Shown piece by piece: positions 1-64,000 of a DNA stretch of 64,000 bases (within the stretch, counting starts at the first letter, position 1; the number at the start of each line of letters is the position of its first letter). The translations under genes and the position numbers were made by a program. The stretch covers positions 1-64,000 of the forward strand of contig JALSTK010000028.1 of assembly GCA_026983775.1 (NCBI GenBank). Reading direction: 5' to 3'. The notes under the pieces are model-generated. The model made no database searches. It was not told the DNA's origin and saw nothing but the letters and a program-made list of their open reading frames with translations. The DNA is from Calditrichia bacterium (GTDB lineage: Bacteria; Calditrichota; Calditrichia; Calditrichales; Calditrichaceae).

Positions 1-392
1 GGAACCGCTATTTCATATTGTACGCTTTTATTGTTGCCGTTCTGACCGAACAACCAGGCAAAGAATCCACCTCTGTCTTGACTCTTGGGATAAATCGTCC
101 TGATTTGCAGCACATCATCCACCTGATCAATATCGATCTGCAGATCGTCTAACAGCTTTTTGGCAGTACTGCCGGTACTGGCACTGACCTTTTTTCTGGC
201 AAGGATATGGATATCAGCATCATCCGAATGGCGGATGGCTATGCTACCGTTGGTGTTGGATAGCTCTAACCGAACGATATCATCAACCGCAACCTGCTTT
301 TTGAAAGTCTCCTCCAGCGTGGTTGCCCGCACTTCCGTCAAAGACCCGATTATTAAAAAAAGTGCTGCTGCGATAAAAAATGACCGTTTCAT
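1..392 (-). CDS. DUF4097-like beta-strand repeat protein, exported (truncated by window edge)
   Basis: The reading frame starts at an ATG at 392, with a purine-rich AGAGGG upstream, and runs off the window start after about 130 codons, so the C-terminus is missing. Residues 1-24 look like a Sec signal peptide (MKRSFFIAAALFLIIG, then an A-rich cleavage area). The stretch LELSNTNGSIAIRHSDD followed by alternating short strands matches the left-handed beta-repeat style of DUF4097 (YvlB-type) proteins, which are envelope-associated and of unclear function. It lies 14 bp downstream of the repeat protein ending at 407 and is probably the third gene of that operon. The family call rests on this one motif stretch, so the function is open. 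Confidence 0.6.
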   Translation of the reverse strand, partial: MKRSFFIAAALFLIIGSLTEVRATTLEETFKKQVAVDDIVRLELSNTNGSIAIRHSDDADIHILARKKVSASTGSTAKKLLDDLQIDIDQVDDVLQIRTIYPKSQDRGGFFAWLFGQNGNNKSVQYEIAV

Positions 393-406
393 GGTTTTCC
401 CTCTCT

Positions 407-2173
407 CTATTTGTTTACCTTATATAGGGTAATACCCCAATTTTGCGGATCATCGGGAGGCGCACTGTTCCAATCATAATAAGAATGACTTCCATCCGAT
501 CTGAAGTGTACCTGATAGACACCCGAAGGTAACGTAATCGTCGTATCGATCATTCTGTTTTTTCTGGCCCCTCCCGCGTGTTCCGTGTTTTTATAACGCA
601 TCCTCCAAACGGTGCGATGTTCCGTGAGATTTTCTATCCAGCCGTAATCATACATTTCATCCTCATCCCCTTCACCGATGCAATAAATGCGTATTCTGGT
701 TGTTTTGTTTAAGTGAAATTGCTTACGGACATGTTCATCATCACCGACACGTACCAGACGAGCTATGATGTTTTTATTGCGCATTTGAGATTGGCCCAAA
801 ACCGTAAAGGCATTCCAATCCTTATTAACAGGATAGATCGTAATTCCCCACATCTTCGGATTGTCCGGCTTTCCGGCATTCCATTCTTCGTAAGAATGGG
901 AATCGTCGGTCTGATAGTGTACCACATATTTCCCTTTTTGCAACGTAATGACTCCATTAAAAAGACGATTTTTGGAGGCTCCGCCGGCATGCTGAGTATG
1001 GGCATATTCCATTTTCCATACGATCTTTCCATCACTCACCCGACTAATCCAGCCATAGTCAAACATCTGGCCGTCCCGCCCTTCTCCCAAAGCATAAATC
1101 CGGATTTTAGCCGGACGTTTAACCAGCAGCCCTTTCTCGCGATAGGCATAGTCCCCGACACGAATCATACTTATCAGAGGCTTTTGGGTTGATTCACTGT
1201 AGTTTTTAACAATGGATGGTTCATACCCGGCAGAAACCGGCCGAATGGATATTCCCCAGAAAAAGGGGTCGTAAGGAGGATTGGCATTCCATTCCTGCGA
1301 GGAATGATTAGCATCCAATCGATAATAAAGCAGATAATTGCCGGATTCCAATTTGAGCTTTACATGAAACAAGCGGTTTTTAATGGCTCCTCCGGCATAA
1401 TCGGACTCATCTTCCCGCATCTTCCATATTTCTTCCCGGGTATCCGCATTAATGAGCCAGCCGTAATCAAACATACGTCCTTTATAGCCCTCGCCCAAAC
1501 CATAGATTTCTACTTTGAGAGGTTTTGTAAGAGCAAAGCCCGTATGGGCCCGTTCTTCATCATGTAAATTGGTAAGAGTGGCAACCATCCGATCTTTGAG
1601 AGTGCGCTGTTGTTTCCGGACCGCCCGGGCCTCCAGTATTTCATCCACATTACTAATGCGCACCATCCATTCTTTGGACTCCTCCTGCCAATCCTCATCG
1701 CCGGAAAAGATACGATGAAGTAATTTCCCGAAACTCAGGAATCCCCCGTTGAAGAAAAAGAAAGAAGGTTCGATCGCGGCAAAATATACTTCATAGCGAC
1801 CTTTTTTCAGTTTCACATCGCCGTTAAAAATACGATTCCATTCGGCCCATCCCGTATGCCTGGTATTTTCCGGAGTCATCCGCCAGACCATCTCCCGGGT
1901 TTGCGCATTGATAATCCAGGCATAAGCGAACATGTTAAAACGATCTTGCTGATAATTCCGGGTCCGTGTCAGTCTGCTCTCCGCTCCGGCACCGATAGCT
2001 TTTACATGAATCATTCGATCACTGTTAATAAGAAATCCGGCGTAAGTGATCTGCCTGTTTCCAAGATCTCGCATGAGTAATTGATTCTCACCGGAAAAGG
2101 CCATTCTACAGGAAAGAAGAATCACAAGTAAGGGTACCCAGAAGAGGCCTTTTTTATTAAAGAGTATTTTCAT
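407..2173 (-). CDS. Exported repeat protein with three full and one degenerate ~137-residue modules
   Basis: I do not recognise a named family. The preferred start is the ATG at 2173, which gives a signal sequence ending in a possible lipobox (VILLSC) and has AGGG upstream. A GTG at 2191 would overlap the previous stop codon by one base. The mature protein repeats a module of about 137 residues. Its order is a VGD motif, then IRIYxxGEG, a DYGW box, a Trp-Lys/Arg-Met strand, HAGGAxKNR, a Gly-Tyr strand, DxSHSYxxWN, and a WGIxIxPV ending. Modules 2-4 are clear and module 1 is diverged. The pattern suggests tandem beta-sandwiches outside the cytoplasm. The gene follows the Omp85-like gene closely and precedes the DUF4097 gene, so the three probably act together at the envelope. 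Confidence 0.65.
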   Translation of the reverse strand: MKILFNKKGLFWVPLLVILLSCRMAFSGENQLLMRDLGNRQITYAGFLINSDRMIHVKAIGAGAESRLTRTRNYQQDRFNMFAYAWIINAQTREMVWRMTPENTRHTGWAEWNRIFNGDVKLKKGRYEVYFAAIEPSFFFFNGGFLSFGKLLHRIFSGDEDWQEESKEWMVRISNVDEILEARAVRKQQRTLKDRMVATLTNLHDEERAHTGFALTKPLKVEIYGLGEGYKGRMFDYGWLINADTREEIWKMREDESDYAGGAIKNRLFHVKLKLESGNYLLYYRLDANHSSQEWNANPPYDPFFWGISIRPVSAGYEPSIVKNYSESTQKPLISMIRVGDYAYREKGLLVKRPAKIRIYALGEGRDGQMFDYGWISRVSDGKIVWKMEYAHTQHAGGASKNRLFNGVITLQKGKYVVHYQTDDSHSYEEWNAGKPDNPKMWGITIYPVNKDWNAFTVLGQSQMRNKNIIARLVRVGDDEHVRKQFHLNKTTRIRIYCIGEGDEDEMYDYGWIENLTEHRTVWRMRYKNTEHAGGARKNRMIDTTITLPSGVYQVHFRSDGSHSYYDWNSAPPDDPQNWGITLYKVNK

Positions 2174-2190
2174 AAGAGCCCTATTTCCCA

Positions 2191-3825
2191 CTAAAACGGT
2201 TTGGTTAGCCGAAGGGTAAAAACGAACGGTTTCCTGCCCGTATCCAATCTCTTGGCAATATTCAATCTGAAATGACTACCTGATCCTCCGCTTAACCCAA
2301 TACCGATATCCGATTTCATATCCTTCCATTGCAATTGACTATAACCGGATTGCCAGGAATCTCTACCGCTTACCTGGGAGCGCATCCAGACATTACCCAT
2401 ATCGAGAAAAAAGATGTAATGTAAATCATCGAAAAATAAGAAATCCGAGAAGATTACCCGCGGATTCACATTATATTCAAAATTTGCCAGTAGCAGACGA
2501 TCGCCTCCATATCTGCCGGATGTGGTTCGCAGTTCTTTGAAGCCATAACCGCGCAGGGTACTTACCCCGCCGAGTTGATACAGTTTTTGAGCCGGCACAA
2601 ATCCCTGCGAGGTAGCAATCTTTATCCGCATATCCAGGCGATCGAATTGACTAAGCTTCTGATAACGTCTCACTTCCAGGTCGTACTGGTTAAAAGAAAA
2701 GTCACTGTTTAATTTACTATTTGAAGTTTCAATTCCCAAACGGGCATACCATCCGCTATGCGGGCGGTTAAGATTGTTTCGTGTATCCAGATACAACTCT
2801 CCATACAGGCTGCGCATGAGTCCTTCGTCGATGGCCGGATTTCTTCTGAACTTTTTTTTGCCATTAAATAAGGACCATTCCGTATGGTTCTTCAGAGAAT
2901 TATACTGATCGCTTCGATAGGCCAGCGTCCCTTTAAAGAAAATCGTCCAGTTCTGGCTGAGGTGAAATTCATACCCCTGTCTTTGATAATAATCCTGCAG
3001 ATCCTGATGCAGAAAAACGGCGGCCAGGCTATTTTCCCAGGGAGTGATCAACCATCCGTCTTTGGTATCGGTTAAATTATAAATTTTGGCACCTAATTCA
3101 AAACGGTAGTCACGTTGATTAAAAAACCAACGATCTATTCCCAAACTATAACGCCATTTTTTCTCTTTAAATCCATATCCGAAGAATCCGTGTAAATTTA
3201 AGTAATTATATTTTCCGGTAATTTTTTTAGGAGAAGACAGACCGAGAAAGATACCCTGGACCCGGTTATATTTTAAAATTAACGACTTATGGGTCTGAGC
3301 TAAGGGTAGCGTGCTGTATGGGGTACGATATCCATCCGAAAACGGTTTATCGGGTTGGTCGGCAACGGATAGACCCAAAATCCAGCGACGATGTTCCGTG
3401 CGGGGAAACAGGTTTTTTGCCTGCGTCTCAATCTGATTTCCGGTGACAGTACTATGAGCCGACTGACGTATTCTGCCGCCTATGCAGGTAATGTCGCCCT
3501 GGACATCAGCTTCAGGCTTAATGTAGGCATTGCCATTGATGATGATGATATCGCCGACAACCTTTCCCCGGATCTTCAAATCGTGTTTAATGACCATAAT
3601 ATTGCCGGTAATCACCTCGCCGGAATCAATAATCGTATCCTGTTCATAACGGAAAGTCTGAAGGGATTTATCTTTAAAATATTTCTCTTCAGCCCTTTTT
3701 TCGATCTTTTTTAAGGCCTGATGGTCATATTCCTTTTTGTTCTGTGCAAAAGCCCTTGAAGATGTGAGACAAAAGGCAATGCTTAGGAACAGCATTACAG
3801 ATAAGGCTTTATTCACAAAATACAT
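2191..3825 (-). CDS. Outer-membrane protein: bactofilin-like beta-helix plus Omp85-type C-terminal barrel
   Basis: The start was chosen at the ATG at 3825 (another lies at 3828) because GGGAGGA sits just upstream. The TTG at 3840 would include that ribosome site. A signal peptide covers residues 1-28 (MYFVNKALSVMLFLSIAF...). Residues of about 55-125 form a short repetitive strand region (TGNIMVIKHDLKIRGKVVGD) like bactofilin or polymer-forming domains. The C-terminal half is barrel-like and carries LGGVSTLRGYGF, the LRGY-type signature of the BamA/TamA/ShlB surface-antigen fold, and the chain ends in Phe. No POTRA repeats are evident, so this is not a normal BamA. It is the first gene of an operon with the repeat protein and the DUF4097 protein. 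Function is unknown; an envelope scaffold or a secretion pore are both possible. Confidence 0.65.
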   Translation of the reverse strand: MYFVNKALSVMLFLSIAFCLTSSRAFAQNKKEYDHQALKKIEKRAEEKYFKDKSLQTFRYEQDTIIDSGEVITGNIMVIKHDLKIRGKVVGDIIIINGNAYIKPEADVQGDITCIGGRIRQSAHSTVTGNQIETQAKNLFPRTEHRRWILGLSVADQPDKPFSDGYRTPYSTLPLAQTHKSLILKYNRVQGIFLGLSSPKKITGKYNYLNLHGFFGYGFKEKKWRYSLGIDRWFFNQRDYRFELGAKIYNLTDTKDGWLITPWENSLAAVFLHQDLQDYYQRQGYEFHLSQNWTIFFKGTLAYRSDQYNSLKNHTEWSLFNGKKKFRRNPAIDEGLMRSLYGELYLDTRNNLNRPHSGWYARLGIETSNSKLNSDFSFNQYDLEVRRYQKLSQFDRLDMRIKIATSQGFVPAQKLYQLGGVSTLRGYGFKELRTTSGRYGGDRLLLANFEYNVNPRVIFSDFLFFDDLHYIFFLDMGNVWMRSQVSGRDSWQSGYSQLQWKDMKSDIGIGLSGGSGSHFRLNIAKRLDTGRKPFVFTLRLTKPF

Positions 3826-4027
3826 CATAAATCCTCCCAACGATTTTTTCTATAATACGCATGAATATACAAAAAAGTTACAAAATAATTTAAACAGAGA
3901 TTTCGAAAAACCTTGTAATTCATAGAGCAGGAAGATTGTAATAATTCATCCACTTCACATTGAATCTAATTACTGCACATCGTAAATTTCAGAATGTCAA
4001 TATCGAATCCTATTAAACGGAATCTTG

Positions 4028-5197
4028 ATGCCTTTGAATAGAACGATCCATCCTGCCTTTGCTGCCGTCAAACAAGATCATATGTATCGCTATCTGGTCG
4101 TTTTAACCATTGCTTCGATGACAGGCCTGCAAACATGGCGAACTCTGTTTAATAATTTTTCCGTGGAAATGGCCCATTTGCAGGGCAATCAGGTAGGTAT
4201 TATCCAGGGCGTACGCGAGATTCCCGGTTTCCTGGCCCTTCTGGCCATCTTTGTAATCCGGCTTATGCCGGAACATCGCCTCTCTGCACTTTCGATTTTT
4301 TTTCTGGGATTCGGAGTCGCCATCACCGGATTCTTTCCTTCCTTCTCCGGCATTATGCTTACCACACTGGTCATGAGTTTCGGATTCCATTATTATGAAA
4401 CCACTAACCAATCCCTGACCCTGCAATACTTCGATGTGCAAACCGCACCATGGGTTTTCGGTAAACAACGCAGTTACGGGTCGGTAGCCAATATCGTAGT
4501 AGGAATCATCATTCTAATGGTCACTGCCTGGCTTGCCTACTGGCAGATCTATTTGATGATGGGTTTGGTACTGATTACCGTATCTTTTTGGGCCTTCACC
4601 CAAAAGCCTTCGAGAAAGCATCTCATCGTGCAGCATAAAAAAATGATCTTTCGCAAGAAATACGGCCTTTATTATTTTCTTACCTTTATGGCCGGAGCCC
4701 GCCGTCAGGTATTCGTAGCCTTTGCCGTATTCCTGCTGGTTAAAAAATTTGATTTTAGCGTCCAAACCATCACGGCCCTTTTCGTACTGAATAACATCAT
4801 CAACTTTTTTCTAAGCCCATTAATCGGTAAAGCTATTATCCGCTTTGGAGAACGCAAAGTTTTATCCTTGGAATACGGTAGTCTGATTTTTATTTTCTCG
4901 GCTTATGCTTTTACTAAAACCGGTTGGATGGTGGCTGTACTTTACATTTTTGACCATATATTTTTTAATTTTTCGATTGCGATCCGCACCTATTTCCAAA
5001 AAGTCGGAGATACGAAGGATATCGCTCCCAGCATGGCGGTCGGATTTACAATCAATCATATTGCCGCCGTCGTCATCCCCGCCATCGGCGGATTGATCTG
5101 GATGGTCGATTACCGTATGGTATTCCTGGGCGCCGCCTTTTTCAGTCTGATTTCGTTTTTTGCCGTACAGTTAATCCGAACCCCGCAACATGTTTAG
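4028..5197 (+). CDS. Major facilitator superfamily transporter
   Basis: A polytopic inner-membrane protein of about 389 residues with roughly twelve hydrophobic segments, the usual MFS length and layout. An amphipathic stretch comes first and TM1 begins near YRYLVVLTIASMTG. The TM4-5 region (SFGFHYYETTNQSLTLQYF) has polar residues that could line a substrate path. The ATG at 4028 is preferred over the TTG at 4025. The ribosome site is weak. The gene stands alone between a divergent envelope operon and the Prc-type protease. The substrate cannot be told from the sequence. Confidence 0.75.
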   Translation: MPLNRTIHPAFAAVKQDHMYRYLVVLTIASMTGLQTWRTLFNNFSVEMAHLQGNQVGIIQGVREIPGFLALLAIFVIRLMPEHRLSALSIFFLGFGVAITGFFPSFSGIMLTTLVMSFGFHYYETTNQSLTLQYFDVQTAPWVFGKQRSYGSVANIVVGIIILMVTAWLAYWQIYLMMGLVLITVSFWAFTQKPSRKHLIVQHKKMIFRKKYGLYYFLTFMAGARRQVFVAFAVFLLVKKFDFSVQTITALFVLNNIINFFLSPLIGKAIIRFGERKVLSLEYGSLIFIFSAYAFTKTGWMVAVLYIFDHIFFNFSIAIRTYFQKVGDTKDIAPSMAVGFTINHIAAVVIPAIGGLIWMVDYRMVFLGAAFFSLISFFAVQLIRTPQHV

Positions 5198-5417
5198 CCT
5201 TACAGATTATTTTTTGCACCACTTGATCTTTTCAGTTATTTTAACGTTTTTACTAATTGAACCGAGAATAAACGGAACCTTTTTGAAACAACGTATTTTA
5301 ATAAGATATTTTCTATGTAAAAAAAAGGAAGTCTTCGGGAGTCTGCATTGTATAGGCATTAATTTTTACCAATAAAACATACCAGTCCTTTTATGAACCC
5401 AATAGATGGAATCACTT

Positions 5418-7448
5418 ATGAAATATAAAATATCAATTTTCACCATTCTTCTTGCTTTAGTTATTTTTAAGGGCGGATATGCCACCCAGTCCGACAGTAC
5501 TGCCCTGACCTTTAAGCCTCTGACGGCTAAACCTATTCACCATCGGGTGGAGCAGGTCATATCCTATTTATTGTCACATAATCATTATCATCATAAGGAA
5601 ATAAATGATTCCCTTTCCAGCGCATTATTCGATAATTTTCTGGATATATTAGACGGCAACCGTAGTTATTTTTTAAAATCGGATATCGATCAGTTCGAAC
5701 AATATCGTTACCAGCTTGATGATTTTCTGAAAGCCGGTAATTTAAGTGTCGCCTATGAAATGTTTAACCGGTTTGGTCGGCGCTTTGCCGAACGGCAACA
5801 CTATATTTCGGAACGTTTAAAAACTCCTTTTGATTTTACGATCGATGAATATTATCGGCCCGACCGTTCCAAAGAGCCATGGGCCGACAACACGGTTCAA
5901 CTGGATAGCATTTGGCGGAAACGACTTAAGAACGAGGCTCTGAATTTGAAACTGGAAGGGAAAAAAGACGATAAAATATATGAAACCTTACAAAAACGTT
6001 ACCATACTATTTTCAAACGGGTCATTCAAACCGAGAGTGAAGATGTTTTCCAATGGTATATGAATGCCTTTGCGGAAATTTTTGATCCTCATACTTCCTA
6101 TATGTCGCCGAAATTGAGTGATGATTTCAAAATCCGCATGAGCCTTTCTCTGGAAGGTATCGGTGCTTCTTTACGGACAGAAGATGATTACACCAAAGTA
6201 GTGGATATTGTACCTGGCGGCCCGGCAGAAAAAAGCGGCCTCTTACATCCTAACGATCGCATCACCGGAGTGGGTCAGGGAGATAAAGGGGAGATAGTGG
6301 ATGTGATTGGCTGGAGAATTGATGATGTGGTTCAGCTTATTCGGGGCCCGAAGGGGACCAAAGTACGCTTACAGATTTTACGGGCCGACGCCACTGCCGA
6401 CACACCGCCGGACACGATTGAGATCACTCGCGATAAGGTACGGCTGAAAGACAGGGCTGCCAAGAGTGACACTTTGGAAATCAAACACAATGGGATGATC
6501 TACAAATACGGAGTGATCGATGTCCCGGATTTCTATCTCGACTATGACGCCATGCGCCAGGGGGATCCTGATTATGCCAGCACCAGCAGGGATGTAAAAA
6601 AATTAATTCGCCAATTACAGGGCGCCGGTGTAGATGGTATCATCATCGATCTGCGTAATAACGGAGGTGGCTTCTTAAGTGAAGCCGTTAATCTGACCGG
6701 TTTGTTTATTGACTCCGGACCCGTTGTCCAGGTTCGCAATACGCGAGGAGCCGTATCCGAAGAACGGGATCGGAACCAAAATATTTACTATAACGGCCCC
6801 CTCGCTGTTCTGGTTAATCATCTGAGTGCCTCCGCTTCGGAAATTTTCGCCGCGGCAATCCAGGACTATGAACGGGGTCTGATCATCGGAGAACAGACCT
6901 ACGGTAAAGGAACCGTGCAGAATATTATTCGTCTCAACAGGTTCTTTCCCCGAAGTACAGAAAAACTGGGGCAGATCAAAATGACCATTGCCAAATTTTA
7001 CAGAATAAACGGCGGCAGTACACAAAAAAGAGGGGTTATTCCCGATCTGGAGATTCCTTCGAGACTGGATGGTATGAAAATCGGGGAACGTAGTCAAAAA
7101 TTTGCTCTATCCTGGGATGAGATCGAACCTGCGGATTATCATTTGTATTCGACGTCGCTCGATCCGTTGATCCCCCGACTACGCTCGATTCATCAGGCCA
7201 GGATTCATAAAGACCCTGAGTTTAAAATCCTGCTGGAACAGATCGCGCAGGCCAAAAAAGAACGGGAAAAGAAGCTCTTTTCTCTGCAAGAATCCAAACG
7301 CAGAGAGATTCGTAAAAAAAAGGATAAACTGAAAGATAAATTAAAAGCGCTTCAAAAAAAAGACGACCGGAAAAAGCAAACCGATTTGTACCTGATGGAA
7401 ACAGCTCATATTCTAAGCGATTATTTAAAACTGGTCGCTCAGCGTTAA
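5418..7448 (+). CDS. prc: Carboxy-terminal (tail-specific) processing protease, Prc/Tsp type, S41
   Basis: A periplasmic serine protease that degrades or trims proteins from their C-terminus. The start is the ATG at 5418 (an in-frame ATG lies at 5406), giving a signal peptide MKYKISIFTILLALVIF. The 676-residue length matches E. coli Prc (682). Order: N-terminal helical domain (about 35-190, with the family-typical FDPHTSYMSP), PDZ (about 235-330), S41 core (about 350-545), and a lysine-rich C-terminal helical tail. The catalytic set aligns as Ser472 in SASASE, Asp483 in QDYE and Lys497 in TYGKGTVQ, with the same spacing as E. coli Ser430, Asp441 and Lys455. It appears monocistronic. In other bacteria the family helps control peptidoglycan hydrolases and lipoproteins, which suits the murein-turnover genes in this window. 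Confidence 0.92.
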   Translation: MKYKISIFTILLALVIFKGGYATQSDSTALTFKPLTAKPIHHRVEQVISYLLSHNHYHHKEINDSLSSALFDNFLDILDGNRSYFLKSDIDQFEQYRYQLDDFLKAGNLSVAYEMFNRFGRRFAERQHYISERLKTPFDFTIDEYYRPDRSKEPWADNTVQLDSIWRKRLKNEALNLKLEGKKDDKIYETLQKRYHTIFKRVIQTESEDVFQWYMNAFAEIFDPHTSYMSPKLSDDFKIRMSLSLEGIGASLRTEDDYTKVVDIVPGGPAEKSGLLHPNDRITGVGQGDKGEIVDVIGWRIDDVVQLIRGPKGTKVRLQILRADATADTPPDTIEITRDKVRLKDRAAKSDTLEIKHNGMIYKYGVIDVPDFYLDYDAMRQGDPDYASTSRDVKKLIRQLQGAGVDGIIIDLRNNGGGFLSEAVNLTGLFIDSGPVVQVRNTRGAVSEERDRNQNIYYNGPLAVLVNHLSASASEIFAAAIQDYERGLIIGEQTYGKGTVQNIIRLNRFFPRSTEKLGQIKMTIAKFYRINGGSTQKRGVIPDLEIPSRLDGMKIGERSQKFALSWDEIEPADYHLYSTSLDPLIPRLRSIHQARIHKDPEFKILLEQIAQAKKEREKKLFSLQESKRREIRKKKDKLKDKLKALQKKDDRKKQTDLYLMETAHILSDYLKLVAQR

Positions 7449-7473
7449 AAATACGCCGTGTTACCGGGGATGC

Positions 7474-7941
7474 CTATATAAGCAAAAAATGTTCATGCTG
7501 TAATAACCATTCCTTGCGCCATAAGCCGCCTGCATATCCGACTAATTTGCCGGTGTTGCCGATAACACGATGACATGGTACAATGATGGGGATGGGATTA
7601 CGCGCATTGGCCATGCCCACAGCACGAACCGCTTTGGGCCGTCCAATCTGTTTCGCTAAATCTCCATAGGTTACGGTCAGTCCAAAGGGAATCCTGATTA
7701 AAGCCTGCCAGACCTCCCATTGAAAAGGTGTGCCTTTCATATCCAAAGGCAAATTAAATTCCTTGCGTTTACCTTTAAAATACTCCTGTAACTCCCTCTT
7801 CACCCTTCTGATTAGCGCGGAGTCCCCCATAGGAACATCCGTAAAATTTTCCTCAAAATGTATACCGAGTAAAGCTTCGGGGGTACAAATAATTTGTAAA
7901 TCTCCGATAGGGCTTGGGAATCGGGCGGAATGTTGCTTCAT
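7474..7941 (-). CDS. ogt: Methylated-DNA--[protein]-cysteine S-methyltransferase
   Basis: A suicide DNA-repair protein that removes the alkyl group from O6-methylguanine onto its own cysteine. The 155-residue chain has the small N-terminal domain and the DNA-binding C-terminal domain. The acceptor site IVPCHRVIG holds Cys123, and RAVGMANARNP is the recognition-helix region with the arginine finger. TVTYGDLA is also family-typical. The start at the ATG at 7941 follows GAGGG; the GTG at 7956 would include that site. It is transcribed away from the YwiC-like gene with a long spacer. There is no Ada-type regulatory extension, so Ogt rather than Ada. Confidence 0.93.
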   Translation of the reverse strand: MKQHSARFPSPIGDLQIICTPEALLGIHFEENFTDVPMGDSALIRRVKRELQEYFKGKRKEFNLPLDMKGTPFQWEVWQALIRIPFGLTVTYGDLAKQIGRPKAVRAVGMANARNPIPIIVPCHRVIGNTGKLVGYAGGLWRKEWLLQHEHFLLI

Positions 7942-8386
7942 TTTACCCTCTATCACTTTGGTTATAAATATAATTTTTCAGTTTGCTCTTTTGCTAAATA
8001 TATAATAATGGTTTTAAAGCAAGATTTCAAAGGAAATATTTATTTTATTTTTGATGACCTTCCAATCCGCTTGGGCCCGCCGGAGCCGGGCAGGCCGTGC
8101 CCGAGGCAGGCGGGCCACGACGAAGCCGGGCAGGCATAACAAGGTACTGTGGTTGGAAATGACACGATCGTTTCAGCCTGTTGTTCCGGATTACGGACCG
8201 GTCCTGATTTAGCTACTCATCTTTTGTGTTTTTAGTAATTGAATGGGCACAAAACCCAAAATCTATCTCTTAAAAAAACGACACAATTTTTCTTTGGCAT
8301 TCTGTCTGCAATTCCAGTAAATTGCCCCTTTTTTATGGGAGGAAAAATCAACATGAACCTATTTCTGATTAAAACGAACGGATAAA
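7942..8386. other. Intergenic spacer between divergent genes, with one GC-rich repeat
   Basis: About 445 bp without a credible gene. The left part (to about 8072) is AT-rich and probably carries the promoter of the methyltransferase. A GC-rich hairpin block occupies 8073-8137, followed by GGAAATGACACGATCG, which resembles the tail of the 50-bp repeats near 24.7 kb. The rest, to 8386, is ordinary leader of the YwiC-like gene. No riboswitch or tRNA was recognised. Confidence 0.6.
8073..8137. repeat. GC-rich nested inverted repeat (CGGGCAGGC family), copy 1
   Basis: A sharply GC-rich block in AT-rich surroundings. GGCCCGCC at 8074-8081 pairs perfectly with GGCGGGCC at 8109-8116, and inside it CGGGCA at 8087-8092 pairs with TGCCCG at 8098-8103. 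The core CGGGCAGGC occurs twice. The flank CGACgAAGcCGGGCAGGC recurs with two changes near 25003-25020. This marks a dispersed repeat family. Confidence 0.7.
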
Positions 8387-9166
8387 ATGAAACGCAACGT
8401 ATGGCTCTCTATAAAAATGATCGCTCTGCCCCGCGAGCATGGCGCCTGGGGATTTACTATAGAACCTCTGCTATTAGGTCTGCTTGTCGTCTGGTCCGTA
8501 CCCAATGCCCTATTGGCTCTTGCAACCTTTTTAACCTTTCTGGCTCATCAGCCAGTGAAAATCTTTTTCAGCTCTTATAAGGCCAAAAGAAAATCGGCTC
8601 TGTTATTTATTATCGGTTATGGTTCGGCAGGCGTCTTCGCTTTTTATTTCTATCTCACCCGGGTTTCCCTGCAAGCCGGTTTACCGGTGTACGGAGCACT
8701 GGGTATGATGTTTTTTTATCTGATTCTCGATTTGTTACATTGGAATAAAAGAATCTATATTGAAATTATCGCACCCGCGGCCATCGGGTTAATGACCATG
8801 AGTATGGCATTGAGCGCAGGTTGGGGAACAGCAGAATCCCTCGCTTTATGGCTTTTATTATTAACGAGGTCCATCCCCACTGCTTTCTATGTTCATGCTC
8901 GTTTACAGAGCATTAAAAGACAGCCGTCCGGAAAGAAGAGCGCTCTGACGGTACATATTCTATCTGTGCTCCTGGCGGCTTTTCTGATATCGGAACATTT
9001 GCTTCCGGTTCTGGCCTTATTCGGGGTGTTGAACTTATTGTTACGAGCTGTGTATGGATTATTCCTGCAAAAAGCCGGAACCGTTCGCCGGCTTGGTATA
9101 ATGGAATTTGTTTATGGTTTACAATTAGTTTTTTTCACTGTAATCGGTTATTGGTTCCATTTTTAA
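8387..9166 (+). CDS. YwiC-like integral membrane protein
   Basis: A 259-residue polytopic membrane protein with about seven or eight hydrophobic segments. The N-terminal block IALPREHGAWGFTIEPLLLG is the hallmark of the YwiC-like family (PREHGAWG). The ATG at 8387 has a modest GGA-type site. In Bacillus, ywiC lies near anaerobic nitrate-respiration genes, but the biochemical role is unknown. Here it precedes a small membrane protein and faces the multiheme cytochrome block across a bidirectional terminator, so a link to anaerobic respiration is possible but unproven. Confidence 0.75.
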   Translation: MKRNVWLSIKMIALPREHGAWGFTIEPLLLGLLVVWSVPNALLALATFLTFLAHQPVKIFFSSYKAKRKSALLFIIGYGSAGVFAFYFYLTRVSLQAGLPVYGALGMMFFYLILDLLHWNKRIYIEIIAPAAIGLMTMSMALSAGWGTAESLALWLLLLTRSIPTAFYVHARLQSIKRQPSGKKSALTVHILSVLLAAFLISEHLLPVLALFGVLNLLLRAVYGLFLQKAGTVRRLGIMEFVYGLQLVFFTVIGYWFHF

Positions 9167-9321
9167 TTTCGCAGCCCATTACCGGCGGAATATTTTTGAG
9201 GGATTAGCGAGAAATTAGTATATTCGGGTTGTTTTGTCGGGAAACTTCTTTTAATATTGATTATCCCGGGTGAAATGTAGGATGATTACATTTGAAATTT
9301 TTATAAAATGAAGGAGCAAAG

Positions 9322-9657
9322 GTGATTATCAAATTAATTCCTGTACTTTTAACTGCCATTCTTTTTTCAGCCCATTTACTCCGCTTTGCAGGATGGGCAC
9401 CGGCAATTATATCCTTTTTATTTATCGGCACACTTTTTATCCGCAACAAATGGATTCCCCGCATCTGGCAGGTCTATCTCGGAATTGCCTTTTTAACCTG
9501 GATTAAAATTACCATTGGTTTTGTCCAATACCGTATTGCTATGCATATTCCCTGGGTTAGATTGATTATTATTATGGGGTTGATTATTCTACTCACTGCC
9601 TATTCTATTTTTCGTTTTGAGAATAAAACGGTATCCGGTTTTTATCGCAAAAAATAA
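9322..9657 (+). CDS. Small four-helix membrane protein of unknown function
   Basis: A 111-residue protein with about four predicted membrane segments and positively charged loops (FIRNKWIPRIWQ). The start is a GTG at 9322 preceded by a strong AAGGAG at 9311-9316. No recognisable family motif. It lies 155 bp after the YwiC-like gene on the same strand and ends exactly at the terminator hairpin shared with the convergent cytochrome gene. The good ribosome site and the terminator argue that it is real. Confidence 0.6.
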   Translation: MIIKLIPVLLTAILFSAHLLRFAGWAPAIISFLFIGTLFIRNKWIPRIWQVYLGIAFLTWIKITIGFVQYRIAMHIPWVRLIIIMGLIILLTAYSIFRFENKTVSGFYRKK

Positions 9658-9689
9658 GAAAGCCCTGTCCGAACGGGCAAGGCTTTCTT
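9656..9689. terminator. Bidirectional intrinsic terminator between convergent genes
   Basis: AAGAAAGCC at 9656-9664 pairs with GGCTTTCTT at 9681-9689. An inner stem TGTCC/CGGGCA closes a GAA loop. It overlaps the end of the small membrane protein gene and lies 20 bp from the stop of the convergent cytochrome gene, so it can serve both. Confidence 0.75.
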
Positions 9690-9708
9690 CCTCTCAGAAA
9701 TCACCTTT

Positions 9709-11199
9709 TCAGTCCCGAAGATAGGCATTCAGAAATTCATCCTGTAAATATTTGTGCATGGCTGCATTTCTTTCCTTTTTCTGTGCCGGCTTCAAATATT
9801 TAAACGGTTCATTCTCATCCATAGCCAAAATAGAGTGGCAGGTGGTACATTCATGGGATATCACTTTCCCCTGTTGATCAACCATATTTTCGTTATGACA
9901 ACGAAAACAGCCGTCATGATTGATATAGTTTGGATAACTGCCCCAGGTAATCTTCATCCCGGGATGTATATTGCGGGTATAGATGGCCTGCAAGGTAGAA
10001 ACTGCCCGATCCAACTTATCCAGAATCTGTCCGGCGCGTCGGGGATAATGGCGTTGGTAATATCCTTCGATATGCTTCCTGATCCCTTCTAAGCCCTCCT
10101 CTTTGGTGTTATAATTAGCCGTAATAGCTGCCAATCCTTCTCTTTTTATATAGGGAATCGAACGGTCGATCAGCCCCCGATGCATGCGACGGTCTACCGC
10201 ATATTCCGGCTTTTCATAAATATGGGTCGCCCGGTTATGGCAATCCACACAATCCATCACTCTCGCCGCCTCCGCTTCCGCAGAATCTTTTACCGTATGT
10301 TTTTTATTCACAAAACGGCGGATCGAACCGTCTTTGTTATCTACCTCGATCCAGAGCATCTCTTTGCGCTGATCGTCAACCGATGCATAACGAACCTTTG
10401 TATCCCTGGAAATATGCCAGTGAATGCCTGCTTTTTCCTGCCCTCTACCGATATCAACCTTTAGATTCAGGGTCGTATATTGGGGTGTCGAAGCTTCGTC
10501 CATGGCATAATGCACAAATGTTCTTAAGCGGGTTCCGTAAAACTTTTCAGGCCAATGACATTTCTCACAAGTTTCCCGGGCCGGACGTAGCTGATGAACA
10601 GGAGTCGGTATGGGGCTTTTATAGAGATGAAAGGTCAAGGAAAGAATTTGGTAGGCTCCGTTCAGTTTACTGGATATCAGGGCATCGACCCCTTCTCCTA
10701 CATGACATTCAACACATCTGACATGGGCATGAGGAGACTGCTGATAAGTAGTCCATTCCGGATTCATCACACTATGACAAGCCGTACCGCAGAACTCAGC
10801 TTCATCCATGAAGCTCAGCATCTGGGTAGAAACAATCAGCAGGAAAAGGATATTGATCAGGCTGAACAAACCGATTGTAATCACTACCCTTGATCCCCAG
10901 AACCCTTCTTTGACTCCCTGATAGGTAAATTGTTCTTCCAACAATTGCTTGGCAGACTTACCCGTTTCTCTCTTCCGCTGCGCCCAGGCTATGGGTATTA
11001 GTATTAACCCGAGGATAAATAGAGTGGGAAATACCAGATAATTAATCAGACCGATATAAGCGTTCGTGAACAGGCCGATCATCCGGGCCAATTCAAGGAT
11101 CACAAAAGTAACGAAAGAAGAGGTCGTTAAAATGACACCTATCTTTCCCAGGTGATTGACCGAGACACTTTTAATAAAATTCAGATATTTTTCCAGCAT
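9709..11199 (-). CDS. NapC/NirT/NrfH-type multiheme quinol dehydrogenase
   Basis: A membrane-anchored cytochrome c that should take electrons from the quinol pool to a periplasmic reductase. The N-terminus has about three hydrophobic segments (two before residue 75, one at about 95-120). The heme region follows: CGTACHSVMNPEW, then CVECH, CEKCH, CVDCH, CFRCH and CTTCH. The block from CGTACH to CVECHVGEG is the NapC/NirT signature. The first site is CX3CH rather than CXXCH, which is unusual. At 496 residues it is far longer than NrfH (about 160) because of a C-terminal extension with four more hemes. It starts 10 bp after the hydroxylamine-oxidoreductase-like gene stops, so the two form an operon like the haoA/cycX pairs of Campylobacterota. 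Confidence 0.85.
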   Translation of the reverse strand: MLEKYLNFIKSVSVNHLGKIGVILTTSSFVTFVILELARMIGLFTNAYIGLINYLVFPTLFILGLILIPIAWAQRKRETGKSAKQLLEEQFTYQGVKEGFWGSRVVITIGLFSLINILFLLIVSTQMLSFMDEAEFCGTACHSVMNPEWTTYQQSPHAHVRCVECHVGEGVDALISSKLNGAYQILSLTFHLYKSPIPTPVHQLRPARETCEKCHWPEKFYGTRLRTFVHYAMDEASTPQYTTLNLKVDIGRGQEKAGIHWHISRDTKVRYASVDDQRKEMLWIEVDNKDGSIRRFVNKKHTVKDSAEAEAARVMDCVDCHNRATHIYEKPEYAVDRRMHRGLIDRSIPYIKREGLAAITANYNTKEEGLEGIRKHIEGYYQRHYPRRAGQILDKLDRAVSTLQAIYTRNIHPGMKITWGSYPNYINHDGCFRCHNENMVDQQGKVISHECTTCHSILAMDENEPFKYLKPAQKKERNAAMHKYLQDEFLNAYLRD

Positions 11200-11209
11200 A
11201 CCTTATTCT

Positions 11210-12538
11210 CTATTTATTTTGAAAAAGACTTTGATAAATTTTTTGCATTTGCCCCGAACGAATTCTCTGCTTTAACTCTTTTGTATCCATGGACAGCCAT
11301 TTATGCATGGGATCCGTTTTAAATAACTTGTCAATATAGGCATTTACATCCGGATCATTATACGCTCTGGCTTCCGGAATAAATTTAAAATAGAAATGCT
11401 GAGCCACTTCATAAATACCATGCCACCAGGTATAATCGGGCCCCATCATCGCTGCGCCGTGCCGGGCACGTCGTCCTTCATGATGCCATAATTCCCAATA
11501 GGTCCATTCAATTTCATTAGCAAAAGCGGCAGGATTTTTCATAACCTTTTTCTTTTTAATCAGTTTCATAATATCTGTTGCCGGTTTAGCAAACTTTTCA
11601 TTGTAAAGCCTTACCAGGGCATCGAACTGATAGTAATGTCCATCCACAAAATTGGTGTTATGGCAATTGATGCAGACCTGTTTCATATTTTTTCTACGCT
11701 GCTGCCAGTTTTTCTTAAGCTTGGAAATAGGCGGCCGCAAGGTCCATGAGATACGTTGCCCCACATCATGAGTAACTCCATGGGAAGGATTAGCCGACAT
11801 GTGGCAGGTGGCACAAGTAGGAGCTTCGTAATAGTCCTGTCCGACAACCCAGCGATCCGCTCCTAAATTCATTTCCTCCTTGTGAGTATAGTAGGCGTTG
11901 CCATGTTTGGATTCGGCATATATCTCTTTTTGAGGGTGATCCGGGCCTAAATGGCATTTGGAACAGGCTTCGGGCTGCCTGGCTTGTTTTTTTGAAAAAG
12001 CATGCCGTGTATGGCAGGTATTGCAGGAGCCAAGTGAGCCGTCGGGATTAATCCGTCCGATGCCGGAATTGGGCCAGGATTTTTTCGACAATTTATTGGG
12101 TGACTTCGGATCGATTTTTATCACCCCGCCATGGCAATTTTCACAGCCGGTAATCGCCACAGGTTCTCCACCCGCCACATGGGCTAAATAGGCATCCTTC
12201 GAATCGAGTATCTTGCCTGCCGTGGCATGATAAGAAGCCTGGACTTCTTTGGCTTCTTTCTCATGGCATTGGCCGCAATCTTTAGGAGTAACCAGAGTGG
12301 CAATCAGAGCACCTTCATGCATAAAGGCATCGGCATCGCCCTTTTGGGCACCATGACAACTAATGCAAGTTACATCGTGTTGGGCATGGGAGGAACCATA
12401 CCACTGTTTATACAAGCCCGGCGATTTTTCTTTATGGCAGGTCATACATTTACCGGCTACCTTCGGATCCACCTGGTTACCGGCCCAACTAATAACCACC
12501 ATGGAAAAAAGAAAAACAATTGTAGAAAAAAGACGCAT
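11210..12538 (-). CDS. Octaheme cytochrome c, hydroxylamine oxidoreductase (HAO) family
   Basis: A periplasmic octaheme protein. Starting at the ATG at 12538 (AAGGAAG just upstream) it is 442 residues with a cleavable signal peptide ending ISWAG. Eight CXXCH motifs lie at about residues 31, 58, 88, 132, 172, 192, 242 and 289: CMTCH, CISCH, CGQCH, CENCH, CNTCH, CSKCH, CATCH, CINCH. ESKHGNAYYTHKEEMN and MKQVCINCHNTNFVDGHYYQ are typical of the HAO family. The helical C-terminal third (WELWHHEGRRARHG, PDYTWWHGIYEVAQHFY) also fits. Pairing with a NapC/NrfH-type quinol dehydrogenase suggests a reductive role (nitrite or hydroxylamine to ammonium) like epsilon-HAO, rather than ammonia oxidation. Whether the heme-crosslinking Tyr is present needs an alignment. 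Confidence 0.85.
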   Translation of the reverse strand: MRLFSTIVFLFSMVVISWAGNQVDPKVAGKCMTCHKEKSPGLYKQWYGSSHAQHDVTCISCHGAQKGDADAFMHEGALIATLVTPKDCGQCHEKEAKEVQASYHATAGKILDSKDAYLAHVAGGEPVAITGCENCHGGVIKIDPKSPNKLSKKSWPNSGIGRINPDGSLGSCNTCHTRHAFSKKQARQPEACSKCHLGPDHPQKEIYAESKHGNAYYTHKEEMNLGADRWVVGQDYYEAPTCATCHMSANPSHGVTHDVGQRISWTLRPPISKLKKNWQQRRKNMKQVCINCHNTNFVDGHYYQFDALVRLYNEKFAKPATDIMKLIKKKKVMKNPAAFANEIEWTYWELWHHEGRRARHGAAMMGPDYTWWHGIYEVAQHFYFKFIPEARAYNDPDVNAYIDKLFKTDPMHKWLSMDTKELKQRIRSGQMQKIYQSLFQNK

Positions 12539-12654
12539 CTTTCTTCCTTTCTTTTTATGGTACTTCAATTGATTAAGAATTTTTTACTTAAAAAAAGGCT
12601 TGCTACTATAAACCAAGTGTAAATAAAATAATTGAAAAATACAAGGTTAATAAA

Positions 12655-12686
12655 AAAAATCCTCTTTATAATAAAAGAGGATTTTT
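12655..12686 (-). terminator. Intrinsic terminator after the second octaheme cytochrome gene
   Basis: AAAATCCTCTTT at 12656-12667 and AAAGAGGATTTT at 12674-12685 form a perfect 12-bp stem with a 6-nt loop. It lies 25 bp past the stop codon at 12711. It separates this cytochrome from the HAO/NapC-like pair, which must then have its own promoter at about 12540-12650. Confidence 0.8.
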
Positions 12687-12710
12687 ATCTACTAAATCGA
12701 ATTTTCTTAT

Positions 12711-14600
12711 CTATTCCAAAGGATTCTGACTTAAAGACTCGATCTCATCGGGTGTATAACCCAGCTCTTTCCAGTTTAAAAATCCGTCCGGTCTATGGCA
12801 ATCCTTACAAGTTAACGCACCTTTTCTTCTCACCGCATGGCTGATTTCAAGTCGGGCATCCATCGGTATCCATCGTGGTTGAACTTTACGATGATGCACA
12901 ACATCGTCATACGCTCCGGTATCCCAATTATCCACATCCATAAAAGATATAAATTTATCCATCAGATATTTATCGAACATAAAACCATACATTTTCTTCA
13001 TCATGCTCTTTTTCATTTCGATAACCGTGGCGCTATCCGGATTTCCTGTACGATAATAAGTAGGTAGATTATAGGGCACAAACATACCTCCGAAGGGCCC
13101 CATATTTTGTAAATCGATATGCTGTTTGCCATTAAAAAATTTGATGGCGTAAAGCTTGGACGGTTTTCTTTTGGCTATGGGACGCATCACTTTTTCATAC
13201 CATCCTTTGTAATCGAAATTTTTATATTCCGGCCAGATGTGGGTTGGCTTGTAAAAACTATACAAATTGGCACCGTTCGGATTATCACCGATGGGGTTAC
13301 CGAGGAAAGTGGCATCCCCATTCCACCAAACATAATCTATACCTTTTCCCGGTAACGTTTCCTTTTTTATATCATCATAAATATAGATTCCCGATTTCTC
13401 TTCAAAAACCGTTTTGGAAAAATCACGCATGGTAGCGTTATCAGGATGTAAGGAAGGGATATGGCACGTTGTACAGGCAATTTTCTCCACGTGGGCGTTT
13501 AAATAATCGTCTAAATCCGCATTCTCTCCATGGGGTTCGGCCGTATGGCAATCCTCACATTTTACCTCGACATCCGGCAGGTCGTTGGTCATCATGGTTG
13601 TGGTATGGGTACCCTTGGCAATTAAATGACCTTCCGTATAGTGACAATCGATACACTGCACACCATTGGCCGCATGAACGTCCCAGGAAGGAGAGAAGGG
13701 AGTCCCCCGTTTCGAACCGGGATGCAGAACCCGCGGCCGGGTATAGCCGGTATTTGTCTGACTCTGCATGAATGAGGGATCGGCATCATCCACATAAACA
13801 TCGCCGCCGAAATTATGCTGATGACAACGCAAACAATTTTGCGAAGTAGGTTTTGTGACTGACATTGCTGCCTTCATAGAGCGGTCCTGTCCCCAGCGAT
13901 TACCGTATTTATCCGTAATAACCGTCTTTCGGTTCATATCATAGGCCGCCGAATGACAAATCAGGCAATCAATGGTTTTCTTCTCTTTTTCGAGCGTTCG
14001 ATAACCGGGCATCATTCCGCCTAAGGGCACCTGATACTCTCCGCCGATGTGGCACTGGCCGCATCCTTCCGAAAGCGTATCACCACGCTGATTAACAACG
14101 ATCTCCGCCCAGGCAGTCATGGCAAAAGAACCCGGTTTGGGGCAAGGACGATCAATTTTACCCATGGGAAAATCATCCGCCAGTTTTCCGTTAAATCCCC
14201 ATACATTGGAATGTTTCATAGTAAAAAATTTATAATGCGCCGAGGAGAGTAGATTTTTCATCAGATCTACTCTCTTCTCTTTTTGGGTAATATGATCTTT
14301 GACGGTAATCTCTTTATGGCAGCCCAGGCAGGTTTCGGGTCCTTTATAGGATAGAATGTTAGCCTCCCGAAAACGTTTGATATGATTAAACTCCAGATCA
14401 TACTTATTTTCAAGTTCTTTGGCAATTGCATCAAATTGCTTCGGGGTCACTTTTTGGACGGCATAAGTAATCTCGTGCGGTCTGCTGTCACCGGGCATCA
14501 TCAGATTAATCATGCCGGACCAAGCCGAACAACTCCATTCCAAAGCGGTCATTCCCAGTAAGAGCAGAAGTATTCCGAATCGTAAAATATTGCGTTTCAT
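12711..14600 (-). CDS. Exported octaheme cytochrome c, tetrathionate-reductase-like (OTR) type
   Basis: A 629-residue periplasmic or membrane-anchored cytochrome. The start at 14600 has AAGGAGGG. The signal region ends LEWSCSAW, so a lipid anchor at Cys24 is possible although the box is poor. Eight CXXCH motifs lie at about residues 91, 180, 212, 256, 316, 348, 376 and 598: CLGCH, CGQCH, CLICH, CLRCH, CIDCH, CEDCH, CTTCH, CKDCH. The GCGQCHIGGEY...IDCLICH spacing resembles octaheme tetrathionate reductase-type proteins, which reduce tetrathionate, nitrite or hydroxylamine. The atypical CXXCK active-site motif of the Shewanella enzyme is not seen. About 220 residues without hemes separate sites 7 and 8. 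It is a single-gene transcript, with a candidate promoter at 14639-14667 and a terminator at 12655. Confidence 0.75.
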   Translation of the reverse strand: MKRNILRFGILLLLLGMTALEWSCSAWSGMINLMMPGDSRPHEITYAVQKVTPKQFDAIAKELENKYDLEFNHIKRFREANILSYKGPETCLGCHKEITVKDHITQKEKRVDLMKNLLSSAHYKFFTMKHSNVWGFNGKLADDFPMGKIDRPCPKPGSFAMTAWAEIVVNQRGDTLSEGCGQCHIGGEYQVPLGGMMPGYRTLEKEKKTIDCLICHSAAYDMNRKTVITDKYGNRWGQDRSMKAAMSVTKPTSQNCLRCHQHNFGGDVYVDDADPSFMQSQTNTGYTRPRVLHPGSKRGTPFSPSWDVHAANGVQCIDCHYTEGHLIAKGTHTTTMMTNDLPDVEVKCEDCHTAEPHGENADLDDYLNAHVEKIACTTCHIPSLHPDNATMRDFSKTVFEEKSGIYIYDDIKKETLPGKGIDYVWWNGDATFLGNPIGDNPNGANLYSFYKPTHIWPEYKNFDYKGWYEKVMRPIAKRKPSKLYAIKFFNGKQHIDLQNMGPFGGMFVPYNLPTYYRTGNPDSATVIEMKKSMMKKMYGFMFDKYLMDKFISFMDVDNWDTGAYDDVVHHRKVQPRWIPMDARLEISHAVRRKGALTCKDCHRPDGFLNWKELGYTPDEIESLSQNPLE

Positions 14601-14638
14601 ATAAACCCTCCTTAAAAAAATAGTGAAATATTCAGCTA

Positions 14639-14667
14639 ATTGTACATAACACTTTTTTCTTTAACAA
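14639..14667 (-). promoter_or_regulatory. Candidate sigma70-type promoter of the octaheme cytochrome gene
   Basis: Read on the minus strand, TTGTTA (14667-14662) and TACAAT (14644-14639) are separated by exactly 17 bp. The predicted start lies about 30 nt upstream of the ATG at 14600. It matches four and five of six consensus positions, so this is plausible, not proven. Confidence 0.4.
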
Positions 14668-14868
14668 TTAATCACCAAAGTTGGCACTCATAAATAAGAT
14701 TTTTACACTTAAATGCTACATACCAAAAACTTTAAATGCAAGAGAAAAAAAATTTTCTGATATTCGGACCAATGTTTATAATTTTTTAAAGGGGTTCACA
14801 AAGAATAGTAACCTGTTTTACGGGAAGCAAAGCCAGATCAATGCATGAATAAGAGAGTATTGAAGAAA

Positions 14869-14900
14869 AAAAGACCTCCCGGTTCAGAGGGAGATCTTTT
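14869..14900 (-). terminator. Intrinsic terminator of the TonB-receptor/HmuY operon
   Basis: AAAAGACCTCCC (14869-14880) and GGGAGATCTTTT (14889-14900) form a 12-bp stem with an 8-nt loop. The single imperfect position is a U-G wobble in the minus-strand RNA, so it folds better in that direction. It lies 15 bp after the HmuY stop codon. Confidence 0.75.
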
Positions 14901-14915
14901 ACATTAAGGATAGTT

Positions 14916-15905
14916 TTACTGCAAATATTTCCACTGGATGGTAAAAGCACCCGAGTTACCCTGATCATCATAATAGTTAGTCAAAGCAAAGGCAACTATT
15001 TTCCCTTGCTTTGTCTTTACGATATACGCATAATCTCTGGGAATTACTTTATGGTTTTCATCGGAATCATACCAACCCATGGTTAAGTACTTTTGCAGAT
15101 GGTCTCCTGTAAAATCAGTAGCTGAAACGGTAGTAACCGAATCGATATCCGTGTTCTCCAATTTATGCATGGTCACATTGGGACCGAGCCAGATCGCACT
15201 GCCTATAGTTTTAAGGTCCCAGGTACCATAACCCATGGAGAGCTGTCCGTCTTTTAATGAAAAGTATTGTGTTTTCTCATAACCATTGCCGGTTTGCCCT
15301 GAATCCAAAGCCGTCTGGCTAAAATCGGTAGAACCGGTTCCATTCAATTTAAAATCGAAATAGATATTCGAAATTTGCATTTTCGTCATATCAAAATCAT
15401 AGTGTTTAAACTGAACAAGCGCATAGGAACCGTCACACCGTTTTAGAACATAAACATCCGGTCGAACACTATATCCGTTCTGGGCATCGAACCAGGACTT
15501 TCCTATGACCGCCTCGGCCAGTGTATCATCGGCGACAAACTGATTGGCCTGCGGAATTTCAGTCACATCGTCCAGGGACGAGGCATCCAGCCGAACTCCG
15601 GTCACGCCGGGGCCTAATTTAACGACCGGATCCGTGGAAATGGCAAAATATTCGCAACTTCCCGGTGCGCCGACCTCAGCCTCACGCTCCTCCAGGTCAA
15701 AAGCCAGATCATATTCATCCGGCTTCCGGGTAACGGCCTTTTTAGATGCAAAAGTAAAGTACTGGGTACCTTCGGTTTTCACATTGCCGGTAGTATAGGA
15801 TTCCACCTGGCCCAGATCATTCTTCGGACTTGTTGTATTCTTAGAGCAATTCCACAAGAAACTTAAAGCCAAAACCAATGCGGTAATTAATATAAATCGT
15901 GACAT
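14916..15905 (-). CDS. hmuY: HmuY-family heme-binding lipoprotein
   Basis: A surface or secreted lipoprotein of the HmuY family, which binds heme and passes it to a TonB-dependent receptor. The ATG at 15905 has GGAGGA six bases upstream. The signal peptide MSRFILITALVLALSF ends near Cys20 (LWNCSKN), a likely lipid anchor. The body starts with a beta-rich YFTFASKKAVTRKPDEYDLAF block, the usual HmuY opening (YF.F...V.....WDLAF). A second half repeats the theme (TQYFSLKDGQLSMG). Length is 329 residues, longer than P. gingivalis HmuY (about 216), so two related domains are possible. Its ATG lies 22 bp after the receptor stop codon, so the pair is an operon with the receptor first. The heme ligands could not be assigned. 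Confidence 0.72.
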   Translation of the reverse strand: MSRFILITALVLALSFLWNCSKNTTSPKNDLGQVESYTTGNVKTEGTQYFTFASKKAVTRKPDEYDLAFDLEEREAEVGAPGSCEYFAISTDPVVKLGPGVTGVRLDASSLDDVTEIPQANQFVADDTLAEAVIGKSWFDAQNGYSVRPDVYVLKRCDGSYALVQFKHYDFDMTKMQISNIYFDFKLNGTGSTDFSQTALDSGQTGNGYEKTQYFSLKDGQLSMGYGTWDLKTIGSAIWLGPNVTMHKLENTDIDSVTTVSATDFTGDHLQKYLTMGWYDSDENHKVIPRDYAYIVKTKQGKIVAFALTNYYDDQGNSGAFTIQWKYLQ

Positions 15906-15927
15906 AATAAATCCTCCAAAAATTAAA

Positions 15928-18063
15928 TTATAATGAATACGATAAGCCGGCATACCATTCTCTGCCGGGCATGGGGCCCCATGTTTTATTTACATAGTTC
16001 GTTAAATTAAATCCGCCAACGGACAGTTTTAAATGATAGGGCATCTTTATACTGAAGTTGGCATTCCAAACCGTATAGTCGGAAATGGGAATACGTTCGA
16101 TTATCCGGCCGCTGTTATCATCGATCAGGGTATCATACCTTTTACCGAAATAGCGGGCCCGGATATTCAATTTGATATGATAGGGAAGCGAAAAAATGAG
16201 GGCGGCATGAGCTTTATGTTTAAATTTACCGCCCAAAGGCCTTCCCGTACTCTTCACCCGGGAGTCCAGGTAACTATATCCCAGAGAAATATCCAACCAG
16301 TCCCTTGGGAAATATTTCATATCCCATTCCAAACCCCATGTTTTTACCCAATCGAAATTATGATAAGTATAATTTAGACCGGGATTACCGTCATCAATAC
16401 GGATATCATTTATCAAATCCTTTACGGCATTGAAGAAAAAACTAATTCGGCCATGGTAATTATCTTCATTCCAGAACTCATAATCCAGATTATAGGAATT
16501 CGAATGTTCCGGCCTCAAATCAGGATTTCCTTTCACCGTCAGATTAACATCCTGTACGGTCAACAACAGATAAAGTTCTTTAAAAGAAGGCGCCCGGAAT
16601 CCCCGGCCATAAGAGACCCTGACCCGGCCGGTCGAATAGGGCGACCACATGAGGGCTATCTTGGGTGAAAACTGGCTACCATAGATGGAATGCAAATCAT
16701 AACGCCCGCCTGCTAACAACGTGATGGCTTTCAGCGGTTTATATTCATCCTGAATGTACAGGTTATGGAGCAACGAATGCCGATTTTCATCCAGGACACG
16801 GCGAGATTCTATGGATTCCTGTTCCAATGAATAGCCCACATTCAGCCGGTGTGAACCGATCTTCCGAAATAACAGAAGCTCGTTTTTTAGCAAACCATCA
16901 TTGGTCGGATCACTTTTTTTAAAATATCCGCTACTTCGAACCACTTCACCATATGCATGTTCATAGCGAGTAAATTCGGAATTCAGCGTCAGGGATACGG
17001 GCAGAAGAGAATCAATACGCAACTGACCGGCAGCAGTAAATCTTCTGTTGTGGGTCCTCTCTTCAAAAAAATCATTTAATACTCTTCCCTGCTTTTCCTG
17101 AAAGTAATCTGTCCGCAGTTTTAAAAATACATGCTGCACAAGAGATCCTTTCACCTCCATACCGGCATCATATTTTTCCTGATGCCGTCCATCTTCCATC
17201 GATGTGCTGGGGTCCAAATCGTAACCGCCATAATAGCGGCGGCCAAAATTCCATTTGGAGGCCCATCCTCTCCAGGGAGCATCAACCGACAGATAACTGT
17301 CCAGTAGGCCATGAGAGCCGCCTTTCACTAAAGCATTGAGATGCGGCTTCTTATCTGCCTCTTTGGTAATGATATTTACGACTCCCCCCATGGCCTGATT
17401 ACCGTATAAAGCCGAAGAAGCTCCCTTAACGATCTCGATACGTTCAATATCATTAACCGATAGCTGGGAAAGATCCATCTGACCGTTCAGACGTCCAATA
17501 ATCTTCATCCCATCCACCATAAACAAAATATGATTGCTATCAAAACCCTGCAGATCGAGGTTACTACCGAATCGGTCGTGATGTTCTACAGAAATACCCG
17601 TCACTTCATCGATTATTTCCGATACATCACTTGCACCCGATTCAACCAACACGTCCCCTTTTATAACCTGAGTCGTTACCGGCGTATCCTTTAATAACCG
17701 CTCCGTACGGGTACCTGTAACCACAATCTGGTCCAAATATAATAAGGATTCTTTCAAGCCGACCCGGAAATATCTATTCTTCTCTAAAGGAAAGGTGAGC
17801 TTCCTTTTGAAATTATTGTAAGACACATAGGAAACAATGACCGTATATGTTCCGGACAATGTGTCGGGAATTTCCAGTATAAAAGCACCTTTTTTATCCG
17901 ATGAAGTCCCGATCCCGGTGTTTTCTAAATATATATTCGCTCCGGCCAGCCTCTGACCCGTCCGACGGTCGACCACAAGACCGGCGATATTTTTAGCCAA
18001 CCCGGAAGCAAGCAACATAAATATCCATAAAACTATCCCAAAATAATACTTGTGTGCTAACAT
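15928..18063 (-). CDS. TonB-dependent outer-membrane receptor, probably for heme
   Basis: A 711-residue outer-membrane transporter. Order: signal peptide (1-23), carboxypeptidase-D-like regulatory domain (about 25-105, GLVVDRRTGQRLAGANIYL), TonB-box region LDQIVVTGTRTERLL, plug (about 115-225, SSALYGNQAMGGVVNIITK), then a 22-strand-type barrel ending YAGLSYSL. The start at 18063 has AAGGA. The next gene is a HmuY-type lipoprotein, which makes heme the likeliest ligand; this is inferred from context. The 282-bp upstream region showed no cobalamin riboswitch and no clear copy of the operator seen at 19336-19369. Confidence 0.85.
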   Translation of the reverse strand: MLAHKYYFGIVLWIFMLLASGLAKNIAGLVVDRRTGQRLAGANIYLENTGIGTSSDKKGAFILEIPDTLSGTYTVIVSYVSYNNFKRKLTFPLEKNRYFRVGLKESLLYLDQIVVTGTRTERLLKDTPVTTQVIKGDVLVESGASDVSEIIDEVTGISVEHHDRFGSNLDLQGFDSNHILFMVDGMKIIGRLNGQMDLSQLSVNDIERIEIVKGASSALYGNQAMGGVVNIITKEADKKPHLNALVKGGSHGLLDSYLSVDAPWRGWASKWNFGRRYYGGYDLDPSTSMEDGRHQEKYDAGMEVKGSLVQHVFLKLRTDYFQEKQGRVLNDFFEERTHNRRFTAAGQLRIDSLLPVSLTLNSEFTRYEHAYGEVVRSSGYFKKSDPTNDGLLKNELLLFRKIGSHRLNVGYSLEQESIESRRVLDENRHSLLHNLYIQDEYKPLKAITLLAGGRYDLHSIYGSQFSPKIALMWSPYSTGRVRVSYGRGFRAPSFKELYLLLTVQDVNLTVKGNPDLRPEHSNSYNLDYEFWNEDNYHGRISFFFNAVKDLINDIRIDDGNPGLNYTYHNFDWVKTWGLEWDMKYFPRDWLDISLGYSYLDSRVKSTGRPLGGKFKHKAHAALIFSLPYHIKLNIRARYFGKRYDTLIDDNSGRIIERIPISDYTVWNANFSIKMPYHLKLSVGGFNLTNYVNKTWGPMPGREWYAGLSYSL

Positions 18064-18345
18064 AATTCCTTACCTGTTAGAATAGAGCCTCTGCTTAAAC
18101 AGCGAAAGATAATTAAAATTTTACATGATCAGCAGCCCGGCAAAGAATACCCATTCCGCTGCGATCAATACTCGTCTTTCCATAAAAGAAAGTATCCTTT
18201 AAACCATTTTCATGACCAACCGGTCTGAAAACAGATACCATTTATGAATACCGGAACGGATAAGAGTCACTTCTGTGCTATACTTCCGCCCGGCACGGGT
18301 TGATCTTCTGTGAGACGAGCCGCTTAACAAATTTTCGGTTGACAA

Positions 18346-18780
18346 TTAGACAAGGAACGGCGGGGCTCTAAGGATGGGAATCGAAAAGTGTGTAATACAA
18401 TTGGGGAAATGTAGACGATCGATATAGACATATTGTTTAAAGGTCAATGAGATGTTCGGATCGGGAACGGTAAGAAAAAATAGAAGCAATGACGATACAA
18501 CCGCTTCCTTTAAAACAGAGAGCAAGTCTCTCCTGGTTTGAGCTCGATTGTCTGCATTTTCATTTTTATTATAACCCCGAAGACTGGTTTGAGAAGATAC
18601 TTTTTCAAAAGCAGGTGCGGCAACTATCCGGGCCAAATCAGCATCTTGTATAATTCGGTAATATTGCCAAAGCGCCACTTGCAAAAAAGAGGTGTTGAGT
18701 AAGATATATCCGGCCAGCAGAATTTCCGCCCCGGCTTTCAAAACTGTTATAAAATTCTTTTTAAAAAAAGATAGATTCAT
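18346..18780 (-). CDS. Small membrane-anchored protein coupled to the DtxR-type regulator
   Basis: A 144-residue protein whose ATG overlaps the TGA of the regulator gene (ATGA), implying translational coupling. An N-terminal hydrophobic segment (about 10-45) is followed by a polar stretch, a second hydrophobic segment (about 87-105) and a tail with HFPNCITHFSIPILRAPP. A His/Cys group followed by an RAPP ending reminds me of small proteins found beside TonB receptors in Bacteroidota, but I cannot name a family. Gene order (regulator, this protein, heme receptor) suggests a part in metal or heme handling. Function unknown. Confidence 0.55.
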   Translation of the reverse strand: MNLSFFKKNFITVLKAGAEILLAGYILLNTSFLQVALWQYYRIIQDADLARIVAAPAFEKVSSQTSLRGYNKNENADNRAQTRRDLLSVLKEAVVSSLLLFFLTVPDPNISLTFKQYVYIDRLHFPNCITHFSIPILRAPPFLV

Positions 18781-19322
18781 CCCTGCCCTGATAATATTTT
18801 TTCTTCATCCTGACCGGCAAAGTAGCAATTTAACTCACAAATGGAACAATTGTCAACCTCATTGCAATCATAAACGAATTTTCCATAAGCGTGCTGAAAC
18901 TGCTTTACTTCTTTGGTTTCGGAAAGGAAATAGCCCATGAAAGTCATCAACCTCTGGCCGGTTTCTTCATTCAGCAAGTGTTCGATCTTGCAGGCTTCCG
19001 CTTCGGCCGAACCAGGGGAAAGGTTTAATACTTTCTCAAAAAACAATTGGATGATATGCCGTTTGGATAAAACCCCGTTGATAAGATTCTGACCTCTTCC
19101 GGTAAATTGGTAAAATTTATTCTCGTCTTCAAGAACATACCCTTTACCGATCAACTTTCGCAGAGTAATGGAGACACTGCTGCGACTGATATTCAGATAT
19201 TTGGCGATATCTACCCCGCGCACATAGCCGTTTTTCTTAAGCAACTCATGCATGGCCATCAAATGGTGGACACTACTATGCGTTAACTCAATTTCATCAT
19301 ATTTTTTCCACAACTCTTTCAT
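18777..19322 (-). CDS. DtxR/MntR-family metal-dependent transcriptional regulator with C-terminal Cys cluster
   Basis: A cytosolic repressor of the DtxR/IdeR/MntR type, 181 residues. Residues 14-75 are a winged helix (VDIAKYLNISRSSVSITLRKL). Residues 85-140 are the dimerisation and metal-binding domain, with the family-typical AEAEACKIEHLLNEETGQRL. An added tail carries Cys153, Cys159, Cys162 and Cys166 (CX5CX2CX3C), which could bind Zn or an Fe-S cluster; standard MntR or DtxR lacks this. There is no SH3/FeoA-like C-terminal domain. Its promoter region holds two matching palindromes overlapping the -10 box and the leader, so it is probably autoregulated. It sits at the head of the heme-uptake and cytochrome block, which fits iron or heme control. 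Confidence 0.82.
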   Translation of the reverse strand: MKELWKKYDEIELTHSSVHHLMAMHELLKKNGYVRGVDIAKYLNISRSSVSITLRKLIGKGYVLEDENKFYQFTGRGQNLINGVLSKRHIIQLFFEKVLNLSPGSAEAEACKIEHLLNEETGQRLMTFMGYFLSETKEVKQFQHAYGKFVYDCNEVDNCSICELNCYFAGQDEEKILSGQG

Positions 19323-19335
19323 GGTTAGCCTTAAA

Positions 19336-19349
19336 TTAACAACTGTTAA
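19336..19349. promoter_or_regulatory. Operator palindrome 2 in the leader of the DtxR-type gene
   Basis: TTAACAACTGTTAA: perfect 6-bp arms TTAACA/TGTTAA around a 2-bp spacer. It lies downstream of the predicted transcription start and 14 bp from the start codon. Its centre is exactly 20 bp from that of the second palindrome, about two helical turns. Confidence 0.6.
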
Positions 19350-19355
19350 AACCGT

Positions 19356-19369
19356 CTAACAAGTGTTAA
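19356..19369. promoter_or_regulatory. Operator palindrome 1 overlapping the -10 box of the DtxR-type gene
   Basis: CTAACAAGTGTTAA: the same arms as the other site with one changed base. It touches the predicted -10 hexamer and covers the likely transcription start, a position expected for repression. Confidence 0.6.
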
Positions 19370-19396
19370 TTTAAAATCAAAGAGGCTCAATGTCAA
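19368..19396 (-). promoter_or_regulatory. Sigma70-type promoter of the DtxR-type regulator gene
   Basis: On the minus strand a perfect TTGACA (19396-19391), a 17-bp spacer and TAAATT (19373-19368). Placement upstream of the start codon and overlap with the operator support it. Confidence 0.55.
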
Positions 19397-19412
19397 TGTT
19401 TATAAAAATATT

Positions 19413-20141
19413 TTAATTTTTTAGTTTGGATAGAAAAGCAGATGCCGATACAAGCTGTTCCGGTTTACCCACATCGAGCCAGTCGTATTCGTCTGCAGGA
19501 AAAGCCGATATCTTTTGCCCTTGCCCGGCGAGTTGTAAATACATACGGATGATCGAAAATTTCTCTTCCTGCCCGAAGAGGGAAAAGATTTGCGGTGAAA
19601 TGAAATGAATACCCATAAAAGAATAGGGTTTTAACGGATTGGTCTGGCGTACCAAAATTGTTTCATTTGTGTTTTTCGATTGCCATCCGCAAAGCAAATT
19701 ATGTGTATCGAATAGCAAATAGCGCGATGTATCCCGTTGGCGGACGGCCAGGCTGGCCAGAGAGCGGCTTCGGCGGTGAAAGTTCATTAGTTTCCTGTAA
19801 TCCAAATTGGTCAGCACATCAACATTATGTACTAAGAAGGGCTGATCATCATTAAAAAACCAGGAAGCATTTTTCAATCCGCCGCCCGTATCCAAAAGGG
19901 ACCCTTCTCTGGAAATTTCGATGCGGATACCAAAATTATTATGATGTTGCAAAAAGGAAACAATTTGATCGGCAAAATGATAAACATTTATGATGATTTC
20001 ATCGAAACCGAAAGAAACAAGTCGTTTTATGAGCAGTTGTAACAAAGGCAGACCATTCACTTCTACCAATGCTTTGGGGCGGGAATTGGTAATAGGTTTC
20101 AACCTGGTGCCCTTCCCCGCAGCCAAGATCATTGCTTTCAT
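19413..20141 (-). CDS. Sugar-1-phosphate nucleotidyltransferase, MurU-like
   Basis: A 242-residue cytosolic enzyme with the nucleotidyltransferase signature AAGKGTRLKPITNSRPKAL at the N-terminus, a nucleotide-sugar site LLDTGGGLKNA and the metal-binding HNVDVL. Length and motifs fit MurU (N-acetylmuramate-1-phosphate uridylyltransferase) and related mannose-1-phosphate guanylyltransferases. The gene starts inside the stop codon of the kinase-RapZ fusion gene (TGATG, one-base overlap). AmgK and MurU act in sequence in peptidoglycan recycling (MurNAc to MurNAc-1-P to UDP-MurNAc), so the pairing favours the MurU reading. GDP-sugar synthesis cannot be excluded. Confidence 0.75.
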   Translation of the reverse strand: MKAMILAAGKGTRLKPITNSRPKALVEVNGLPLLQLLIKRLVSFGFDEIIINVYHFADQIVSFLQHHNNFGIRIEISREGSLLDTGGGLKNASWFFNDDQPFLVHNVDVLTNLDYRKLMNFHRRSRSLASLAVRQRDTSRYLLFDTHNLLCGWQSKNTNETILVRQTNPLKPYSFMGIHFISPQIFSLFGQEEKFSIIRMYLQLAGQGQKISAFPADEYDWLDVGKPEQLVSASAFLSKLKN

Positions 20142-21571
20142 CAGCGCATCTCCAACTCGCGATGTCGCACCTCCACATCGATTTGAAATTTCGATTTTAG
20201 ATGGCGGGCCAGTTGGTTTGCACAGTAAACCGAGCGATGCTGCCCCCCGGTGCAGCCAAAGGCAACCAGAATATCCGTAAAATTTCGATGCTGATAATTT
20301 TCAACCATCTGATCCACGATCGCCTGGACATGCTTCAAAAATCGGCGTACTTCTTCTTCCTTTTTTAAAAAATCGATTACGGCCTGGTCGTTACCCGTTT
20401 GAGTCTTGAACGTATCGTAACGACCCGGATTGGGTAACAGTCGACAATCAAATACATAGCCGCCGCCATGACCTTTTTCATCAACCGGTATACCTCGACG
20501 GTAGGAAAAACTTTGTATCCTGACCGTTAAACGCAGATGAGCGTCACCGAACTGACGCAGGATTGTAGAACGCACCAGACCATTCCATACCGCAGTTAAG
20601 GCTGGCAATTCTATCGGAAATTCGGCATGGTTTAAAAGCCACTCCAAATTTTTTATGGCATACGGTACACTCTTTAGAAAATGTTCTTTCCGTTCATAAA
20701 ATCCCCGAAAACCATATGCACCCAGAGCCTGCATAAGACGGATCAACACATAGCCGTGATAGAACTGTAAAAATTGTTCACGATTCACCGCAGTTAGTTC
20801 TTCCAATCGATCCAGATATCGATCGAGTAACCGGATACGGATTTCTTGCGGGATATCCGCCTTGGCATCATAGAGAAGAGAGGCCAGATCATATTGTAAT
20901 GCACCCTTACGTCCTCCCTGGTAGTCAATGAAATAAGGTTCATCTTTCACGATCATTACATTACGGGACTGGAAATCCCGATAGAGAAAGTAATTTCTGT
21001 CGACTGCTAATAAGAAATCGGTAAACTTTTGAAAGTCATCTTCCAGAGCTTGTTCATCGAAGGGGATTTTGGCTAACTTCAAAAAATAGTATTTGAAATA
21101 ATTCAGGTCCCACATCATGGACTGGCGGTCAAAACTTTTCCGAGGGTAGCATACCGAGTAATCGAGTCCTTTGTTTGCCTCGACCTGGAAGCGAGGGAGT
21201 TGGTCGACCACCTTTTCGTACATACTAATAATTTCGTCCGAGAATCCATTTTCTTGTCGCTTCTCCGTTAAAAAAGAAAAAAGCGTCGTATCTCCCAAAT
21301 CCTGTTCCAGATAGATATCCTTATCCAGTTCCTGATCATAGATGGACGGGACGAGGAGGCCTTTTTCGGAAAAGTGTTTGGAAAATGTCAGGAAGGCTAT
21401 ATTTTCCTTAATATCGGGATTATATACCCCAATTGCGGTTTTGCCGGCTCCGAAAATCCTGAAATATTGCCTATCCGAACCGTGTGCCGGTAAGGGTTCA
21501 ATCCTAACTGCTTTTTCCTTGGACCAGCGCTCGAATAATTGTTTTAAATGTTCGGTAATATCCTGTCCCAT
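20141..21571 (-). CDS. AmgK-like sugar kinase fused to a RapZ C-terminal domain
   Basis: A 476-residue two-domain protein. Residues of about 1-320 are an aminoglycoside-phosphotransferase-fold kinase: HGSDRQYFRI loop, YRDFQSRNVMIV catalytic loop and FIDYQGGRKG metal-binding motif, as in the MurNAc/GlcNAc anomeric kinase AmgK. Residues of about 335-476 match the C-terminal domain of RapZ: FDCRLLPNPGRYD, then LTGxD-like TQTGNDQAV, FGCTGGQHRSVYCANQ and VRHREL. In E. coli this RapZ domain binds glucosamine-6-phosphate and the small RNA GlmZ; the RapZ N-terminal P-loop domain is absent here. Start at 21571 with GGGAAG. Coupled to the MurU-like gene. The fusion suggests a kinase gated by, or reporting, amino-sugar status (inference). 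Confidence 0.82.
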   Translation of the reverse strand: MGQDITEHLKQLFERWSKEKAVRIEPLPAHGSDRQYFRIFGAGKTAIGVYNPDIKENIAFLTFSKHFSEKGLLVPSIYDQELDKDIYLEQDLGDTTLFSFLTEKRQENGFSDEIISMYEKVVDQLPRFQVEANKGLDYSVCYPRKSFDRQSMMWDLNYFKYYFLKLAKIPFDEQALEDDFQKFTDFLLAVDRNYFLYRDFQSRNVMIVKDEPYFIDYQGGRKGALQYDLASLLYDAKADIPQEIRIRLLDRYLDRLEELTAVNREQFLQFYHGYVLIRLMQALGAYGFRGFYERKEHFLKSVPYAIKNLEWLLNHAEFPIELPALTAVWNGLVRSTILRQFGDAHLRLTVRIQSFSYRRGIPVDEKGHGGGYVFDCRLLPNPGRYDTFKTQTGNDQAVIDFLKKEEEVRRFLKHVQAIVDQMVENYQHRNFTDILVAFGCTGGQHRSVYCANQLARHLKSKFQIDVEVRHRELEMR

Positions 21572-21660
21572 TCTTCGCTTCCCGGATGATTTTTATTGAA
21601 CTTAAGGATCGCAAAGAAAATAGGTTGGCTTGATGAAAAAATCAAATGAATATTTTCAAA

Positions 21661-21693
21661 CGAAAATGCCCGGCAACATTCTGCAGGGCATTC
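21661..21693 (-). terminator. Probable terminator after the choice-of-anchor V protein gene
   Basis: AATGCCC (21665-21671) pairs with GGGCATT (21686-21692). The minus-strand RNA then reads into TTTTCG. It lies 17 bp after the stop codon at 21709. The T-tract is short. Confidence 0.5.
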
Positions 21694-21708
21694 TTTGAAA
21701 AAGAGGGT

Positions 21709-22551
21709 CTACCGGATCAATTGCATGCGCTTGGTCCGGGACTGGCCATTTACCGTTAACCGATAGAAATAAAAGCCGCTGGGAAGATGAGAAGCATTAA
21801 AGCGTATCTGGTGGGCCCCCGGACTCTGGGTGCGATTGACCAATCTTTTAACCTGCTGACCAAGAGCATTATAGATAGTTAGCTGCACCCGTCCCGTCGT
21901 TTTTAAGCTATAACGAATAGTAGTCGATGGATTATCGAGAGATAGCCGGGAATTTTTCCCGAATGGATTGGGATAATTGTTTTCCAGAATAAAGTGCTCG
22001 GGTCCTTGTAGGGCCAGATGATCAAGTGCAGACGGGGATTCTACGGTAATAATTTTGTCCGGTGCAAAATTCCATTCGTCTCCGGAATTACTGCCGTTCA
22101 GATTTACACTATTGCCATTGGCGGCCATTGTTATAGCCGTGGGTTCGGCCGGCGCCGTAAATTGAAATTCAAACACGACTTGCTGATTTTGATCAAAATT
22201 CACAGGACTTTTGTGGGTTAATTCACCATTCAAAAGTTGTAAAGCGGAATTCTGCGGCGCCAGACTGCCACCGTTTACAGCAATATTAGTACCTGCCGCG
22301 GCGGCCGGCCCCCCGCTAATAATCACTTTATAGGTTGCCGTAGCATTTATTTCCATCGTATCGGGCCCATCGATCCGCACCTGTACATTTTGGGAAGGGG
22401 ATGCATTATGACAGGTGCAACCCGGCGTATCGCTCAAATCCGTACGTCCCGTAATCCCACCGGAACGGGCCAGGACAAACAAGGTACTTCCCAACCATAA
22501 AGATATGGCAAACAGATAAAACAGATGAATGCGCTTGTTAATTAATTTCAT
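21709..22551 (-). CDS. T9SS-exported protein with choice-of-anchor V-like domain and one CXXCH
   Basis: A 280-residue exported protein. After a signal peptide (1-29) comes SGGITGRTDLSDTPGCTCHN, an opening typical of choice-of-anchor V-type domains, whose CTCH looks like a single c-type heme site. A beta-sandwich follows (about 50-170). Residues of about 190-280 are a type IX sorting domain: FILENNYPNPFG, TTIRYSL, IYNALGQQV and SGFYFYRLTV. ATG at 22551 with AGGGGG. The protein is probably anchored at the surface. Whether the Cys pair carries heme or forms a disulfide is open. Confidence 0.72.
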   Translation of the reverse strand: MKLINKRIHLFYLFAISLWLGSTLFVLARSGGITGRTDLSDTPGCTCHNASPSQNVQVRIDGPDTMEINATATYKVIISGGPAAAAGTNIAVNGGSLAPQNSALQLLNGELTHKSPVNFDQNQQVVFEFQFTAPAEPTAITMAANGNSVNLNGSNSGDEWNFAPDKIITVESPSALDHLALQGPEHFILENNYPNPFGKNSRLSLDNPSTTIRYSLKTTGRVQLTIYNALGQQVKRLVNRTQSPGAHQIRFNASHLPSGFYFYRLTVNGQSRTKRMQLIR

Positions 22552-22697
22552 TGTTCCCCCTTCATAATGAAATGGTTCTCCTTGACATTTGTCACTGTAA
22601 ACAAAGAAAGGCTCCCCTATATTCCGAACGTTCCGAATTAAGTCATTTGTTCTAAGTCTTATAATTTATGACTAACCAACCCATTTGAGGAGGATTT

Positions 22698-24389
22698 ATG
22701 TTTAAGCTTCATTTATTTAAAGCGTTCGCATTCGTGATTATCTTTTCATCGATTTGGATGTTTAACGGATGTGAACAGACGACTACCCCGGATAATAACG
22801 GAGGTGGAAATAATAGCGGCTCTACTGTAGACCATAATTCGAGTATCACCGCCAACGAAACCTGGTCGAAAGACAAAACCCATGTGATCGACGGATACAT
22901 ATCCATCACAAATGGTACCGTGACCATTGAACCGGGAGCAACGGTTGTGTTTAAAAGTGGCGCTTCAATCAATGTATCCACCGGCGGTGGGTTGATCGCT
23001 GATGGAACTTCAGCCAAAATCACCTTTACCGGTGAAACTAAACAGAGCGGCTTCTGGGATTATATCGAATTTTCGGATGACGCCGTCAACGCCAATTGTA
23101 TAATGAAAAACTGCCTGATTGAGTATGGCGGCGGTTATTCCACTAGCGGCGCTATGTTGTATATTGAGAATAATGCCACGGTTTCCAACTGCACTATTCG
23201 TCAATCACTATCCAACGGGGTGGAGATCGATGACAGTGCATTCCCCACTTTTACCGGTAACACGGTTACAGCCAATGCCAAAAGTCCGGTTACGGCCTCT
23301 TTTAAAAACGCCGGTACCATCGGGAAGGGTACGTATACAGGGAACGGGTATTTTTATATTGATCTGAGTTCAGGTACCATTGCCCAGAATGCTACCCTTC
23401 TAAAACAGGATATTGCCTATATGCTCAACGGCTATAATGCAGTTAAGAATGCAACACTAACTATCGAAGCCGGGACAACAATCCAGATGAACAGCGGTGC
23501 CGATTTAACGGTGAGCACGGGCGGAGGACTCATCGCCAATGGTGTTGCCTCTACCAATCCGATTACTTTTACCGGCGCCCAGGAACAAAACGGCTACTGG
23601 GATTATATTGAATTTGAAGACGATGCCGTGAATGCCAACTGTCAAATGAGTAATTGCGTCATTCAATACGGCGGCGGCTATTCCACTACAGGAGCTATGG
23701 TTTATATTGATAATAGTCCTACCTTTAATAATAACACGGTTCAGAACAGCGCTTCATACGGTGTGAAAATCGCTGACAAAGCCAGGCCCACCTTCACCGG
23801 TAATGTGATTCGACTGAACACGCTGAGTCCGGTTCACGGGGATTTTGAAAGTATCGGTTATATCGGTCAGGGCCAATACAGCGGCAACAGCCAGGATTAT
23901 CTGGATATCGACAGCGGTACACTAAACGGTAATGCTACATTGTTAAAATTGGATGTGCCCTACCGCTTAAACGGATATAATCTTGTTGAGAACGGAACAC
24001 TGACCATCAATCCCGGCGCTGTGATCGAAATGAATTCCGGAGCCGACTTAACTATCGGAACCAGTGGCGGAATTATGGCTCAGGGAACTGACAACGATTC
24101 CATAACATTTACCGGTGCCGCCAGGCAGAAAGGCTACTGGGATTATTTGGAAATACAGGATGATGCCATCTCCGCCAATTGTGTACTGAATAAATGCATC
24201 ATTGAATGGGGAGGCGGCTATTCTTCTTCCGGCGCTATGATTTATTTGAACAAATCCAATGCCACCCTGACCAATTCCCTGATTCAGCATAGCGAGAGCT
24301 GGGGAATTTTTTATGATAACGGCTCCAACCCGGATTTGACGGGAAACGTATATAACGATAATACCCTCGGAGACGTGAAGGTTCAATAG
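22698..24389 (+). CDS. Lipoprotein with three ~165-residue beta-helix repeats
   Basis: A 563-residue surface lipoprotein. The signal peptide ends at a lipobox-like FNGC (Cys25), followed by an N/G/S-rich linker. The rest is three copies (about residues 45-215, 215-385, 385-563) of one module: a GTVTIEPGATVVF-type strand, STGGGLIA, ITFTG, a WDYIEFxDDA box, NCxIxYGGGYSxxGAM, and a TFTGN turn. This is a right-handed parallel beta-helix built from a triplicated unit. The DNA copies are diverged, so the duplication is old. ATG at 22698 with GAGGAGG; intrinsic terminator after the stop. No T9SS domain is present, so the lipid is the anchor. Role unknown; glycan binding or adhesion are usual for such folds. 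Confidence 0.75.
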   Translation: MFKLHLFKAFAFVIIFSSIWMFNGCEQTTTPDNNGGGNNSGSTVDHNSSITANETWSKDKTHVIDGYISITNGTVTIEPGATVVFKSGASINVSTGGGLIADGTSAKITFTGETKQSGFWDYIEFSDDAVNANCIMKNCLIEYGGGYSTSGAMLYIENNATVSNCTIRQSLSNGVEIDDSAFPTFTGNTVTANAKSPVTASFKNAGTIGKGTYTGNGYFYIDLSSGTIAQNATLLKQDIAYMLNGYNAVKNATLTIEAGTTIQMNSGADLTVSTGGGLIANGVASTNPITFTGAQEQNGYWDYIEFEDDAVNANCQMSNCVIQYGGGYSTTGAMVYIDNSPTFNNNTVQNSASYGVKIADKARPTFTGNVIRLNTLSPVHGDFESIGYIGQGQYSGNSQDYLDIDSGTLNGNATLLKLDVPYRLNGYNLVENGTLTINPGAVIEMNSGADLTIGTSGGIMAQGTDNDSITFTGAARQKGYWDYLEIQDDAISANCVLNKCIIEWGGGYSSSGAMIYLNKSNATLTNSLIQHSESWGIFYDNGSNPDLTGNVYNDNTLGDVKVQ

Positions 24390-24401
24390 AGAATTGTAGT
24401 T

Positions 24402-24435
24402 AAAAAAGCGCAACTTACCGGGTTGCGCTTTTTTT
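24402..24435 (+). terminator. Strong intrinsic terminator
   Basis: A-tract, then GCGCAAC (24408-24414) pairing with GTTGCGC (24422-24428), then seven T. It lies 13 bp after the beta-helix lipoprotein stop codon. Confidence 0.85.
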
Positions 24436-24651
24436 ATTCCTTTTACCGGATATAACCGATCTGAATGAAGATATTAAAAAAAATCCATATCCGATTGAGA
24501 TGTCATAATTTGTCGTTTTCGATCAGAGAGGAGTGTCGGAGGGGATACTCTTTCGGATCACCTTAGCACCGGTCCCCGTGATTCAAAACCCGCCTATCCG
24601 TTTCATGACCATGAAAAAGTTTTGTAAGGAGCGTTGCATATCATTCCCACC

Positions 24652-24980
24652 CGTTATTTTGGATTCCCAATCAAGTTGGGAATGACATGGTACCGGTAAA
24701 GTGTTATTTTGGATTCCCAATTAAGTTGGGAATGACACGGTACCGGTAAAGTGTTGTTTTGGATTCCCAATCAAGTTGGGAATGACACGGTACCGGTAAA
24801 GTGTTATTTTGGATTCCCAATTAAGTTGGGAATGACACGGTACCGGTAAAGTATTGTTTTGGATTCCCAATCAAGTTGGGAATGACACGGTACTGGTAAA
24901 GTATTGTTTTGGATTCCCAATCAAGTTGGGAATGACACGGTACCGGTAAAGTGTTGTTTTGGATTCTCAATCAAGTTGGG
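24652..24980. repeat. Tandem array of seven 50-bp units with dRS3-like palindromes
   Basis: GGATTCCCAA (last copy GGATTCTCAA) begins at 24661, 24711, 24761, 24811, 24861, 24911 and 24961, an exact 50-bp period. Each full unit has ATTCCCAA, a 5-nt loop and TTGGGAAT (perfect 8-bp arms), then GACACGGTACCGGTAAAG, which holds two more short palindromes (GGTACC, TACCGGTA). The loop alternates between TCAAG and TTAAG. The last copy is cut after TTGGG and joined to GC-rich DNA. The ATTCCC...GGGAAT layout recalls the dRS3 element of Neisseria. There are no unique spacers, so it is not CRISPR. Confidence 0.9.
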
Positions 24981-25030
24981 TCCACCGGTGGCGGGCAGGC
25001 CGCGACAAAGACGGGCAGGCCGCGACACGG
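24981..25030. repeat. GC-rich repeat (CGGGCAGGC family), copy 2
   Basis: CGGGCAGGCCGCGACA occurs at 24992-25007 and again at 25012-25027 (20-bp period). The block replaces the second half of the seventh 50-bp unit and is followed by GGGAATG, as if inserted between the unit's palindrome arms. It shares CGACRAAGMCGGGCAGGC with the block at 8073-8137. Confidence 0.7.
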
Positions 25031-25037
25031 GAATGTG

Positions 25038-25122
25038 TCTGAGCATCACACGGTGATAATGCTACAAGAAACGGTGTCATTCCCGTGCAAACGGGAATCC
25101 AGGAATGTTCACAATGCTCAGA
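25038..25122. repeat. Inverted repeat enclosing an opposite-orientation copy of the ATTCCC palindrome
   Basis: TCTGAGCAT (25038-25046) and ATGCTCAGA (25114-25122) are perfect inverse copies. Between them, ATTCCCGT (25079-25086) and ACGGGAAT (25091-25098) form a hairpin with a GCAA loop. Read on the minus strand it gives GGATTCCCGT ... GGGAATGACACCGT, the same layout as the 50-bp units, so the region 24652-25104 is bounded by related elements in opposite orientation. Confidence 0.6.
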
Positions 25123-25231
25123 TACATACCTAAATGATTTCTCCCGGCAATGGGCGAATCGAAAGTACAGTTCGGAACCGTTACTTTGGAATATTTTTAA
25201 AATTCAGTGTACAAAAATTCAATCAATACTA

Positions 25232-25258
25232 AAAAAGCCCGGTTTTCCCGGGCTTTTT
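25232..25258. terminator. Intrinsic terminator of the large surface-protein gene
   Basis: AAAAAGCCCGG and its inverse CCGGGCTTTTT enclose a short T-rich loop (25232-25258), with A and T tracts on both sides so it can act in both directions. It lies 28 bp past the minus-strand stop codon at 25287. Confidence 0.85.
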
Positions 25259-25286
25259 GATCTGTAATAGCTTAAGATATGACGGC

Positions 25287-28200
25287 TTATTTCATCAAAA
25301 TCATTTTTCGAACCTTGACAAAATTCTTCGCTTCAATCCGGTAAAAGTAGACTCCGGAAGAATAACGGGAGGCATCGAAACGGATCGTATGATAACCGGC
25401 CGGCTTAAAAGTATCGACCAAAGTCGCTACTTTCTTACCCAAAATGTTGTACACAGAGATTCTTACTTTCCCGGCCTGAGGTAAACCATACCGGATATTA
25501 GTTACAGGATTAAACGGATTGGGATAGTTCTGGTTTAATTCATACTGTTCGGGAATACCCCCGCTTAACATATCTTCCAGTGCGGTAACCGGATCCACCT
25601 GCACCTGAATCGTGTCGCTTACCTGAGCACTGCTGTCATCCGTAAGTATACAGGTCAGTTGGACCTCACCGCTAAAGCCTGCGGCGGTTAATTTCAGTTG
25701 ACCGGTTTCGGCATCATACGTATAAACGAGTGAATCATTGGACACCGAGAAAGACCAGCTTAACAGAGAATCCGGGGAGTCCACGTCCCGGGCATATTCC
25801 TTCATCATCAGAATAGCGGAAGAATCACTGCGAAAACGGATTGTTTCCGGAAGGCCTACTATCATAGGAGGATCATTGACTGAGTTCACCGTAACCACAA
25901 AGGAGGCGGTATCGGCCAGAAATCCGTCACTTACGATCAGTTCCAGGGTATCGCTTCCGAACCAGTTCTCAGAGGCAGAAAATTTGTAAGCAGCATGTTT
26001 TAATACATGTTGTACATATTTCCCGCCGGAGACCGTAAAGGTCAAGGTGGAATCGGCATTATCCTGATCTTCGGCATACGGATACCATCCCGCTATTTCG
26101 AAAAGTAGAGAATCATCCTCGTTGAAAGTGAGATTGGGTAACGATTCCGTAAAATGAGGAGGATCATTGACGGGGGTAACCGTATAAACCACCGTGGTGG
26201 TATCAAACAAACCGGCCGGATCGCTTACTTTAAAAAGCAGACGTTCGCTTCCGTTCCATTCAGGACCGGGAACGGTGACGGTCAACACACGGTTGGAGTC
26301 AATAGTAACCGTCAATTCCGTATTACCTGTAACTTCCCAGATCAGCGTACTATCGACATCATCCACATCACTGACCAACTCATCCAGATGTAAGGTTGCA
26401 AAAGACTGACCTTCCTGAATCGTCTGATCGGCAATAGCTGCCAAGACAGGAGCGTCATTAACCGGAGTAACGGTAAATACCACCCGGTCACTGTCGCTGG
26501 CACCCGCCGGATCGGTTGCTTTGAAAAGCAGGGTTTCGCTGCCATTCCAGTTGGAATCCGGAGCACTTACCGTAGCCACACGTGTTAATGAGTCTATGGT
26601 AACGATAAGTTCTTTATTCCCGGAAATGGTCCAGCCGATTTCCGAATCGGCATTATCTTCATCACTAACAAAATTATCCAGTGCAATAGTGCTGAAAGAT
26701 TGTCCTTCCGCAATGGTTTGATCCGGAATATCACTGACCACCGGGGCATCATTGATACCGTTGACGGTAAATTTAGCCGTATCCGATGCACTCAAACCAC
26801 CCGGATCGGTAGCCGTAAAGGTAATGGTTTCACTGCCATTCCAATTGCTATCCGGAGGAGTAATCGTCGCCACACGATTGGCATCTATGGAAACCGTTAA
26901 ATCCGTATTCCCGGCATAATTCCACTCCAGGGTATTGTCCGGATTATCCACATCATTCACATAATCATCGAGAGAAATCGTTGTAAAGCTTTGCCCTTCG
27001 GTTATGGATTGATCGGGGATATCACTGACTACGGGAGCATCATTGACGGCATTGACGGTTACAAATACGGTTGCCGTGGCTGAACCGCCGTGGCCGTCAC
27101 TTACCGTATAATCAAATTGATCGTTTCCGGACCAGTCGGATTGCGGCGTATAGATGACCAGTGAATCCTGACTAATAGTTGCCGTACCGTGTTGCGGATC
27201 GCCGGTACTTTCTACTACCAGTTGATCGCCATCGATATCCGTATCATTATTTAATACATGAATCGTCACGGCCACATCTTCATCCGTGACAGAACTGTCG
27301 TTAACGGCAACCGGTGCATCATTCACATTATGAACCGTAAAAACAGCCGGATCACTGTCACTTAAGCCACCCGGATCGGTCGCCGTAAAGGTGATGGTTT
27401 CAGCCCCGAACCAGTCCGTGTTGGGTATGGCAATGGTAGCCACCCGGTCGGCGGAAATGGTAACTTCCAGATCATGGTTGCCGCTGTAAGTCCAGTCCAT
27501 TTCGGAATCGGCATTATCCACATCGTCAACATAATTATCCAGTTGAATGGATACAAAACTCTGCCCTTCATCAATGGTTTGATCGGGAATATCGGAAACA
27601 ACCGGAGCGTCGTTTACGGCATTAACCGTAAACCGGGCCGGATCGCTGTCCGATAAACCTCCCGGATCGGTGGCTGTAAAGGTAATCGTCTCGCTACCGT
27701 ACCAGTTTGTATCGGGAATGATGATAGTGGCAACACGATTTTCGTCAATGGAAACCGATAAATCCGTATTTCCGGAATAGGTCCAGGTTAAATCCGATTT
27801 CACATTGTCAATATCTTCCACGTAATCATCCAGATTGATGGTGGTAAAAGTTTGTCCTTCATCAATGGTTTGATCGGGAATATCGGAAACGACCGGGGCA
27901 TCATTAACATTGTTGACAGTAAAGGTTGCCTGATCGCTGCCCGATAAACCTCCCGGATCGGTCGCCGTAAAGGTGATATTTTCGCTACCATACCAATTGC
28001 TATCCGGAATGGTAATTGTGGCCACATGATTGGCATCGATGGAAACGCTTAGCTGCAAATTTCCGCTATACGACCAGGTCATTTCGGAAGGTGAACTTTC
28101 TTCATCCGTTACGTAGTCATCCAGATTAATAGTGGTAAAGGTTTGTCCTTCATCAATAGTTTGATCCGGAATCCCGGAAACAACCGGGGCATCATTAACG

Positions 28201-29603
28201 GCAGTAACATGAAGCGTATAGGTCTGTGTGTCCGTTGCTCCGTTTAAATCCGCCACCTGAACCGTAACCGAATGGTCCCCGGAATCGGCATCCGTAGTAG
28301 CGGTTCCACTAATTAGGCCTGTTGAGGCATCTATACTCAGAAACTCCGGCCCATTGGTAAGAGAGTAGGTTAATTGCTCGCCAGCATCCGGATCGTCGGC
28401 TGTAACCTGGTACGTGTATTGCTGATCTTCGGTCGCTTCGGTCACCGGAACAGAGGTAATCTGCGGAGCCGTATTCAGATATTCATAGGGCCCCATATCG
28501 GTGGTAACGGTTCCATCCCGGTCTCCGTCAAAGGGCCGATCGTTTTCGTCGAAATCTTTAGCCGGGGCGTTTGTATTATCTCCCGTATCCACAATCGGCG
28601 AAGTAGCCTGGACGTGAAAATCCCCGTTGGCCGCATCGTTAAACTGGGGATCGGCATCGATATTCCCTTCTCCCGTATAAGCGCCCTGAATATCGGAATA
28701 GGTAATACCCGGTGCACCGGAAACCTGATTTTCCGTATCAGCCGAATTATCATAGATAATGGCGTTTTTAATGGAAGCCAGCGAAGAGGCACCGAAGGAT
28801 TTGACTCCCCCGCCCGAACCGTTGGAACTGATATTCTTATAGATCATATCATTGGTCATGACCACATTCGTATTAGCAAAGAAGGCCACACCTGCACCGC
28901 CCTGACCGTCCGCATGATTGCTTATGATTATGTTATTATCAAAGACCGGACTGGCCATCCGGGACAGCGACAAGCCTTTAATACCCACTCCGCCGCCGTA
29001 CTGGCCTGCCGAATTATTACGAATCATATTGGCTTCGAGAACCGGACTACCTTCAATAAATACCCCGCCGCCGCCTTCAAAAGCGTTGTTATTTTGAATG
29101 GTACAATGTCTGATTTGGGTTGTGCTGTAAATGTTAGGGCCGCAATAAATACCACCGCCGGTTTTACTGTCATAGGGCGCACCGGGACTGGTATTATCGG
29201 CATCGCCATGTTCGATACGACAATATTGTAAAATATTGGCAGCGGATGAATCGGATTCCAGTTTAATTCCGCCCCATTCCGTTGCACTTCCCGATGCATC
29301 ATCCAGAGTAAAGATAATTGAATCCGTAACCGTACCGCTGGCAATGAGAGACCCTTTGACCAGGAACATGATGTCATCATGAAACTTAACCGTGACGCCG
29401 GGTTCAATCGTTAAGGTAGACAAAGAATCAATCATCAGAGTATCATTTGTGACATCGACAATATAGATACCGTCGCCGCTGCTGTTATTCTTTGTCCAGG
29501 TAACATTCCCGGAAATGTTTGAAGACGTCCAGACATCCGCGTGCAACACTGCGAAAAGGATAAATAAAAATATAAGCTGGATGGGTAAAAATCGGTGTTT
29601 CAT
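25287..29603 (-). CDS. Giant T9SS surface protein: beta-helix, nine VNDAP modules, sorting domain
   Basis: A 1438-residue exported protein starting at the ATG at 29603 (GGAGG seven bases upstream). Signal peptide: MKHRFLPIQLIFLFILFAVL. Residues of about 25-380 are a parallel beta-helix with GGGI/GGGV turns and a choice-of-anchor Q-like end (DADPQF...DMGPYEY). Next comes a putative-Ig He_PIG domain (about 385-470), then nine cadherin-like modules of about 95-110 residues, each opening VNDAPV/VNDPP and most with IPDQTIDEGQ and a WYGSETITFTATDPGG box. The end is a type IX sorting domain (NQNYPNPFNPVTNIRYGLP, YHTIRFDASRYSSGVYFYR). Modules 2-6 are very alike and prone to recombination. A likely adhesin or biofilm stalk; Ca binding by DxD-type loops is plausible. 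Confidence 0.85.
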   Translation of the reverse strand: MKHRFLPIQLIFLFILFAVLHADVWTSSNISGNVTWTKNNSSGDGIYIVDVTNDTLMIDSLSTLTIEPGVTVKFHDDIMFLVKGSLIASGTVTDSIIFTLDDASGSATEWGGIKLESDSSAANILQYCRIEHGDADNTSPGAPYDSKTGGGIYCGPNIYSTTQIRHCTIQNNNAFEGGGGVFIEGSPVLEANMIRNNSAGQYGGGVGIKGLSLSRMASPVFDNNIIISNHADGQGGAGVAFFANTNVVMTNDMIYKNISSNGSGGGVKSFGASSLASIKNAIIYDNSADTENQVSGAPGITYSDIQGAYTGEGNIDADPQFNDAANGDFHVQATSPIVDTGDNTNAPAKDFDENDRPFDGDRDGTVTTDMGPYEYLNTAPQITSVPVTEATEDQQYTYQVTADDPDAGEQLTYSLTNGPEFLSIDASTGLISGTATTDADSGDHSVTVQVADLNGATDTQTYTLHVTAVNDAPVVSGIPDQTIDEGQTFTTINLDDYVTDEESSPSEMTWSYSGNLQLSVSIDANHVATITIPDSNWYGSENITFTATDPGGLSGSDQATFTVNNVNDAPVVSDIPDQTIDEGQTFTTINLDDYVEDIDNVKSDLTWTYSGNTDLSVSIDENRVATIIIPDTNWYGSETITFTATDPGGLSDSDPARFTVNAVNDAPVVSDIPDQTIDEGQSFVSIQLDNYVDDVDNADSEMDWTYSGNHDLEVTISADRVATIAIPNTDWFGAETITFTATDPGGLSDSDPAVFTVHNVNDAPVAVNDSSVTDEDVAVTIHVLNNDTDIDGDQLVVESTGDPQHGTATISQDSLVIYTPQSDWSGNDQFDYTVSDGHGGSATATVFVTVNAVNDAPVVSDIPDQSITEGQSFTTISLDDYVNDVDNPDNTLEWNYAGNTDLTVSIDANRVATITPPDSNWNGSETITFTATDPGGLSASDTAKFTVNGINDAPVVSDIPDQTIAEGQSFSTIALDNFVSDEDNADSEIGWTISGNKELIVTIDSLTRVATVSAPDSNWNGSETLLFKATDPAGASDSDRVVFTVTPVNDAPVLAAIADQTIQEGQSFATLHLDELVSDVDDVDSTLIWEVTGNTELTVTIDSNRVLTVTVPGPEWNGSERLLFKVSDPAGLFDTTTVVYTVTPVNDPPHFTESLPNLTFNEDDSLLFEIAGWYPYAEDQDNADSTLTFTVSGGKYVQHVLKHAAYKFSASENWFGSDTLELIVSDGFLADTASFVVTVNSVNDPPMIVGLPETIRFRSDSSAILMMKEYARDVDSPDSLLSWSFSVSNDSLVYTYDAETGQLKLTAAGFSGEVQLTCILTDDSSAQVSDTIQVQVDPVTALEDMLSGGIPEQYELNQNYPNPFNPVTNIRYGLPQAGKVRISVYNILGKKVATLVDTFKPAGYHTIRFDASRYSSGVYFYRIEAKNFVKVRKMILMK

Positions 29604-29732
29604 AACATACCTCCGTGTTATAGTTATTTCTGCTAAATAACACTTGATGTTCGATAGAAATTGTGTTTTATTTAACAAAATTAATTTTTTTGACCGATTT
29701 TTACACACATTCAGAACAAAGCGGAGCCAAAT

Positions 29733-30611
29733 CTACCAATTAATCTGAAATCCTTTTACGGATGTATCAATTTTTTTAGACTGAACATTAAAGGTAAAGA
29801 GACGTTCCGGATGGGTCAGGCGTACCACCATAACCTCTTTAATCCGATCAATGGGAACCACCGCATCTCCATATCCGTTTGTTCCCCGTTGACTGGACCA
29901 GTATACTACATTTTTCGTGCCCTGTTCATCTATATACCAACCCAGAAAGACGACCGAATGGCCCACACCCGATTTCCAGGATATATTCATAAAATCACCC
30001 GGCCTGGCCCGAATCGGTTCAATCGCTTCGCCCATACCGGAATACTGCACCAATGCAAAATGATCACCGAAACCGTCCGCATTCCATTCGCCCCAGAACT
30101 TTACATGATCTTCCCGTCGTCCGCCATTAACTTCCTGCATACGTAAGGCTTCATAATGTAACGAATCGAGTTTGGGATGATTTTTTTCCGCTTTAAAGAG
30201 CAGGTCCAGTCCTTCTATAAAAGCTCCGTAACTTGAGCCGCTGCAATAGCTGGTGGTGCGGGGAGGTGAAAGAAGAGGACGGCCAAGTAGTTTTAAAGTA
30301 TAGCCGATAGGAGATTCGGTCGGCACCGAATCTTTCCCGATAAAATATCCTCCTCCATCGGGTGCGGTTGACTGAACACGGTCCACGCCCTGAAGAATAA
30401 ATAGATTATAACCGTTTACATATTTGCAGAAAATCTTGAAATGTCTCGTATGATAGACCCCTGCCGAAAGATCCGTTTTTTTCAGAATCAGGCGTGTCCC
30501 GTCATCCGATGTCGGGTGCAGCCATGCACCGGCTTGATTTTTCTTTGAACAGGAAAAGAGCAATAAGGTTAAAACAACAATAGCCAGTAAAAGATTCATC
30601 TTTTTCATCAT
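29733..30611 (-). CDS. Lipoprotein with a Cys/His peptidase-like (NlpC/CHAP-like) domain
   Basis: A 292-residue lipoprotein: the signal peptide ends LLLFSC with Cys about 21. A later TSYCSGSSYGAFIEG and a downstream RPGDFMNISWKSGVGHSVVFLGW have the Cys ... Gly-His layout of papain-like amidases (NlpC/P60 or CHAP type), with the His following a GDF turn. I do not recognise the exact family, and the chain is longer than simple NlpC domains. It follows the M48 protease gene by 16 bp on the same strand, so it is part of a three-gene peptidase operon (M1, M48, this). Peptidoglycan or peptide amidase activity is inferred from the motif layout only. Confidence 0.55.
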   Translation of the reverse strand: MMKKMNLLLAIVVLTLLLFSCSKKNQAGAWLHPTSDDGTRLILKKTDLSAGVYHTRHFKIFCKYVNGYNLFILQGVDRVQSTAPDGGGYFIGKDSVPTESPIGYTLKLLGRPLLSPPRTTSYCSGSSYGAFIEGLDLLFKAEKNHPKLDSLHYEALRMQEVNGGRREDHVKFWGEWNADGFGDHFALVQYSGMGEAIEPIRARPGDFMNISWKSGVGHSVVFLGWYIDEQGTKNVVYWSSQRGTNGYGDAVVPIDRIKEVMVVRLTHPERLFTFNVQSKKIDTSVKGFQINW

Positions 30612-30627
30612 TAGGCCCTAACTTAGT

Positions 30628-31428
30628 TCATGATTTTTTATAATAGCGCATGGCTTCGGGTAAAAGTTTTTTTATCTGATTGATCCGGGTGGCATCGGAA
30701 GGGTGGGTACTCAGAATTTCGGGTGGCGATTGCCCGGCTTTCATGGCTGCCATTCGTTGCCAGAAATTTACGGCCACGTGGGGATCATAACCGGCCATAG
30801 CCATAAATATCAATCCCAGATGATCCGCTTCCGATTCATGCAAACGGCTGTAGGGCAACAACACACCCAACTGGGCTCCCGCTCCGTACGCGGTCATAAA
30901 AAGGGCCTGGGTTTGCCGGGGCTTCTTTTCCAGGGCTTTGCTCAGAGCCATGCCGCCTAATTGAACCATCAGGCCCTGGCTCATCCGTTCGCTACCGTGA
31001 CCGGCAACGGCATGGGCTATCTCATGACCCAATACAACAGCCAGCCCGGCATCATTTTTAGTAAGGGGCAAAATTCCCGTATAAACCACAACCTTTCCTC
31101 CGGGCATACACCAGGCATTGACCGCCTTATCTTCCACTAAATTAAATTCCCATTGATAGCCATCTAAGCGATTCTGCATATGATGTTCGCTAAAATATTG
31201 CTCCACTGCCCTCTGAATCCGCTTGCCCACCCGCTGAACCATCCTGGCCTGCGTCGTGCCTTTGATAACTTTGTGCGATTTCAGGAACTCGTCATAATTG
31301 GCAAAACTCATAGACATGATCTGACCGGCAGGAATCAGATTGAGCTGCCTCCGACCGGTAAGGGGAACGGTACTGCAACTTAATAGAAACAACAATAGCG
31401 GCCATATAAATATTTTCTTGTGAAACAT
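30628..31428 (-). CDS. M48-family zinc metalloprotease lipoprotein (LoiP/BepA-like)
   Basis: A 266-residue lipoprotein (FLLSC at the N-terminus) in the M48B style of periplasmic quality-control proteases. The zinc motif HEIAHAVAGHG begins at about residue 135 and the third ligand lies in HESEADHLGL. The substrate-side stretch NAWCMPGGKVVVYTGIL and the RRQLNLIP start are characteristic of the LoiP/YcaL/BepA group. There is no TPR extension, so it is closer to LoiP than to BepA. ATG at 31428 with GAAAGGGAAG. It sits 19 bp after the M1 peptidase gene. Likely role: degradation of misassembled envelope proteins. Confidence 0.88.
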   Translation of the reverse strand: MFHKKIFIWPLLLFLLSCSTVPLTGRRQLNLIPAGQIMSMSFANYDEFLKSHKVIKGTTQARMVQRVGKRIQRAVEQYFSEHHMQNRLDGYQWEFNLVEDKAVNAWCMPGGKVVVYTGILPLTKNDAGLAVVLGHEIAHAVAGHGSERMSQGLMVQLGGMALSKALEKKPRQTQALFMTAYGAGAQLGVLLPYSRLHESEADHLGLIFMAMAGYDPHVAVNFWQRMAAMKAGQSPPEILSTHPSDATRINQIKKLLPEAMRYYKKS

Positions 31429-31447
31429 GGCTTCCCTTTCTACTTAT

Positions 31448-33346
31448 TTATTGATTTATTTTAAAAATATTATTTTCCGTATTGACATCCGGAATATGAG
31501 GACTGCTCAGCTTAACCGACTTAACTTTCTTTTTTGTGGATACCGTTAACATTATACCCGCCTGTCCCGAGCTCCAGCCGTCCAAATTACGGTCTATGGT
31601 CTGTTCACTGCCGTCGGAATAGATCAGTATCAAATGAACGGGAATCGGTAGTTCACCTACTTTCTTGATAAGAATAATTACTTTATTCTTTTTTTGTATG
31701 ACATCTTCAATGCCTAAATCAGGATAACCGAAATCAAAAAACCACGGCTTCCAGAACCAGTCCAGATTCCTCCCGCTCACTTCACTAAAGGTGTTAAAAA
31801 AGTCGAAAGGACCCGGATGTTTTCCATGCCAACGATTGATATATTCTTTTAAGGCCTTTTTAAACAGTTTTTTCCCAAATAGATCTTGTAACATCAAATA
31901 AGCGGTTCCGGAACGATTGTACGCCTCATTTCTATAAGAGGGACGAAAAGAATTGGAACCGTAAACAATCGTCGGTACAATCATCGGCAGGTCCATTTCG
32001 CTTCCTGCAACGCTTTCGTAAGTGATAATAGTGCGTTTAACGGGATCATATCCCGTAGATAGACGGCTTTGCAAATCATAGGGAATCACGGTAGCCCAGC
32101 CCTCATCCATCCAGGCGTATTTGCGTTCATTAATTCCCATAAAAAAAGGAAAATAGCTATGACAGATTTCATGGGAGGTGACATGAACGGTACCCGCCCA
32201 ACGGGAGGAGGCCCCCTCGTTGACCATCATCGGATATTCCATACCTCCCTTGCCGTCGAAAACGGTGAGCCGGGGGAAGGGAAAAGGAACGCCCGGTAAT
32301 TCTTTCGAATAATAGTCGATACTCTCTTTGGCAATCTGGGCAACATTATGGAAGTTTTTATCTGCAGATTTGTAGACTGCAGAAATCACCACCCGGTTCC
32401 GACCGGCCGAATCTACTACGGTGCCGGTCATATCCCATAGATAGTGATTGCTGGTGGCAAAAGCGACATCGGGCACCTGTTCCGCTTTAAAATGCCAAAC
32501 CAGGGGCCCGGGGGCCGTGAGACGGTCCGACTTTGTATAATCCTTTTCAGATATGATATGCTCGATCTCATCGCTCTGCAAGCCCTGTTTATACCGCTTA
32601 GCAATTTTTTCTGCCAAAACCGCGTCGGCATTCTGCAAGATACCGGTCGACCAGACCATGAAACCCTGTGGTACGGTAATCTTGACATCATAATTATTGA
32701 AGTCATTATAAAATTCCTGAACGCCGCTATAATTGTAACCGTCCCAACCGTCGATATCATCGTACACCGCAACCTGAGGATACCAGTAACCGACAAAGAT
32801 AGAAGTGGAATCATAAGCCCCGTTACGAATGTTGGATTTACGACTGATTATGTATTGCCAGGCTACTTCTCCGCTAATATGACTTCCGGGGCTTAAGGGA
32901 TCCCGTAACTTGATAAACATATTTGTACCCGTACGTTCCACTCTTGATTTTTCCCCTTCCATCGAATAATCCTGCCCGCCGATTTTTAATTGATCGATGT
33001 CTACTCCCTCATGTAAATCGGAAGGGTCTATGGGCCAGTCACGCGCATTGCCCAGTTTTCGGTTATCCTGATAAATCCGCAAAACCAGATGCCGTAATGT
33101 ATCGGGACTATTATTGAAATAGGTGAAGATTTCGTGCCCCTTGAGTAATCTTGTACGAGGATTCAGATCGACCTGAATCGTATAATCGGTATGATTAATC
33201 CAATAATCGGGCCCGGGACGTCCGTCTTCGGAGCGGGTACCGTGTTTTATAGCCTGCTGAATATTCAAAGGAACAAAAAGCGTATTCTTGCTGAAAAGCA
33301 TCCGGGAACAGAGCAATAAAACCATTAAAATAAAAGTGGTTCGCAT
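31448..33346 (-). CDS. M1-family zinc aminopeptidase-like protein, exported
   Basis: A 632-residue exported metallopeptidase with a signal peptide (1-19). The N-terminal beta-domain resembles aminopeptidase N (YTIQVDLNPRTRLLKGHEIFTY). The exopeptidase motif appears as GGMEYPMMVNEG and the zinc site as HEICHSYFPFFMG (His at about 392), followed by the second-helix Glu in WMDEGWATV. The helical C-terminal region is short compared with E. coli PepN. Start at 33346 with AAGGA. First gene of an operon with the M48 protease and the Cys-peptidase-like lipoprotein. It faces the MFSD1-like carrier across a 194-bp divergent region, suggesting peptide release and uptake. Confidence 0.88.
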   Translation of the reverse strand: MRTTFILMVLLLCSRMLFSKNTLFVPLNIQQAIKHGTRSEDGRPGPDYWINHTDYTIQVDLNPRTRLLKGHEIFTYFNNSPDTLRHLVLRIYQDNRKLGNARDWPIDPSDLHEGVDIDQLKIGGQDYSMEGEKSRVERTGTNMFIKLRDPLSPGSHISGEVAWQYIISRKSNIRNGAYDSTSIFVGYWYPQVAVYDDIDGWDGYNYSGVQEFYNDFNNYDVKITVPQGFMVWSTGILQNADAVLAEKIAKRYKQGLQSDEIEHIISEKDYTKSDRLTAPGPLVWHFKAEQVPDVAFATSNHYLWDMTGTVVDSAGRNRVVISAVYKSADKNFHNVAQIAKESIDYYSKELPGVPFPFPRLTVFDGKGGMEYPMMVNEGASSRWAGTVHVTSHEICHSYFPFFMGINERKYAWMDEGWATVIPYDLQSRLSTGYDPVKRTIITYESVAGSEMDLPMIVPTIVYGSNSFRPSYRNEAYNRSGTAYLMLQDLFGKKLFKKALKEYINRWHGKHPGPFDFFNTFSEVSGRNLDWFWKPWFFDFGYPDLGIEDVIQKKNKVIILIKKVGELPIPVHLILIYSDGSEQTIDRNLDGWSSGQAGIMLTVSTKKKVKSVKLSSPHIPDVNTENNIFKINQ

Positions 33347-33540
33347 CCTGTTTATCCTTGTGTTATTTTTTCCATTTCGTTGAAAATACTAATTTTTTGA
33401 AAGAAAATCTATCCCGGAACCATTTACAACCATTTTTCGGTCAAAACAAGCCATCAACTTTTTTTCCATATCTTGCTTCATTTGTATATGATTTGTAAAC
33501 TGATTTCTATTTAAACAGACAATATACACAGGAATGCATC

Positions 33541-34848
33541 ATGGAAAACAATCAGGTTTCATTTTTTCATCCCTCGACTAAGTTGTATCGTTTTACAATT
33601 TTGTTTTTCGTCTCCACCTTAACCTTTGGTAGCTATTTTGCCTATGATTCCATTGGTGCGATCGCTCCCATGCTCTTAAAGGCTTTGGAAATCGACCGCA
33701 GTGCAATCGGTAGTATGTACACCGTTTATTCCGTTGCCGCCATCCTCTCTGTTTTATTGGGAGGCATACTGATCGATAAAATCGGCACGCGTCGATCTTC
33801 CCTGATTTTTGCCGGTTTGGTAGCTCTCGGTGCCGCTATCGTTGCTATCGCGCCCAATATTACTATTCTTTACTCCGGCCGGTTTATCTTCGGTGCCGGA
33901 TCGGAAGCTCTGGTGGTGGCTCAAAGCGCTATTCTGGCCCGCTGGTTCAAAGGGAAAGAACTGGCTCTTTCCTTTGGTATCGCCCTGACCATTAGTCGAC
34001 TGGGGACTCTCTTTTCCTTCAACACCGAAGCACTGATTGCTCAACACTTCGGTGATTACCGATCTGCGCTTTGGGCAGCCGTACTTTTTTGTCTTGTTTC
34101 TTTCGGAGCGGTAATTGTCTATGTCATCATGGATAAACGCGGTGAACGGATTTTAGCCTTAAAGGATGAAAGCTCCGAAGAAAAAATTGTTTTCCGCGAT
34201 ATTAAAAAGTTTAATCGCTCTTTCTGGTATGTGGCCATCCTTTGCGTAACTTTTTATTCTTCCATCTTCCCTTTTACCGCTTTATCCACCGACTTTTTTC
34301 ATGACAAGTGGCACATTCCGCTGACCGTTGGTGAACAGGGCGGATTTTTAGGCCAGGTGTTTTATAATATCATTCATCTCTTCTCAACAGCCGGCGGAAC
34401 CACGACCATCATTATCGCTGCTTCCATGTTCCTGGCTCCGTTTGCCGGACAATTAGTCGACAAGATCGGTAAACGGGCTACGTTGATGATCGGCGGATCC
34501 CTGTTACTCATCCCCAGCTTCTTAATCATGGCTTTTACCATGATTCCACCCCGCTATCCCATGCTATTGTTGGGCGCCGCCTTCGTCCTGGTTCCGGCGG
34601 CTATGTGGCCCTCTGTCCCCCTTATTGTTGAGAAGAAATATGTGGGCACGGCCTTCGGCTTAATTACCTTTATTCAGAATATCGGTCTGGCACTATTCCC
34701 TTATCTCAACGGGATGTTACGTGATACGACTCATACCTATACGGCCAGCATGCTTATGTTTGCAAGTCTTGGTGTCTTCGGTCTCGTCTTTGCCATTCTG
34801 CTTAAACGGGCTGACCGAAATATTAATCATGCTTTAGAGCGACCCTGA
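33541..34848 (+). CDS. MFS transporter, MFSD1-like
   Basis: A 435-residue inner-membrane carrier with twelve predicted helices. LTFGSYFAYDSIGAIAPML at helix 1 and DKIGTRRSSL between helices 2 and 3 (the MFS motif-A position) resemble MFSD1, whose animal member exports dipeptides from lysosomes. The AGSEALVVAQSAILARWFKGKELALS region is also like that group. ATG at 33541 with AGGA. It is one base ahead of the phosphoesterase gene and divergent from the peptidase operon. Dipeptide transport is inferred from family resemblance and neighbours. Confidence 0.7.
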   Translation: MENNQVSFFHPSTKLYRFTILFFVSTLTFGSYFAYDSIGAIAPMLLKALEIDRSAIGSMYTVYSVAAILSVLLGGILIDKIGTRRSSLIFAGLVALGAAIVAIAPNITILYSGRFIFGAGSEALVVAQSAILARWFKGKELALSFGIALTISRLGTLFSFNTEALIAQHFGDYRSALWAAVLFCLVSFGAVIVYVIMDKRGERILALKDESSEEKIVFRDIKKFNRSFWYVAILCVTFYSSIFPFTALSTDFFHDKWHIPLTVGEQGGFLGQVFYNIIHLFSTAGGTTTIIIAASMFLAPFAGQLVDKIGKRATLMIGGSLLLIPSFLIMAFTMIPPRYPMLLLGAAFVLVPAAMWPSVPLIVEKKYVGTAFGLITFIQNIGLALFPYLNGMLRDTTHTYTASMLMFASLGVFGLVFAILLKRADRNINHALERP

Positions 34849-34849
34849 A

Positions 34850-35317
34850 ATGAAAATCGGCTTGATTTCGGATACGCACGGCCGGCTACCCTCACAAGTT
34901 TACAACATCTTCAAAGGAGTCGGTTTAATTCTTCATGCCGGGGACATCGGTTCCGAAGAGGTATTAATCGAATTACGAACTATGGCTCCCGTGCACGCCG
35001 TATATGGTAATGTGGATGCGTTCTCTCTGGCTAACAAACTTCAGCGCATCGAATGTCTGCAGGCGGAATCATTCTTGATCTGCCTCACCCATATCGTCAC
35101 CAGCCCAAAAGCTATGGAATATGAATTATTCAAACAGGACCAGAGGCCGGACATTGTGGTATTTGGACATACCCACCAGGCAGAACAGTTTCTGTACCGC
35201 AATATCCTTTTTGTTAATCCGGGTAGCGCCTGCCTGCCCCGACATACTAAAAAGGCTTCCGTCGGCATACTGACCCTTTCCGAAAACAATGCCGGAGCCG
35301 AGTTTATCTATTTCTGA
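34850..35317 (+). CDS. YfcE-type metallophosphoesterase
   Basis: A 155-residue cytosolic phosphodiesterase of the YfcE/MJ0936 family. The metal-binding motifs are ISDTHG, HAGDIG, YGNVD and FGHTHQAEQF, in family order. The histidine usually following in LxHG is seen as LTHIV. The start lies one base after the stop of the MFS gene, so the two are co-transcribed. The natural substrate of this family is not known. Confidence 0.9.
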   Translation: MKIGLISDTHGRLPSQVYNIFKGVGLILHAGDIGSEEVLIELRTMAPVHAVYGNVDAFSLANKLQRIECLQAESFLICLTHIVTSPKAMEYELFKQDQRPDIVVFGHTHQAEQFLYRNILFVNPGSACLPRHTKKASVGILTLSENNAGAEFIYF

Positions 35318-35452
35318 TTCGGACGATTCATTTCAAAACTGCTCAATTAAAGTAGTTATCGTGGAAAATTGCTTGGAATCTTTTCTTATTTCTGCTATCT
35401 TTAGATAAACCGTTGCGAATCCATCTCTTAAAAAAAGTAACAGGAAACAGTC

Positions 35453-37252
35453 ATGTCTTATCCCTTCAGTAAGCACCTTTTTATTGTGGTTGTTGTGATG
35501 GTTTTCATTTCCTTTACCCGGAGTCGGGCCGAAGACTGGCGCACTTATTGTGAAAAGTCGAATTTCAAAAAGACTCCCCGTTATAAAGAAACCGTCGCCT
35601 ATGCCCGGCGTTTGGCACAGGCCTCTCCCTGGGTATCCTACGCCACCTTTGGGAAAAGTCCCCAGGGCCGGGATTTACCTTTGTTGATCGTTAACCGTAA
35701 CGGGCATTTCAATCCCGGCCGGGTACGGGCTGATAAACAGATTGTTTTCTATATTCAGGCCGGCATTCATTCCGGTGAAATCGACGGCAAAGACGCCGGA
35801 CTGATGCTCATCCGTGATCTGGTGATCGACCATAAATATCCCCGTCTGCTCGACCGGGTAACCATCCTCTTTAATCCGATTTTTAATGTAGACGGACATG
35901 AACGCTTCGGTCCCTATAACCGAATCAATCAAAACGGTCCTGAAGAGATGGGCTGGCGGGTTACGGCTCAGAATTTAAACCTCAATCGCGATTATCTGAA
36001 AGCAGATGCCCCCGAAATGAAGCAATTCTTGCGTTTATATAATACGTGGTTGCCCGAATTTTTTGCCGATTGCCATGTTACCGACGGAGCCGATTATCAA
36101 TATGCGATCAGTTATATGATTGACACCCAGGGCCTTATTCACCCCAACCTCGTTCGATGGACCCAGGACAAATACCTGCCTCCTTTGAAGGAGGCCATGA
36201 AAAAAAGCGGCTTTCCGCTCATCGAGTATGTTTCTTTACGAAAACGTCACGATGTTAAAAGTGGAATTGTGACCTGGACCGCCTCGCCCCGTTTTTCCAA
36301 CGGCTTCACCCCTCTCTATAACCGGCCGGGTTTATTGATTGAAACCCATATGCTGAAAGATTATAAGACCCGTGTTGAGGCTACCTACCAGATATTAAAA
36401 CATACCCTGGCGATTTTGAATCGAAATGCCGATGAATTACGACGGGAAATCGAAAAAGCGGACGCCCTGACCGCTTCAGCGGAATTTCGCAAGGAGCCTT
36501 TTGCGCTTACCTATAAACAGGTACCCGACAGCGTTATGATCAACTTTGCCGGCTATGCCTATCAGGCTGTGCACAGTGACTTAACGGGCGGTATTTGGTA
36601 CCGATATGATGAACAGAAACCGCAAATATTCCATATCCCTTATTTTAACAAAATGGCACCTGATATTCGGGTACAACTGCCGGAAGCCTATATCATTCCG
36701 GCGGAGTGGCAAACGGTTATCGACCGCATAAAACTACACGGTATTTCTTTTAGACGTCTGGCCTTACCCGTTACCTTAACGGTCGATACTTATAAATTTG
36801 ACCGGGTACGCTGGCAGAAAGCTCCTTACGAAGGAAGACAGATGGTCTCTTTCCGCGCCAACCCGATTCGTTTCACCCGGAAATTTCCCGCCGGTTCCAT
36901 AGTGATTGGCATGAATCAGGCCCGGGCCAAAGTAATTGCCAATATTTTAGAACCCGAAGCGGAAGATAGTTTTGTGCACTGGGGTTTTTTTAATGCTATT
37001 TTCGAACAGAAAGAATATGTCGAATCGTATGTCATAGAAAATTTGGCACGTAAAATGTTAAAGAAGGACGTCAAACTGCGAAAAGAATTCCAATATAAGA
37101 TGAAAACGGATTCCGCCTTTGCAGCCAACCCGGCTCGTATTCGAAACTGGTTTTATCAAAGATCACTTTACCGGGATCAAAGCAAAAACGTCTATCCTGT
37201 GGGTCGTATTTTGGAGCGAAACAGTTTATCAACCGTTATTTATAAAAATTAA
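35453..37252 (+). CDS. M14-family zinc carboxypeptidase, exported
   Basis: A 599-residue exported peptidase. The signal peptide MSYPFSKHLFIVVVVMVFISF is followed by the M14 domain (about 35-330): zinc motif GIHSGEIDGKD (His at about 106), LNLNRDYLK for substrate binding, DCHVTDGADYQ for the third zinc ligand, and LLIETHMLKDY near the catalytic Glu. The C-terminal 250 residues are of unclear fold. The length matches large Bacteroidota-type M14 proteins. ATG at 35453 after AGGAAACAG. It probably trims peptides outside the cytoplasm and complements the M1 enzyme encoded nearby. Confidence 0.87.
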   Translation: MSYPFSKHLFIVVVVMVFISFTRSRAEDWRTYCEKSNFKKTPRYKETVAYARRLAQASPWVSYATFGKSPQGRDLPLLIVNRNGHFNPGRVRADKQIVFYIQAGIHSGEIDGKDAGLMLIRDLVIDHKYPRLLDRVTILFNPIFNVDGHERFGPYNRINQNGPEEMGWRVTAQNLNLNRDYLKADAPEMKQFLRLYNTWLPEFFADCHVTDGADYQYAISYMIDTQGLIHPNLVRWTQDKYLPPLKEAMKKSGFPLIEYVSLRKRHDVKSGIVTWTASPRFSNGFTPLYNRPGLLIETHMLKDYKTRVEATYQILKHTLAILNRNADELRREIEKADALTASAEFRKEPFALTYKQVPDSVMINFAGYAYQAVHSDLTGGIWYRYDEQKPQIFHIPYFNKMAPDIRVQLPEAYIIPAEWQTVIDRIKLHGISFRRLALPVTLTVDTYKFDRVRWQKAPYEGRQMVSFRANPIRFTRKFPAGSIVIGMNQARAKVIANILEPEAEDSFVHWGFFNAIFEQKEYVESYVIENLARKMLKKDVKLRKEFQYKMKTDSAFAANPARIRNWFYQRSLYRDQSKNVYPVGRILERNSLSTVIYKN

Positions 37253-37312
37253 CCAGAAACAGTTGGAATTTAAAAAATATGTGAACAGAATAAAAACCTG
37301 AGTTGGAAAATC

Positions 37313-37371
37313 ACCACAAAGTTCACTAAGAAAAAATAGATTAAAGGCTTTGTGTCCTTCGCGTCCTTTGT
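37313..37371. repeat. CACAAAG/CTTTGTG intergenic repeat
   Basis: CACAAAG (37315-37321) and CTTTGTG (37348-37354) are inverse copies. The surrounding CCACAAAGTTCACTAAG and CTTTGTGTCCTTCGCG resemble a repeat text found between genes in many unrelated genomes. It lies just upstream of the DJ-1/PfpI gene. Confidence 0.45.
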
Positions 37372-37447
37372 AATTCATTATGAACTGCTTAATCCCGTTA
37401 TTCTTTTATCGGGTATTTTATCATATTTTTATAAAAAGGAATTTAAA

Positions 37448-37972
37448 ATGGAACGTTTGAAGAATAAACACCTTTTGATGTTCGTGGAAAATCTTTATGA
37501 AGACCTGGAGTTATGGTATCCACGGTTACGGATGATCGAAGAAGGAGCCCAGGTGGTTGTAGCCGGTCCCCAAAAAGGACAGGTTTACCGGGGAAAAAAC
37601 GGCTATCCCTGCAAAGCCGACGCCTCGATTGCCGATATAGATGATCAGGATTTCGACGGATTGATTCTTTGCGGAGGATTTGCACCGGATAGATTACGAC
37701 GGGATCCTCAGGTGTTGAAATTAACCAAAAACATCCATCAGGACGGAAAACTCATCGCTCATATTTGTCATGGCGGATGGATTGCCATCTCTGCCGGTAT
37801 CGTTTCCGGTTACACCTGTACTTCCACCCCGGGTATTAAAGACGATCTGATGAACGCAGGGGCAAGATGGGTGGATGAAGCCCTGGTTGTCGACCGTAAT
37901 ATGGTCTCCAGCCGAAAACCGGACGATCTTCCTCTGTTCTGCCGGGCAATTATTGATTTTCTAACTCGGTAA
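37448..37972 (+). CDS. DJ-1/PfpI-family protein (glutamine-amidotransferase-like fold)
   Basis: A 174-residue cytosolic protein. The start at 37448 has AAGGA; an upstream in-frame start at 37352 would run through repeat DNA and is unlikely. The nucleophile elbow is AHICHGGW with the conserved Cys, and FDGLILCGGFAPDRLR holds the strand-loop usual in PfpI/YhbO. The conserved acidic residue is in VENLYEDLELWYP. Members are reported as stress-linked deglycases, glyoxalases or proteases; which one cannot be told here. The gene lies 43 bp ahead of the alpha-2-macroglobulin gene and may share a transcript. Confidence 0.85.
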   Translation: MERLKNKHLLMFVENLYEDLELWYPRLRMIEEGAQVVVAGPQKGQVYRGKNGYPCKADASIADIDDQDFDGLILCGGFAPDRLRRDPQVLKLTKNIHQDGKLIAHICHGGWIAISAGIVSGYTCTSTPGIKDDLMNAGARWVDEALVVDRNMVSSRKPDDLPLFCRAIIDFLTR

Positions 37973-38015
37973 ATGAATACATAAAAACCGATTTTATAAG
38001 GTAGGGAAGAAAACT

Positions 38016-41000
38016 ATGCGTGCAAGCACTCTTTTTCTAAGCATTTTCGTATTCATAATCTTTATTTCCTGTAAAAAGGAGAAACCGCAGAAAGAGGCGG
38101 CCTATCCTCTGGAAACAGCCAGGATGGTTGCTAAAGTCACTTCCGGCATGATCGGCACTAAGGATGTGGTTCGGGTGGGTTTTGTTTCTGAAATGGTTCC
38201 GGCGGAGCTGGTGGGCATCGACCTGAAAAAGGAGGTCTTTCATTTTAATCCTTCCATGGAGGGTCAAACCTATTGGAAGGATCGGCAAACGCTTGTTTTC
38301 AAGCCCAATAAACCCTGGCCGTTTCGTCAATCCTATCAGGGAAAACTGGATATAAAGGCCCTCTTTCCGAAACAGGCCGGGAAAAAGGTAACTCCGCTTA
38401 TTTTTCAATTTCGAATTGCAGGACGGGAAGTACAGAATTTCAAAGCGGATTTTGAACTGGCTGATCAGGAAAATCCTAAATATCTTATTTTCAAGGGCAC
38501 GATCACCTTTACCCAACCCACCCCGGTGGAGGTTTTAAAGAAAGTAGTTCGTTGTATTCTGTCTTCCAAAAAAATCAAATTAACCTGGCAAGCGGCATCG
38601 GACGGCAAATCTTTTTATTTTCACTCCGACCCGATCCTACGCAGTGCCGGGGCAAAAACACTTTCCTTCTTCGTCCCTGCCGATAAACTGGATTTATCCA
38701 CGGATTTCAAACGGGTTTTTACTCTGCCCGCTTTGAGCGCTTTAACCGTGAATGATATCATTGTGGAAAGCAGAGGTGACCGGCCTCAATTGAAAATCGA
38801 ATTTTCCGAAGGTTTGAATCCCCAGCAAAATTTGGAAGGTCTTATTTCCCTGCGACCCTCCATCCCCTTAAAAATAAAAATAATGGGGAAGTTTGCTCTG
38901 CTGCGCGGTAATTTTGAATATGGCAAATCCTATGCACTTAAAATATTGCCGGGAGTTCGCAGCCGTTGGGGGACCCGTTTTAAAAAGCAATACTCCGAAA
39001 CAATTGTCTTCGAAGATATTTTACCCGAACTGCGTTTTGCCAACAAGGGCGTGTTTCTGCCTTCCGGAAATCAACAGAAAATAATGTTTCAGACCGTTAA
39101 TGTACGACGGGTCGATTTGAAGATAATAAAGGTTTTCGATAACAATCTCGGTCAGTTTCTGCAAATGGAAAATTTGGACGGTGCAAAAAAACGTTCGCAT
39201 AATTTCGGATACGAGATGAACCGGGTCGGTGTAGTTCAAATTAAAAAATCACTCTATATCGGCGAAGAACGTAACCGCTGGCTTCAGCATGAATTAGACC
39301 TGCAAAAGCTGATCCGCAAGGACAGTAAAGGACTCTACCTGATCAAAATTTCTTTTACAAAAAAAGACATGCTCTACGATACATCCGAAAATAATCTTCA
39401 GTATCGGAAGCATCATTATGATTATTACAACGACCCCGCCTCTTACGGATATATTTACAGCCACGGACAAATTTTCAAACCGATTATCGTTAGCGATATC
39501 GGATTAACCGGAAAACAAGCCGGCAAAGATTATCTTGTTTTTGCAACGGACCTGCTCTCGTCCAAACCGCTTTCCGGAGTCGAGATTAAACTATTCACTT
39601 ATCAAAATCAGATTATTGCCCGCTCCACCACGGATGTAGAGGGAACGGCCCGTTTTGAAAACGTATCTCAAAAAGTGTTTTATATCTCCGGCGAAAAATC
39701 CGGTCAGCGTAGCGCTTTGAAACCTGAGAATATGCGCTGGAATATTTCCACTTTCGATACTAAAGGCGTGGAGGAACCCGAAGGTGGTCTACGGGCCTAC
39801 ATCTATACCGAGAGAGGCGTCTATCGTCCGGGTGACACGCTCAATATTTCGGCCATAATCCGCAATGAGCAAAAGACTTTTCCCGCCGGTCATCCTGTGC
39901 AGCTCATTATTACCAACCCCAGAAATCAGAAAGTGTATGACCGGATCAATAAATCCGGGAAAGACGGATTTTATCATTTCGTATTTTCAACGGAACCCAA
40001 TGCTCTCACCGGCACCTACCGGGCTAAGGTAAAGGTCGGTAGTCAGACCTTCTATCATAATTTGAAGATCGAAATGGTTGTGCCCGAGCGGCTGAAAATA
40101 AAACTTACTTCCGACAAAAAAGTATTAAAAGCGGGCGATCATCAACTCCACGTTTCTTTGCAGAGTAATTATCTGTTCGGTAATCCTGCCGCCCATCTGA
40201 ATGCAGAGATGTCCATCTTGTTGTTCCCTGTCCGAAAAACCTTTAAAACCTATCATGATTTCATGTTTTACAATGAAGCGGCACAATTCCAACAAATAAA
40301 TGAACAACTGTTTAAAGGAAAATTGGACGGACAGGGAAAGGTCGAAGTCCGCTGGCCACTTCCCGATATGACCACGGCTCCGGCAGCAGTTCAGGCCGTT
40401 ATTTCGGCTAAAGTCTTTGAAAAAGGGGGCCGTTCGTCCAAACAGGAATTACGCATTCCCATTGATCCTTATACAAACTATGTGGGCCTGAAACGTCCCC
40501 GGATGAGATACTGGTATGCTAAAACCGGTCAGGAATTGCACATCCCGGTCGTTTTATTAAATCGCCTGGGCGAGATTCAACCCGGGCGAACGCTGCACTA
40601 CCGTATTTACCGCAATCAGCAACACTGGTGGTGGGAATACGACTCCCGACGGGAATATCATTTACGCTATAAAAAAGATCAAACCACTATGCTGGTAAAA
40701 GAAGGTAACCTGCTTTCGGGACGTTCACCGGTTTTCATCTCTTATACTCCCGAGGAGAGGGGCCAGTACCTGATCGAAGTGCAAGAGGCCGTACCTCACG
40801 GCCACAGCGCCGGATTTTTTATTTCCGCTTATCCCTGGGGAAGTGCACCGGCTGAAGGCAAACAGGCCGGAACCCTGGCTCTGAGCAGTGATAAGACCAA
40901 GTACTTCATCGGCGATAAAGCCACCATCAGCTTTCCGGTTTCCCCGAAAGGCAGCATTTTGATGACTATCGAGAAGGGACACCATATCCTTAAATCTCAA

Positions 41001-43526
41001 TGGTATGAAGCCGACGGTAAAAGCGATGAAAAAACGATTACCTTTCCTGTAAACAAAGAGATGGTGCCCAATGCCTATGTAACGGTATCGGTAATTCAGC
41101 CCCAGCCGCAAACTTCGGATGATCGCCCGATCCGCATGTATGGAGTGGTCCCTCTGCTTGTGGAAGACCCGTCCACGCATCAGGAACTTTCCATCCACAT
41201 GGCCGACGAGTTAAAGGCCGGCCAAAAATTCAAGGTACGGGTGCAAACGGCCGATCATCGACCCACCCAGCTCACCATTGCCGTGGTGGATGAAGGTTTG
41301 CTCAGTCTTACCCGTTTCCGCACTCCGGACCCCTGGCAGTCTTTCTTCAGTAAAATCCGCCTCAGTGTGCTAACCAGCGATCTGTTTAACCAGGTAATCG
41401 GGATCAATCGGGGAGATATCTTCAAAACCTTTTCGATCGGCGGAGGTATAAGTGCAGCCGAAGAATATCGGCAGGGTCAACTACCTTTGCAGAAAGTACG
41501 TCGCTTTAAGCCGGTCAGCCTTTTCTCAGGACCGCTGCAAACCGATTCCAACGGCAAAGTCTCCGCTACTTTTACCATGCCCGAGTATGTAGGTGCAGTA
41601 CGGGTCATGGTCGTTTCTGCCAGAGGCAACCGTTACGGACATGCCGAAAAATCGGTACCGGTCAAAAAAGAATTGATGCTTCTGCCTACTCTACCCCGGG
41701 TAGTAGGCCCGGGTGACCGTTTCGTACTGCCGGTTACTGTCTTTGCCATGAAAGACGGTCTGGGAAAAGTGGATATTTCCTTAAGATTGGAAGGACCGTT
41801 AACCGTCCTGGATTCTACCGGGCGCAGCTTGTTTTTTAAGAAAAGTTCCGAACGGGACGTCCGGTTTTCTTTACAGGCGATCAATGCCGTGGGTGCAGCC
41901 AGAGTAGAGATTGTAGCTCGCGCCGGAAAGTTAACGAGTAAGTCCGTAACCGATCTTGTGGTTCGGGCATCGGCTCCCCGTATCCGAAAAAGCTTCAGTC
42001 AGATGATGGAACCCGGACAAACCATTTCCCTTTCTATTCCTAATGACGGGTTACCCGGATCCAACCGGGCCCGAGTGAGCATATTGCGCCGACCGCACCT
42101 GAAGCTGACTCATCGAATTCTGTGGTTGATCCGCTATCCGTATGGTTGTATCGAACAAACCGTTTCCACGGTCTTTCCCCAGCTCTACCTGCAGGATTTT
42201 ATTCCCAAATCACGGGCAGCGACTCGTGATATCGATAAAAACATCAACCTGGGCATTCAACGTCTACAACGCTTTCAGCTTCCCTCCGGCGCATTTTCTT
42301 ACTGGCCGGGCGGGAAAAGAGCCTCGTTCTGGGCAACCATTTACGCCGCCCACTTTCTTACCGAAGCATCACAAGCGGGCTATCATGTTCCGGATAACCT
42401 GCTTACTAACTGGCGCCGTTTTTTAAAATACGAATTACGGAATGAAAAACGTCCTTTAACCTCCCGGGTATTCGGTGCCTATGTGTTAGCCGAAGCAGGC
42501 CAGGCCGATTTTGGCGTCATGAATATTTTACGTGAAAATGATCTAAACAAATTCAAGGATGTTCAACGTTGGCTGCTGGCCGCTGCCTACAAATACGCCG
42601 GAGTGGATGAAACGGCGGATCAAATCGCCCGTAACGCCGGCTCTTCGGTTGCCGACTACAAAGAATTTGCCGGTACCTACGGTTCGGGATTGCGGGACAA
42701 AGCCCTGATTTTGGAACAGATGCTCTTATTCAAACGCTGGGAAGATGCCAACCGTCTTGCCGATGAACTGGCTACTGCGCTTTCTTCCGGGGATTGGTAT
42801 TCCACCCAGACCACCGGTTACATGCTGTTAGCCCTGGGTAAATACTTTCATGCCCTGGAAGGAGAGACGTCCGGACCAAAGAGAATTGCGGGAAAAATTA
42901 TTTTACCCGGAGGAAAACATTTTTCCTTCGATACGGATAAAATCAGCTTCGAAGTGCCCATTGCGAAAGGTTTCGGTAAACAGGTGCAGGTCTATCTGGA
43001 CCCGAAATCCACCCTTAAAAAGGCGTTCGTCAATTTGGAATGGTCCGGGGTTCCCAAACACTACACCGGGCAGAATCTGTCTAAAAATATTTCTTTAAAA
43101 GTCGACTGGCTGGATGAAGACGGTATGCCCGTCCATCCCGAGCAAATCAAACAGGGAACAACCTTTTGGGCCCATTTCAGGGTCGGCAAACCCAGGAGCT
43201 ATCGTAGTCGTATCGATGAAATCGCTTTGGTTCAGGTTCTACCGGCGGGATGGGAAATTGAAAACACCCGTCTCAGCGGTGAAAATCAACCCGAATGGAT
43301 GCGAAAGTGGAGGGTCGGCCGCGAAGAGTATCAAGATATACGCGATGACCGGGTGATGTGGTTTTTCGATCTGGATCGATACCAGTACTTCATGGATTTT
43401 GTCGTTAAGTTGAACGCCGTAACCCAAGGTGAATTCTTTCTGCCGCCAACCCTGGCCGAAGCTATGTACAATCACAGCTACCGGGCCGAAATAGCCGGTA
43501 AAACGGTAAAAGTATTAAAACGATAA
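38016..43526 (+). CDS. Bacterial alpha-2-macroglobulin lipoprotein with thioester
   Basis: A protease-trapping periplasmic lipoprotein of 1836 residues. The lipobox is FIISCKK at the N-terminus. MG-type beta-domains fill the first half, including the ARSTTDVEGTARF region and the bait-domain-like stretch around residues 1080-1250. The thioester motif CIEQ sits at about residue 1378 (YPYGCIEQTV), so this is the thioester-forming, trapping type. The alpha/alpha toroid (about 1390-1590) and receptor-like C-terminal domain follow. The PBP1C gene starts 21 bp downstream, the same pairing as E. coli yfhM-pbpC. The accepted idea is a defence of the cell against foreign proteases when peptidoglycan is damaged. 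Confidence 0.92.
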   Translation: MRASTLFLSIFVFIIFISCKKEKPQKEAAYPLETARMVAKVTSGMIGTKDVVRVGFVSEMVPAELVGIDLKKEVFHFNPSMEGQTYWKDRQTLVFKPNKPWPFRQSYQGKLDIKALFPKQAGKKVTPLIFQFRIAGREVQNFKADFELADQENPKYLIFKGTITFTQPTPVEVLKKVVRCILSSKKIKLTWQAASDGKSFYFHSDPILRSAGAKTLSFFVPADKLDLSTDFKRVFTLPALSALTVNDIIVESRGDRPQLKIEFSEGLNPQQNLEGLISLRPSIPLKIKIMGKFALLRGNFEYGKSYALKILPGVRSRWGTRFKKQYSETIVFEDILPELRFANKGVFLPSGNQQKIMFQTVNVRRVDLKIIKVFDNNLGQFLQMENLDGAKKRSHNFGYEMNRVGVVQIKKSLYIGEERNRWLQHELDLQKLIRKDSKGLYLIKISFTKKDMLYDTSENNLQYRKHHYDYYNDPASYGYIYSHGQIFKPIIVSDIGLTGKQAGKDYLVFATDLLSSKPLSGVEIKLFTYQNQIIARSTTDVEGTARFENVSQKVFYISGEKSGQRSALKPENMRWNISTFDTKGVEEPEGGLRAYIYTERGVYRPGDTLNISAIIRNEQKTFPAGHPVQLIITNPRNQKVYDRINKSGKDGFYHFVFSTEPNALTGTYRAKVKVGSQTFYHNLKIEMVVPERLKIKLTSDKKVLKAGDHQLHVSLQSNYLFGNPAAHLNAEMSILLFPVRKTFKTYHDFMFYNEAAQFQQINEQLFKGKLDGQGKVEVRWPLPDMTTAPAAVQAVISAKVFEKGGRSSKQELRIPIDPYTNYVGLKRPRMRYWYAKTGQELHIPVVLLNRLGEIQPGRTLHYRIYRNQQHWWWEYDSRREYHLRYKKDQTTMLVKEGNLLSGRSPVFISYTPEERGQYLIEVQEAVPHGHSAGFFISAYPWGSAPAEGKQAGTLALSSDKTKYFIGDKATISFPVSPKGSILMTIEKGHHILKSQWYEADGKSDEKTITFPVNKEMVPNAYVTVSVIQPQPQTSDDRPIRMYGVVPLLVEDPSTHQELSIHMADELKAGQKFKVRVQTADHRPTQLTIAVVDEGLLSLTRFRTPDPWQSFFSKIRLSVLTSDLFNQVIGINRGDIFKTFSIGGGISAAEEYRQGQLPLQKVRRFKPVSLFSGPLQTDSNGKVSATFTMPEYVGAVRVMVVSARGNRYGHAEKSVPVKKELMLLPTLPRVVGPGDRFVLPVTVFAMKDGLGKVDISLRLEGPLTVLDSTGRSLFFKKSSERDVRFSLQAINAVGAARVEIVARAGKLTSKSVTDLVVRASAPRIRKSFSQMMEPGQTISLSIPNDGLPGSNRARVSILRRPHLKLTHRILWLIRYPYGCIEQTVSTVFPQLYLQDFIPKSRAATRDIDKNINLGIQRLQRFQLPSGAFSYWPGGKRASFWATIYAAHFLTEASQAGYHVPDNLLTNWRRFLKYELRNEKRPLTSRVFGAYVLAEAGQADFGVMNILRENDLNKFKDVQRWLLAAAYKYAGVDETADQIARNAGSSVADYKEFAGTYGSGLRDKALILEQMLLFKRWEDANRLADELATALSSGDWYSTQTTGYMLLALGKYFHALEGETSGPKRIAGKIILPGGKHFSFDTDKISFEVPIAKGFGKQVQVYLDPKSTLKKAFVNLEWSGVPKHYTGQNLSKNISLKVDWLDEDGMPVHPEQIKQGTTFWAHFRVGKPRSYRSRIDEIALVQVLPAGWEIENTRLSGENQPEWMRKWRVGREEYQDIRDDRVMWFFDLDRYQYFMDFVVKLNAVTQGEFFLPPTLAEAMYNHSYRAEIAGKTVKVLKR

Positions 43527-43547
43527 GGACAACGGATCTTCGTAAAA

Positions 43548-45848
43548 ATGTCCCGTACATATAAAATATTCATTGCCACGACCCTGGCAGCCATTCTTAT
43601 CTACATTCTTATTCCGCTGCCAAGGCCGCTTTTTCCAAATGATTACAGTACAATCGTTGTCGATCGGCAGGGACGGATTTTACGTGCTTTTCTCAACAAA
43701 GAGCAGCAATGGTGTTTCCCGCCGGACAGCAATCAGACTGTGCCTGAAAAGCTGAAAACAGCCGTCCTTACTTTTGAAGATCGCTATTTTTATAACCACC
43801 CCGGCATAAATCCGGTTTCCATTATCCGTGCCATCGGCCAGAATTTAGGTAATAAAAAAATTATAAGCGGTGCATCGACCATTACCATGCAGGTGGCCCG
43901 CTTGATGAAACCCAAGAGTCGTACCTATTTGAATAAAATAGGGGAAATGCTGCAGGCGCTGAAAATAGAAGCCCGATATTCCAAAGACGAAATTTTAAAA
44001 TTTTATCTCAATCACGCTCCTTACGGCGGGAATATTGTCGGATATCGGGCGGCCATCCTGCGTTATTTTCAGAAGCTGCCGCAGAACCTGACCTGGAGCG
44101 AGGCCGCACTGTTGGCTGTATTACCCAATGCGCCCGGATTGATATCCCCCGGCGTCAATCCCCGTCTTTTACAGGCCAGGCGGAATCGTCTTCTTAAAAA
44201 ATTATATGATTCAGGAACCCTTTCCAAAGAAACTTATGATTTGAGTCTGCGGGAAGAAGTGCCGAGCCAATCGTATCCAATCCCGGGATCTGCCGCCCAG
44301 TTATGCAGATATGTAAAACAACGGTATCCCCGGAAGAATTTGTTTCAAACCACCATTGATCGCGAATTGCAGTTAAATGTGGAGCAGCTCTGCAAAGAAC
44401 ATCATAAATATCTGAAAAGCCTGGGCATAGACAATCTCTCTGTCTTAGTGGCCGCAACCAGGAACGGCTCGGTTAAGGTCTATGTAGGCTCGGCAAATTT
44501 TGACTCGGTTAAAGTGGACGGCGTGCAGGCTGCCCGCTCTTCCGGGTCCATCTTAAAACCTTTTCTTTTTGCCTTAAGTATGGATGACGGCCTCATTCTT
44601 CCTCAAACGCTTATTCAGGACATCCCAACTTACTTCGGTCCTTTTTCCCCGGCTAATGCGGATCAAACCTACCGGGGCATTGTAACGGCCCGATCGGCAT
44701 TAATCAAATCATTAAATGTACCCGCGGTACGATTATTAAATAAGTTCGGCCTGGAGCCGTTTTATTATTTTCTTCAACAGGCCGGGGTGCGGACTCTGTT
44801 CCGTTCTGCCCAAGAATATGGTCTGCCTCTAATTTTAGGCGGTGCCGAAGTTAATCTATGGGATATGGCTTCCCTGTATCGCGGTCTGGCCAGAGGCGGC
44901 AAATTTTCCCCTTTGCATGTTTTAAAACAGCAGGTCGCCATGCAAAGCGATCGACGCTTAATCAGTCCTGGAGCGGCCTACCTGACATTAAATATCCTTA
45001 AGGATGTCCACCGTCCCGGTGCGGAATTTTACTGGCGACAGTTCAGGGATCAGAGACCGCTGGCCTGGAAAACGGGTACCAGTTATGGTCAGCGTGACGG
45101 CTGGGCTATCGGTGTAAATCCGCAGTGGACCATAGCTGTTTGGGTGGGAAATTTCGATGGCAGGGGGAATTCCAATCTTTCCGGTGCAGCCTGTGCCGGG
45201 CCTCTGCTATTCGATATATTTAATATGCTTCCAGAAAATAAGGACCAGCACTGGTTTTCTGAACCGGACTCTTCCTTGAAAGAGATCACCCTTTGCCGGG
45301 ATACGGGATTTCTGGCCGGCCCGGATTGTCCTGAAACTATATCGGTGAAATCTCCGAAAGGGATGAAACCATTAGCCGTATGCCCCTATCACAAAAAAAT
45401 CTATGTATCAAATGATGGGAAGGAACAGGTCTGTTCCTTATGCTGGGGAAAAAACGACCACCATTCCGTCATCCGTTTGATTTACCCGCCGCAAGTGGCT
45501 CAGTATCTGCGCCAGCACGGCTACATTGCCGATGTGATTCCCCCGCACCGTGCCTCCTGTCCTGCGCTTTCCGCCGGAAATCCCCTTTCCATCATCTATC
45601 CCCGGCCCAAGGCCGCTCTTTGGATTCCCAGAGACATAGACGGCCACTATCAGTCCGTAACGTGCCGCGTAGCCCACGAGCAAAAAAATCGTACGGTATT
45701 CTGGTACCTGGATGCTCATTATGAAGGGGCCACCACGGAAAAGCATGTGCGGGCTCTTCCGTTGAACAAGGGCTGGCATAACCTGGAGGTTATCGACGAC
45801 GAGGGGCACCACAAAAAAGTTCGTTTTTACGCTAACCTGAGAAAATAA
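43548..45848 (+). CDS. pbpC: Penicillin-binding protein 1C (bifunctional transglycosylase/transpeptidase)
   Basis: A 766-residue inner-membrane peptidoglycan synthase. One N-terminal helix (9-24) anchors it. GT51 transglycosylase motifs: TFEDRYFYNHPGI, GASTITMQVARL, LNHAPYGGNIVGY. Transpeptidase motifs: SILK in SSGSILKPF (Ser about 333), SLN in KSLNVPAVRLL and KTGT at about 507. A Cys/His-containing linker (about 580-650, CRDTG ... CSLCWG) and a BiPBP_C-like end (about 660-766) are typical of PBP1C. Follows the alpha-2-macroglobulin gene and converges with a barrel gene whose stop codon is only 4 bp away. Confidence 0.93.
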   Translation: MSRTYKIFIATTLAAILIYILIPLPRPLFPNDYSTIVVDRQGRILRAFLNKEQQWCFPPDSNQTVPEKLKTAVLTFEDRYFYNHPGINPVSIIRAIGQNLGNKKIISGASTITMQVARLMKPKSRTYLNKIGEMLQALKIEARYSKDEILKFYLNHAPYGGNIVGYRAAILRYFQKLPQNLTWSEAALLAVLPNAPGLISPGVNPRLLQARRNRLLKKLYDSGTLSKETYDLSLREEVPSQSYPIPGSAAQLCRYVKQRYPRKNLFQTTIDRELQLNVEQLCKEHHKYLKSLGIDNLSVLVAATRNGSVKVYVGSANFDSVKVDGVQAARSSGSILKPFLFALSMDDGLILPQTLIQDIPTYFGPFSPANADQTYRGIVTARSALIKSLNVPAVRLLNKFGLEPFYYFLQQAGVRTLFRSAQEYGLPLILGGAEVNLWDMASLYRGLARGGKFSPLHVLKQQVAMQSDRRLISPGAAYLTLNILKDVHRPGAEFYWRQFRDQRPLAWKTGTSYGQRDGWAIGVNPQWTIAVWVGNFDGRGNSNLSGAACAGPLLFDIFNMLPENKDQHWFSEPDSSLKEITLCRDTGFLAGPDCPETISVKSPKGMKPLAVCPYHKKIYVSNDGKEQVCSLCWGKNDHHSVIRLIYPPQVAQYLRQHGYIADVIPPHRASCPALSAGNPLSIIYPRPKAALWIPRDIDGHYQSVTCRVAHEQKNRTVFWYLDAHYEGATTEKHVRALPLNKGWHNLEVIDDEGHHKKVRFYANLRK

Positions 45849-45852
45849 ACTT

Positions 45853-47253
45853 TTAAAAACGGTTGGTCAGTTTAATTTCAATCCCTTCGAATTCCGGCTC
45901 ATAACGACAAATGCCTCCCACACAGACGAATCCTTCCCGTCTGGATCCGTAAAGGAAGGAAAGCCGCTGGTTGCGCCAGAAATTGAAACTTACCATACCA
46001 TAAAGCCAGGTGTGCCGGCGCATCTGAATATTATTCAACTTATACTTATTGGTGTACTCCCCAACCGCAGCGAGACTTATATAAGGCGATCTGGAGTACT
46101 CGATCAAAGCAAATTCATTGTCGTATTCACTTTGATCAAAGCGGCTTTTTGTATGCTGATGTTGCAGGCTCAGATGTAATTGGTCGCGCTCCGTAAAATC
46201 GATGGTACCGTCGGCCAGAGGTGTTAAATTCTCCGTATTGGTAGTAAAATCATAGTTCCAGGCCATGGCCAGATAGTATTCCATACTCTCTGAAAAATAG
46301 TGGTGAAACTGGCCGTAAAATTCTTGGAAAATGCGTTGATTGGCATGGGTAAAAGTCTGACTATGATTAAACAGAAATTCCATCGACAGAGAAGGCGTAT
46401 AGGTTACTTCCATCTGATATCCCTTCTCATCATTCTGATTAAGCGCATGGGGATGTCGGTTAAGTAAAGAAAAGACATGCTCGCGAGTTAAGGAAGGAGC
46501 CGCATTATATTCCGTCCCGTAAATCGTTTTAAAGGACATGTGATTATAGTCTTTATACTCCAATGTCACGGCTACCTCGTCTCCTGCCCAATTGAATGCC
46601 GTATAATAACTAAAGGCATCATACCAATCGGGACGAACCATTTCAGCATAAAAATCCCAGGCTTCCCGGTTATAGCTAAAACGACCCGACCACATATGGG
46701 TATTTTTTCTACCGGGACTATCCTGGTACAGAAAGCTGGCTCCGAGGTGAACATTTTTGAGGGGTTTCCCTTCCGAATCGAAACCGTATAGCGTATCTTT
46801 GCGACGATTATATTTATCCCTCATCCGTCCGGCCAGGGCTTTGAGTTTGAATCGACGCCCGCTAAAGTTAAATTTCAAACCATCCAAATTGGTATCTACC
46901 CGCAAGTTTCGATCTTCATAGGTGCGCAAAGTAAGACCACGCCCGAACATTTCATAAAACGTACCGACGGTGGCTGTTACTCTTTTGTAATTGAACTGGA
47001 CATAACGATAGGTAAGTTCATATTTTTTCAACAGGGAATCCCGGGGGAAAATAAAGGGATCGGGTGGGTGGTTTATTTCATAACGAATTCCCAATTGCAG
47101 CCAGGAACGCTGGTAGGTAACGTCGCTCCAGTCCTCTAAAATATCCCGATGATATTCATTCCAACGTGTAAAATGCAGCTGGTTCTTGAACGAAATCTGG
47201 GCCACAAGCGGTATGGCTCCGGCCAGCAACAAAAGCAATAGCTTCCGAATCAT
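45853..47253 (-). CDS. DUF6029-like outer-membrane beta-barrel protein
   Basis: A 466-residue exported protein (signal peptide MIRKLLLLLLAGAIPLVAQ). The body is made of alternating amphipathic strands with many aromatic residues (YVQFNYKRVTATVGTFYEMFGRGLTLR), and it ends in Phe (KLTNRF), the usual barrel C-terminus. The GTFYEMFGRGLTLRTYEDR block is typical of DUF6029-type proteins of the FCB group, whose role is unknown. The gene follows the TlpA-like thioredoxin gene by 33 bp on the same strand. The constant pairing of such barrels with thiol proteins would be worth checking. Substrate unknown. Confidence 0.65.
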   Translation of the reverse strand: MIRKLLLLLLAGAIPLVAQISFKNQLHFTRWNEYHRDILEDWSDVTYQRSWLQLGIRYEINHPPDPFIFPRDSLLKKYELTYRYVQFNYKRVTATVGTFYEMFGRGLTLRTYEDRNLRVDTNLDGLKFNFSGRRFKLKALAGRMRDKYNRRKDTLYGFDSEGKPLKNVHLGASFLYQDSPGRKNTHMWSGRFSYNREAWDFYAEMVRPDWYDAFSYYTAFNWAGDEVAVTLEYKDYNHMSFKTIYGTEYNAAPSLTREHVFSLLNRHPHALNQNDEKGYQMEVTYTPSLSMEFLFNHSQTFTHANQRIFQEFYGQFHHYFSESMEYYLAMAWNYDFTTNTENLTPLADGTIDFTERDQLHLSLQHQHTKSRFDQSEYDNEFALIEYSRSPYISLAAVGEYTNKYKLNNIQMRRHTWLYGMVSFNFWRNQRLSFLYGSRREGFVCVGGICRYEPEFEGIEIKLTNRF

Positions 47254-47286
47254 CTTTGATGTTCCGTTTTAATATGAAAAGATCGA

Positions 47287-47790
47287 TTATTTAAACGATG
47301 GTTTGCCGGGAGGTTGTTTGCCCTGCCACAATTTTTGCATGGCTTTTTCCAGTTCGCTCTCATCTCCCTTACGATACCCGCTGTGCGTAAATACCACTTT
47401 CCCTTTTTTGTCCACTAACATCGTGAAGGGTATATCGGTAACCAGTAATTTTTGGCTCACTTCACCGTTAGGATCGACTAAAAAAACAAAATCATAGCGC
47501 CTGGTGCGTACATATTTTTTCACCTTAGCCAGGCTGCGCGGGGAGTCCAGAGAAATGGCAATGATCTGAATATCCTTATCGCCATATTTCTTTTTTATTT
47601 TTTCCAGAGCCGGGTGTTCTTTCTGGCAGGGCAGACACCAGGTAGCCCAGAAAGTGACCACTGTGGCATCGTGATTCAGATGATCTTTTAAAATAAAGAG
47701 ATCGCCTTTAACATCATTAAGCTCCACCTGTTTTACATTTTGAGCAAACAAAAAGAGAGGGAGCAGGATGAGAAATATTAATTTTTTCAT
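47287..47790 (-). CDS. TlpA-family exported thioredoxin-like protein
   Basis: A 167-residue periplasmic thiol oxidoreductase. The ATG at 47790 with AGGA gives a clean signal peptide (MKKLIFLILLPLFLFA). The longer frame from 47895 lacks support. The active site is FWATWCLPCQKEHP with Cys52 and Cys55, and the cis-proline lies in VTDIPFTMLVD. Such proteins reduce disulfides in apocytochrome c or other exported proteins, which would suit an organism making several multiheme cytochromes. It is followed by the DUF6029-like barrel gene. Confidence 0.88.
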   Translation of the reverse strand: MKKLIFLILLPLFLFAQNVKQVELNDVKGDLFILKDHLNHDATVVTFWATWCLPCQKEHPALEKIKKKYGDKDIQIIAISLDSPRSLAKVKKYVRTRRYDFVFLVDPNGEVSQKLLVTDIPFTMLVDKKGKVVFTHSGYRKGDESELEKAMQKLWQGKQPPGKPSFK

Positions 47791-48034
47791 GCGATTTTCC
47801 TGAAAATTAAATATTCGGATCAAAAATATCCGGAAGAGACACCGGAGACAATCGATTAAAAACGAGTTATGCCGGCGCAAAGAGCTACCACCCATTTAAT
47901 TTCGCGGAAATTATTATATCGTAGATTCACTTTACGAAATTTTTGCCGAACGTTGTATAACCCGTAAAAATCGAAAGAACGGAACGTGCCGAGCTGAAGA
48001 TTGTCTATACACCATCCCGTTCTTATGCTTATAA

Positions 48035-49108
48035 TTACTTCAGTAACACCAACCTGCCAACTTTAACCTGACCATTTGCTTTAATCCTGTAGTAATAGGT
48101 CCCACTACATGGAAAATCTTCGGACTTTAAAAACAGGTGATGCATTCCGGCCCTCTGGCGACGATTCAATACGGACCGTATCTTTTGTCCCAGGGCATTA
48201 AAAACGGTTATTTCTACCGAGCTCATTTGAGGTAAACGATAAGAGATCGTGCTACCTGTCCGCCCATGGGCCTGTCCGAAAGGATTGGGATACCCGGGTA
48301 GCAGCGTAAATGATCCCGGACCTGTTAGCTTATCGGATATACCGGTGGCAACGGTTGTAACCGAATAATCCTGGTACAGGGTATCCGCAGTACCCTGAGC
48401 AGTGAACCTAAGTTTTGCCCTACCGGTACCGGCGGCAGTATCCGTATCAAAAGTGAGGATGAATTCCAGACTGTCGCCGGGATTAATTGCCGCAGTGATC
48501 GTATCCTGCTGGGGAGGCGCACAGACCTCGAAACAAAGGGAGGTATTCCAACCCTGCGGTAAATCATTGTCTACCCGGGTAAGCGTAACGGTCAGCAGAG
48601 AATCCGTCAAATTCCGAACGAATCCGCCGACTTCATAACCGCCGCCGGCAATGCCCTGTTCGGTTGTGTCCGTCGAAGCAAGTTCAATCGCCGGTTCAAC
48701 TAAGGTCGAAACGCTGAAGAGAACCGAGTCTTTCTCACCGCTGACCAGATCATCAAAAACCATCAGGGCCTGACCTACGGCCTGGACTAGATCCGTATTA
48801 AAGGCTATATCAAAAAAAACACTATCACCGGGATTCGCGGCAACCGGGTCCGATTGATCTACCATAGGGCCATAACATTTGTCACCGAAGCACAGGGTAG
48901 TGGACCACTGATCGGGAATATCGTTGGTAGCGCGCGTGGCCTGAAAAACGGTGGCCGCACTGCTAATATTGTGCACCCAGGCTGTAAAAATAATGGATTC
49001 GCCGGGGGGTATTTTAGCCGTTGAATCCACCACATCGACGCGCAAAGAAGCCGCCGTTAAAATCTGAATGGTAAAAAACAAAATCCAGAGGGGGATTAAT
49101 CTTTTCAT
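48035..49108 (-). CDS. T9SS-exported protein with two Cys-paired beta-sandwich repeats
   Basis: A 357-residue exported protein. After the signal peptide (1-19) come two copies of a roughly 110-residue NEW3-like beta-sandwich. Each has a Trp-Ser/Asn-Thr strand followed by a close Cys pair: WSTTLCFGDKCYGP in the first and WNTSLCFEVCAPP in the second. The end (about 270-357) is a type IX sorting domain (LLPGYPNPFGQ, ISYRLP, FNALGQKI, SGTYYYRI). It is the last gene of an operon with two Omp28-like proteins (34 bp gap). The Cys pairs could be disulfides or redox partners of the neighbouring CxxC proteins (inference). Confidence 0.68.
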   Translation of the reverse strand: MKRLIPLWILFFTIQILTAASLRVDVVDSTAKIPPGESIIFTAWVHNISSAATVFQATRATNDIPDQWSTTLCFGDKCYGPMVDQSDPVAANPGDSVFFDIAFNTDLVQAVGQALMVFDDLVSGEKDSVLFSVSTLVEPAIELASTDTTEQGIAGGGYEVGGFVRNLTDSLLTVTLTRVDNDLPQGWNTSLCFEVCAPPQQDTITAAINPGDSLEFILTFDTDTAAGTGRAKLRFTAQGTADTLYQDYSVTTVATGISDKLTGPGSFTLLPGYPNPFGQAHGRTGSTISYRLPQMSSVEITVFNALGQKIRSVLNRRQRAGMHHLFLKSEDFPCSGTYYYRIKANGQVKVGRLVLLK

Positions 49109-49142
49109 TCCTTATCTCCGAAAAACTTCTACTTTCGTCAAA

Positions 49143-51035
49143 TTATTTGATCAGGATCATCTTCCTGGTTGCTGTAAAATTGCCGGCTTTAATAGTGTAA
49201 AAGTATACACCCGAGGCTAATCGGGAGCTATTCATGGTTACGTTGTAATTTCCGGCGTTCTGAAATTCATTCACTAATGTTTTTACTTTTTGTCCGGCAG
49301 AATTAAATACCGCTATTTGTACATGGCTGTTTACAGGCAAAGCATAACGAATAACCGTACTGGGATTAAATGGATTCGGATAATTCTGTTGCAGAGAAAA
49401 ATCTGAAGGAACTGGTCCCATATCCCTGGTGATGGAACTGGCAGGGTTGCCCAGATCCACTTTTGCCGCAACTACGACTTCTTTGGTATCGTCATTCTGT
49501 ACAAAAGCAATCAATTCGCAATTTTCCTTTACAACACCGCTTGGAATGGTGAAATTGATCGTATTCTCAAATTGTGTTCCCACGTCCGGTGCGGAAGTTC
49601 CGTCCCAAATTTTAACCCCGGCCGCATCCGGGAACATTTCCCGCTCCACAAAATGCAGAGAGTCCATGGATGTTTCCCAATTATAGGCGATATGCGATTC
49701 ACATAAGGCCCAGCGTAAGTGGTTGTTTTTAGCGAGGGTAATCCCCTGATAGGTCGTGGTGGAGGTAGCTACGATATCATCTCCGCTTTCCGAGAAGGTT
49801 ATTTCCATGGTGAGCGGCGTATACTCTTCCCGCTCTGCGAAATATTTACTCTCATAGCCGGAATAAACACCGGACCAGTCCGAACCGGCCGCAGCACCGC
49901 CGACCTGCTTGCGGTCACCGCCGAATATACAGGTTGGATAAGAGTGTACATCGTAATAAGTTCTGCGGTCTCCGGAATAGCTATTATCAAACGGATCGTT
50001 GCCGCTGAAGCCACCATGATAGGCGATGATAGCCACATTATCCGGATAGGTTTTATATAAACTGTCCAGGGCATTGGCAGCTCCGGGGCAGTAGGTGCAT
50101 TCCGTATCGGTAAATTCCTCCGGCAACACCACGTCTTTTTGATTGGCGTAAGAATTGATATATTGGGTAACCAGATCGTTGCTGGTATCTTCATCGCCGC
50201 TCAACAACGTTTTTACATAAAAAGTATAACCGACTTTTTCAAACGTATAATCGGCAAAGGTTACCTGCGTTTGGGCACCGGCTGCCAGACCGGTTACGGT
50301 TTTGGTGTCAATGGGCACTTCGTTGTTATCCCAATCGTAATAACCGAATTCCACGTCGAACGTTTCCGTATTCAGCCCCTCGTTACTTACGGTAGCCAGG
50401 GGCTGTACAACCGTATTCGGATCATAATGCGCGTTCATATCAATTGAATACGCCATTACGTCGTGATCGGACGGAACCGTAATTTTAACATCGTCCACAA
50501 ACCATTGATAATTGGGACTGCTCGGATTGTGGTAATGGAAGCCTACATAAACCGTACTCTGACCCACATAAGCAGACAAATCCACCGAAACCATATCGCC
50601 GCCGAAACCTTGGATTGTATGATTCTCGGGCGTCATCGTTAAAATTGTCGTAAAGGCGGAGGCTGAATTATTATTGGTTGTAGAAACAGCAATATAATTC
50701 GTACCGCCACTGCCGACCCAAGAGCTCTGGTCTTCATAAAAAGTCAGCTTGGCACTGGTTGCGGAAGAAAGGTCTACGGCAGGGGTAACCATCCACATAT
50801 CTTTGTCGTATAAATAACCTGTTTCAGCCATTGCGGAGTACCCTCCCGTCCGACTCTTATCTGCCGATTGAACCCAGGCTTCCAACTGAAAGTCCGAAAA
50901 TAGCGTCCATCCGCTGGGTGGAAAACTGCCTTCGAAAGATTCGTTCACCAATGCCGCGCTGGTTTTTTGATTACCGGCCAGAACAAATGCCGCTACAACC
51001 AATAAAAGGATTACCGAATGTACTAATGCTTTCAT
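49143..51035 (-). CDS. T9SS-exported Omp28-like thioredoxin-fold protein with choice-of-anchor J domain
   Basis: A 630-residue exported protein. Signal peptide (1-20), choice-of-anchor J-like domain (about 28-190, ESFEGSFPPSGWT ... WFVDDVKI), a short beta-domain (about 195-295), then an Omp28-related thioredoxin-like domain opening VLPEEFTDTECTYCPGAANALDSL with a CTYC motif and continuing to about 530. The last 85 residues are a type IX sorting domain (LQQNYPNPFNPSTVIRYALP, SGVYFYTIKAGNF). ATG at 51035 with AGGAGG inside the end of the upstream gene. A surface-attached disulfide enzyme or sensor is likely; the substrate is unknown. Confidence 0.75.
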   Translation of the reverse strand: MKALVHSVILLLVVAAFVLAGNQKTSAALVNESFEGSFPPSGWTLFSDFQLEAWVQSADKSRTGGYSAMAETGYLYDKDMWMVTPAVDLSSATSAKLTFYEDQSSWVGSGGTNYIAVSTTNNNSASAFTTILTMTPENHTIQGFGGDMVSVDLSAYVGQSTVYVGFHYHNPSSPNYQWFVDDVKITVPSDHDVMAYSIDMNAHYDPNTVVQPLATVSNEGLNTETFDVEFGYYDWDNNEVPIDTKTVTGLAAGAQTQVTFADYTFEKVGYTFYVKTLLSGDEDTSNDLVTQYINSYANQKDVVLPEEFTDTECTYCPGAANALDSLYKTYPDNVAIIAYHGGFSGNDPFDNSYSGDRRTYYDVHSYPTCIFGGDRKQVGGAAAGSDWSGVYSGYESKYFAEREEYTPLTMEITFSESGDDIVATSTTTYQGITLAKNNHLRWALCESHIAYNWETSMDSLHFVEREMFPDAAGVKIWDGTSAPDVGTQFENTINFTIPSGVVKENCELIAFVQNDDTKEVVVAAKVDLGNPASSITRDMGPVPSDFSLQQNYPNPFNPSTVIRYALPVNSHVQIAVFNSAGQKVKTLVNEFQNAGNYNVTMNSSRLASGVYFYTIKAGNFTATRKMILIK

Positions 51036-51043
51036 GCTGCCTC

Positions 51044-52219
51044 CTAATTAATGGTGGTTTGTATTATCTTTTTTGTTGAAATATCCTGTACAAAGGCGAT
51101 GACATGGCTGTTGCCATAGTTCCAGCCCGGCCAGTTAATCCGGTAGTCCAGTCGATCCGAGTTGATCTTATCACCTTTTCTGTCACTTAAAAAACGTCGG
51201 AACACAAAATTGAAATCTTTTAAACCGTTACTGCCGGGTGGGCTGTCGTAATGGATATCGTCTTCCGAAACGGCTACAAATAAGCGTAACTGATCGTTTG
51301 GCAGGATATGATTAAAATCGTATACTTCTACCCTGACCTGCAGTGTATCTTCGTTAAGCGTCTTGTTAACCGAGAGGGCCAGAGCGCTCTGTTGTCGGGC
51401 AATTTCATTGGTATACGCGGTTACGATGGCTTCATAGTCGGCTGCATCTATGCCGGTGGCGCCGTTGGAGCGCAATTGGGGTAACGTGGATACACTGTAA
51501 TAACTGATCCGCTCTTTAATGTCGTCGGGAGAAACTTTGTAGAAAGGATCGTTGAGGTTGGGCCAGAAGGCGTAATATTCCATTAAGGCATAAGAACCCT
51601 GCGGATGTTCTACACGAAACCGTTCCAGGTTTTTCGCCGATGTGACGCAGGGTTCACAAGAAACGTTTCCGAACGACTCGAACAGGATACGCTGCAATAT
51701 CTGTAGGTCATAAATAAAACTGACGGTTGAATCCATTACAGAAGTTACCGACCATGCTTGCGCTACAAAACCGTTTTTCTCGATTCGTAACCGATGTACC
51801 CCCGGTTCAACCCGGATTGTATCCGGAGTCACTTTCCCGGAAGATTGATCATCAACAAAAATGTTGGCCCCGGAGGGTTGACTTTGAATATAAATATAGC
51901 TTATCTGCACCAGCTTTTTCAAACGAATATGAACCGTGGACAGGGTTGCGTTGCTTACATGAACGATAATCGAATCTTCCTCCGGAACATAGCCGTTTTT
52001 ACTCAGGTGAATCATATGGGAACCGACCGTTATGCCGGTAAGGGTATCCGGTGTGAGTTTTTGAGTATTGATTCCATCTATGAAAATAAACGCGCCGGCC
52101 GGTGCCGATTGCACAAAAATGGAACCGGTCTGATTTTGGTTGGTTATATCTACCGGTTGCCTAACACCACAAGAGAGCACAAAAAGCAGTACAATCAAAA
52201 AATAAGGATATTTTAGCAT
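51044..52219 (-). CDS. PEGA-domain lipoprotein with Omp28-like CxxC domain
   Basis: A 391-residue lipoprotein starting at the ATG at 52219 (GTG at 52237 is less likely). The lipobox is VLSC. Two PEGA domains follow (about 32-100 and 108-175): SIFVQSAPAGAFIFIDGI with TPDTLTGITVGSHMIHL, and YIYIQSQPSGANIFVDDQ with TPDTIRVEPGVHRLRI. The rest resembles Omp28-type thioredoxin folds, opening LFESFGNVSCEPCVTS with a CEPC motif at about 188. First gene of a minus-strand operon (8 bp to the next gene). PEGA domains usually bind surface layers or sugars. A lipid-anchored thiol protein held near the outer membrane is the natural reading. Confidence 0.72.
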   Translation of the reverse strand: MLKYPYFLIVLLFVLSCGVRQPVDITNQNQTGSIFVQSAPAGAFIFIDGINTQKLTPDTLTGITVGSHMIHLSKNGYVPEEDSIIVHVSNATLSTVHIRLKKLVQISYIYIQSQPSGANIFVDDQSSGKVTPDTIRVEPGVHRLRIEKNGFVAQAWSVTSVMDSTVSFIYDLQILQRILFESFGNVSCEPCVTSAKNLERFRVEHPQGSYALMEYYAFWPNLNDPFYKVSPDDIKERISYYSVSTLPQLRSNGATGIDAADYEAIVTAYTNEIARQQSALALSVNKTLNEDTLQVRVEVYDFNHILPNDQLRLFVAVSEDDIHYDSPPGSNGLKDFNFVFRRFLSDRKGDKINSDRLDYRINWPGWNYGNSHVIAFVQDISTKKIIQTTIN

Positions 52220-52501
52220 ACGATTTCCAACATACACATTACATTGCCCTTCAGGCAGGTCATCCCTGATGGTAAGGGCGCGAAAATTAATTTAAGAAAT
52301 TAAAAATTTATGGTTGTATTGGCCGTCACGAATTATTTACAATGCTTTATTAAATTAATATAGAAATAATTTTTTATTTTTTCAATGATAGAATTTTTTT
52401 TATGGAAAACAAAAAAAAGACGGAATATTTACGGTCATAAGTAGATTACATAAATTGCACCTATCTCGAAGCTATCAAATGATTAAACAGCAGGAGGTTT
52501 T

Positions 52502-53032
52502 ATGAAGCGGTTCATATTGATTATAGCAGGGTTATTTCTCATCTCTAATGTATATGGCGGTGACGCTCTGGTTCATCAGGGAGATAAAATTGTCGGGGGT
52601 CGCCTCGCTCTGGGTTCGGTCTATGGGGCCAGTGCCGGTGTTATTTTAAGCGGCGAATACGGATTCAAAGATCAATTGTTCAACCTCGGTGATCTGAATA
52701 ACACGCTCGGTTTTGGTGCCTCTTTAGCGTATTCGGGATATTCGGAATTCGGCTATGACTACAGCAATTATCTTTTGTTGTTCTCCGGTATCTGGCATAC
52801 GGATATATTTAAAAATCCCAAACTGGATACCTACGCCTCTCTTAGTTTAGGTTATAATTTTGCTTCCGTTACCATCCCCAGCGGTAAGGCGAACCGAACA
52901 AATTCTTTCGCCGGTCTGGTGGTAGGCACGGCTTTAGGCATGCGCTACCAGTTGAGCTCTCAGCTTTATGGTGTGGGAGAGATCGGTTTCGGTATGGGAG
53001 TGCTACGCCTCGGGATCGATTATCGTCTTTAA
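52502..53032 (+). CDS. Small outer-membrane beta-barrel protein
   Basis: A 176-residue exported protein (signal peptide MKRFILIIAGLFLISNVYG). About eight amphipathic strands with Gly/aromatic alternation (GVILSGEYGF, LGFGASLAYSGYSEFGYDY) and a final DYRL suggest an OmpX/OmpW-sized barrel. ATG at 52502 with a strong AGGAGG. It precedes the YecE-like gene by 12 bp. Its promoter lies in the AT-rich 282-bp divergent region. No specific family recognised. Confidence 0.65.
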   Translation: MKRFILIIAGLFLISNVYGGDALVHQGDKIVGGRLALGSVYGASAGVILSGEYGFKDQLFNLGDLNNTLGFGASLAYSGYSEFGYDYSNYLLLFSGIWHTDIFKNPKLDTYASLSLGYNFASVTIPSGKANRTNSFAGLVVGTALGMRYQLSSQLYGVGEIGFGMGVLRLGIDYRL

Positions 53033-53044
53033 TTTCCCGTACAA

Positions 53045-53797
53045 ATGAAAAAAGACAAACTCTATCTGGGAACCTCGGGCTGGTCGTATAAAGATTGGCG
53101 CGGGATTTTTTATCCTGCCCGCAGTTCAAACAATGACTGGCTAAGCCAATATGCCGAAACGTTTTCCACGGTAGAAATCGATTCTACCTTTTATGGTATC
53201 CCTCGTTCATCCACAGTTGAAAAATGGCAAAAAGCCACACCGGATCATTTTATTTTCGCTCCCAAAGTCCCGCGGACCATCACTCATGAAAATCGTTTGC
53301 AAAGATGCTCACCGATTTGGGATCACTTTCTGGAAACCATGGCTTTACTGGGAGATAAACTGGGACCGATCGTTTTACAATTTGACTACAAATTCACTTT
53401 TAAAGATCATTTTCAAAATCTAAAACAGTTTCTTGAAAAAGAGACTCTGCCCCCCAAATTGTGTGTGGAAATTCGTAACAAGGACTGGCATCGCCGGGAA
53501 TTTTACGAGCTGCTCGAAGCCCATCATACGGCGCTTGTTCTAAATGATCTCTATTATATGCCGCGTGTTATCGAGATTACGACTGATTTTACCTATATCC
53601 GCCTGCTTGGGAACCGTAAACTGATCCCGGACGATTTCTCCTCTGTACGTATCAATCGGGACAGGGAACTGGACTGGTGGTCACAACGGATCGTTCGGTT
53701 TTTAGAAAAGAACCTCGAAGTCTATGTGTATTCCAATAACCGTTACCAGGGTCACGCTCCCGCCACTATGCATAGTTTGAAGGAGCGACTGGTTTAG
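53045..53797 (+). CDS. DUF72 (YecE-family) protein
   Basis: A 250-residue cytosolic TIM-barrel-type protein. YLGTSGWSYKDWRGIFYP is the DUF72 opening. EIDSTFYGIP, FAPKVPRTITH and the C-terminal VYVYSNNRYQGHAP (usually YxYFNNDxxGxA) follow in the family order. The family is widespread and of unknown function. It is likely co-transcribed with the small barrel gene and converges with the DUF3179 gene, whose stop is 5 bp away. Confidence 0.88.
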   Translation: MKKDKLYLGTSGWSYKDWRGIFYPARSSNNDWLSQYAETFSTVEIDSTFYGIPRSSTVEKWQKATPDHFIFAPKVPRTITHENRLQRCSPIWDHFLETMALLGDKLGPIVLQFDYKFTFKDHFQNLKQFLEKETLPPKLCVEIRNKDWHRREFYELLEAHHTALVLNDLYYMPRVIEITTDFTYIRLLGNRKLIPDDFSSVRINRDRELDWWSQRIVRFLEKNLEVYVYSNNRYQGHAPATMHSLKERLV

Positions 53798-53802
53798 TTT
53801 TT

Positions 53803-54486
53803 TCAGGGTAAATACAAAATTTTCGTATCCGGGTGTTCCGCTTTCCATTCTTTCCATGTAGTTCGCACAGAAGGGATTTCCGGCAATTCCCGGTCGGCAT
53901 TCTTTCCCGCTACACTTCGGAGCACATGCTCATCCGGGAAGGGATACCACATACTGCCGGTTTCCTGGTCCCACAGGACAAAAGTATTGATATAGACCCA
54001 GCCGCTGGCTCCGAGATGCAGGACACTATCCGGTACTGCGGCAAATTGTCGACTGTACACGACAGTCAATTGCTCCAGCGGTCAGTAGGTTACCGCCACA
54101 TATTGCCGGCCGAATTGATCGTTCACTACTTCATGACCATTGAGAATATTCAGCGGATACGCCCGACTCTCCCCGTTCAGTTCCAAACCGATTACGGAAA
54201 AAGTAGCGCTTGCGGCAGGATAACCCGCATCTCCGGGGCTAAGAAATCCGGGTTCGGAAATAGGCGTAATGGCATTTACTCCCAAACCGTAACGAAAAGC
54301 ACCCGGCTTCCAGCCATACTTTTCCACGGCATGAGTTATATCCCATTTTTTCCCTGTTGCATCGGTCAGGATTACCTTCTTGGTAGTATCGTTTCCCGTA
54401 TTATACTGATTATCCACTACTGTCGTATCATTATTGGTACAGGAAAGAGCAAAAATAGCAACTACGATCACAAAGATCATTCTCAT
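53803..54486 (-). CDS. DUF3179 lipoprotein with in-frame TGA: candidate selenoprotein
   Basis: The frame from the ATG at 54486 (GGAG upstream) to the stop at 53803 is interrupted only by TGA at 54084-54082, codon 135. Before it: lipobox FALSC, then RAYPLNILNGHEVVNDQFG and YVAVTY. After it, in the same frame: PLEQLTVVYSRQF, LGASGWVYINTFVLWDQETG and TTWKEWKAEHPDTKIL. Together these are a full-length DUF3179 protein, 227 residues. From memory, the family reads VTYCPL at this point, so the TGA sits exactly at the conserved Cys. A hairpin (54069-54049) begins 12 nt after the TGA, where bacterial SECIS elements lie. Everything else in the frame is intact, which argues against decay. Alternatives are a nonsense mutation, a sequencing error, or readthrough. 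No selA/B/C/D gene is in this window. The function of DUF3179 is unknown. Confidence 0.7.
54049..54069 (-). promoter_or_regulatory. SECIS-like hairpin downstream of the in-frame TGA
   Basis: On the minus strand TTGACTGT, loop CGTGT, ACAGTCGA: an 8-bp stem with one U-G pair and a 5-nt loop containing GU. It starts 12 nt after the TGA at 54082, close to the spacing in E. coli fdhF. It could also be chance; short hairpins are common. Confidence 0.45.
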
Positions 54487-54586
54487 AGGTTTTCTCCACT
54501 GCTAAACTTTTAGCCATATTACGAAATTATTACTGACAGAACATCACGTAATTATTAAAAATGTGATTGTTTTTATAGACAGAAAC

Positions 54587-54615
54587 TTGAGAATAATCTG
54601 TATTTCACCTACATT
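54587..54615 (+). promoter_or_regulatory. Candidate promoter of the NamZ-like gene
   Basis: TTGAGA (54587-54592), a 17-bp spacer and TACATT (54610-54615), placing the transcript start about 30 nt before the TTG start codon at 54653. Five and four of six consensus matches. Confidence 0.35.
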
Positions 54616-54652
54616 TACAAACAAGTTAAAAGCCGATTGAAAGGAATAAATC

Positions 54653-55900
54653 TTGAAATTCCCGCTATTTAAATCTGTTATCAACACCTCGGTTTTGATT
54701 ATCCTCTTTTTTTCAAGTATAGCCGCTCAGCCGGTTCTTTGCGGGTTGGATCAAATTTCATCCTATCGGCAAATGTTTAAGAATAAACGCGTCGGCATTA
54801 TAACCAATCATACGGCCTACTCCGGGAGCGGAAAATACATCACGGAAATATTCAGTCATCTACCTTGGGTTCAGCTTACCGCCCTCTTCGGCCCGGAACA
54901 CGGAATTCGCGGCTCTGCGGATGCCGGTCAAAAAATTGCTTCGGAGAATAACCCTCTAAGCGGTATACCTATTTACAGTCTGTACGGCAAAACCCGCAAA
55001 CCCACCCCGCAAATGCTGGCCAAAGTGGATGTACTTGTCTTCGACATACAGGATATCGGTGCCCGATTCTATACTTACATCTGGACCATGGCTCTGGCCA
55101 TGGAGGCCTGTGCCGAACAGGGTAAAACCTTTGTGGTTTTGGACCGGCCGAATCCGATTGATGGCTGGCAAGTGGAAGGAAATATTCTCCGAAAACCTTG
55201 GGCCAGTTTCGTGGGACTCTTTCCGATTCCCGTGCGCCACGGCATGACCGTGGGTGAACTGGCCCGTATGTTCAATGATCAGGGCTGGCTCAGAAACGGT
55301 ATAAAAGCCGATCTCAAAGTTATTCCCATGAAAGGCTGGAAACGATCCATGTGGTATGATCAAACCGGACTGAAGTTTATCAAACCCTCTCCCAATATGC
55401 CGGACCTGGAAACAGCCACGGTGTATCCCGGACTCTGTCTGCTGGAGGGTACCAATGTCTCCGAAGGACGTGGTACGTATCACCCCTTTTTACAATTCGG
55501 CGCCCCCTGGATCGATGCCGGACAATTAACCCGCAACCTGAATCAGTTACCATTAAAAGGCCTTCATTTCACGGAAACCCATTTTACACCGCAATCGATT
55601 CCGGGCATGTCCACCCACCCCAAATTTTTAAACCGATCCTGTAATGGTTGCCGGATCACCGTAACCGACCGTAATATCTTCCAACCCTATCGCAGTGGGA
55701 TAGAAATCATAAATACAATTTATCATCTTTATGCGGATAGTTTCCGATGGCGACCCAAACATTTTGATCGCCTGGCCGGAACGGATAACCTGCGCCAGGC
55801 GATTATCCGTGGCGATAATCCGGATGAATTTTTTTCGGCCTGGCAGAAACCGTTGCAGAAATTTTTACACAAACGGTCCCGCTATCTTTTATATCGTTAA
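54653..55900 (+). CDS. namZ: NamZ-like exo-beta-N-acetylmuramidase (DUF1343)
   Basis: A 415-residue exported protein of the DUF1343/NamZ family. NamZ of Bacillus removes MurNAc from the non-reducing end of peptidoglycan fragments. The start is a TTG at 54653 with AAGGA seven bases upstream. Signal peptide to about residue 25. Family motifs: VGIITNHTAY, LFGPEHGIRG, VLVFDIQDIGARFYTY, VLDRPNPI, PNMPDLETATVYPG and LEGTNVSEGRGT. The end is complete. It would supply the MurNAc that the AmgK-RapZ and MurU-like enzymes at 19.4-21.6 kb can recycle, although the genes are 33 kb apart. Confidence 0.88.
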   Translation: MKFPLFKSVINTSVLIILFFSSIAAQPVLCGLDQISSYRQMFKNKRVGIITNHTAYSGSGKYITEIFSHLPWVQLTALFGPEHGIRGSADAGQKIASENNPLSGIPIYSLYGKTRKPTPQMLAKVDVLVFDIQDIGARFYTYIWTMALAMEACAEQGKTFVVLDRPNPIDGWQVEGNILRKPWASFVGLFPIPVRHGMTVGELARMFNDQGWLRNGIKADLKVIPMKGWKRSMWYDQTGLKFIKPSPNMPDLETATVYPGLCLLEGTNVSEGRGTYHPFLQFGAPWIDAGQLTRNLNQLPLKGLHFTETHFTPQSIPGMSTHPKFLNRSCNGCRITVTDRNIFQPYRSGIEIINTIYHLYADSFRWRPKHFDRLAGTDNLRQAIIRGDNPDEFFSAWQKPLQKFLHKRSRYLLYR

Positions 55901-56074
55901 CTGACCCTCCGTTTGACAGGCTGATTATATTTAAACTCAGGCAATTAAAAAAATCCCCAATCCAAACCTAAATTTAATAACTAATAAAAATTTAACTTTA
56001 CATAGAGTGAAATTGTAGTTATAATTATTTCAAAGAATTTTTATAAATATCCATCTAAAACAGGAGGACAAACC

Positions 56075-57898
56075 ATGAAACAAATAACTACCCTATTTAT
56101 TTTGGGCTTCTTCTTATTCCTTTTGGGAATGGGGAATGCTCAAACCGCTTTAAGCGCCGGCGATGTGGCTATCGTCGGTCTAAACTGTGACAATCCGGAT
56201 GAATTCGCCTTTGTTTTGCTGGTCGATATCAGCACCGGAACGGAGATCAATTTCACCGACAACGGGGTAAAAAGCGACGGCACGTTTCGCGGCGGCGAAG
56301 GCACGGTCACCTGGACCTCGTCTTCAGCCACTGCAGCCGGAACGATTATCGATATCGAAAATGACGGGAGCTGGACCGCCTCCGGAGGCAGCGTTGCCGC
56401 CTCCGGTTCCTTTGCTCTTTCTTCCGGCGGCGACCAGATCATCGCCTATACCGGTTCGGAATCGAATCCTACTTTTATCTACGCCCTGAATGATGAAAAA
56501 AGCGGATGGCAGGACGATGCCACCACTTCCAATTCTTCGGCTCTGCCTCCGGGATTGAGTGACGGTCTGACAGCGGTGGCCCTGGAGGAAGTGGACAACG
56601 CAGTTTACAATGATACTCTAACCAGCGGGACACAAACCGAACTACTTACCGCTATCAGTAACAAAGATAACTGGAACGGAGATAATTCTAACCGACAGAC
56701 CATGCCCAGCGGGCCCTATACCGTAACCGGCGGCGGGGTAGACACACCCCCTTCCATCAGCAATGTTAACCAGGATCCGGTCAGCCCCACTTCGTCCGAT
56801 GCCGTTACGGTTACAGCTACGGTTACGGACGATCATGGTTTGACTTCCGTTTTACTAAAATATGATGCCGGCAGCGGATATACCGATGTAACTATGTATG
56901 ATGACGGGGCGCATGGCGACGGTGCCGCCGGTGATAGTGTTTTTGGCGGTTCCATTCCACCCCAAAGCGATCAAACACAGGTGAATTACTATATTTCCGC
57001 AACGGACGATGCCTCCCAGACCACAACCAATCCGGATGATGCACCCTCTTCAACTTACTCTTATACGGTCAATGACAACCCTTCTGTCCCCGGGGATATT
57101 GTCATCAACGAGATTATGTACAACAGCATCGGAACCGACACCGAATATGTGGAACTATTCAATACAACGGATCATACCGTAGACATGAGCAACTGGACCT
57201 TTAAAGATAATGATGATAATCATTCCTTTGTTTTTCCGGAAGGAACTGTTCTTGCCTCACAAGAATATCTGGTACTATGCCATGATACGACCGAAGTTAA
57301 AGAAAAATACGCGATTAGCAATGTGCTTGGAAATTTTTCTTTCGCTCTGAATAACTCCGGTGATCAAACCCGTCTCTTTGATAATAATGGTGTTCTGATG
57401 GACAGTGTCCAATATGATGATGCCGCTCCCTGGCCGACGGCTGCCGACGGAGATGGTCCCTCTCTGGAATTGGTCAATCCCTCTTACGATAACAGTCTTG
57501 CCGAAAACTGGGCAGCCAGTTCGGGAGAAGGAACTCCGGGAGGTAAAAACAGTCAATATGTAAACGTTGTTATTCCTGAGGAAAATGCGCTTCCCTCCGG
57601 ATTCGCACTCTATCCGAACTATCCCAATCCCTTTGGTCGGAGTATTTCGGGAACAAAATTTTCTTCCGGAAGAGCTTACGGCACCGTGATTCGCTATCAT
57701 TTACCCCGCGCCGTTCATGTCCGGTTGACCGTCTACAATACGCGGGGTCAGGTCATAAGCCGCCTTGTGGACCGGGAACAGAGAAGGGGTACTTATAACA
57801 TTTCATTTAACGCCCGAGACTTAGCCAGTGGTATGTATTTTTATGAATTACAGGCCGGTTCCTTCCGGCAAATACGCAAAATGATCCGGATAAAATAA
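56075..57898 (+). CDS. T9SS-exported protein with lamin-tail domain
   Basis: A 607-residue exported protein. Signal peptide (1-22); an N-terminal beta-domain (about 25-215, ALSAGDVAIVGLNCDNPDEFAF-type opening, related to lamin-tail-like folds of secreted proteins); an Ig-like segment (about 225-335, SPTSSDAVTVTATVTDDHG); a lamin-tail domain (about 345-480, IVINEIMYNSIGTDTEYVEL); and a type IX sorting domain (about 505-607, LYPNYPNPFGRS, VIRYHLP, SGMYFYELQAG). ATG at 56075 with AGGAGG and terminator after the stop. Lamin-tail domains in bacteria accompany secreted nucleases and phosphatases, but no catalytic domain is seen here. Confidence 0.78.
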   Translation: MKQITTLFILGFFLFLLGMGNAQTALSAGDVAIVGLNCDNPDEFAFVLLVDISTGTEINFTDNGVKSDGTFRGGEGTVTWTSSSATAAGTIIDIENDGSWTASGGSVAASGSFALSSGGDQIIAYTGSESNPTFIYALNDEKSGWQDDATTSNSSALPPGLSDGLTAVALEEVDNAVYNDTLTSGTQTELLTAISNKDNWNGDNSNRQTMPSGPYTVTGGGVDTPPSISNVNQDPVSPTSSDAVTVTATVTDDHGLTSVLLKYDAGSGYTDVTMYDDGAHGDGAAGDSVFGGSIPPQSDQTQVNYYISATDDASQTTTNPDDAPSSTYSYTVNDNPSVPGDIVINEIMYNSIGTDTEYVELFNTTDHTVDMSNWTFKDNDDNHSFVFPEGTVLASQEYLVLCHDTTEVKEKYAISNVLGNFSFALNNSGDQTRLFDNNGVLMDSVQYDDAAPWPTAADGDGPSLELVNPSYDNSLAENWAASSGEGTPGGKNSQYVNVVIPEENALPSGFALYPNYPNPFGRSISGTKFSSGRAYGTVIRYHLPRAVHVRLTVYNTRGQVISRLVDREQRRGTYNISFNARDLASGMYFYELQAGSFRQIRKMIRIK

Positions 57899-57901
57899 AC
57901 C

Positions 57902-57927
57902 AAAGCCCCGCAAGGGGCTTTTTTTTA
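57902..57927 (+). terminator. Strong intrinsic terminator
   Basis: AAAGCCCC, GCAA tetraloop, GGGGCTTT, then a T-run. It begins four bases after the stop codon at 57898. Confidence 0.88.
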
Positions 57928-58017
57928 ACTGCCTTCTATTTCATTTATTTCTCATATTACTTATCTTAACCGGGAAATCACTACAACCGATTCTTATTAG
58001 GTAAGGGGTTTAATCTG

Positions 58018-58920
58018 ATGCGCAATGTACTGATCGTTTTAATCGTTCTGTTCTCAGGCCGGCTTTCCGCCCAACAGCCTGCAATAAAACCGTTTTACAA
58101 GATGTCCAATCCGGAAATCGCTAAAATAATTCGTTCCACCAGCGCTTTGCCGATAACCGTTACCCGAAAAATGAATATACTTTCGGCCCGTTTTTTGGGG
58201 ACTCCCTATAATTTCAAATGCGTGGGGGACGGCCCCTACGCTTTAATGGAACCATGGCCTCTGGTAAATTTCAAAGAGACCAACTGCATGTCCTATTGTG
58301 AACATGTACTGGCTTTATCTATTTCCGATTCCTGGGATAACTTCTTCGATAATCTCCAGCAAATCCGGTATCGCGACGGCCTGATCGGTATGAAAACACG
58401 CAACCACTACACCATGGCCGACTGGTTGCCACAAAACAGCTGGCTGCTGAAAGATGTTTCCCGCACAATCGGAGGCTCCCTGACAAAAATGCTGACCCGA
58501 ACCATTTCCCACAGAAAATTCTTTGCCGCAAAGGGCATTACCGATATGCGGGATGTAAAACCGGATCGTACCATTACCATTGATTATATCCCCCTTAATG
58601 ATCTTTTAAAGGTCGCCGACAATTTTCACAACGGAGATATTGCCTGCCTGATCGATGCTCAGCATGATAATATCTTTTCGGCGCATATGATCATGATCAT
58701 GATAGTAAATGGCAGCAGGGTCATCCGCGAATCCACCACTTCAGGGATGTCCACCTTCGACACCCCCTTCGTAAAATGGGTAAAGGATAAGCAGGCCCAC
58801 AAGTCCGATCGTTACCTTGGCCTGGCCGTGATGCGCGTTCGGGATGAACTGAATACGCCCGGCAGAATCATTAAGCCCTGGGATATTCCCGGCTTGAAAG
58901 CCAAATTTGCAAATCATTAA
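58018..58920 (+). CDS. DUF1460 N-acetylmuramoyl-L-alanine amidase-like protein, exported
   Basis: A 300-residue exported protein (signal peptide MRNVLIVLIVLFSGRLSA). LGTPYN at about 62 and FKETNCMSYCEHVLALS with Cys90 match the DUF1460 family, in which the Cys in the D/N-C-x-T/S-x-x-E stretch is the proposed nucleophile. RNHYTMADWLPQN and HMIMIM further along may hold the His. Members are NlpC/P60-like murein amidases or carboxypeptidases. Start ATG 58018 with AGGGG; single gene flanked by terminators. It fits the MurNAc-recycling theme by releasing the peptide from muropeptides. Confidence 0.78.
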   Translation: MRNVLIVLIVLFSGRLSAQQPAIKPFYKMSNPEIAKIIRSTSALPITVTRKMNILSARFLGTPYNFKCVGDGPYALMEPWPLVNFKETNCMSYCEHVLALSISDSWDNFFDNLQQIRYRDGLIGMKTRNHYTMADWLPQNSWLLKDVSRTIGGSLTKMLTRTISHRKFFAAKGITDMRDVKPDRTITIDYIPLNDLLKVADNFHNGDIACLIDAQHDNIFSAHMIMIMIVNGSRVIRESTTSGMSTFDTPFVKWVKDKQAHKSDRYLGLAVMRVRDELNTPGRIIKPWDIPGLKAKFANH

Positions 58921-58941
58921 ACAAACGGTACGCTTGTTTTT
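58919..58941 (+). terminator. Probable intrinsic terminator
   Basis: AAACAA and TTGTTT arms with an inner CG/CG pair around GTA, then T-rich sequence. It overlaps the stop codon at 58918-58920 and has one mismatch. Confidence 0.5.
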
Positions 58942-59121
58942 ATCCGGGTTCAATGCAAATAACGAGAGAACCTATTAAACAACGATTATAGGTTTTTTGT
59001 ATTTACACAACAATTTTATACTCATTCTCAGATTCGTAAAATTGTTCTGTCCTATTCTTGATTTTTGTATATTCATTCGTATTTCCGCAACGGATTATTA
59101 ACCGGATAAAAGAGATGCTAA

Positions 59122-59647
59122 ATGACCGATTTTAACTTCAAAGAAAAAGCCAATCTCATCTGGGCTATAGCCGACCTGCTGCGCGGCAATTTCAAGCGGT
59201 CAGATTATGGTAAAGTGATTTTACCGATGACGGTTTTGCACCGTTTGGATTGCGTGCTTGCCCCGAGAAAGCAGAAGGTACTGGATTATCTTTCCAAAAA
59301 TGAAGAATGGACAATTGATAATGGATAACGGCAAGGTGAAAAAACTTAAAGCGGATTCGGCCCTGCCTGATTATGAGAACATTCCCCTTTTAAAAGTAGT
59401 AAAGACGCATGGTCATGCGTCTCCACAATTAGTTGAGCAAACCATTGAAGAATATTTCGAACGGGAAGGAAAGCCGCACCCACCCGACGCCTGGATTGAC
59501 CACAGCAAAACCAAAACCGGTTACGAAATCAATTTCACCAAATATTTCTATGAGTTTAAACCGCTACGTTCCTTAGAAGAAATCCGGGCGGATATTCTGG
59601 CGCTGGAAAAAGAGACGCCGGAACTGGAAAAGAAGGTGTTGGAATAA
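59122..59647 (+). pseudogene. hsdM: Decayed hsdM (type I DNA methyltransferase): N- and C-terminal remnants
   Basis: The first 69 codons ([38 protein letters not shown]) match the HsdM N-terminal helical region. The frame then shifts near 59300-59335, within AATTGATAATGGATAACGG, and goes straight to HsdM C-terminal sequence (ADSALPDYENIPLL, then PPDAWIDHSKTKTGYEINFTKYFYEF). The whole catalytic centre with the NPPY motif, roughly 350-400 residues, is missing. A 20-bp palindrome lies inside the second part (KTHGHAS). No active methyltransferase can be made from this. Confidence 0.85.
59403..59422. repeat. Palindromic repeat inside the hsdM remnant
   Basis: AGACGCAT, GGTC, ATGCGTCT: perfect 8-bp arms. 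It interrupts the HsdM-like protein text (LLKVVKTHGHASPQLVEQ) without breaking the frame, so it was probably inserted together with a few flanking bases. Confidence 0.7.
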
Positions 59648-59680
59648 AGTTTCTTGTTGACGGGATACGAAAGTATGCGT

Positions 59681-59964
59681 ACAAAAAAATTCCCTTTCGA
59701 AGTGATATGAAAATACATGGCCACAAAAAAATTTTCCTTTTGAGGGGCTATGATAATGTGCTGACACAAAAAATTCCCCCTCTGAAGGAAGATGAGGATG
59801 CACTGATACAAAAAATTCCCTCTCTGAAGGGAGATGAGGATGTGCTGACACAAAAAATTCCCTCTCTGAAGGGAGATGAGGATGTGCTGATACAAAAAAT
59901 TCCCTTTCTGAAGGGAGATGAGGATGTGCTGATACAAAAAATTCCCCCTTTGAAGGGGGATTAA
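59681..59964. repeat. Tandem array of seven ~42-bp units (ACAAAAAATTCCC...)
   Basis: Units begin at about 59681, 59723, 59766, 59808, 59850, 59892 and 59934. The first two are diverged and the last five have an exact 42-bp period. Each has ACAAAAAATTCCC, a CTCT..GAAGGGAGAT hairpin half-site and GAGGATGTGCTGA. The last unit passes into the CCCCCTT/AAGGGGG element in front of the DUF559 gene. Because 42 is a multiple of three, open frames appear on both strands (for example QKIPSLKGDEDVL); I do not regard these as genes. Confidence 0.88.
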
Positions 59965-59977
59965 GGGGGATGTTATT

Positions 59978-60355
59978 ATGTCCCGAAATAGAATAATACC
60001 TTACGATCCAAAGTTAAAACAACTGGCTCGGGAACTTCGTAAAAACAGCACGCTTTCGGAAGTTTTACTTTGGAAACAAATCAAGGGAAAAACTCTGGGA
60101 TATGAATTTCACCGACAGGTTCCCATTGATAAATTTATTGTGGATTTTTACTGCCATGAATTAATGCTGGCCATAGAAATAGACGGAAGCAGCCATAACG
60201 ATAAACACGAGTATGATATGAGCAGGCAGTCAAAACTTGAGGGTTTGGGCGTAAAGTTTATCCGCTTTAACGATTCGGATGTTAAGCGGAACATGGCCGG
60301 CGTATTAACGACGCTGGAAGCGAAGATTAAAGAGTTAGAGAATAAACAGGTTTAA
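59978..60355 (+). CDS. DUF559 endonuclease-like protein
   Basis: A complete 125-residue protein of the DUF559 family, related to very-short-patch and PD-(D/E)XK nucleases. ARELRKNSTLSEVLLWKQIK and the nuclease core FHRQVPIDKFIVDFYCHELM, AIEIDGSSH and FIRFNDSDV give the Asp and Glu-x-Asp residues expected for metal binding. The repeat just upstream supplies its ribosome site (AAGGGGGATG eight bases before the ATG). It is the only intact gene between decayed hsdM and hsdS/hsdR pieces, and palindromic elements of one family lie on both sides. DUF559 function is not established. Confidence 0.85.
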   Translation: MSRNRIIPYDPKLKQLARELRKNSTLSEVLLWKQIKGKTLGYEFHRQVPIDKFIVDFYCHELMLAIEIDGSSHNDKHEYDMSRQSKLEGLGVKFIRFNDSDVKRNMAGVLTTLEAKIKELENKQV

Positions 60356-60362
60356 TTTGGGA

Positions 60363-60404
60363 CATCCCCCTTAGTCCCCCTTCGAAGGGGGACTAAGGGG
60401 GATG
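60363..60404. repeat. Perfect 42-nt palindrome (CCCCCTT/AAGGGGG family)
   Basis: Both strands read the same over 42 nt: CATCCCCCTTAGTCCCCCTT, then CG, then the inverse. It starts 7 bp after the DUF559 stop codon. The last 18 bases closely match those just before the DUF559 start (59954-59972), so the gene is bracketed by like-oriented copies. Confidence 0.92.
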
Positions 60405-60842
60405 TAAAAACAGCGGCGTCGAGTGGCTGGATCACCCTTCGGCCGGGCTCGAGGCAGACATTCCCGCTCATTGGGAAGAAAAAAGTTGAAGTATGTAGTA
60501 AAAGATAGGCTGAAATATGGTGCAGATAAATATGCCTATCTTGATTTACCATTACCGCCTAAAGAAGAAGAAACCGCCATCTTGGCCGATAAATATCAAA
60601 CCGGTTTTGATCAGCCCATGTTGCACACCATGTATGTGGATAAAAAACCGATCGGCGTAAAAGCCGTGCAAACTTTATCCAGATTCAACCGCACCGCGCC
60701 CGGCAAGGAAGACACGTTTACTTTAGATTTTGTGATTGACCGAGACATCTTTGAAACGATTCTGGAAAACAAGGATTTTGGTAATTGGGTTAAAGAGTTG
60801 ATGATAAAAAATGTCTATGCAAGACTTAACGAAGTAGAATAA
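60405..60842 (+). pseudogene. Scrambled hsdS/hsdR remnants
   Basis: 60409-60486 encodes an HsdS-type start (SGVEWL ... IPAHWEEK) with a GC-rich insertion ([10 protein letters not shown]) in it. A frameshift in the A-run at about 60478-60484 leads to [17 protein letters not shown] and [11 protein letters not shown], also HsdS-like. The same frame then becomes HsdR helicase sequence: [40 protein letters not shown], and a short tail to 60842. Specificity-subunit and restriction-subunit pieces are thus fused by deletion. No functional product is expected. Confidence 0.8.
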
Positions 60843-60972
60843 TTAGTTTCGTCATTGTATAGGAAATTGCCCTGGGTCTTGTTCTTTGTTATTTTCGATT
60901 CATCAGGTCTGATCGTTGCGGTGAGTTTGGGACGGTTATATTAAGTATTTCGCTAATAGCGGGGAAGATAAC

Positions 60973-61473
60973 TTGAAAAACTCTGCTTTTAAAATTGCCC
61001 TCTTTCTGGTTATCGCTTTTATGATAGGAGATACGATACATTTTTATCCTCTTCTGCCGGATAGAGTGGCCGTTCATTTCAACACCGGCGGTACGGCCAA
61101 CGGCTGGGCCGGGAAGTCCGCTTTTTTGTATTTCGGGTTCGGATCGGTGATTTTAATCCTATTGGTATTCCGGGGCCTCTTAATTCTTCTTAAAAAATCA
61201 CCGGATAGCATGATCAATTTACCCAGGAAGGAATACTGGCTATCCAAGGAACGGAGAGCTTCTACCATTAAAACATTAAGCACCTATATCGAAGGGATAT
61301 TAGTGCTGACCATTTTGTTTTTAGCGGCATTGATACACTATGCCTATAAGGCTAATCTTTTACCTGTACCAAAACTTGGGAATAGTTTTTGGTTGCTATT
61401 CGCTGTCTATTTTATCACGGTTATCGCCATAACGCTTCAGCTCTATATTAAATTTGGCAGAACACCGAACTGA
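60973..61473 (+). CDS. DUF1648 membrane protein
   Basis: A 166-residue membrane protein with about four helices. PLLPDRVAVHFNTGGTANGWAGK is the DUF1648 signature seen in SdpI-type immunity and other membrane proteins. TTG start at 60973 with GGGGAAG upstream. It lacks the longer SdpI C-terminal part. Co-transcribed with the aldo/keto reductase (10 bp gap). Function unknown. Confidence 0.72.
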   Translation: MKNSAFKIALFLVIAFMIGDTIHFYPLLPDRVAVHFNTGGTANGWAGKSAFLYFGFGSVILILLVFRGLLILLKKSPDSMINLPRKEYWLSKERRASTIKTLSTYIEGILVLTILFLAALIHYAYKANLLPVPKLGNSFWLLFAVYFITVIAITLQLYIKFGRTPN

Positions 61474-61483
61474 AAGGGACACA

Positions 61484-62476
61484 ATGATGACCTATCTTCC
61501 GGATAACAAACGGTATGATACGATGCAATATATTCGTTGCGGACGAAGCGGACTGAAATTACCGCCTGTTTCTCTGGGACTTTGGCACAATTTCGGAGAC
61601 GTGGATACGCTTGAAAATAGTAAAAAAATGATCTTTCGGGCCTTTGATCTGGGCATTACTCATTTCGATCTGGCCAACAACTACGGACCTCCGCCCGGAT
61701 CGGCCGAGCGTAATTTCGGTCACATTTTAAAATACCATTTAGCCGCTTACCGGGACGAATTGATCATTTCTACCAAAGCCGGCTGGGAAATGTGGCCCGG
61801 ACCTTATGGGGATTATGGATCCAGAAAATATTTGGTGGCCAGCCTCGATCAAAGTTTGAAACGAATGGGCCTGGAATACGTGGACATCTTTTACCATCAC
61901 CGTCCCGATCCGGAGACGCCTTTGGAAGAAACCATGGCTGCCCTGGACTATATCGTTCGTAGCGGACGCGCCCTGTATGCCGGCATTTCTTCCTATGATG
62001 CCCGGCGCACCAAAGAAGCGGCACACATTATGAATAAGCTGGGTACCCCGCTGTTGATTCATCAGCCCAAGTACAATATGTTTACCCGTTGGATTGAAGA
62101 CGGTCTTACAGAAACACTGACCCGGGAAGGAATGGGAGCGATCGTTTTTTCTCCCCTGGCTCAGGGTCTGCTAACCGATCGCTATCTGCAGGGTATACCG
62201 CCGGATTCGCGCATGGCCAAACCCCATGGTTTCTTAAGTGAGGATCAGCTCACTACACAAATTTTGAACAAAATTATCCAACTAAACGATCTGTCTGCTC
62301 AGCGGGGACAAAGCTTAGCCCAAATGGCTGTTGCCTGGACACTGCGTTTACCGGAAATTACCTCCTCTCTGATCGGGGCCAGCAAGGTGCAACAAATCGA
62401 AGAGGCCGTAAAAGCTCTTAAGAATGTCCATTTTTCAAAAGAAGAGCTGCAAAAAATTGACACGATTTTAGGCTGA
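61484..62476 (+). CDS. Aldo/keto reductase, YghZ (L-glyceraldehyde 3-phosphate reductase)-like
   Basis: A 330-residue cytosolic NADPH-dependent reductase. The ATG at 61484 follows AAAGGGA. RAFDLGITHFDLANNYGPPPGSAERNFG is the family-typical AKR start with catalytic Asp and Tyr. Lys is in ISTKAGW and His in YHHRPDPETP. SLIGASKVQQIEEAV is the cofactor-binding end. The PPPGSAE insertion places it in the YghZ/potassium-channel-beta-like group (AKR14). Likely role: detoxifying reactive aldehydes. Confidence 0.9.
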   Translation: MMTYLPDNKRYDTMQYIRCGRSGLKLPPVSLGLWHNFGDVDTLENSKKMIFRAFDLGITHFDLANNYGPPPGSAERNFGHILKYHLAAYRDELIISTKAGWEMWPGPYGDYGSRKYLVASLDQSLKRMGLEYVDIFYHHRPDPETPLEETMAALDYIVRSGRALYAGISSYDARRTKEAAHIMNKLGTPLLIHQPKYNMFTRWIEDGLTETLTREGMGAIVFSPLAQGLLTDRYLQGIPPDSRMAKPHGFLSEDQLTTQILNKIIQLNDLSAQRGQSLAQMAVAWTLRLPEITSSLIGASKVQQIEEAVKALKNVHFSKEELQKIDTILG

Positions 62477-62763
62477 TGTCAGATCATTGGGGACATGGCG
62501 GATACCGATAACTCAGCCTTTCGAAAAACAAAAGCACCTAAGGAATGCTTCGAAAGAAATCTTGCTGTTTCGGATTCCCTTCTGATGCCGCAAAGCAGCC
62601 GGACGGCATCCATCGGGGTTTTGAAATGACCTTTCAAATACAGATTGAGTAGTCAGACCCGGAAAGATTTAATTTTGGCCGGAAAAGGATTTTATTTAAA
62701 TTTGCGAATTAAGCATTTTTATACAGAATGATGACTTAATTTATTTTTAAGGAGCCTGCATCA

Positions 62764-64000
62764 ATGGATTCTAACAGAGGTCAATGGAGTTCGAAAGTCG
62801 GTTTTATTCTAGCTGCTGCCGGTTCGGCTATCGGCTTAGGCAATATCTGGCGTTTCCCCTATATCGTTGGCGAGAACGGGGGCGGTGCCTTTGTTCTGAT
62901 TTATATTATCATGGTCGTCTTCATCGGTCTGCCTTACATGTTAGCCGAACTGGCCCTGGGGCGTTCCGTACAACGCAATCCCGTCGGCTCTATCGAAGCC
63001 ATCAAACCGAAATCGGCCTGGAAAGGAGTCGGATATCTGGGTGTTCTGACCGGTGTAGGCATTCTGTCTTTTTACGGTGTGATCGCCGGATGGACCGTGG
63101 GGTATATTTACAAGATGCTGGCCGGTCGGCCGGGGGGATTCGCCGGATTTATTGCCGATCCGATTCCGGTGCTAATTTTGTTTGCTTTTTTTATTTTTCT
63201 CACGGCATTAATCGTTAACGGGGGCATTTCCGGGGGAATCGAACGCTGGTCCAAAATTCTCATTCCCCTGCTTTTTATCCTTATGCTGGGACTCATCATT
63301 TATGCCAACACATTAAAAGGATCGGGTAAGGGATTAATTTTTTACCTGAACCCCGATCTGAGCAAAATAACCGGTAAAACCATTCTTGCGGCCCTGGGTC
63401 AGGCTTTCTTCTCCCTCAGTTTAGGAATGGGTCTGATGATTACCTATGGCAGTTATGTTTCGAAACAGGAAAATATAATGACTTCCGCCTTTTATATATC
63501 CCTTTTCGATACGTTGATTGCCTTCATCGCCGGATTGATTATTTTTCCCGCTCTCTTTGCCAACGGTCTGAACCCCTCTGCCGGTGCAAAACTGGTCTTT
63601 GTGGTTTTGCCCGATCTGTTTGCCAAAATGCCCGGAGGAGCCCTTGTCGGTTCCGTCTTCTTTCTCTTACTTTCTGTAGCCGCTCTGACTTCGACCATTT
63701 CCTTATTGGAAGTTCCTGTAGCATATATGGTTGACGAAAAAAAACAGCCGCGCAAGAAAATCGTCTGGGTGGTAGCCCTGGTCACTTATATTATCGGCAT
63801 CCCCTCGGCTTTGTCCCAGGGAGCAAATCATTTTTTTACCGACTTCGGCTGGCTGCCTTCACGTCTGGCCTCCGCCGACTTCCTGAGCGAGATGAGTTTC
63901 CTCTTTGGTGACTTTTCTCTCGTCGTCGGTGCCTTTCTGCTTTCTATTTTTGTAGGCTGGGTCTGGGGTGCCGAAAAAGCCGCGGATGAGTTGGCCCTGG
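62764..64000 (+). CDS. Neurotransmitter:sodium symporter (NSS, LeuT-fold), truncated by window edge
   Basis: Open from the ATG at 62764 (AAGGAG 9-10 bases upstream) to the window end, 412 codons. SSKVGFILAAAGSAIGLGNIWRFPY is the helix-1 signature with the sodium and substrate unwound region. GGGAFVLIYIIMVVFIGLPYMLAELALGR follows (helix 2). AFFSLSLGMGLMITYGSYV corresponds to helix 6 and SVAALTSTISLLEV to helix 8. About ten helices are visible. Sodium-coupled amino-acid uptake is expected, with the substrate unknown. Confidence 0.92.
   Translation, partial: MDSNRGQWSSKVGFILAAAGSAIGLGNIWRFPYIVGENGGGAFVLIYIIMVVFIGLPYMLAELALGRSVQRNPVGSIEAIKPKSAWKGVGYLGVLTGVGILSFYGVIAGWTVGYIYKMLAGRPGGFAGFIADPIPVLILFAFFIFLTALIVNGGISGGIERWSKILIPLLFILMLGLIIYANTLKGSGKGLIFYLNPDLSKITGKTILAALGQAFFSLSLGMGLMITYGSYVSKQENIMTSAFYISLFDTLIAFIAGLIIFPALFANGLNPSAGAKLVFVVLPDLFAKMPGGALVGSVFFLLLSVAALTSTISLLEVPVAYMVDEKKQPRKKIVWVVALVTYIIGIPSALSQGANHFFTDFGWLPSRLASADFLSEMSFLFGDFSLVVGAFLLSIFVGWVWGAEKAADELAL

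Follow-up and report, generated by a model that had tools for sequence, protein, structure and literature searches.

The DUF3179 gene on the minus strand at positions 53803–54486 of the window, which is the whole 64,000-nucleotide stretch analysed here (positions 1 to 64,000 of contig JALSTK010000028.1 of a Calditrichia bacterium, assembly GCA_026983775.1), is with a probability of about 95% a real selenoprotein gene, in which the UGA at codon 135 would be translated as selenocysteine (Sec). An earlier note on this DNA had put the gene forward as a candidate selenoprotein, and this proposal is supported by conservation of the TGA, by a covarying hairpin and by the presence of Sec machinery. 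The gene and its features are as follows.

53803–54486, minus strand: predicted DUF3179 selenoprotein gene, short form, single domain with a lipoprotein signal, 227 residues (read-through translation and PF11376)
54494–54497, minus strand: Shine–Dalgarno-like GGAG, 7 nt 5′ of the ATG at 54486 (sequence)
54439–54441, minus strand: lipobox Cys, residue 16 (ALSC; Cys in all 21 aligned short forms covering the site)
54082–54084, minus strand: in-frame TGA, codon 135 (VTY-U-PLEQ), predicted to be read as selenocysteine (TGA in homologues)
54049–54069, minus strand: predicted SECIS hairpin with an 8 bp stem, 13–33 nt 3′ of the TGA (MFE −8.1 kcal/mol; compensatory changes across 29 sequences)
54057–54061, minus strand: apical loop of the SECIS, CGUGU, at a spacing of 20 nt from the TGA (27 of 29 Sec sequences have CGTGT, as against none of 23 Cys sequences)
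53914–53916, minus strand: residue 191, a Ser; 15 of the 22 short-form homologues have Cys here (alignment)
53803–53805, minus strand: terminating TGA of the gene, presumably read as a stop (sequence)

As had been noted earlier, a single in-frame TGA (54084–54082) interrupts an otherwise complete DUF3179 protein: the read-through product matches PF11376 with an E value of 2.9e-38 and 132.4 bits in a profile search and passes the curated cut-off of 27 bits. Only the N-terminal half of the profile is matched (positions 6–147 of 292), so the window protein is a single-domain form, most DUF3179 members being two-repeat proteins. The lipobox, the ribosome site and the conserved blocks 3′ of the TGA were found to be intact, in agreement with the same note. 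The signal peptide and lipobox were assessed by eye and, since the lipobox Cys is kept in every short form covering the site, the protein is most likely exported and lipid-anchored. The mature protein contains no Cys besides the lipobox residue. An AlphaFold model of the window protein is fairly confident (mean pLDDT of 81.8, with block means of 79–92 near residue 135) and places Sec135 at the end of a predicted β-strand. A search of the PDB with the sequence and with the AlphaFold fold returned no usable solved relative, and none of the NCBIfam models matched the protein.

The TGA sits at the conserved Cys of the family, as the note had claimed, and an alignment of homologues from the window genome's own family and phylum, together with named genomes, displays the anticipated exchange between Cys and TGA. 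All 22 short-form homologues with an intact motif carry TGA at the position of codon 135; two of the 22 are identical across the compared region. These short forms span the phylum families f1, f3, f4 and f5 and one MAG each from Calditrichaeota, KSB1 and Gemmatimonadetes, and where aligned the orthologues are 39–57% identical to the window protein. The third residue after Sec is Glu in the window (UPLE) and Val, Ile, Arg or Ala in its short-form relatives. Nine long-form homologues also carry TGA at the same codon (L037, L043 and L058 with VTWUPLC/ATWUPLC; L070 and L077–L081 with AVWUPLA), and the remaining long forms carry Cys, which occupies the site in 23 aligned homologues. Among the short-form homologues recovered, none had Cys at the site, and the short-form clade is apparently Sec-obligate by this sequence comparison. 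The lone short form without the TGA is a diverged tandem copy in genome G034 with Ser at the Sec site (VYSGF). It lies in a tandem array (L053/L075, G034:C6:314682-317540) of three short-form genes, two with TGA and one with Ser.

In a tree calculated by a quick method with the Sec column removed, the 22 Sec short forms and the Ser copy form one group (SH-aLRT 97) and the long Sec forms form a separate group (SH-aLRT 89), and all labels are explained by two changes. The tree is unrooted and does not separate gain from loss of Sec.

A stem-loop 3′ of the TGA with an 8 bp stem and a GU-containing loop, also described previously, was located at 54069–54049 with the loop CGUGU. The published bacterial SECIS model has a loop of 3–9 nt, a stem of 4–16 bp, a G among the first two loop nucleotides, a spacing of 16–37 nt and an MFE of −7.5 kcal/mol or lower (PMC13188914). 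The window hairpin, which the note had suggested testing against such a model, agrees with it on every point: it has a loop of 5 nt with GU at positions 2 and 3, a stem of 8 bp, a spacing of 20 nt and −8.1 kcal/mol. The hairpin alone is modestly unusual, with a z score of −1.83 against shuffles, and its six core pairs are all formed in 1.6% of synonymous recodings; because this single-sequence signal is weak, the comparative evidence carries the weight. In the 29 distinct Sec sequences compared, pairing holds for 163 of the 174 core cells (94%), against an expectation of 111.7 ± 4.7 (64%) and a maximum of 128 in 3000 trials when synonymous codons are redrawn. Core pairing falls to 40% in the 23 Cys homologues, in which the hairpin is not conserved, and reaches at most 63% in registers shifted by up to 5 nt. 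The covariation score is 0.384 (0.201 ± 0.021 for shuffled alignments and at most 0.136 for slid registers). An independent count gives 20 cells that are changed on both sides, compared with 6.2 ± 2.0 after shuffling and at most four when the register is displaced by 1–3; of the two controls, the slid registers remove relatedness, whereas the shuffles do not. We regard this comparative evidence as decisive for a stem preserved by compensatory changes in the Sec sequences.

The search for selA, selB, selC and selD elsewhere in the genome, a test that had been set beforehand, recovered all of them: selA with 497 bits, selB with 377 bits, tRNA-Sec (selC) with 69.8 bits and two selD genes with 400 and 367 bits. 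DUF3179 matches occur in 20 genomes of the phylum; the TGA form is present in 13 of them, and selA and selB are both found in 12 of these 13. The six genomes of family f2 all lack selA, selB and tRNA-Sec and contain DUF3179 only in the Cys form. The association between machinery and TGA form gives a one-sided Fisher's p of 0.0012, a value that includes no correction for kinship (f2 is one lineage) and for which genome G013, with selB and tRNA-Sec and no selA, was conservatively counted as having the machinery. selA was also found in the named KSB1, Calditrichaeota and Gemmatimonadetes genomes. In one genome (G036, 95% complete) selA, selB and tRNA-Sec were not detected despite a TGA long form. 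This long form (L058, G036:C256:16931-17386, ATWUPLC) may reflect an assembly gap, a contaminant contig or a stranded selenoprotein gene.

UGA at codon 135 would be decoded by SelB and tRNA-Sec under the direction of the hairpin 13–33 nt downstream, and the product would be exported and lipid-anchored with Sec at the position where other DUF3179 proteins have Cys. Sec usually stands in for a catalytic redox Cys. We consider it probable that Sec135 is a redox catalyst in extracytoplasmic thiol/selenol chemistry, in a protein with no solved relative and no resolving Cys; the selenol would act as the nucleophile in a thiol/peroxide or disulfide redox reaction. Since the lipidated Cys is the only one in the mature protein, the oxidized Sec would need a separate reductant, and for the same reason the chemistry of the Sec residue is directly testable. 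An invariant Sec at one site also marks the likely active centre of the large DUF3179 family.

The alternative that survives best accepts a genuine selenoprotein and assigns Sec a metal-binding or structural role rather than a redox-catalytic one. The CPLC/CTLC motifs of some Cys homologues could bind metal, and the window form (UPLE) offers no second thiol; metal sites, however, normally require more ligands than one selenol, and the usual role of Sec in place of a redox Cys also makes this reading unlikely. It is considerably less likely that the main function of the UGA is regulatory, as a switch giving a truncated product without selenium and the full-length protein with it. Every Sec codon in bacteria is in competition with termination and this one gene carries two UGA codons, but the truncated form would lack most of the conserved domain, and the blocks downstream of the UGA are conserved. 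A pseudogene or a sequencing error, with the TGA as a misread TGC or TGT or as a mark of decay, is very improbable: the single in-frame stop does lie at a Cys codon, one base from TGC or TGT, but the identical TGA recurs across independent assemblies and genera at 39–57% protein identity, the reading frame and lipobox are intact and the hairpin covaries. The frameshifted decay in relatives that would have signalled such a history was sought and not found, the TGA being retained at the same codon. Genome-wide recoding of UGA to Trp or Gly, which would equally let an in-frame TGA be read through, can be dismissed, as TGA ends six of the 37 main window ORFs and also ends the DUF3179 gene itself, TGG is common (292 codons in the window count), only one of seven in-frame TGA candidates in a scan of long readable frames of the window recognisably splits a protein (that of DUF3179) and the aligned residue is Cys rather than Trp or Gly.

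For the redox reading, two conserved neighbours in the window are of interest.

51044–52237, minus strand: PEGA-Omp28 lipoprotein with a CEPC motif (Pfam, sequence; same neighbour in L089 and L090)
49143–51035, minus strand: Omp28-like protein carrying a CTYC motif and a tail for type IX secretion (Pfam, sequence)

This pair of Omp28-family CxxC genes lies downstream of the DUF3179 gene in the window and in genomes G008 and G009 (three genomes from two genera), with two opposite-strand genes in between in the window. Their recurrence beside the DUF3179 gene makes the encoded proteins candidate redox partners, which might reduce the oxidized Sec, although we consider this assignment improbable. 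On the other side of the DUF3179 gene, the window and G008 have a NamZ-like muramidase gene; the other short-form neighbourhoods examined differ. A speculative extension, likewise of low probability, is that the whole Sec-obligate selenolipoprotein clade constitutes a one-selenol extracytoplasmic peroxidase or reductase that is recharged by the secreted or lipid-anchored CxxC Omp28 proteins. If true, this would amount to a selenium-based redox relay outside the cytoplasm of Calditrichota and their relatives. Searches of the literature on Caldithrix selenoproteins and on Omp28 as a thioredoxin relative yielded no helpful paper.

The earlier note knew of no described selenoprotein in DUF3179, but the family is already included in published lists of prokaryotic selenoproteins with the motif UxxC/T (PMC9312934, Biomolecules 2022 12:917; PMC13188914, Appl Environ Microbiol 2026), the former citing a 2007 study of the Olavius algarvensis symbionts for DUF3179 selenoproteins. 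These proteins share the Pfam family (PF11376) and a Sec-UGA in a U-x-x motif with the window protein, which is set apart by the published motif description, having UPLE in place of UxxC/T and being a short single-domain lipoprotein. The short-form lipoprotein clade, with UxxE/V/I/R/A and no resolving Cys, appears not to have been described in the literature examined. Automatic gene callers split the gene at the UGA, and such a clade is easily missed in Calditrichota and related genomes. The long-form Sec proteins have the same codon position and a near-identical SECIS loop (CGUGU), but are two-repeat proteins of ∼335–440 residues in a separate tree group. The Cys proteins (CPLCG, CPLTG, CTLCG and CPLCN) share the homologous domain and site, but have a Cys codon and no conserved hairpin and are mostly longer two-repeat proteins. 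Some members bear the NCBI product name 'DUF3179 domain-containing (seleno)protein', for example WP_227777496.1; this name allows for Sec as in the window, yet this haloarchaeal member has Cys (CTLCN).

The two selD genes of the window genome each have an unusual feature. The first (L020, G000:C153:27419-28351) contains an in-frame TGA in SCAG-TGA-ASK followed on its 3′ side by a GGU-looped hairpin of −7.4 kcal/mol, and its SelD is likely to be a second selenoprotein of this genome. The second (L019, G000:C63:66230-67153) forms the C-terminal part of an open frame of ∼740 residues, the N-terminal part of which resembles a NifS-type cysteine desulfurase, so that the frame, judged by eye, would encode a desulfurase–SelD fusion.
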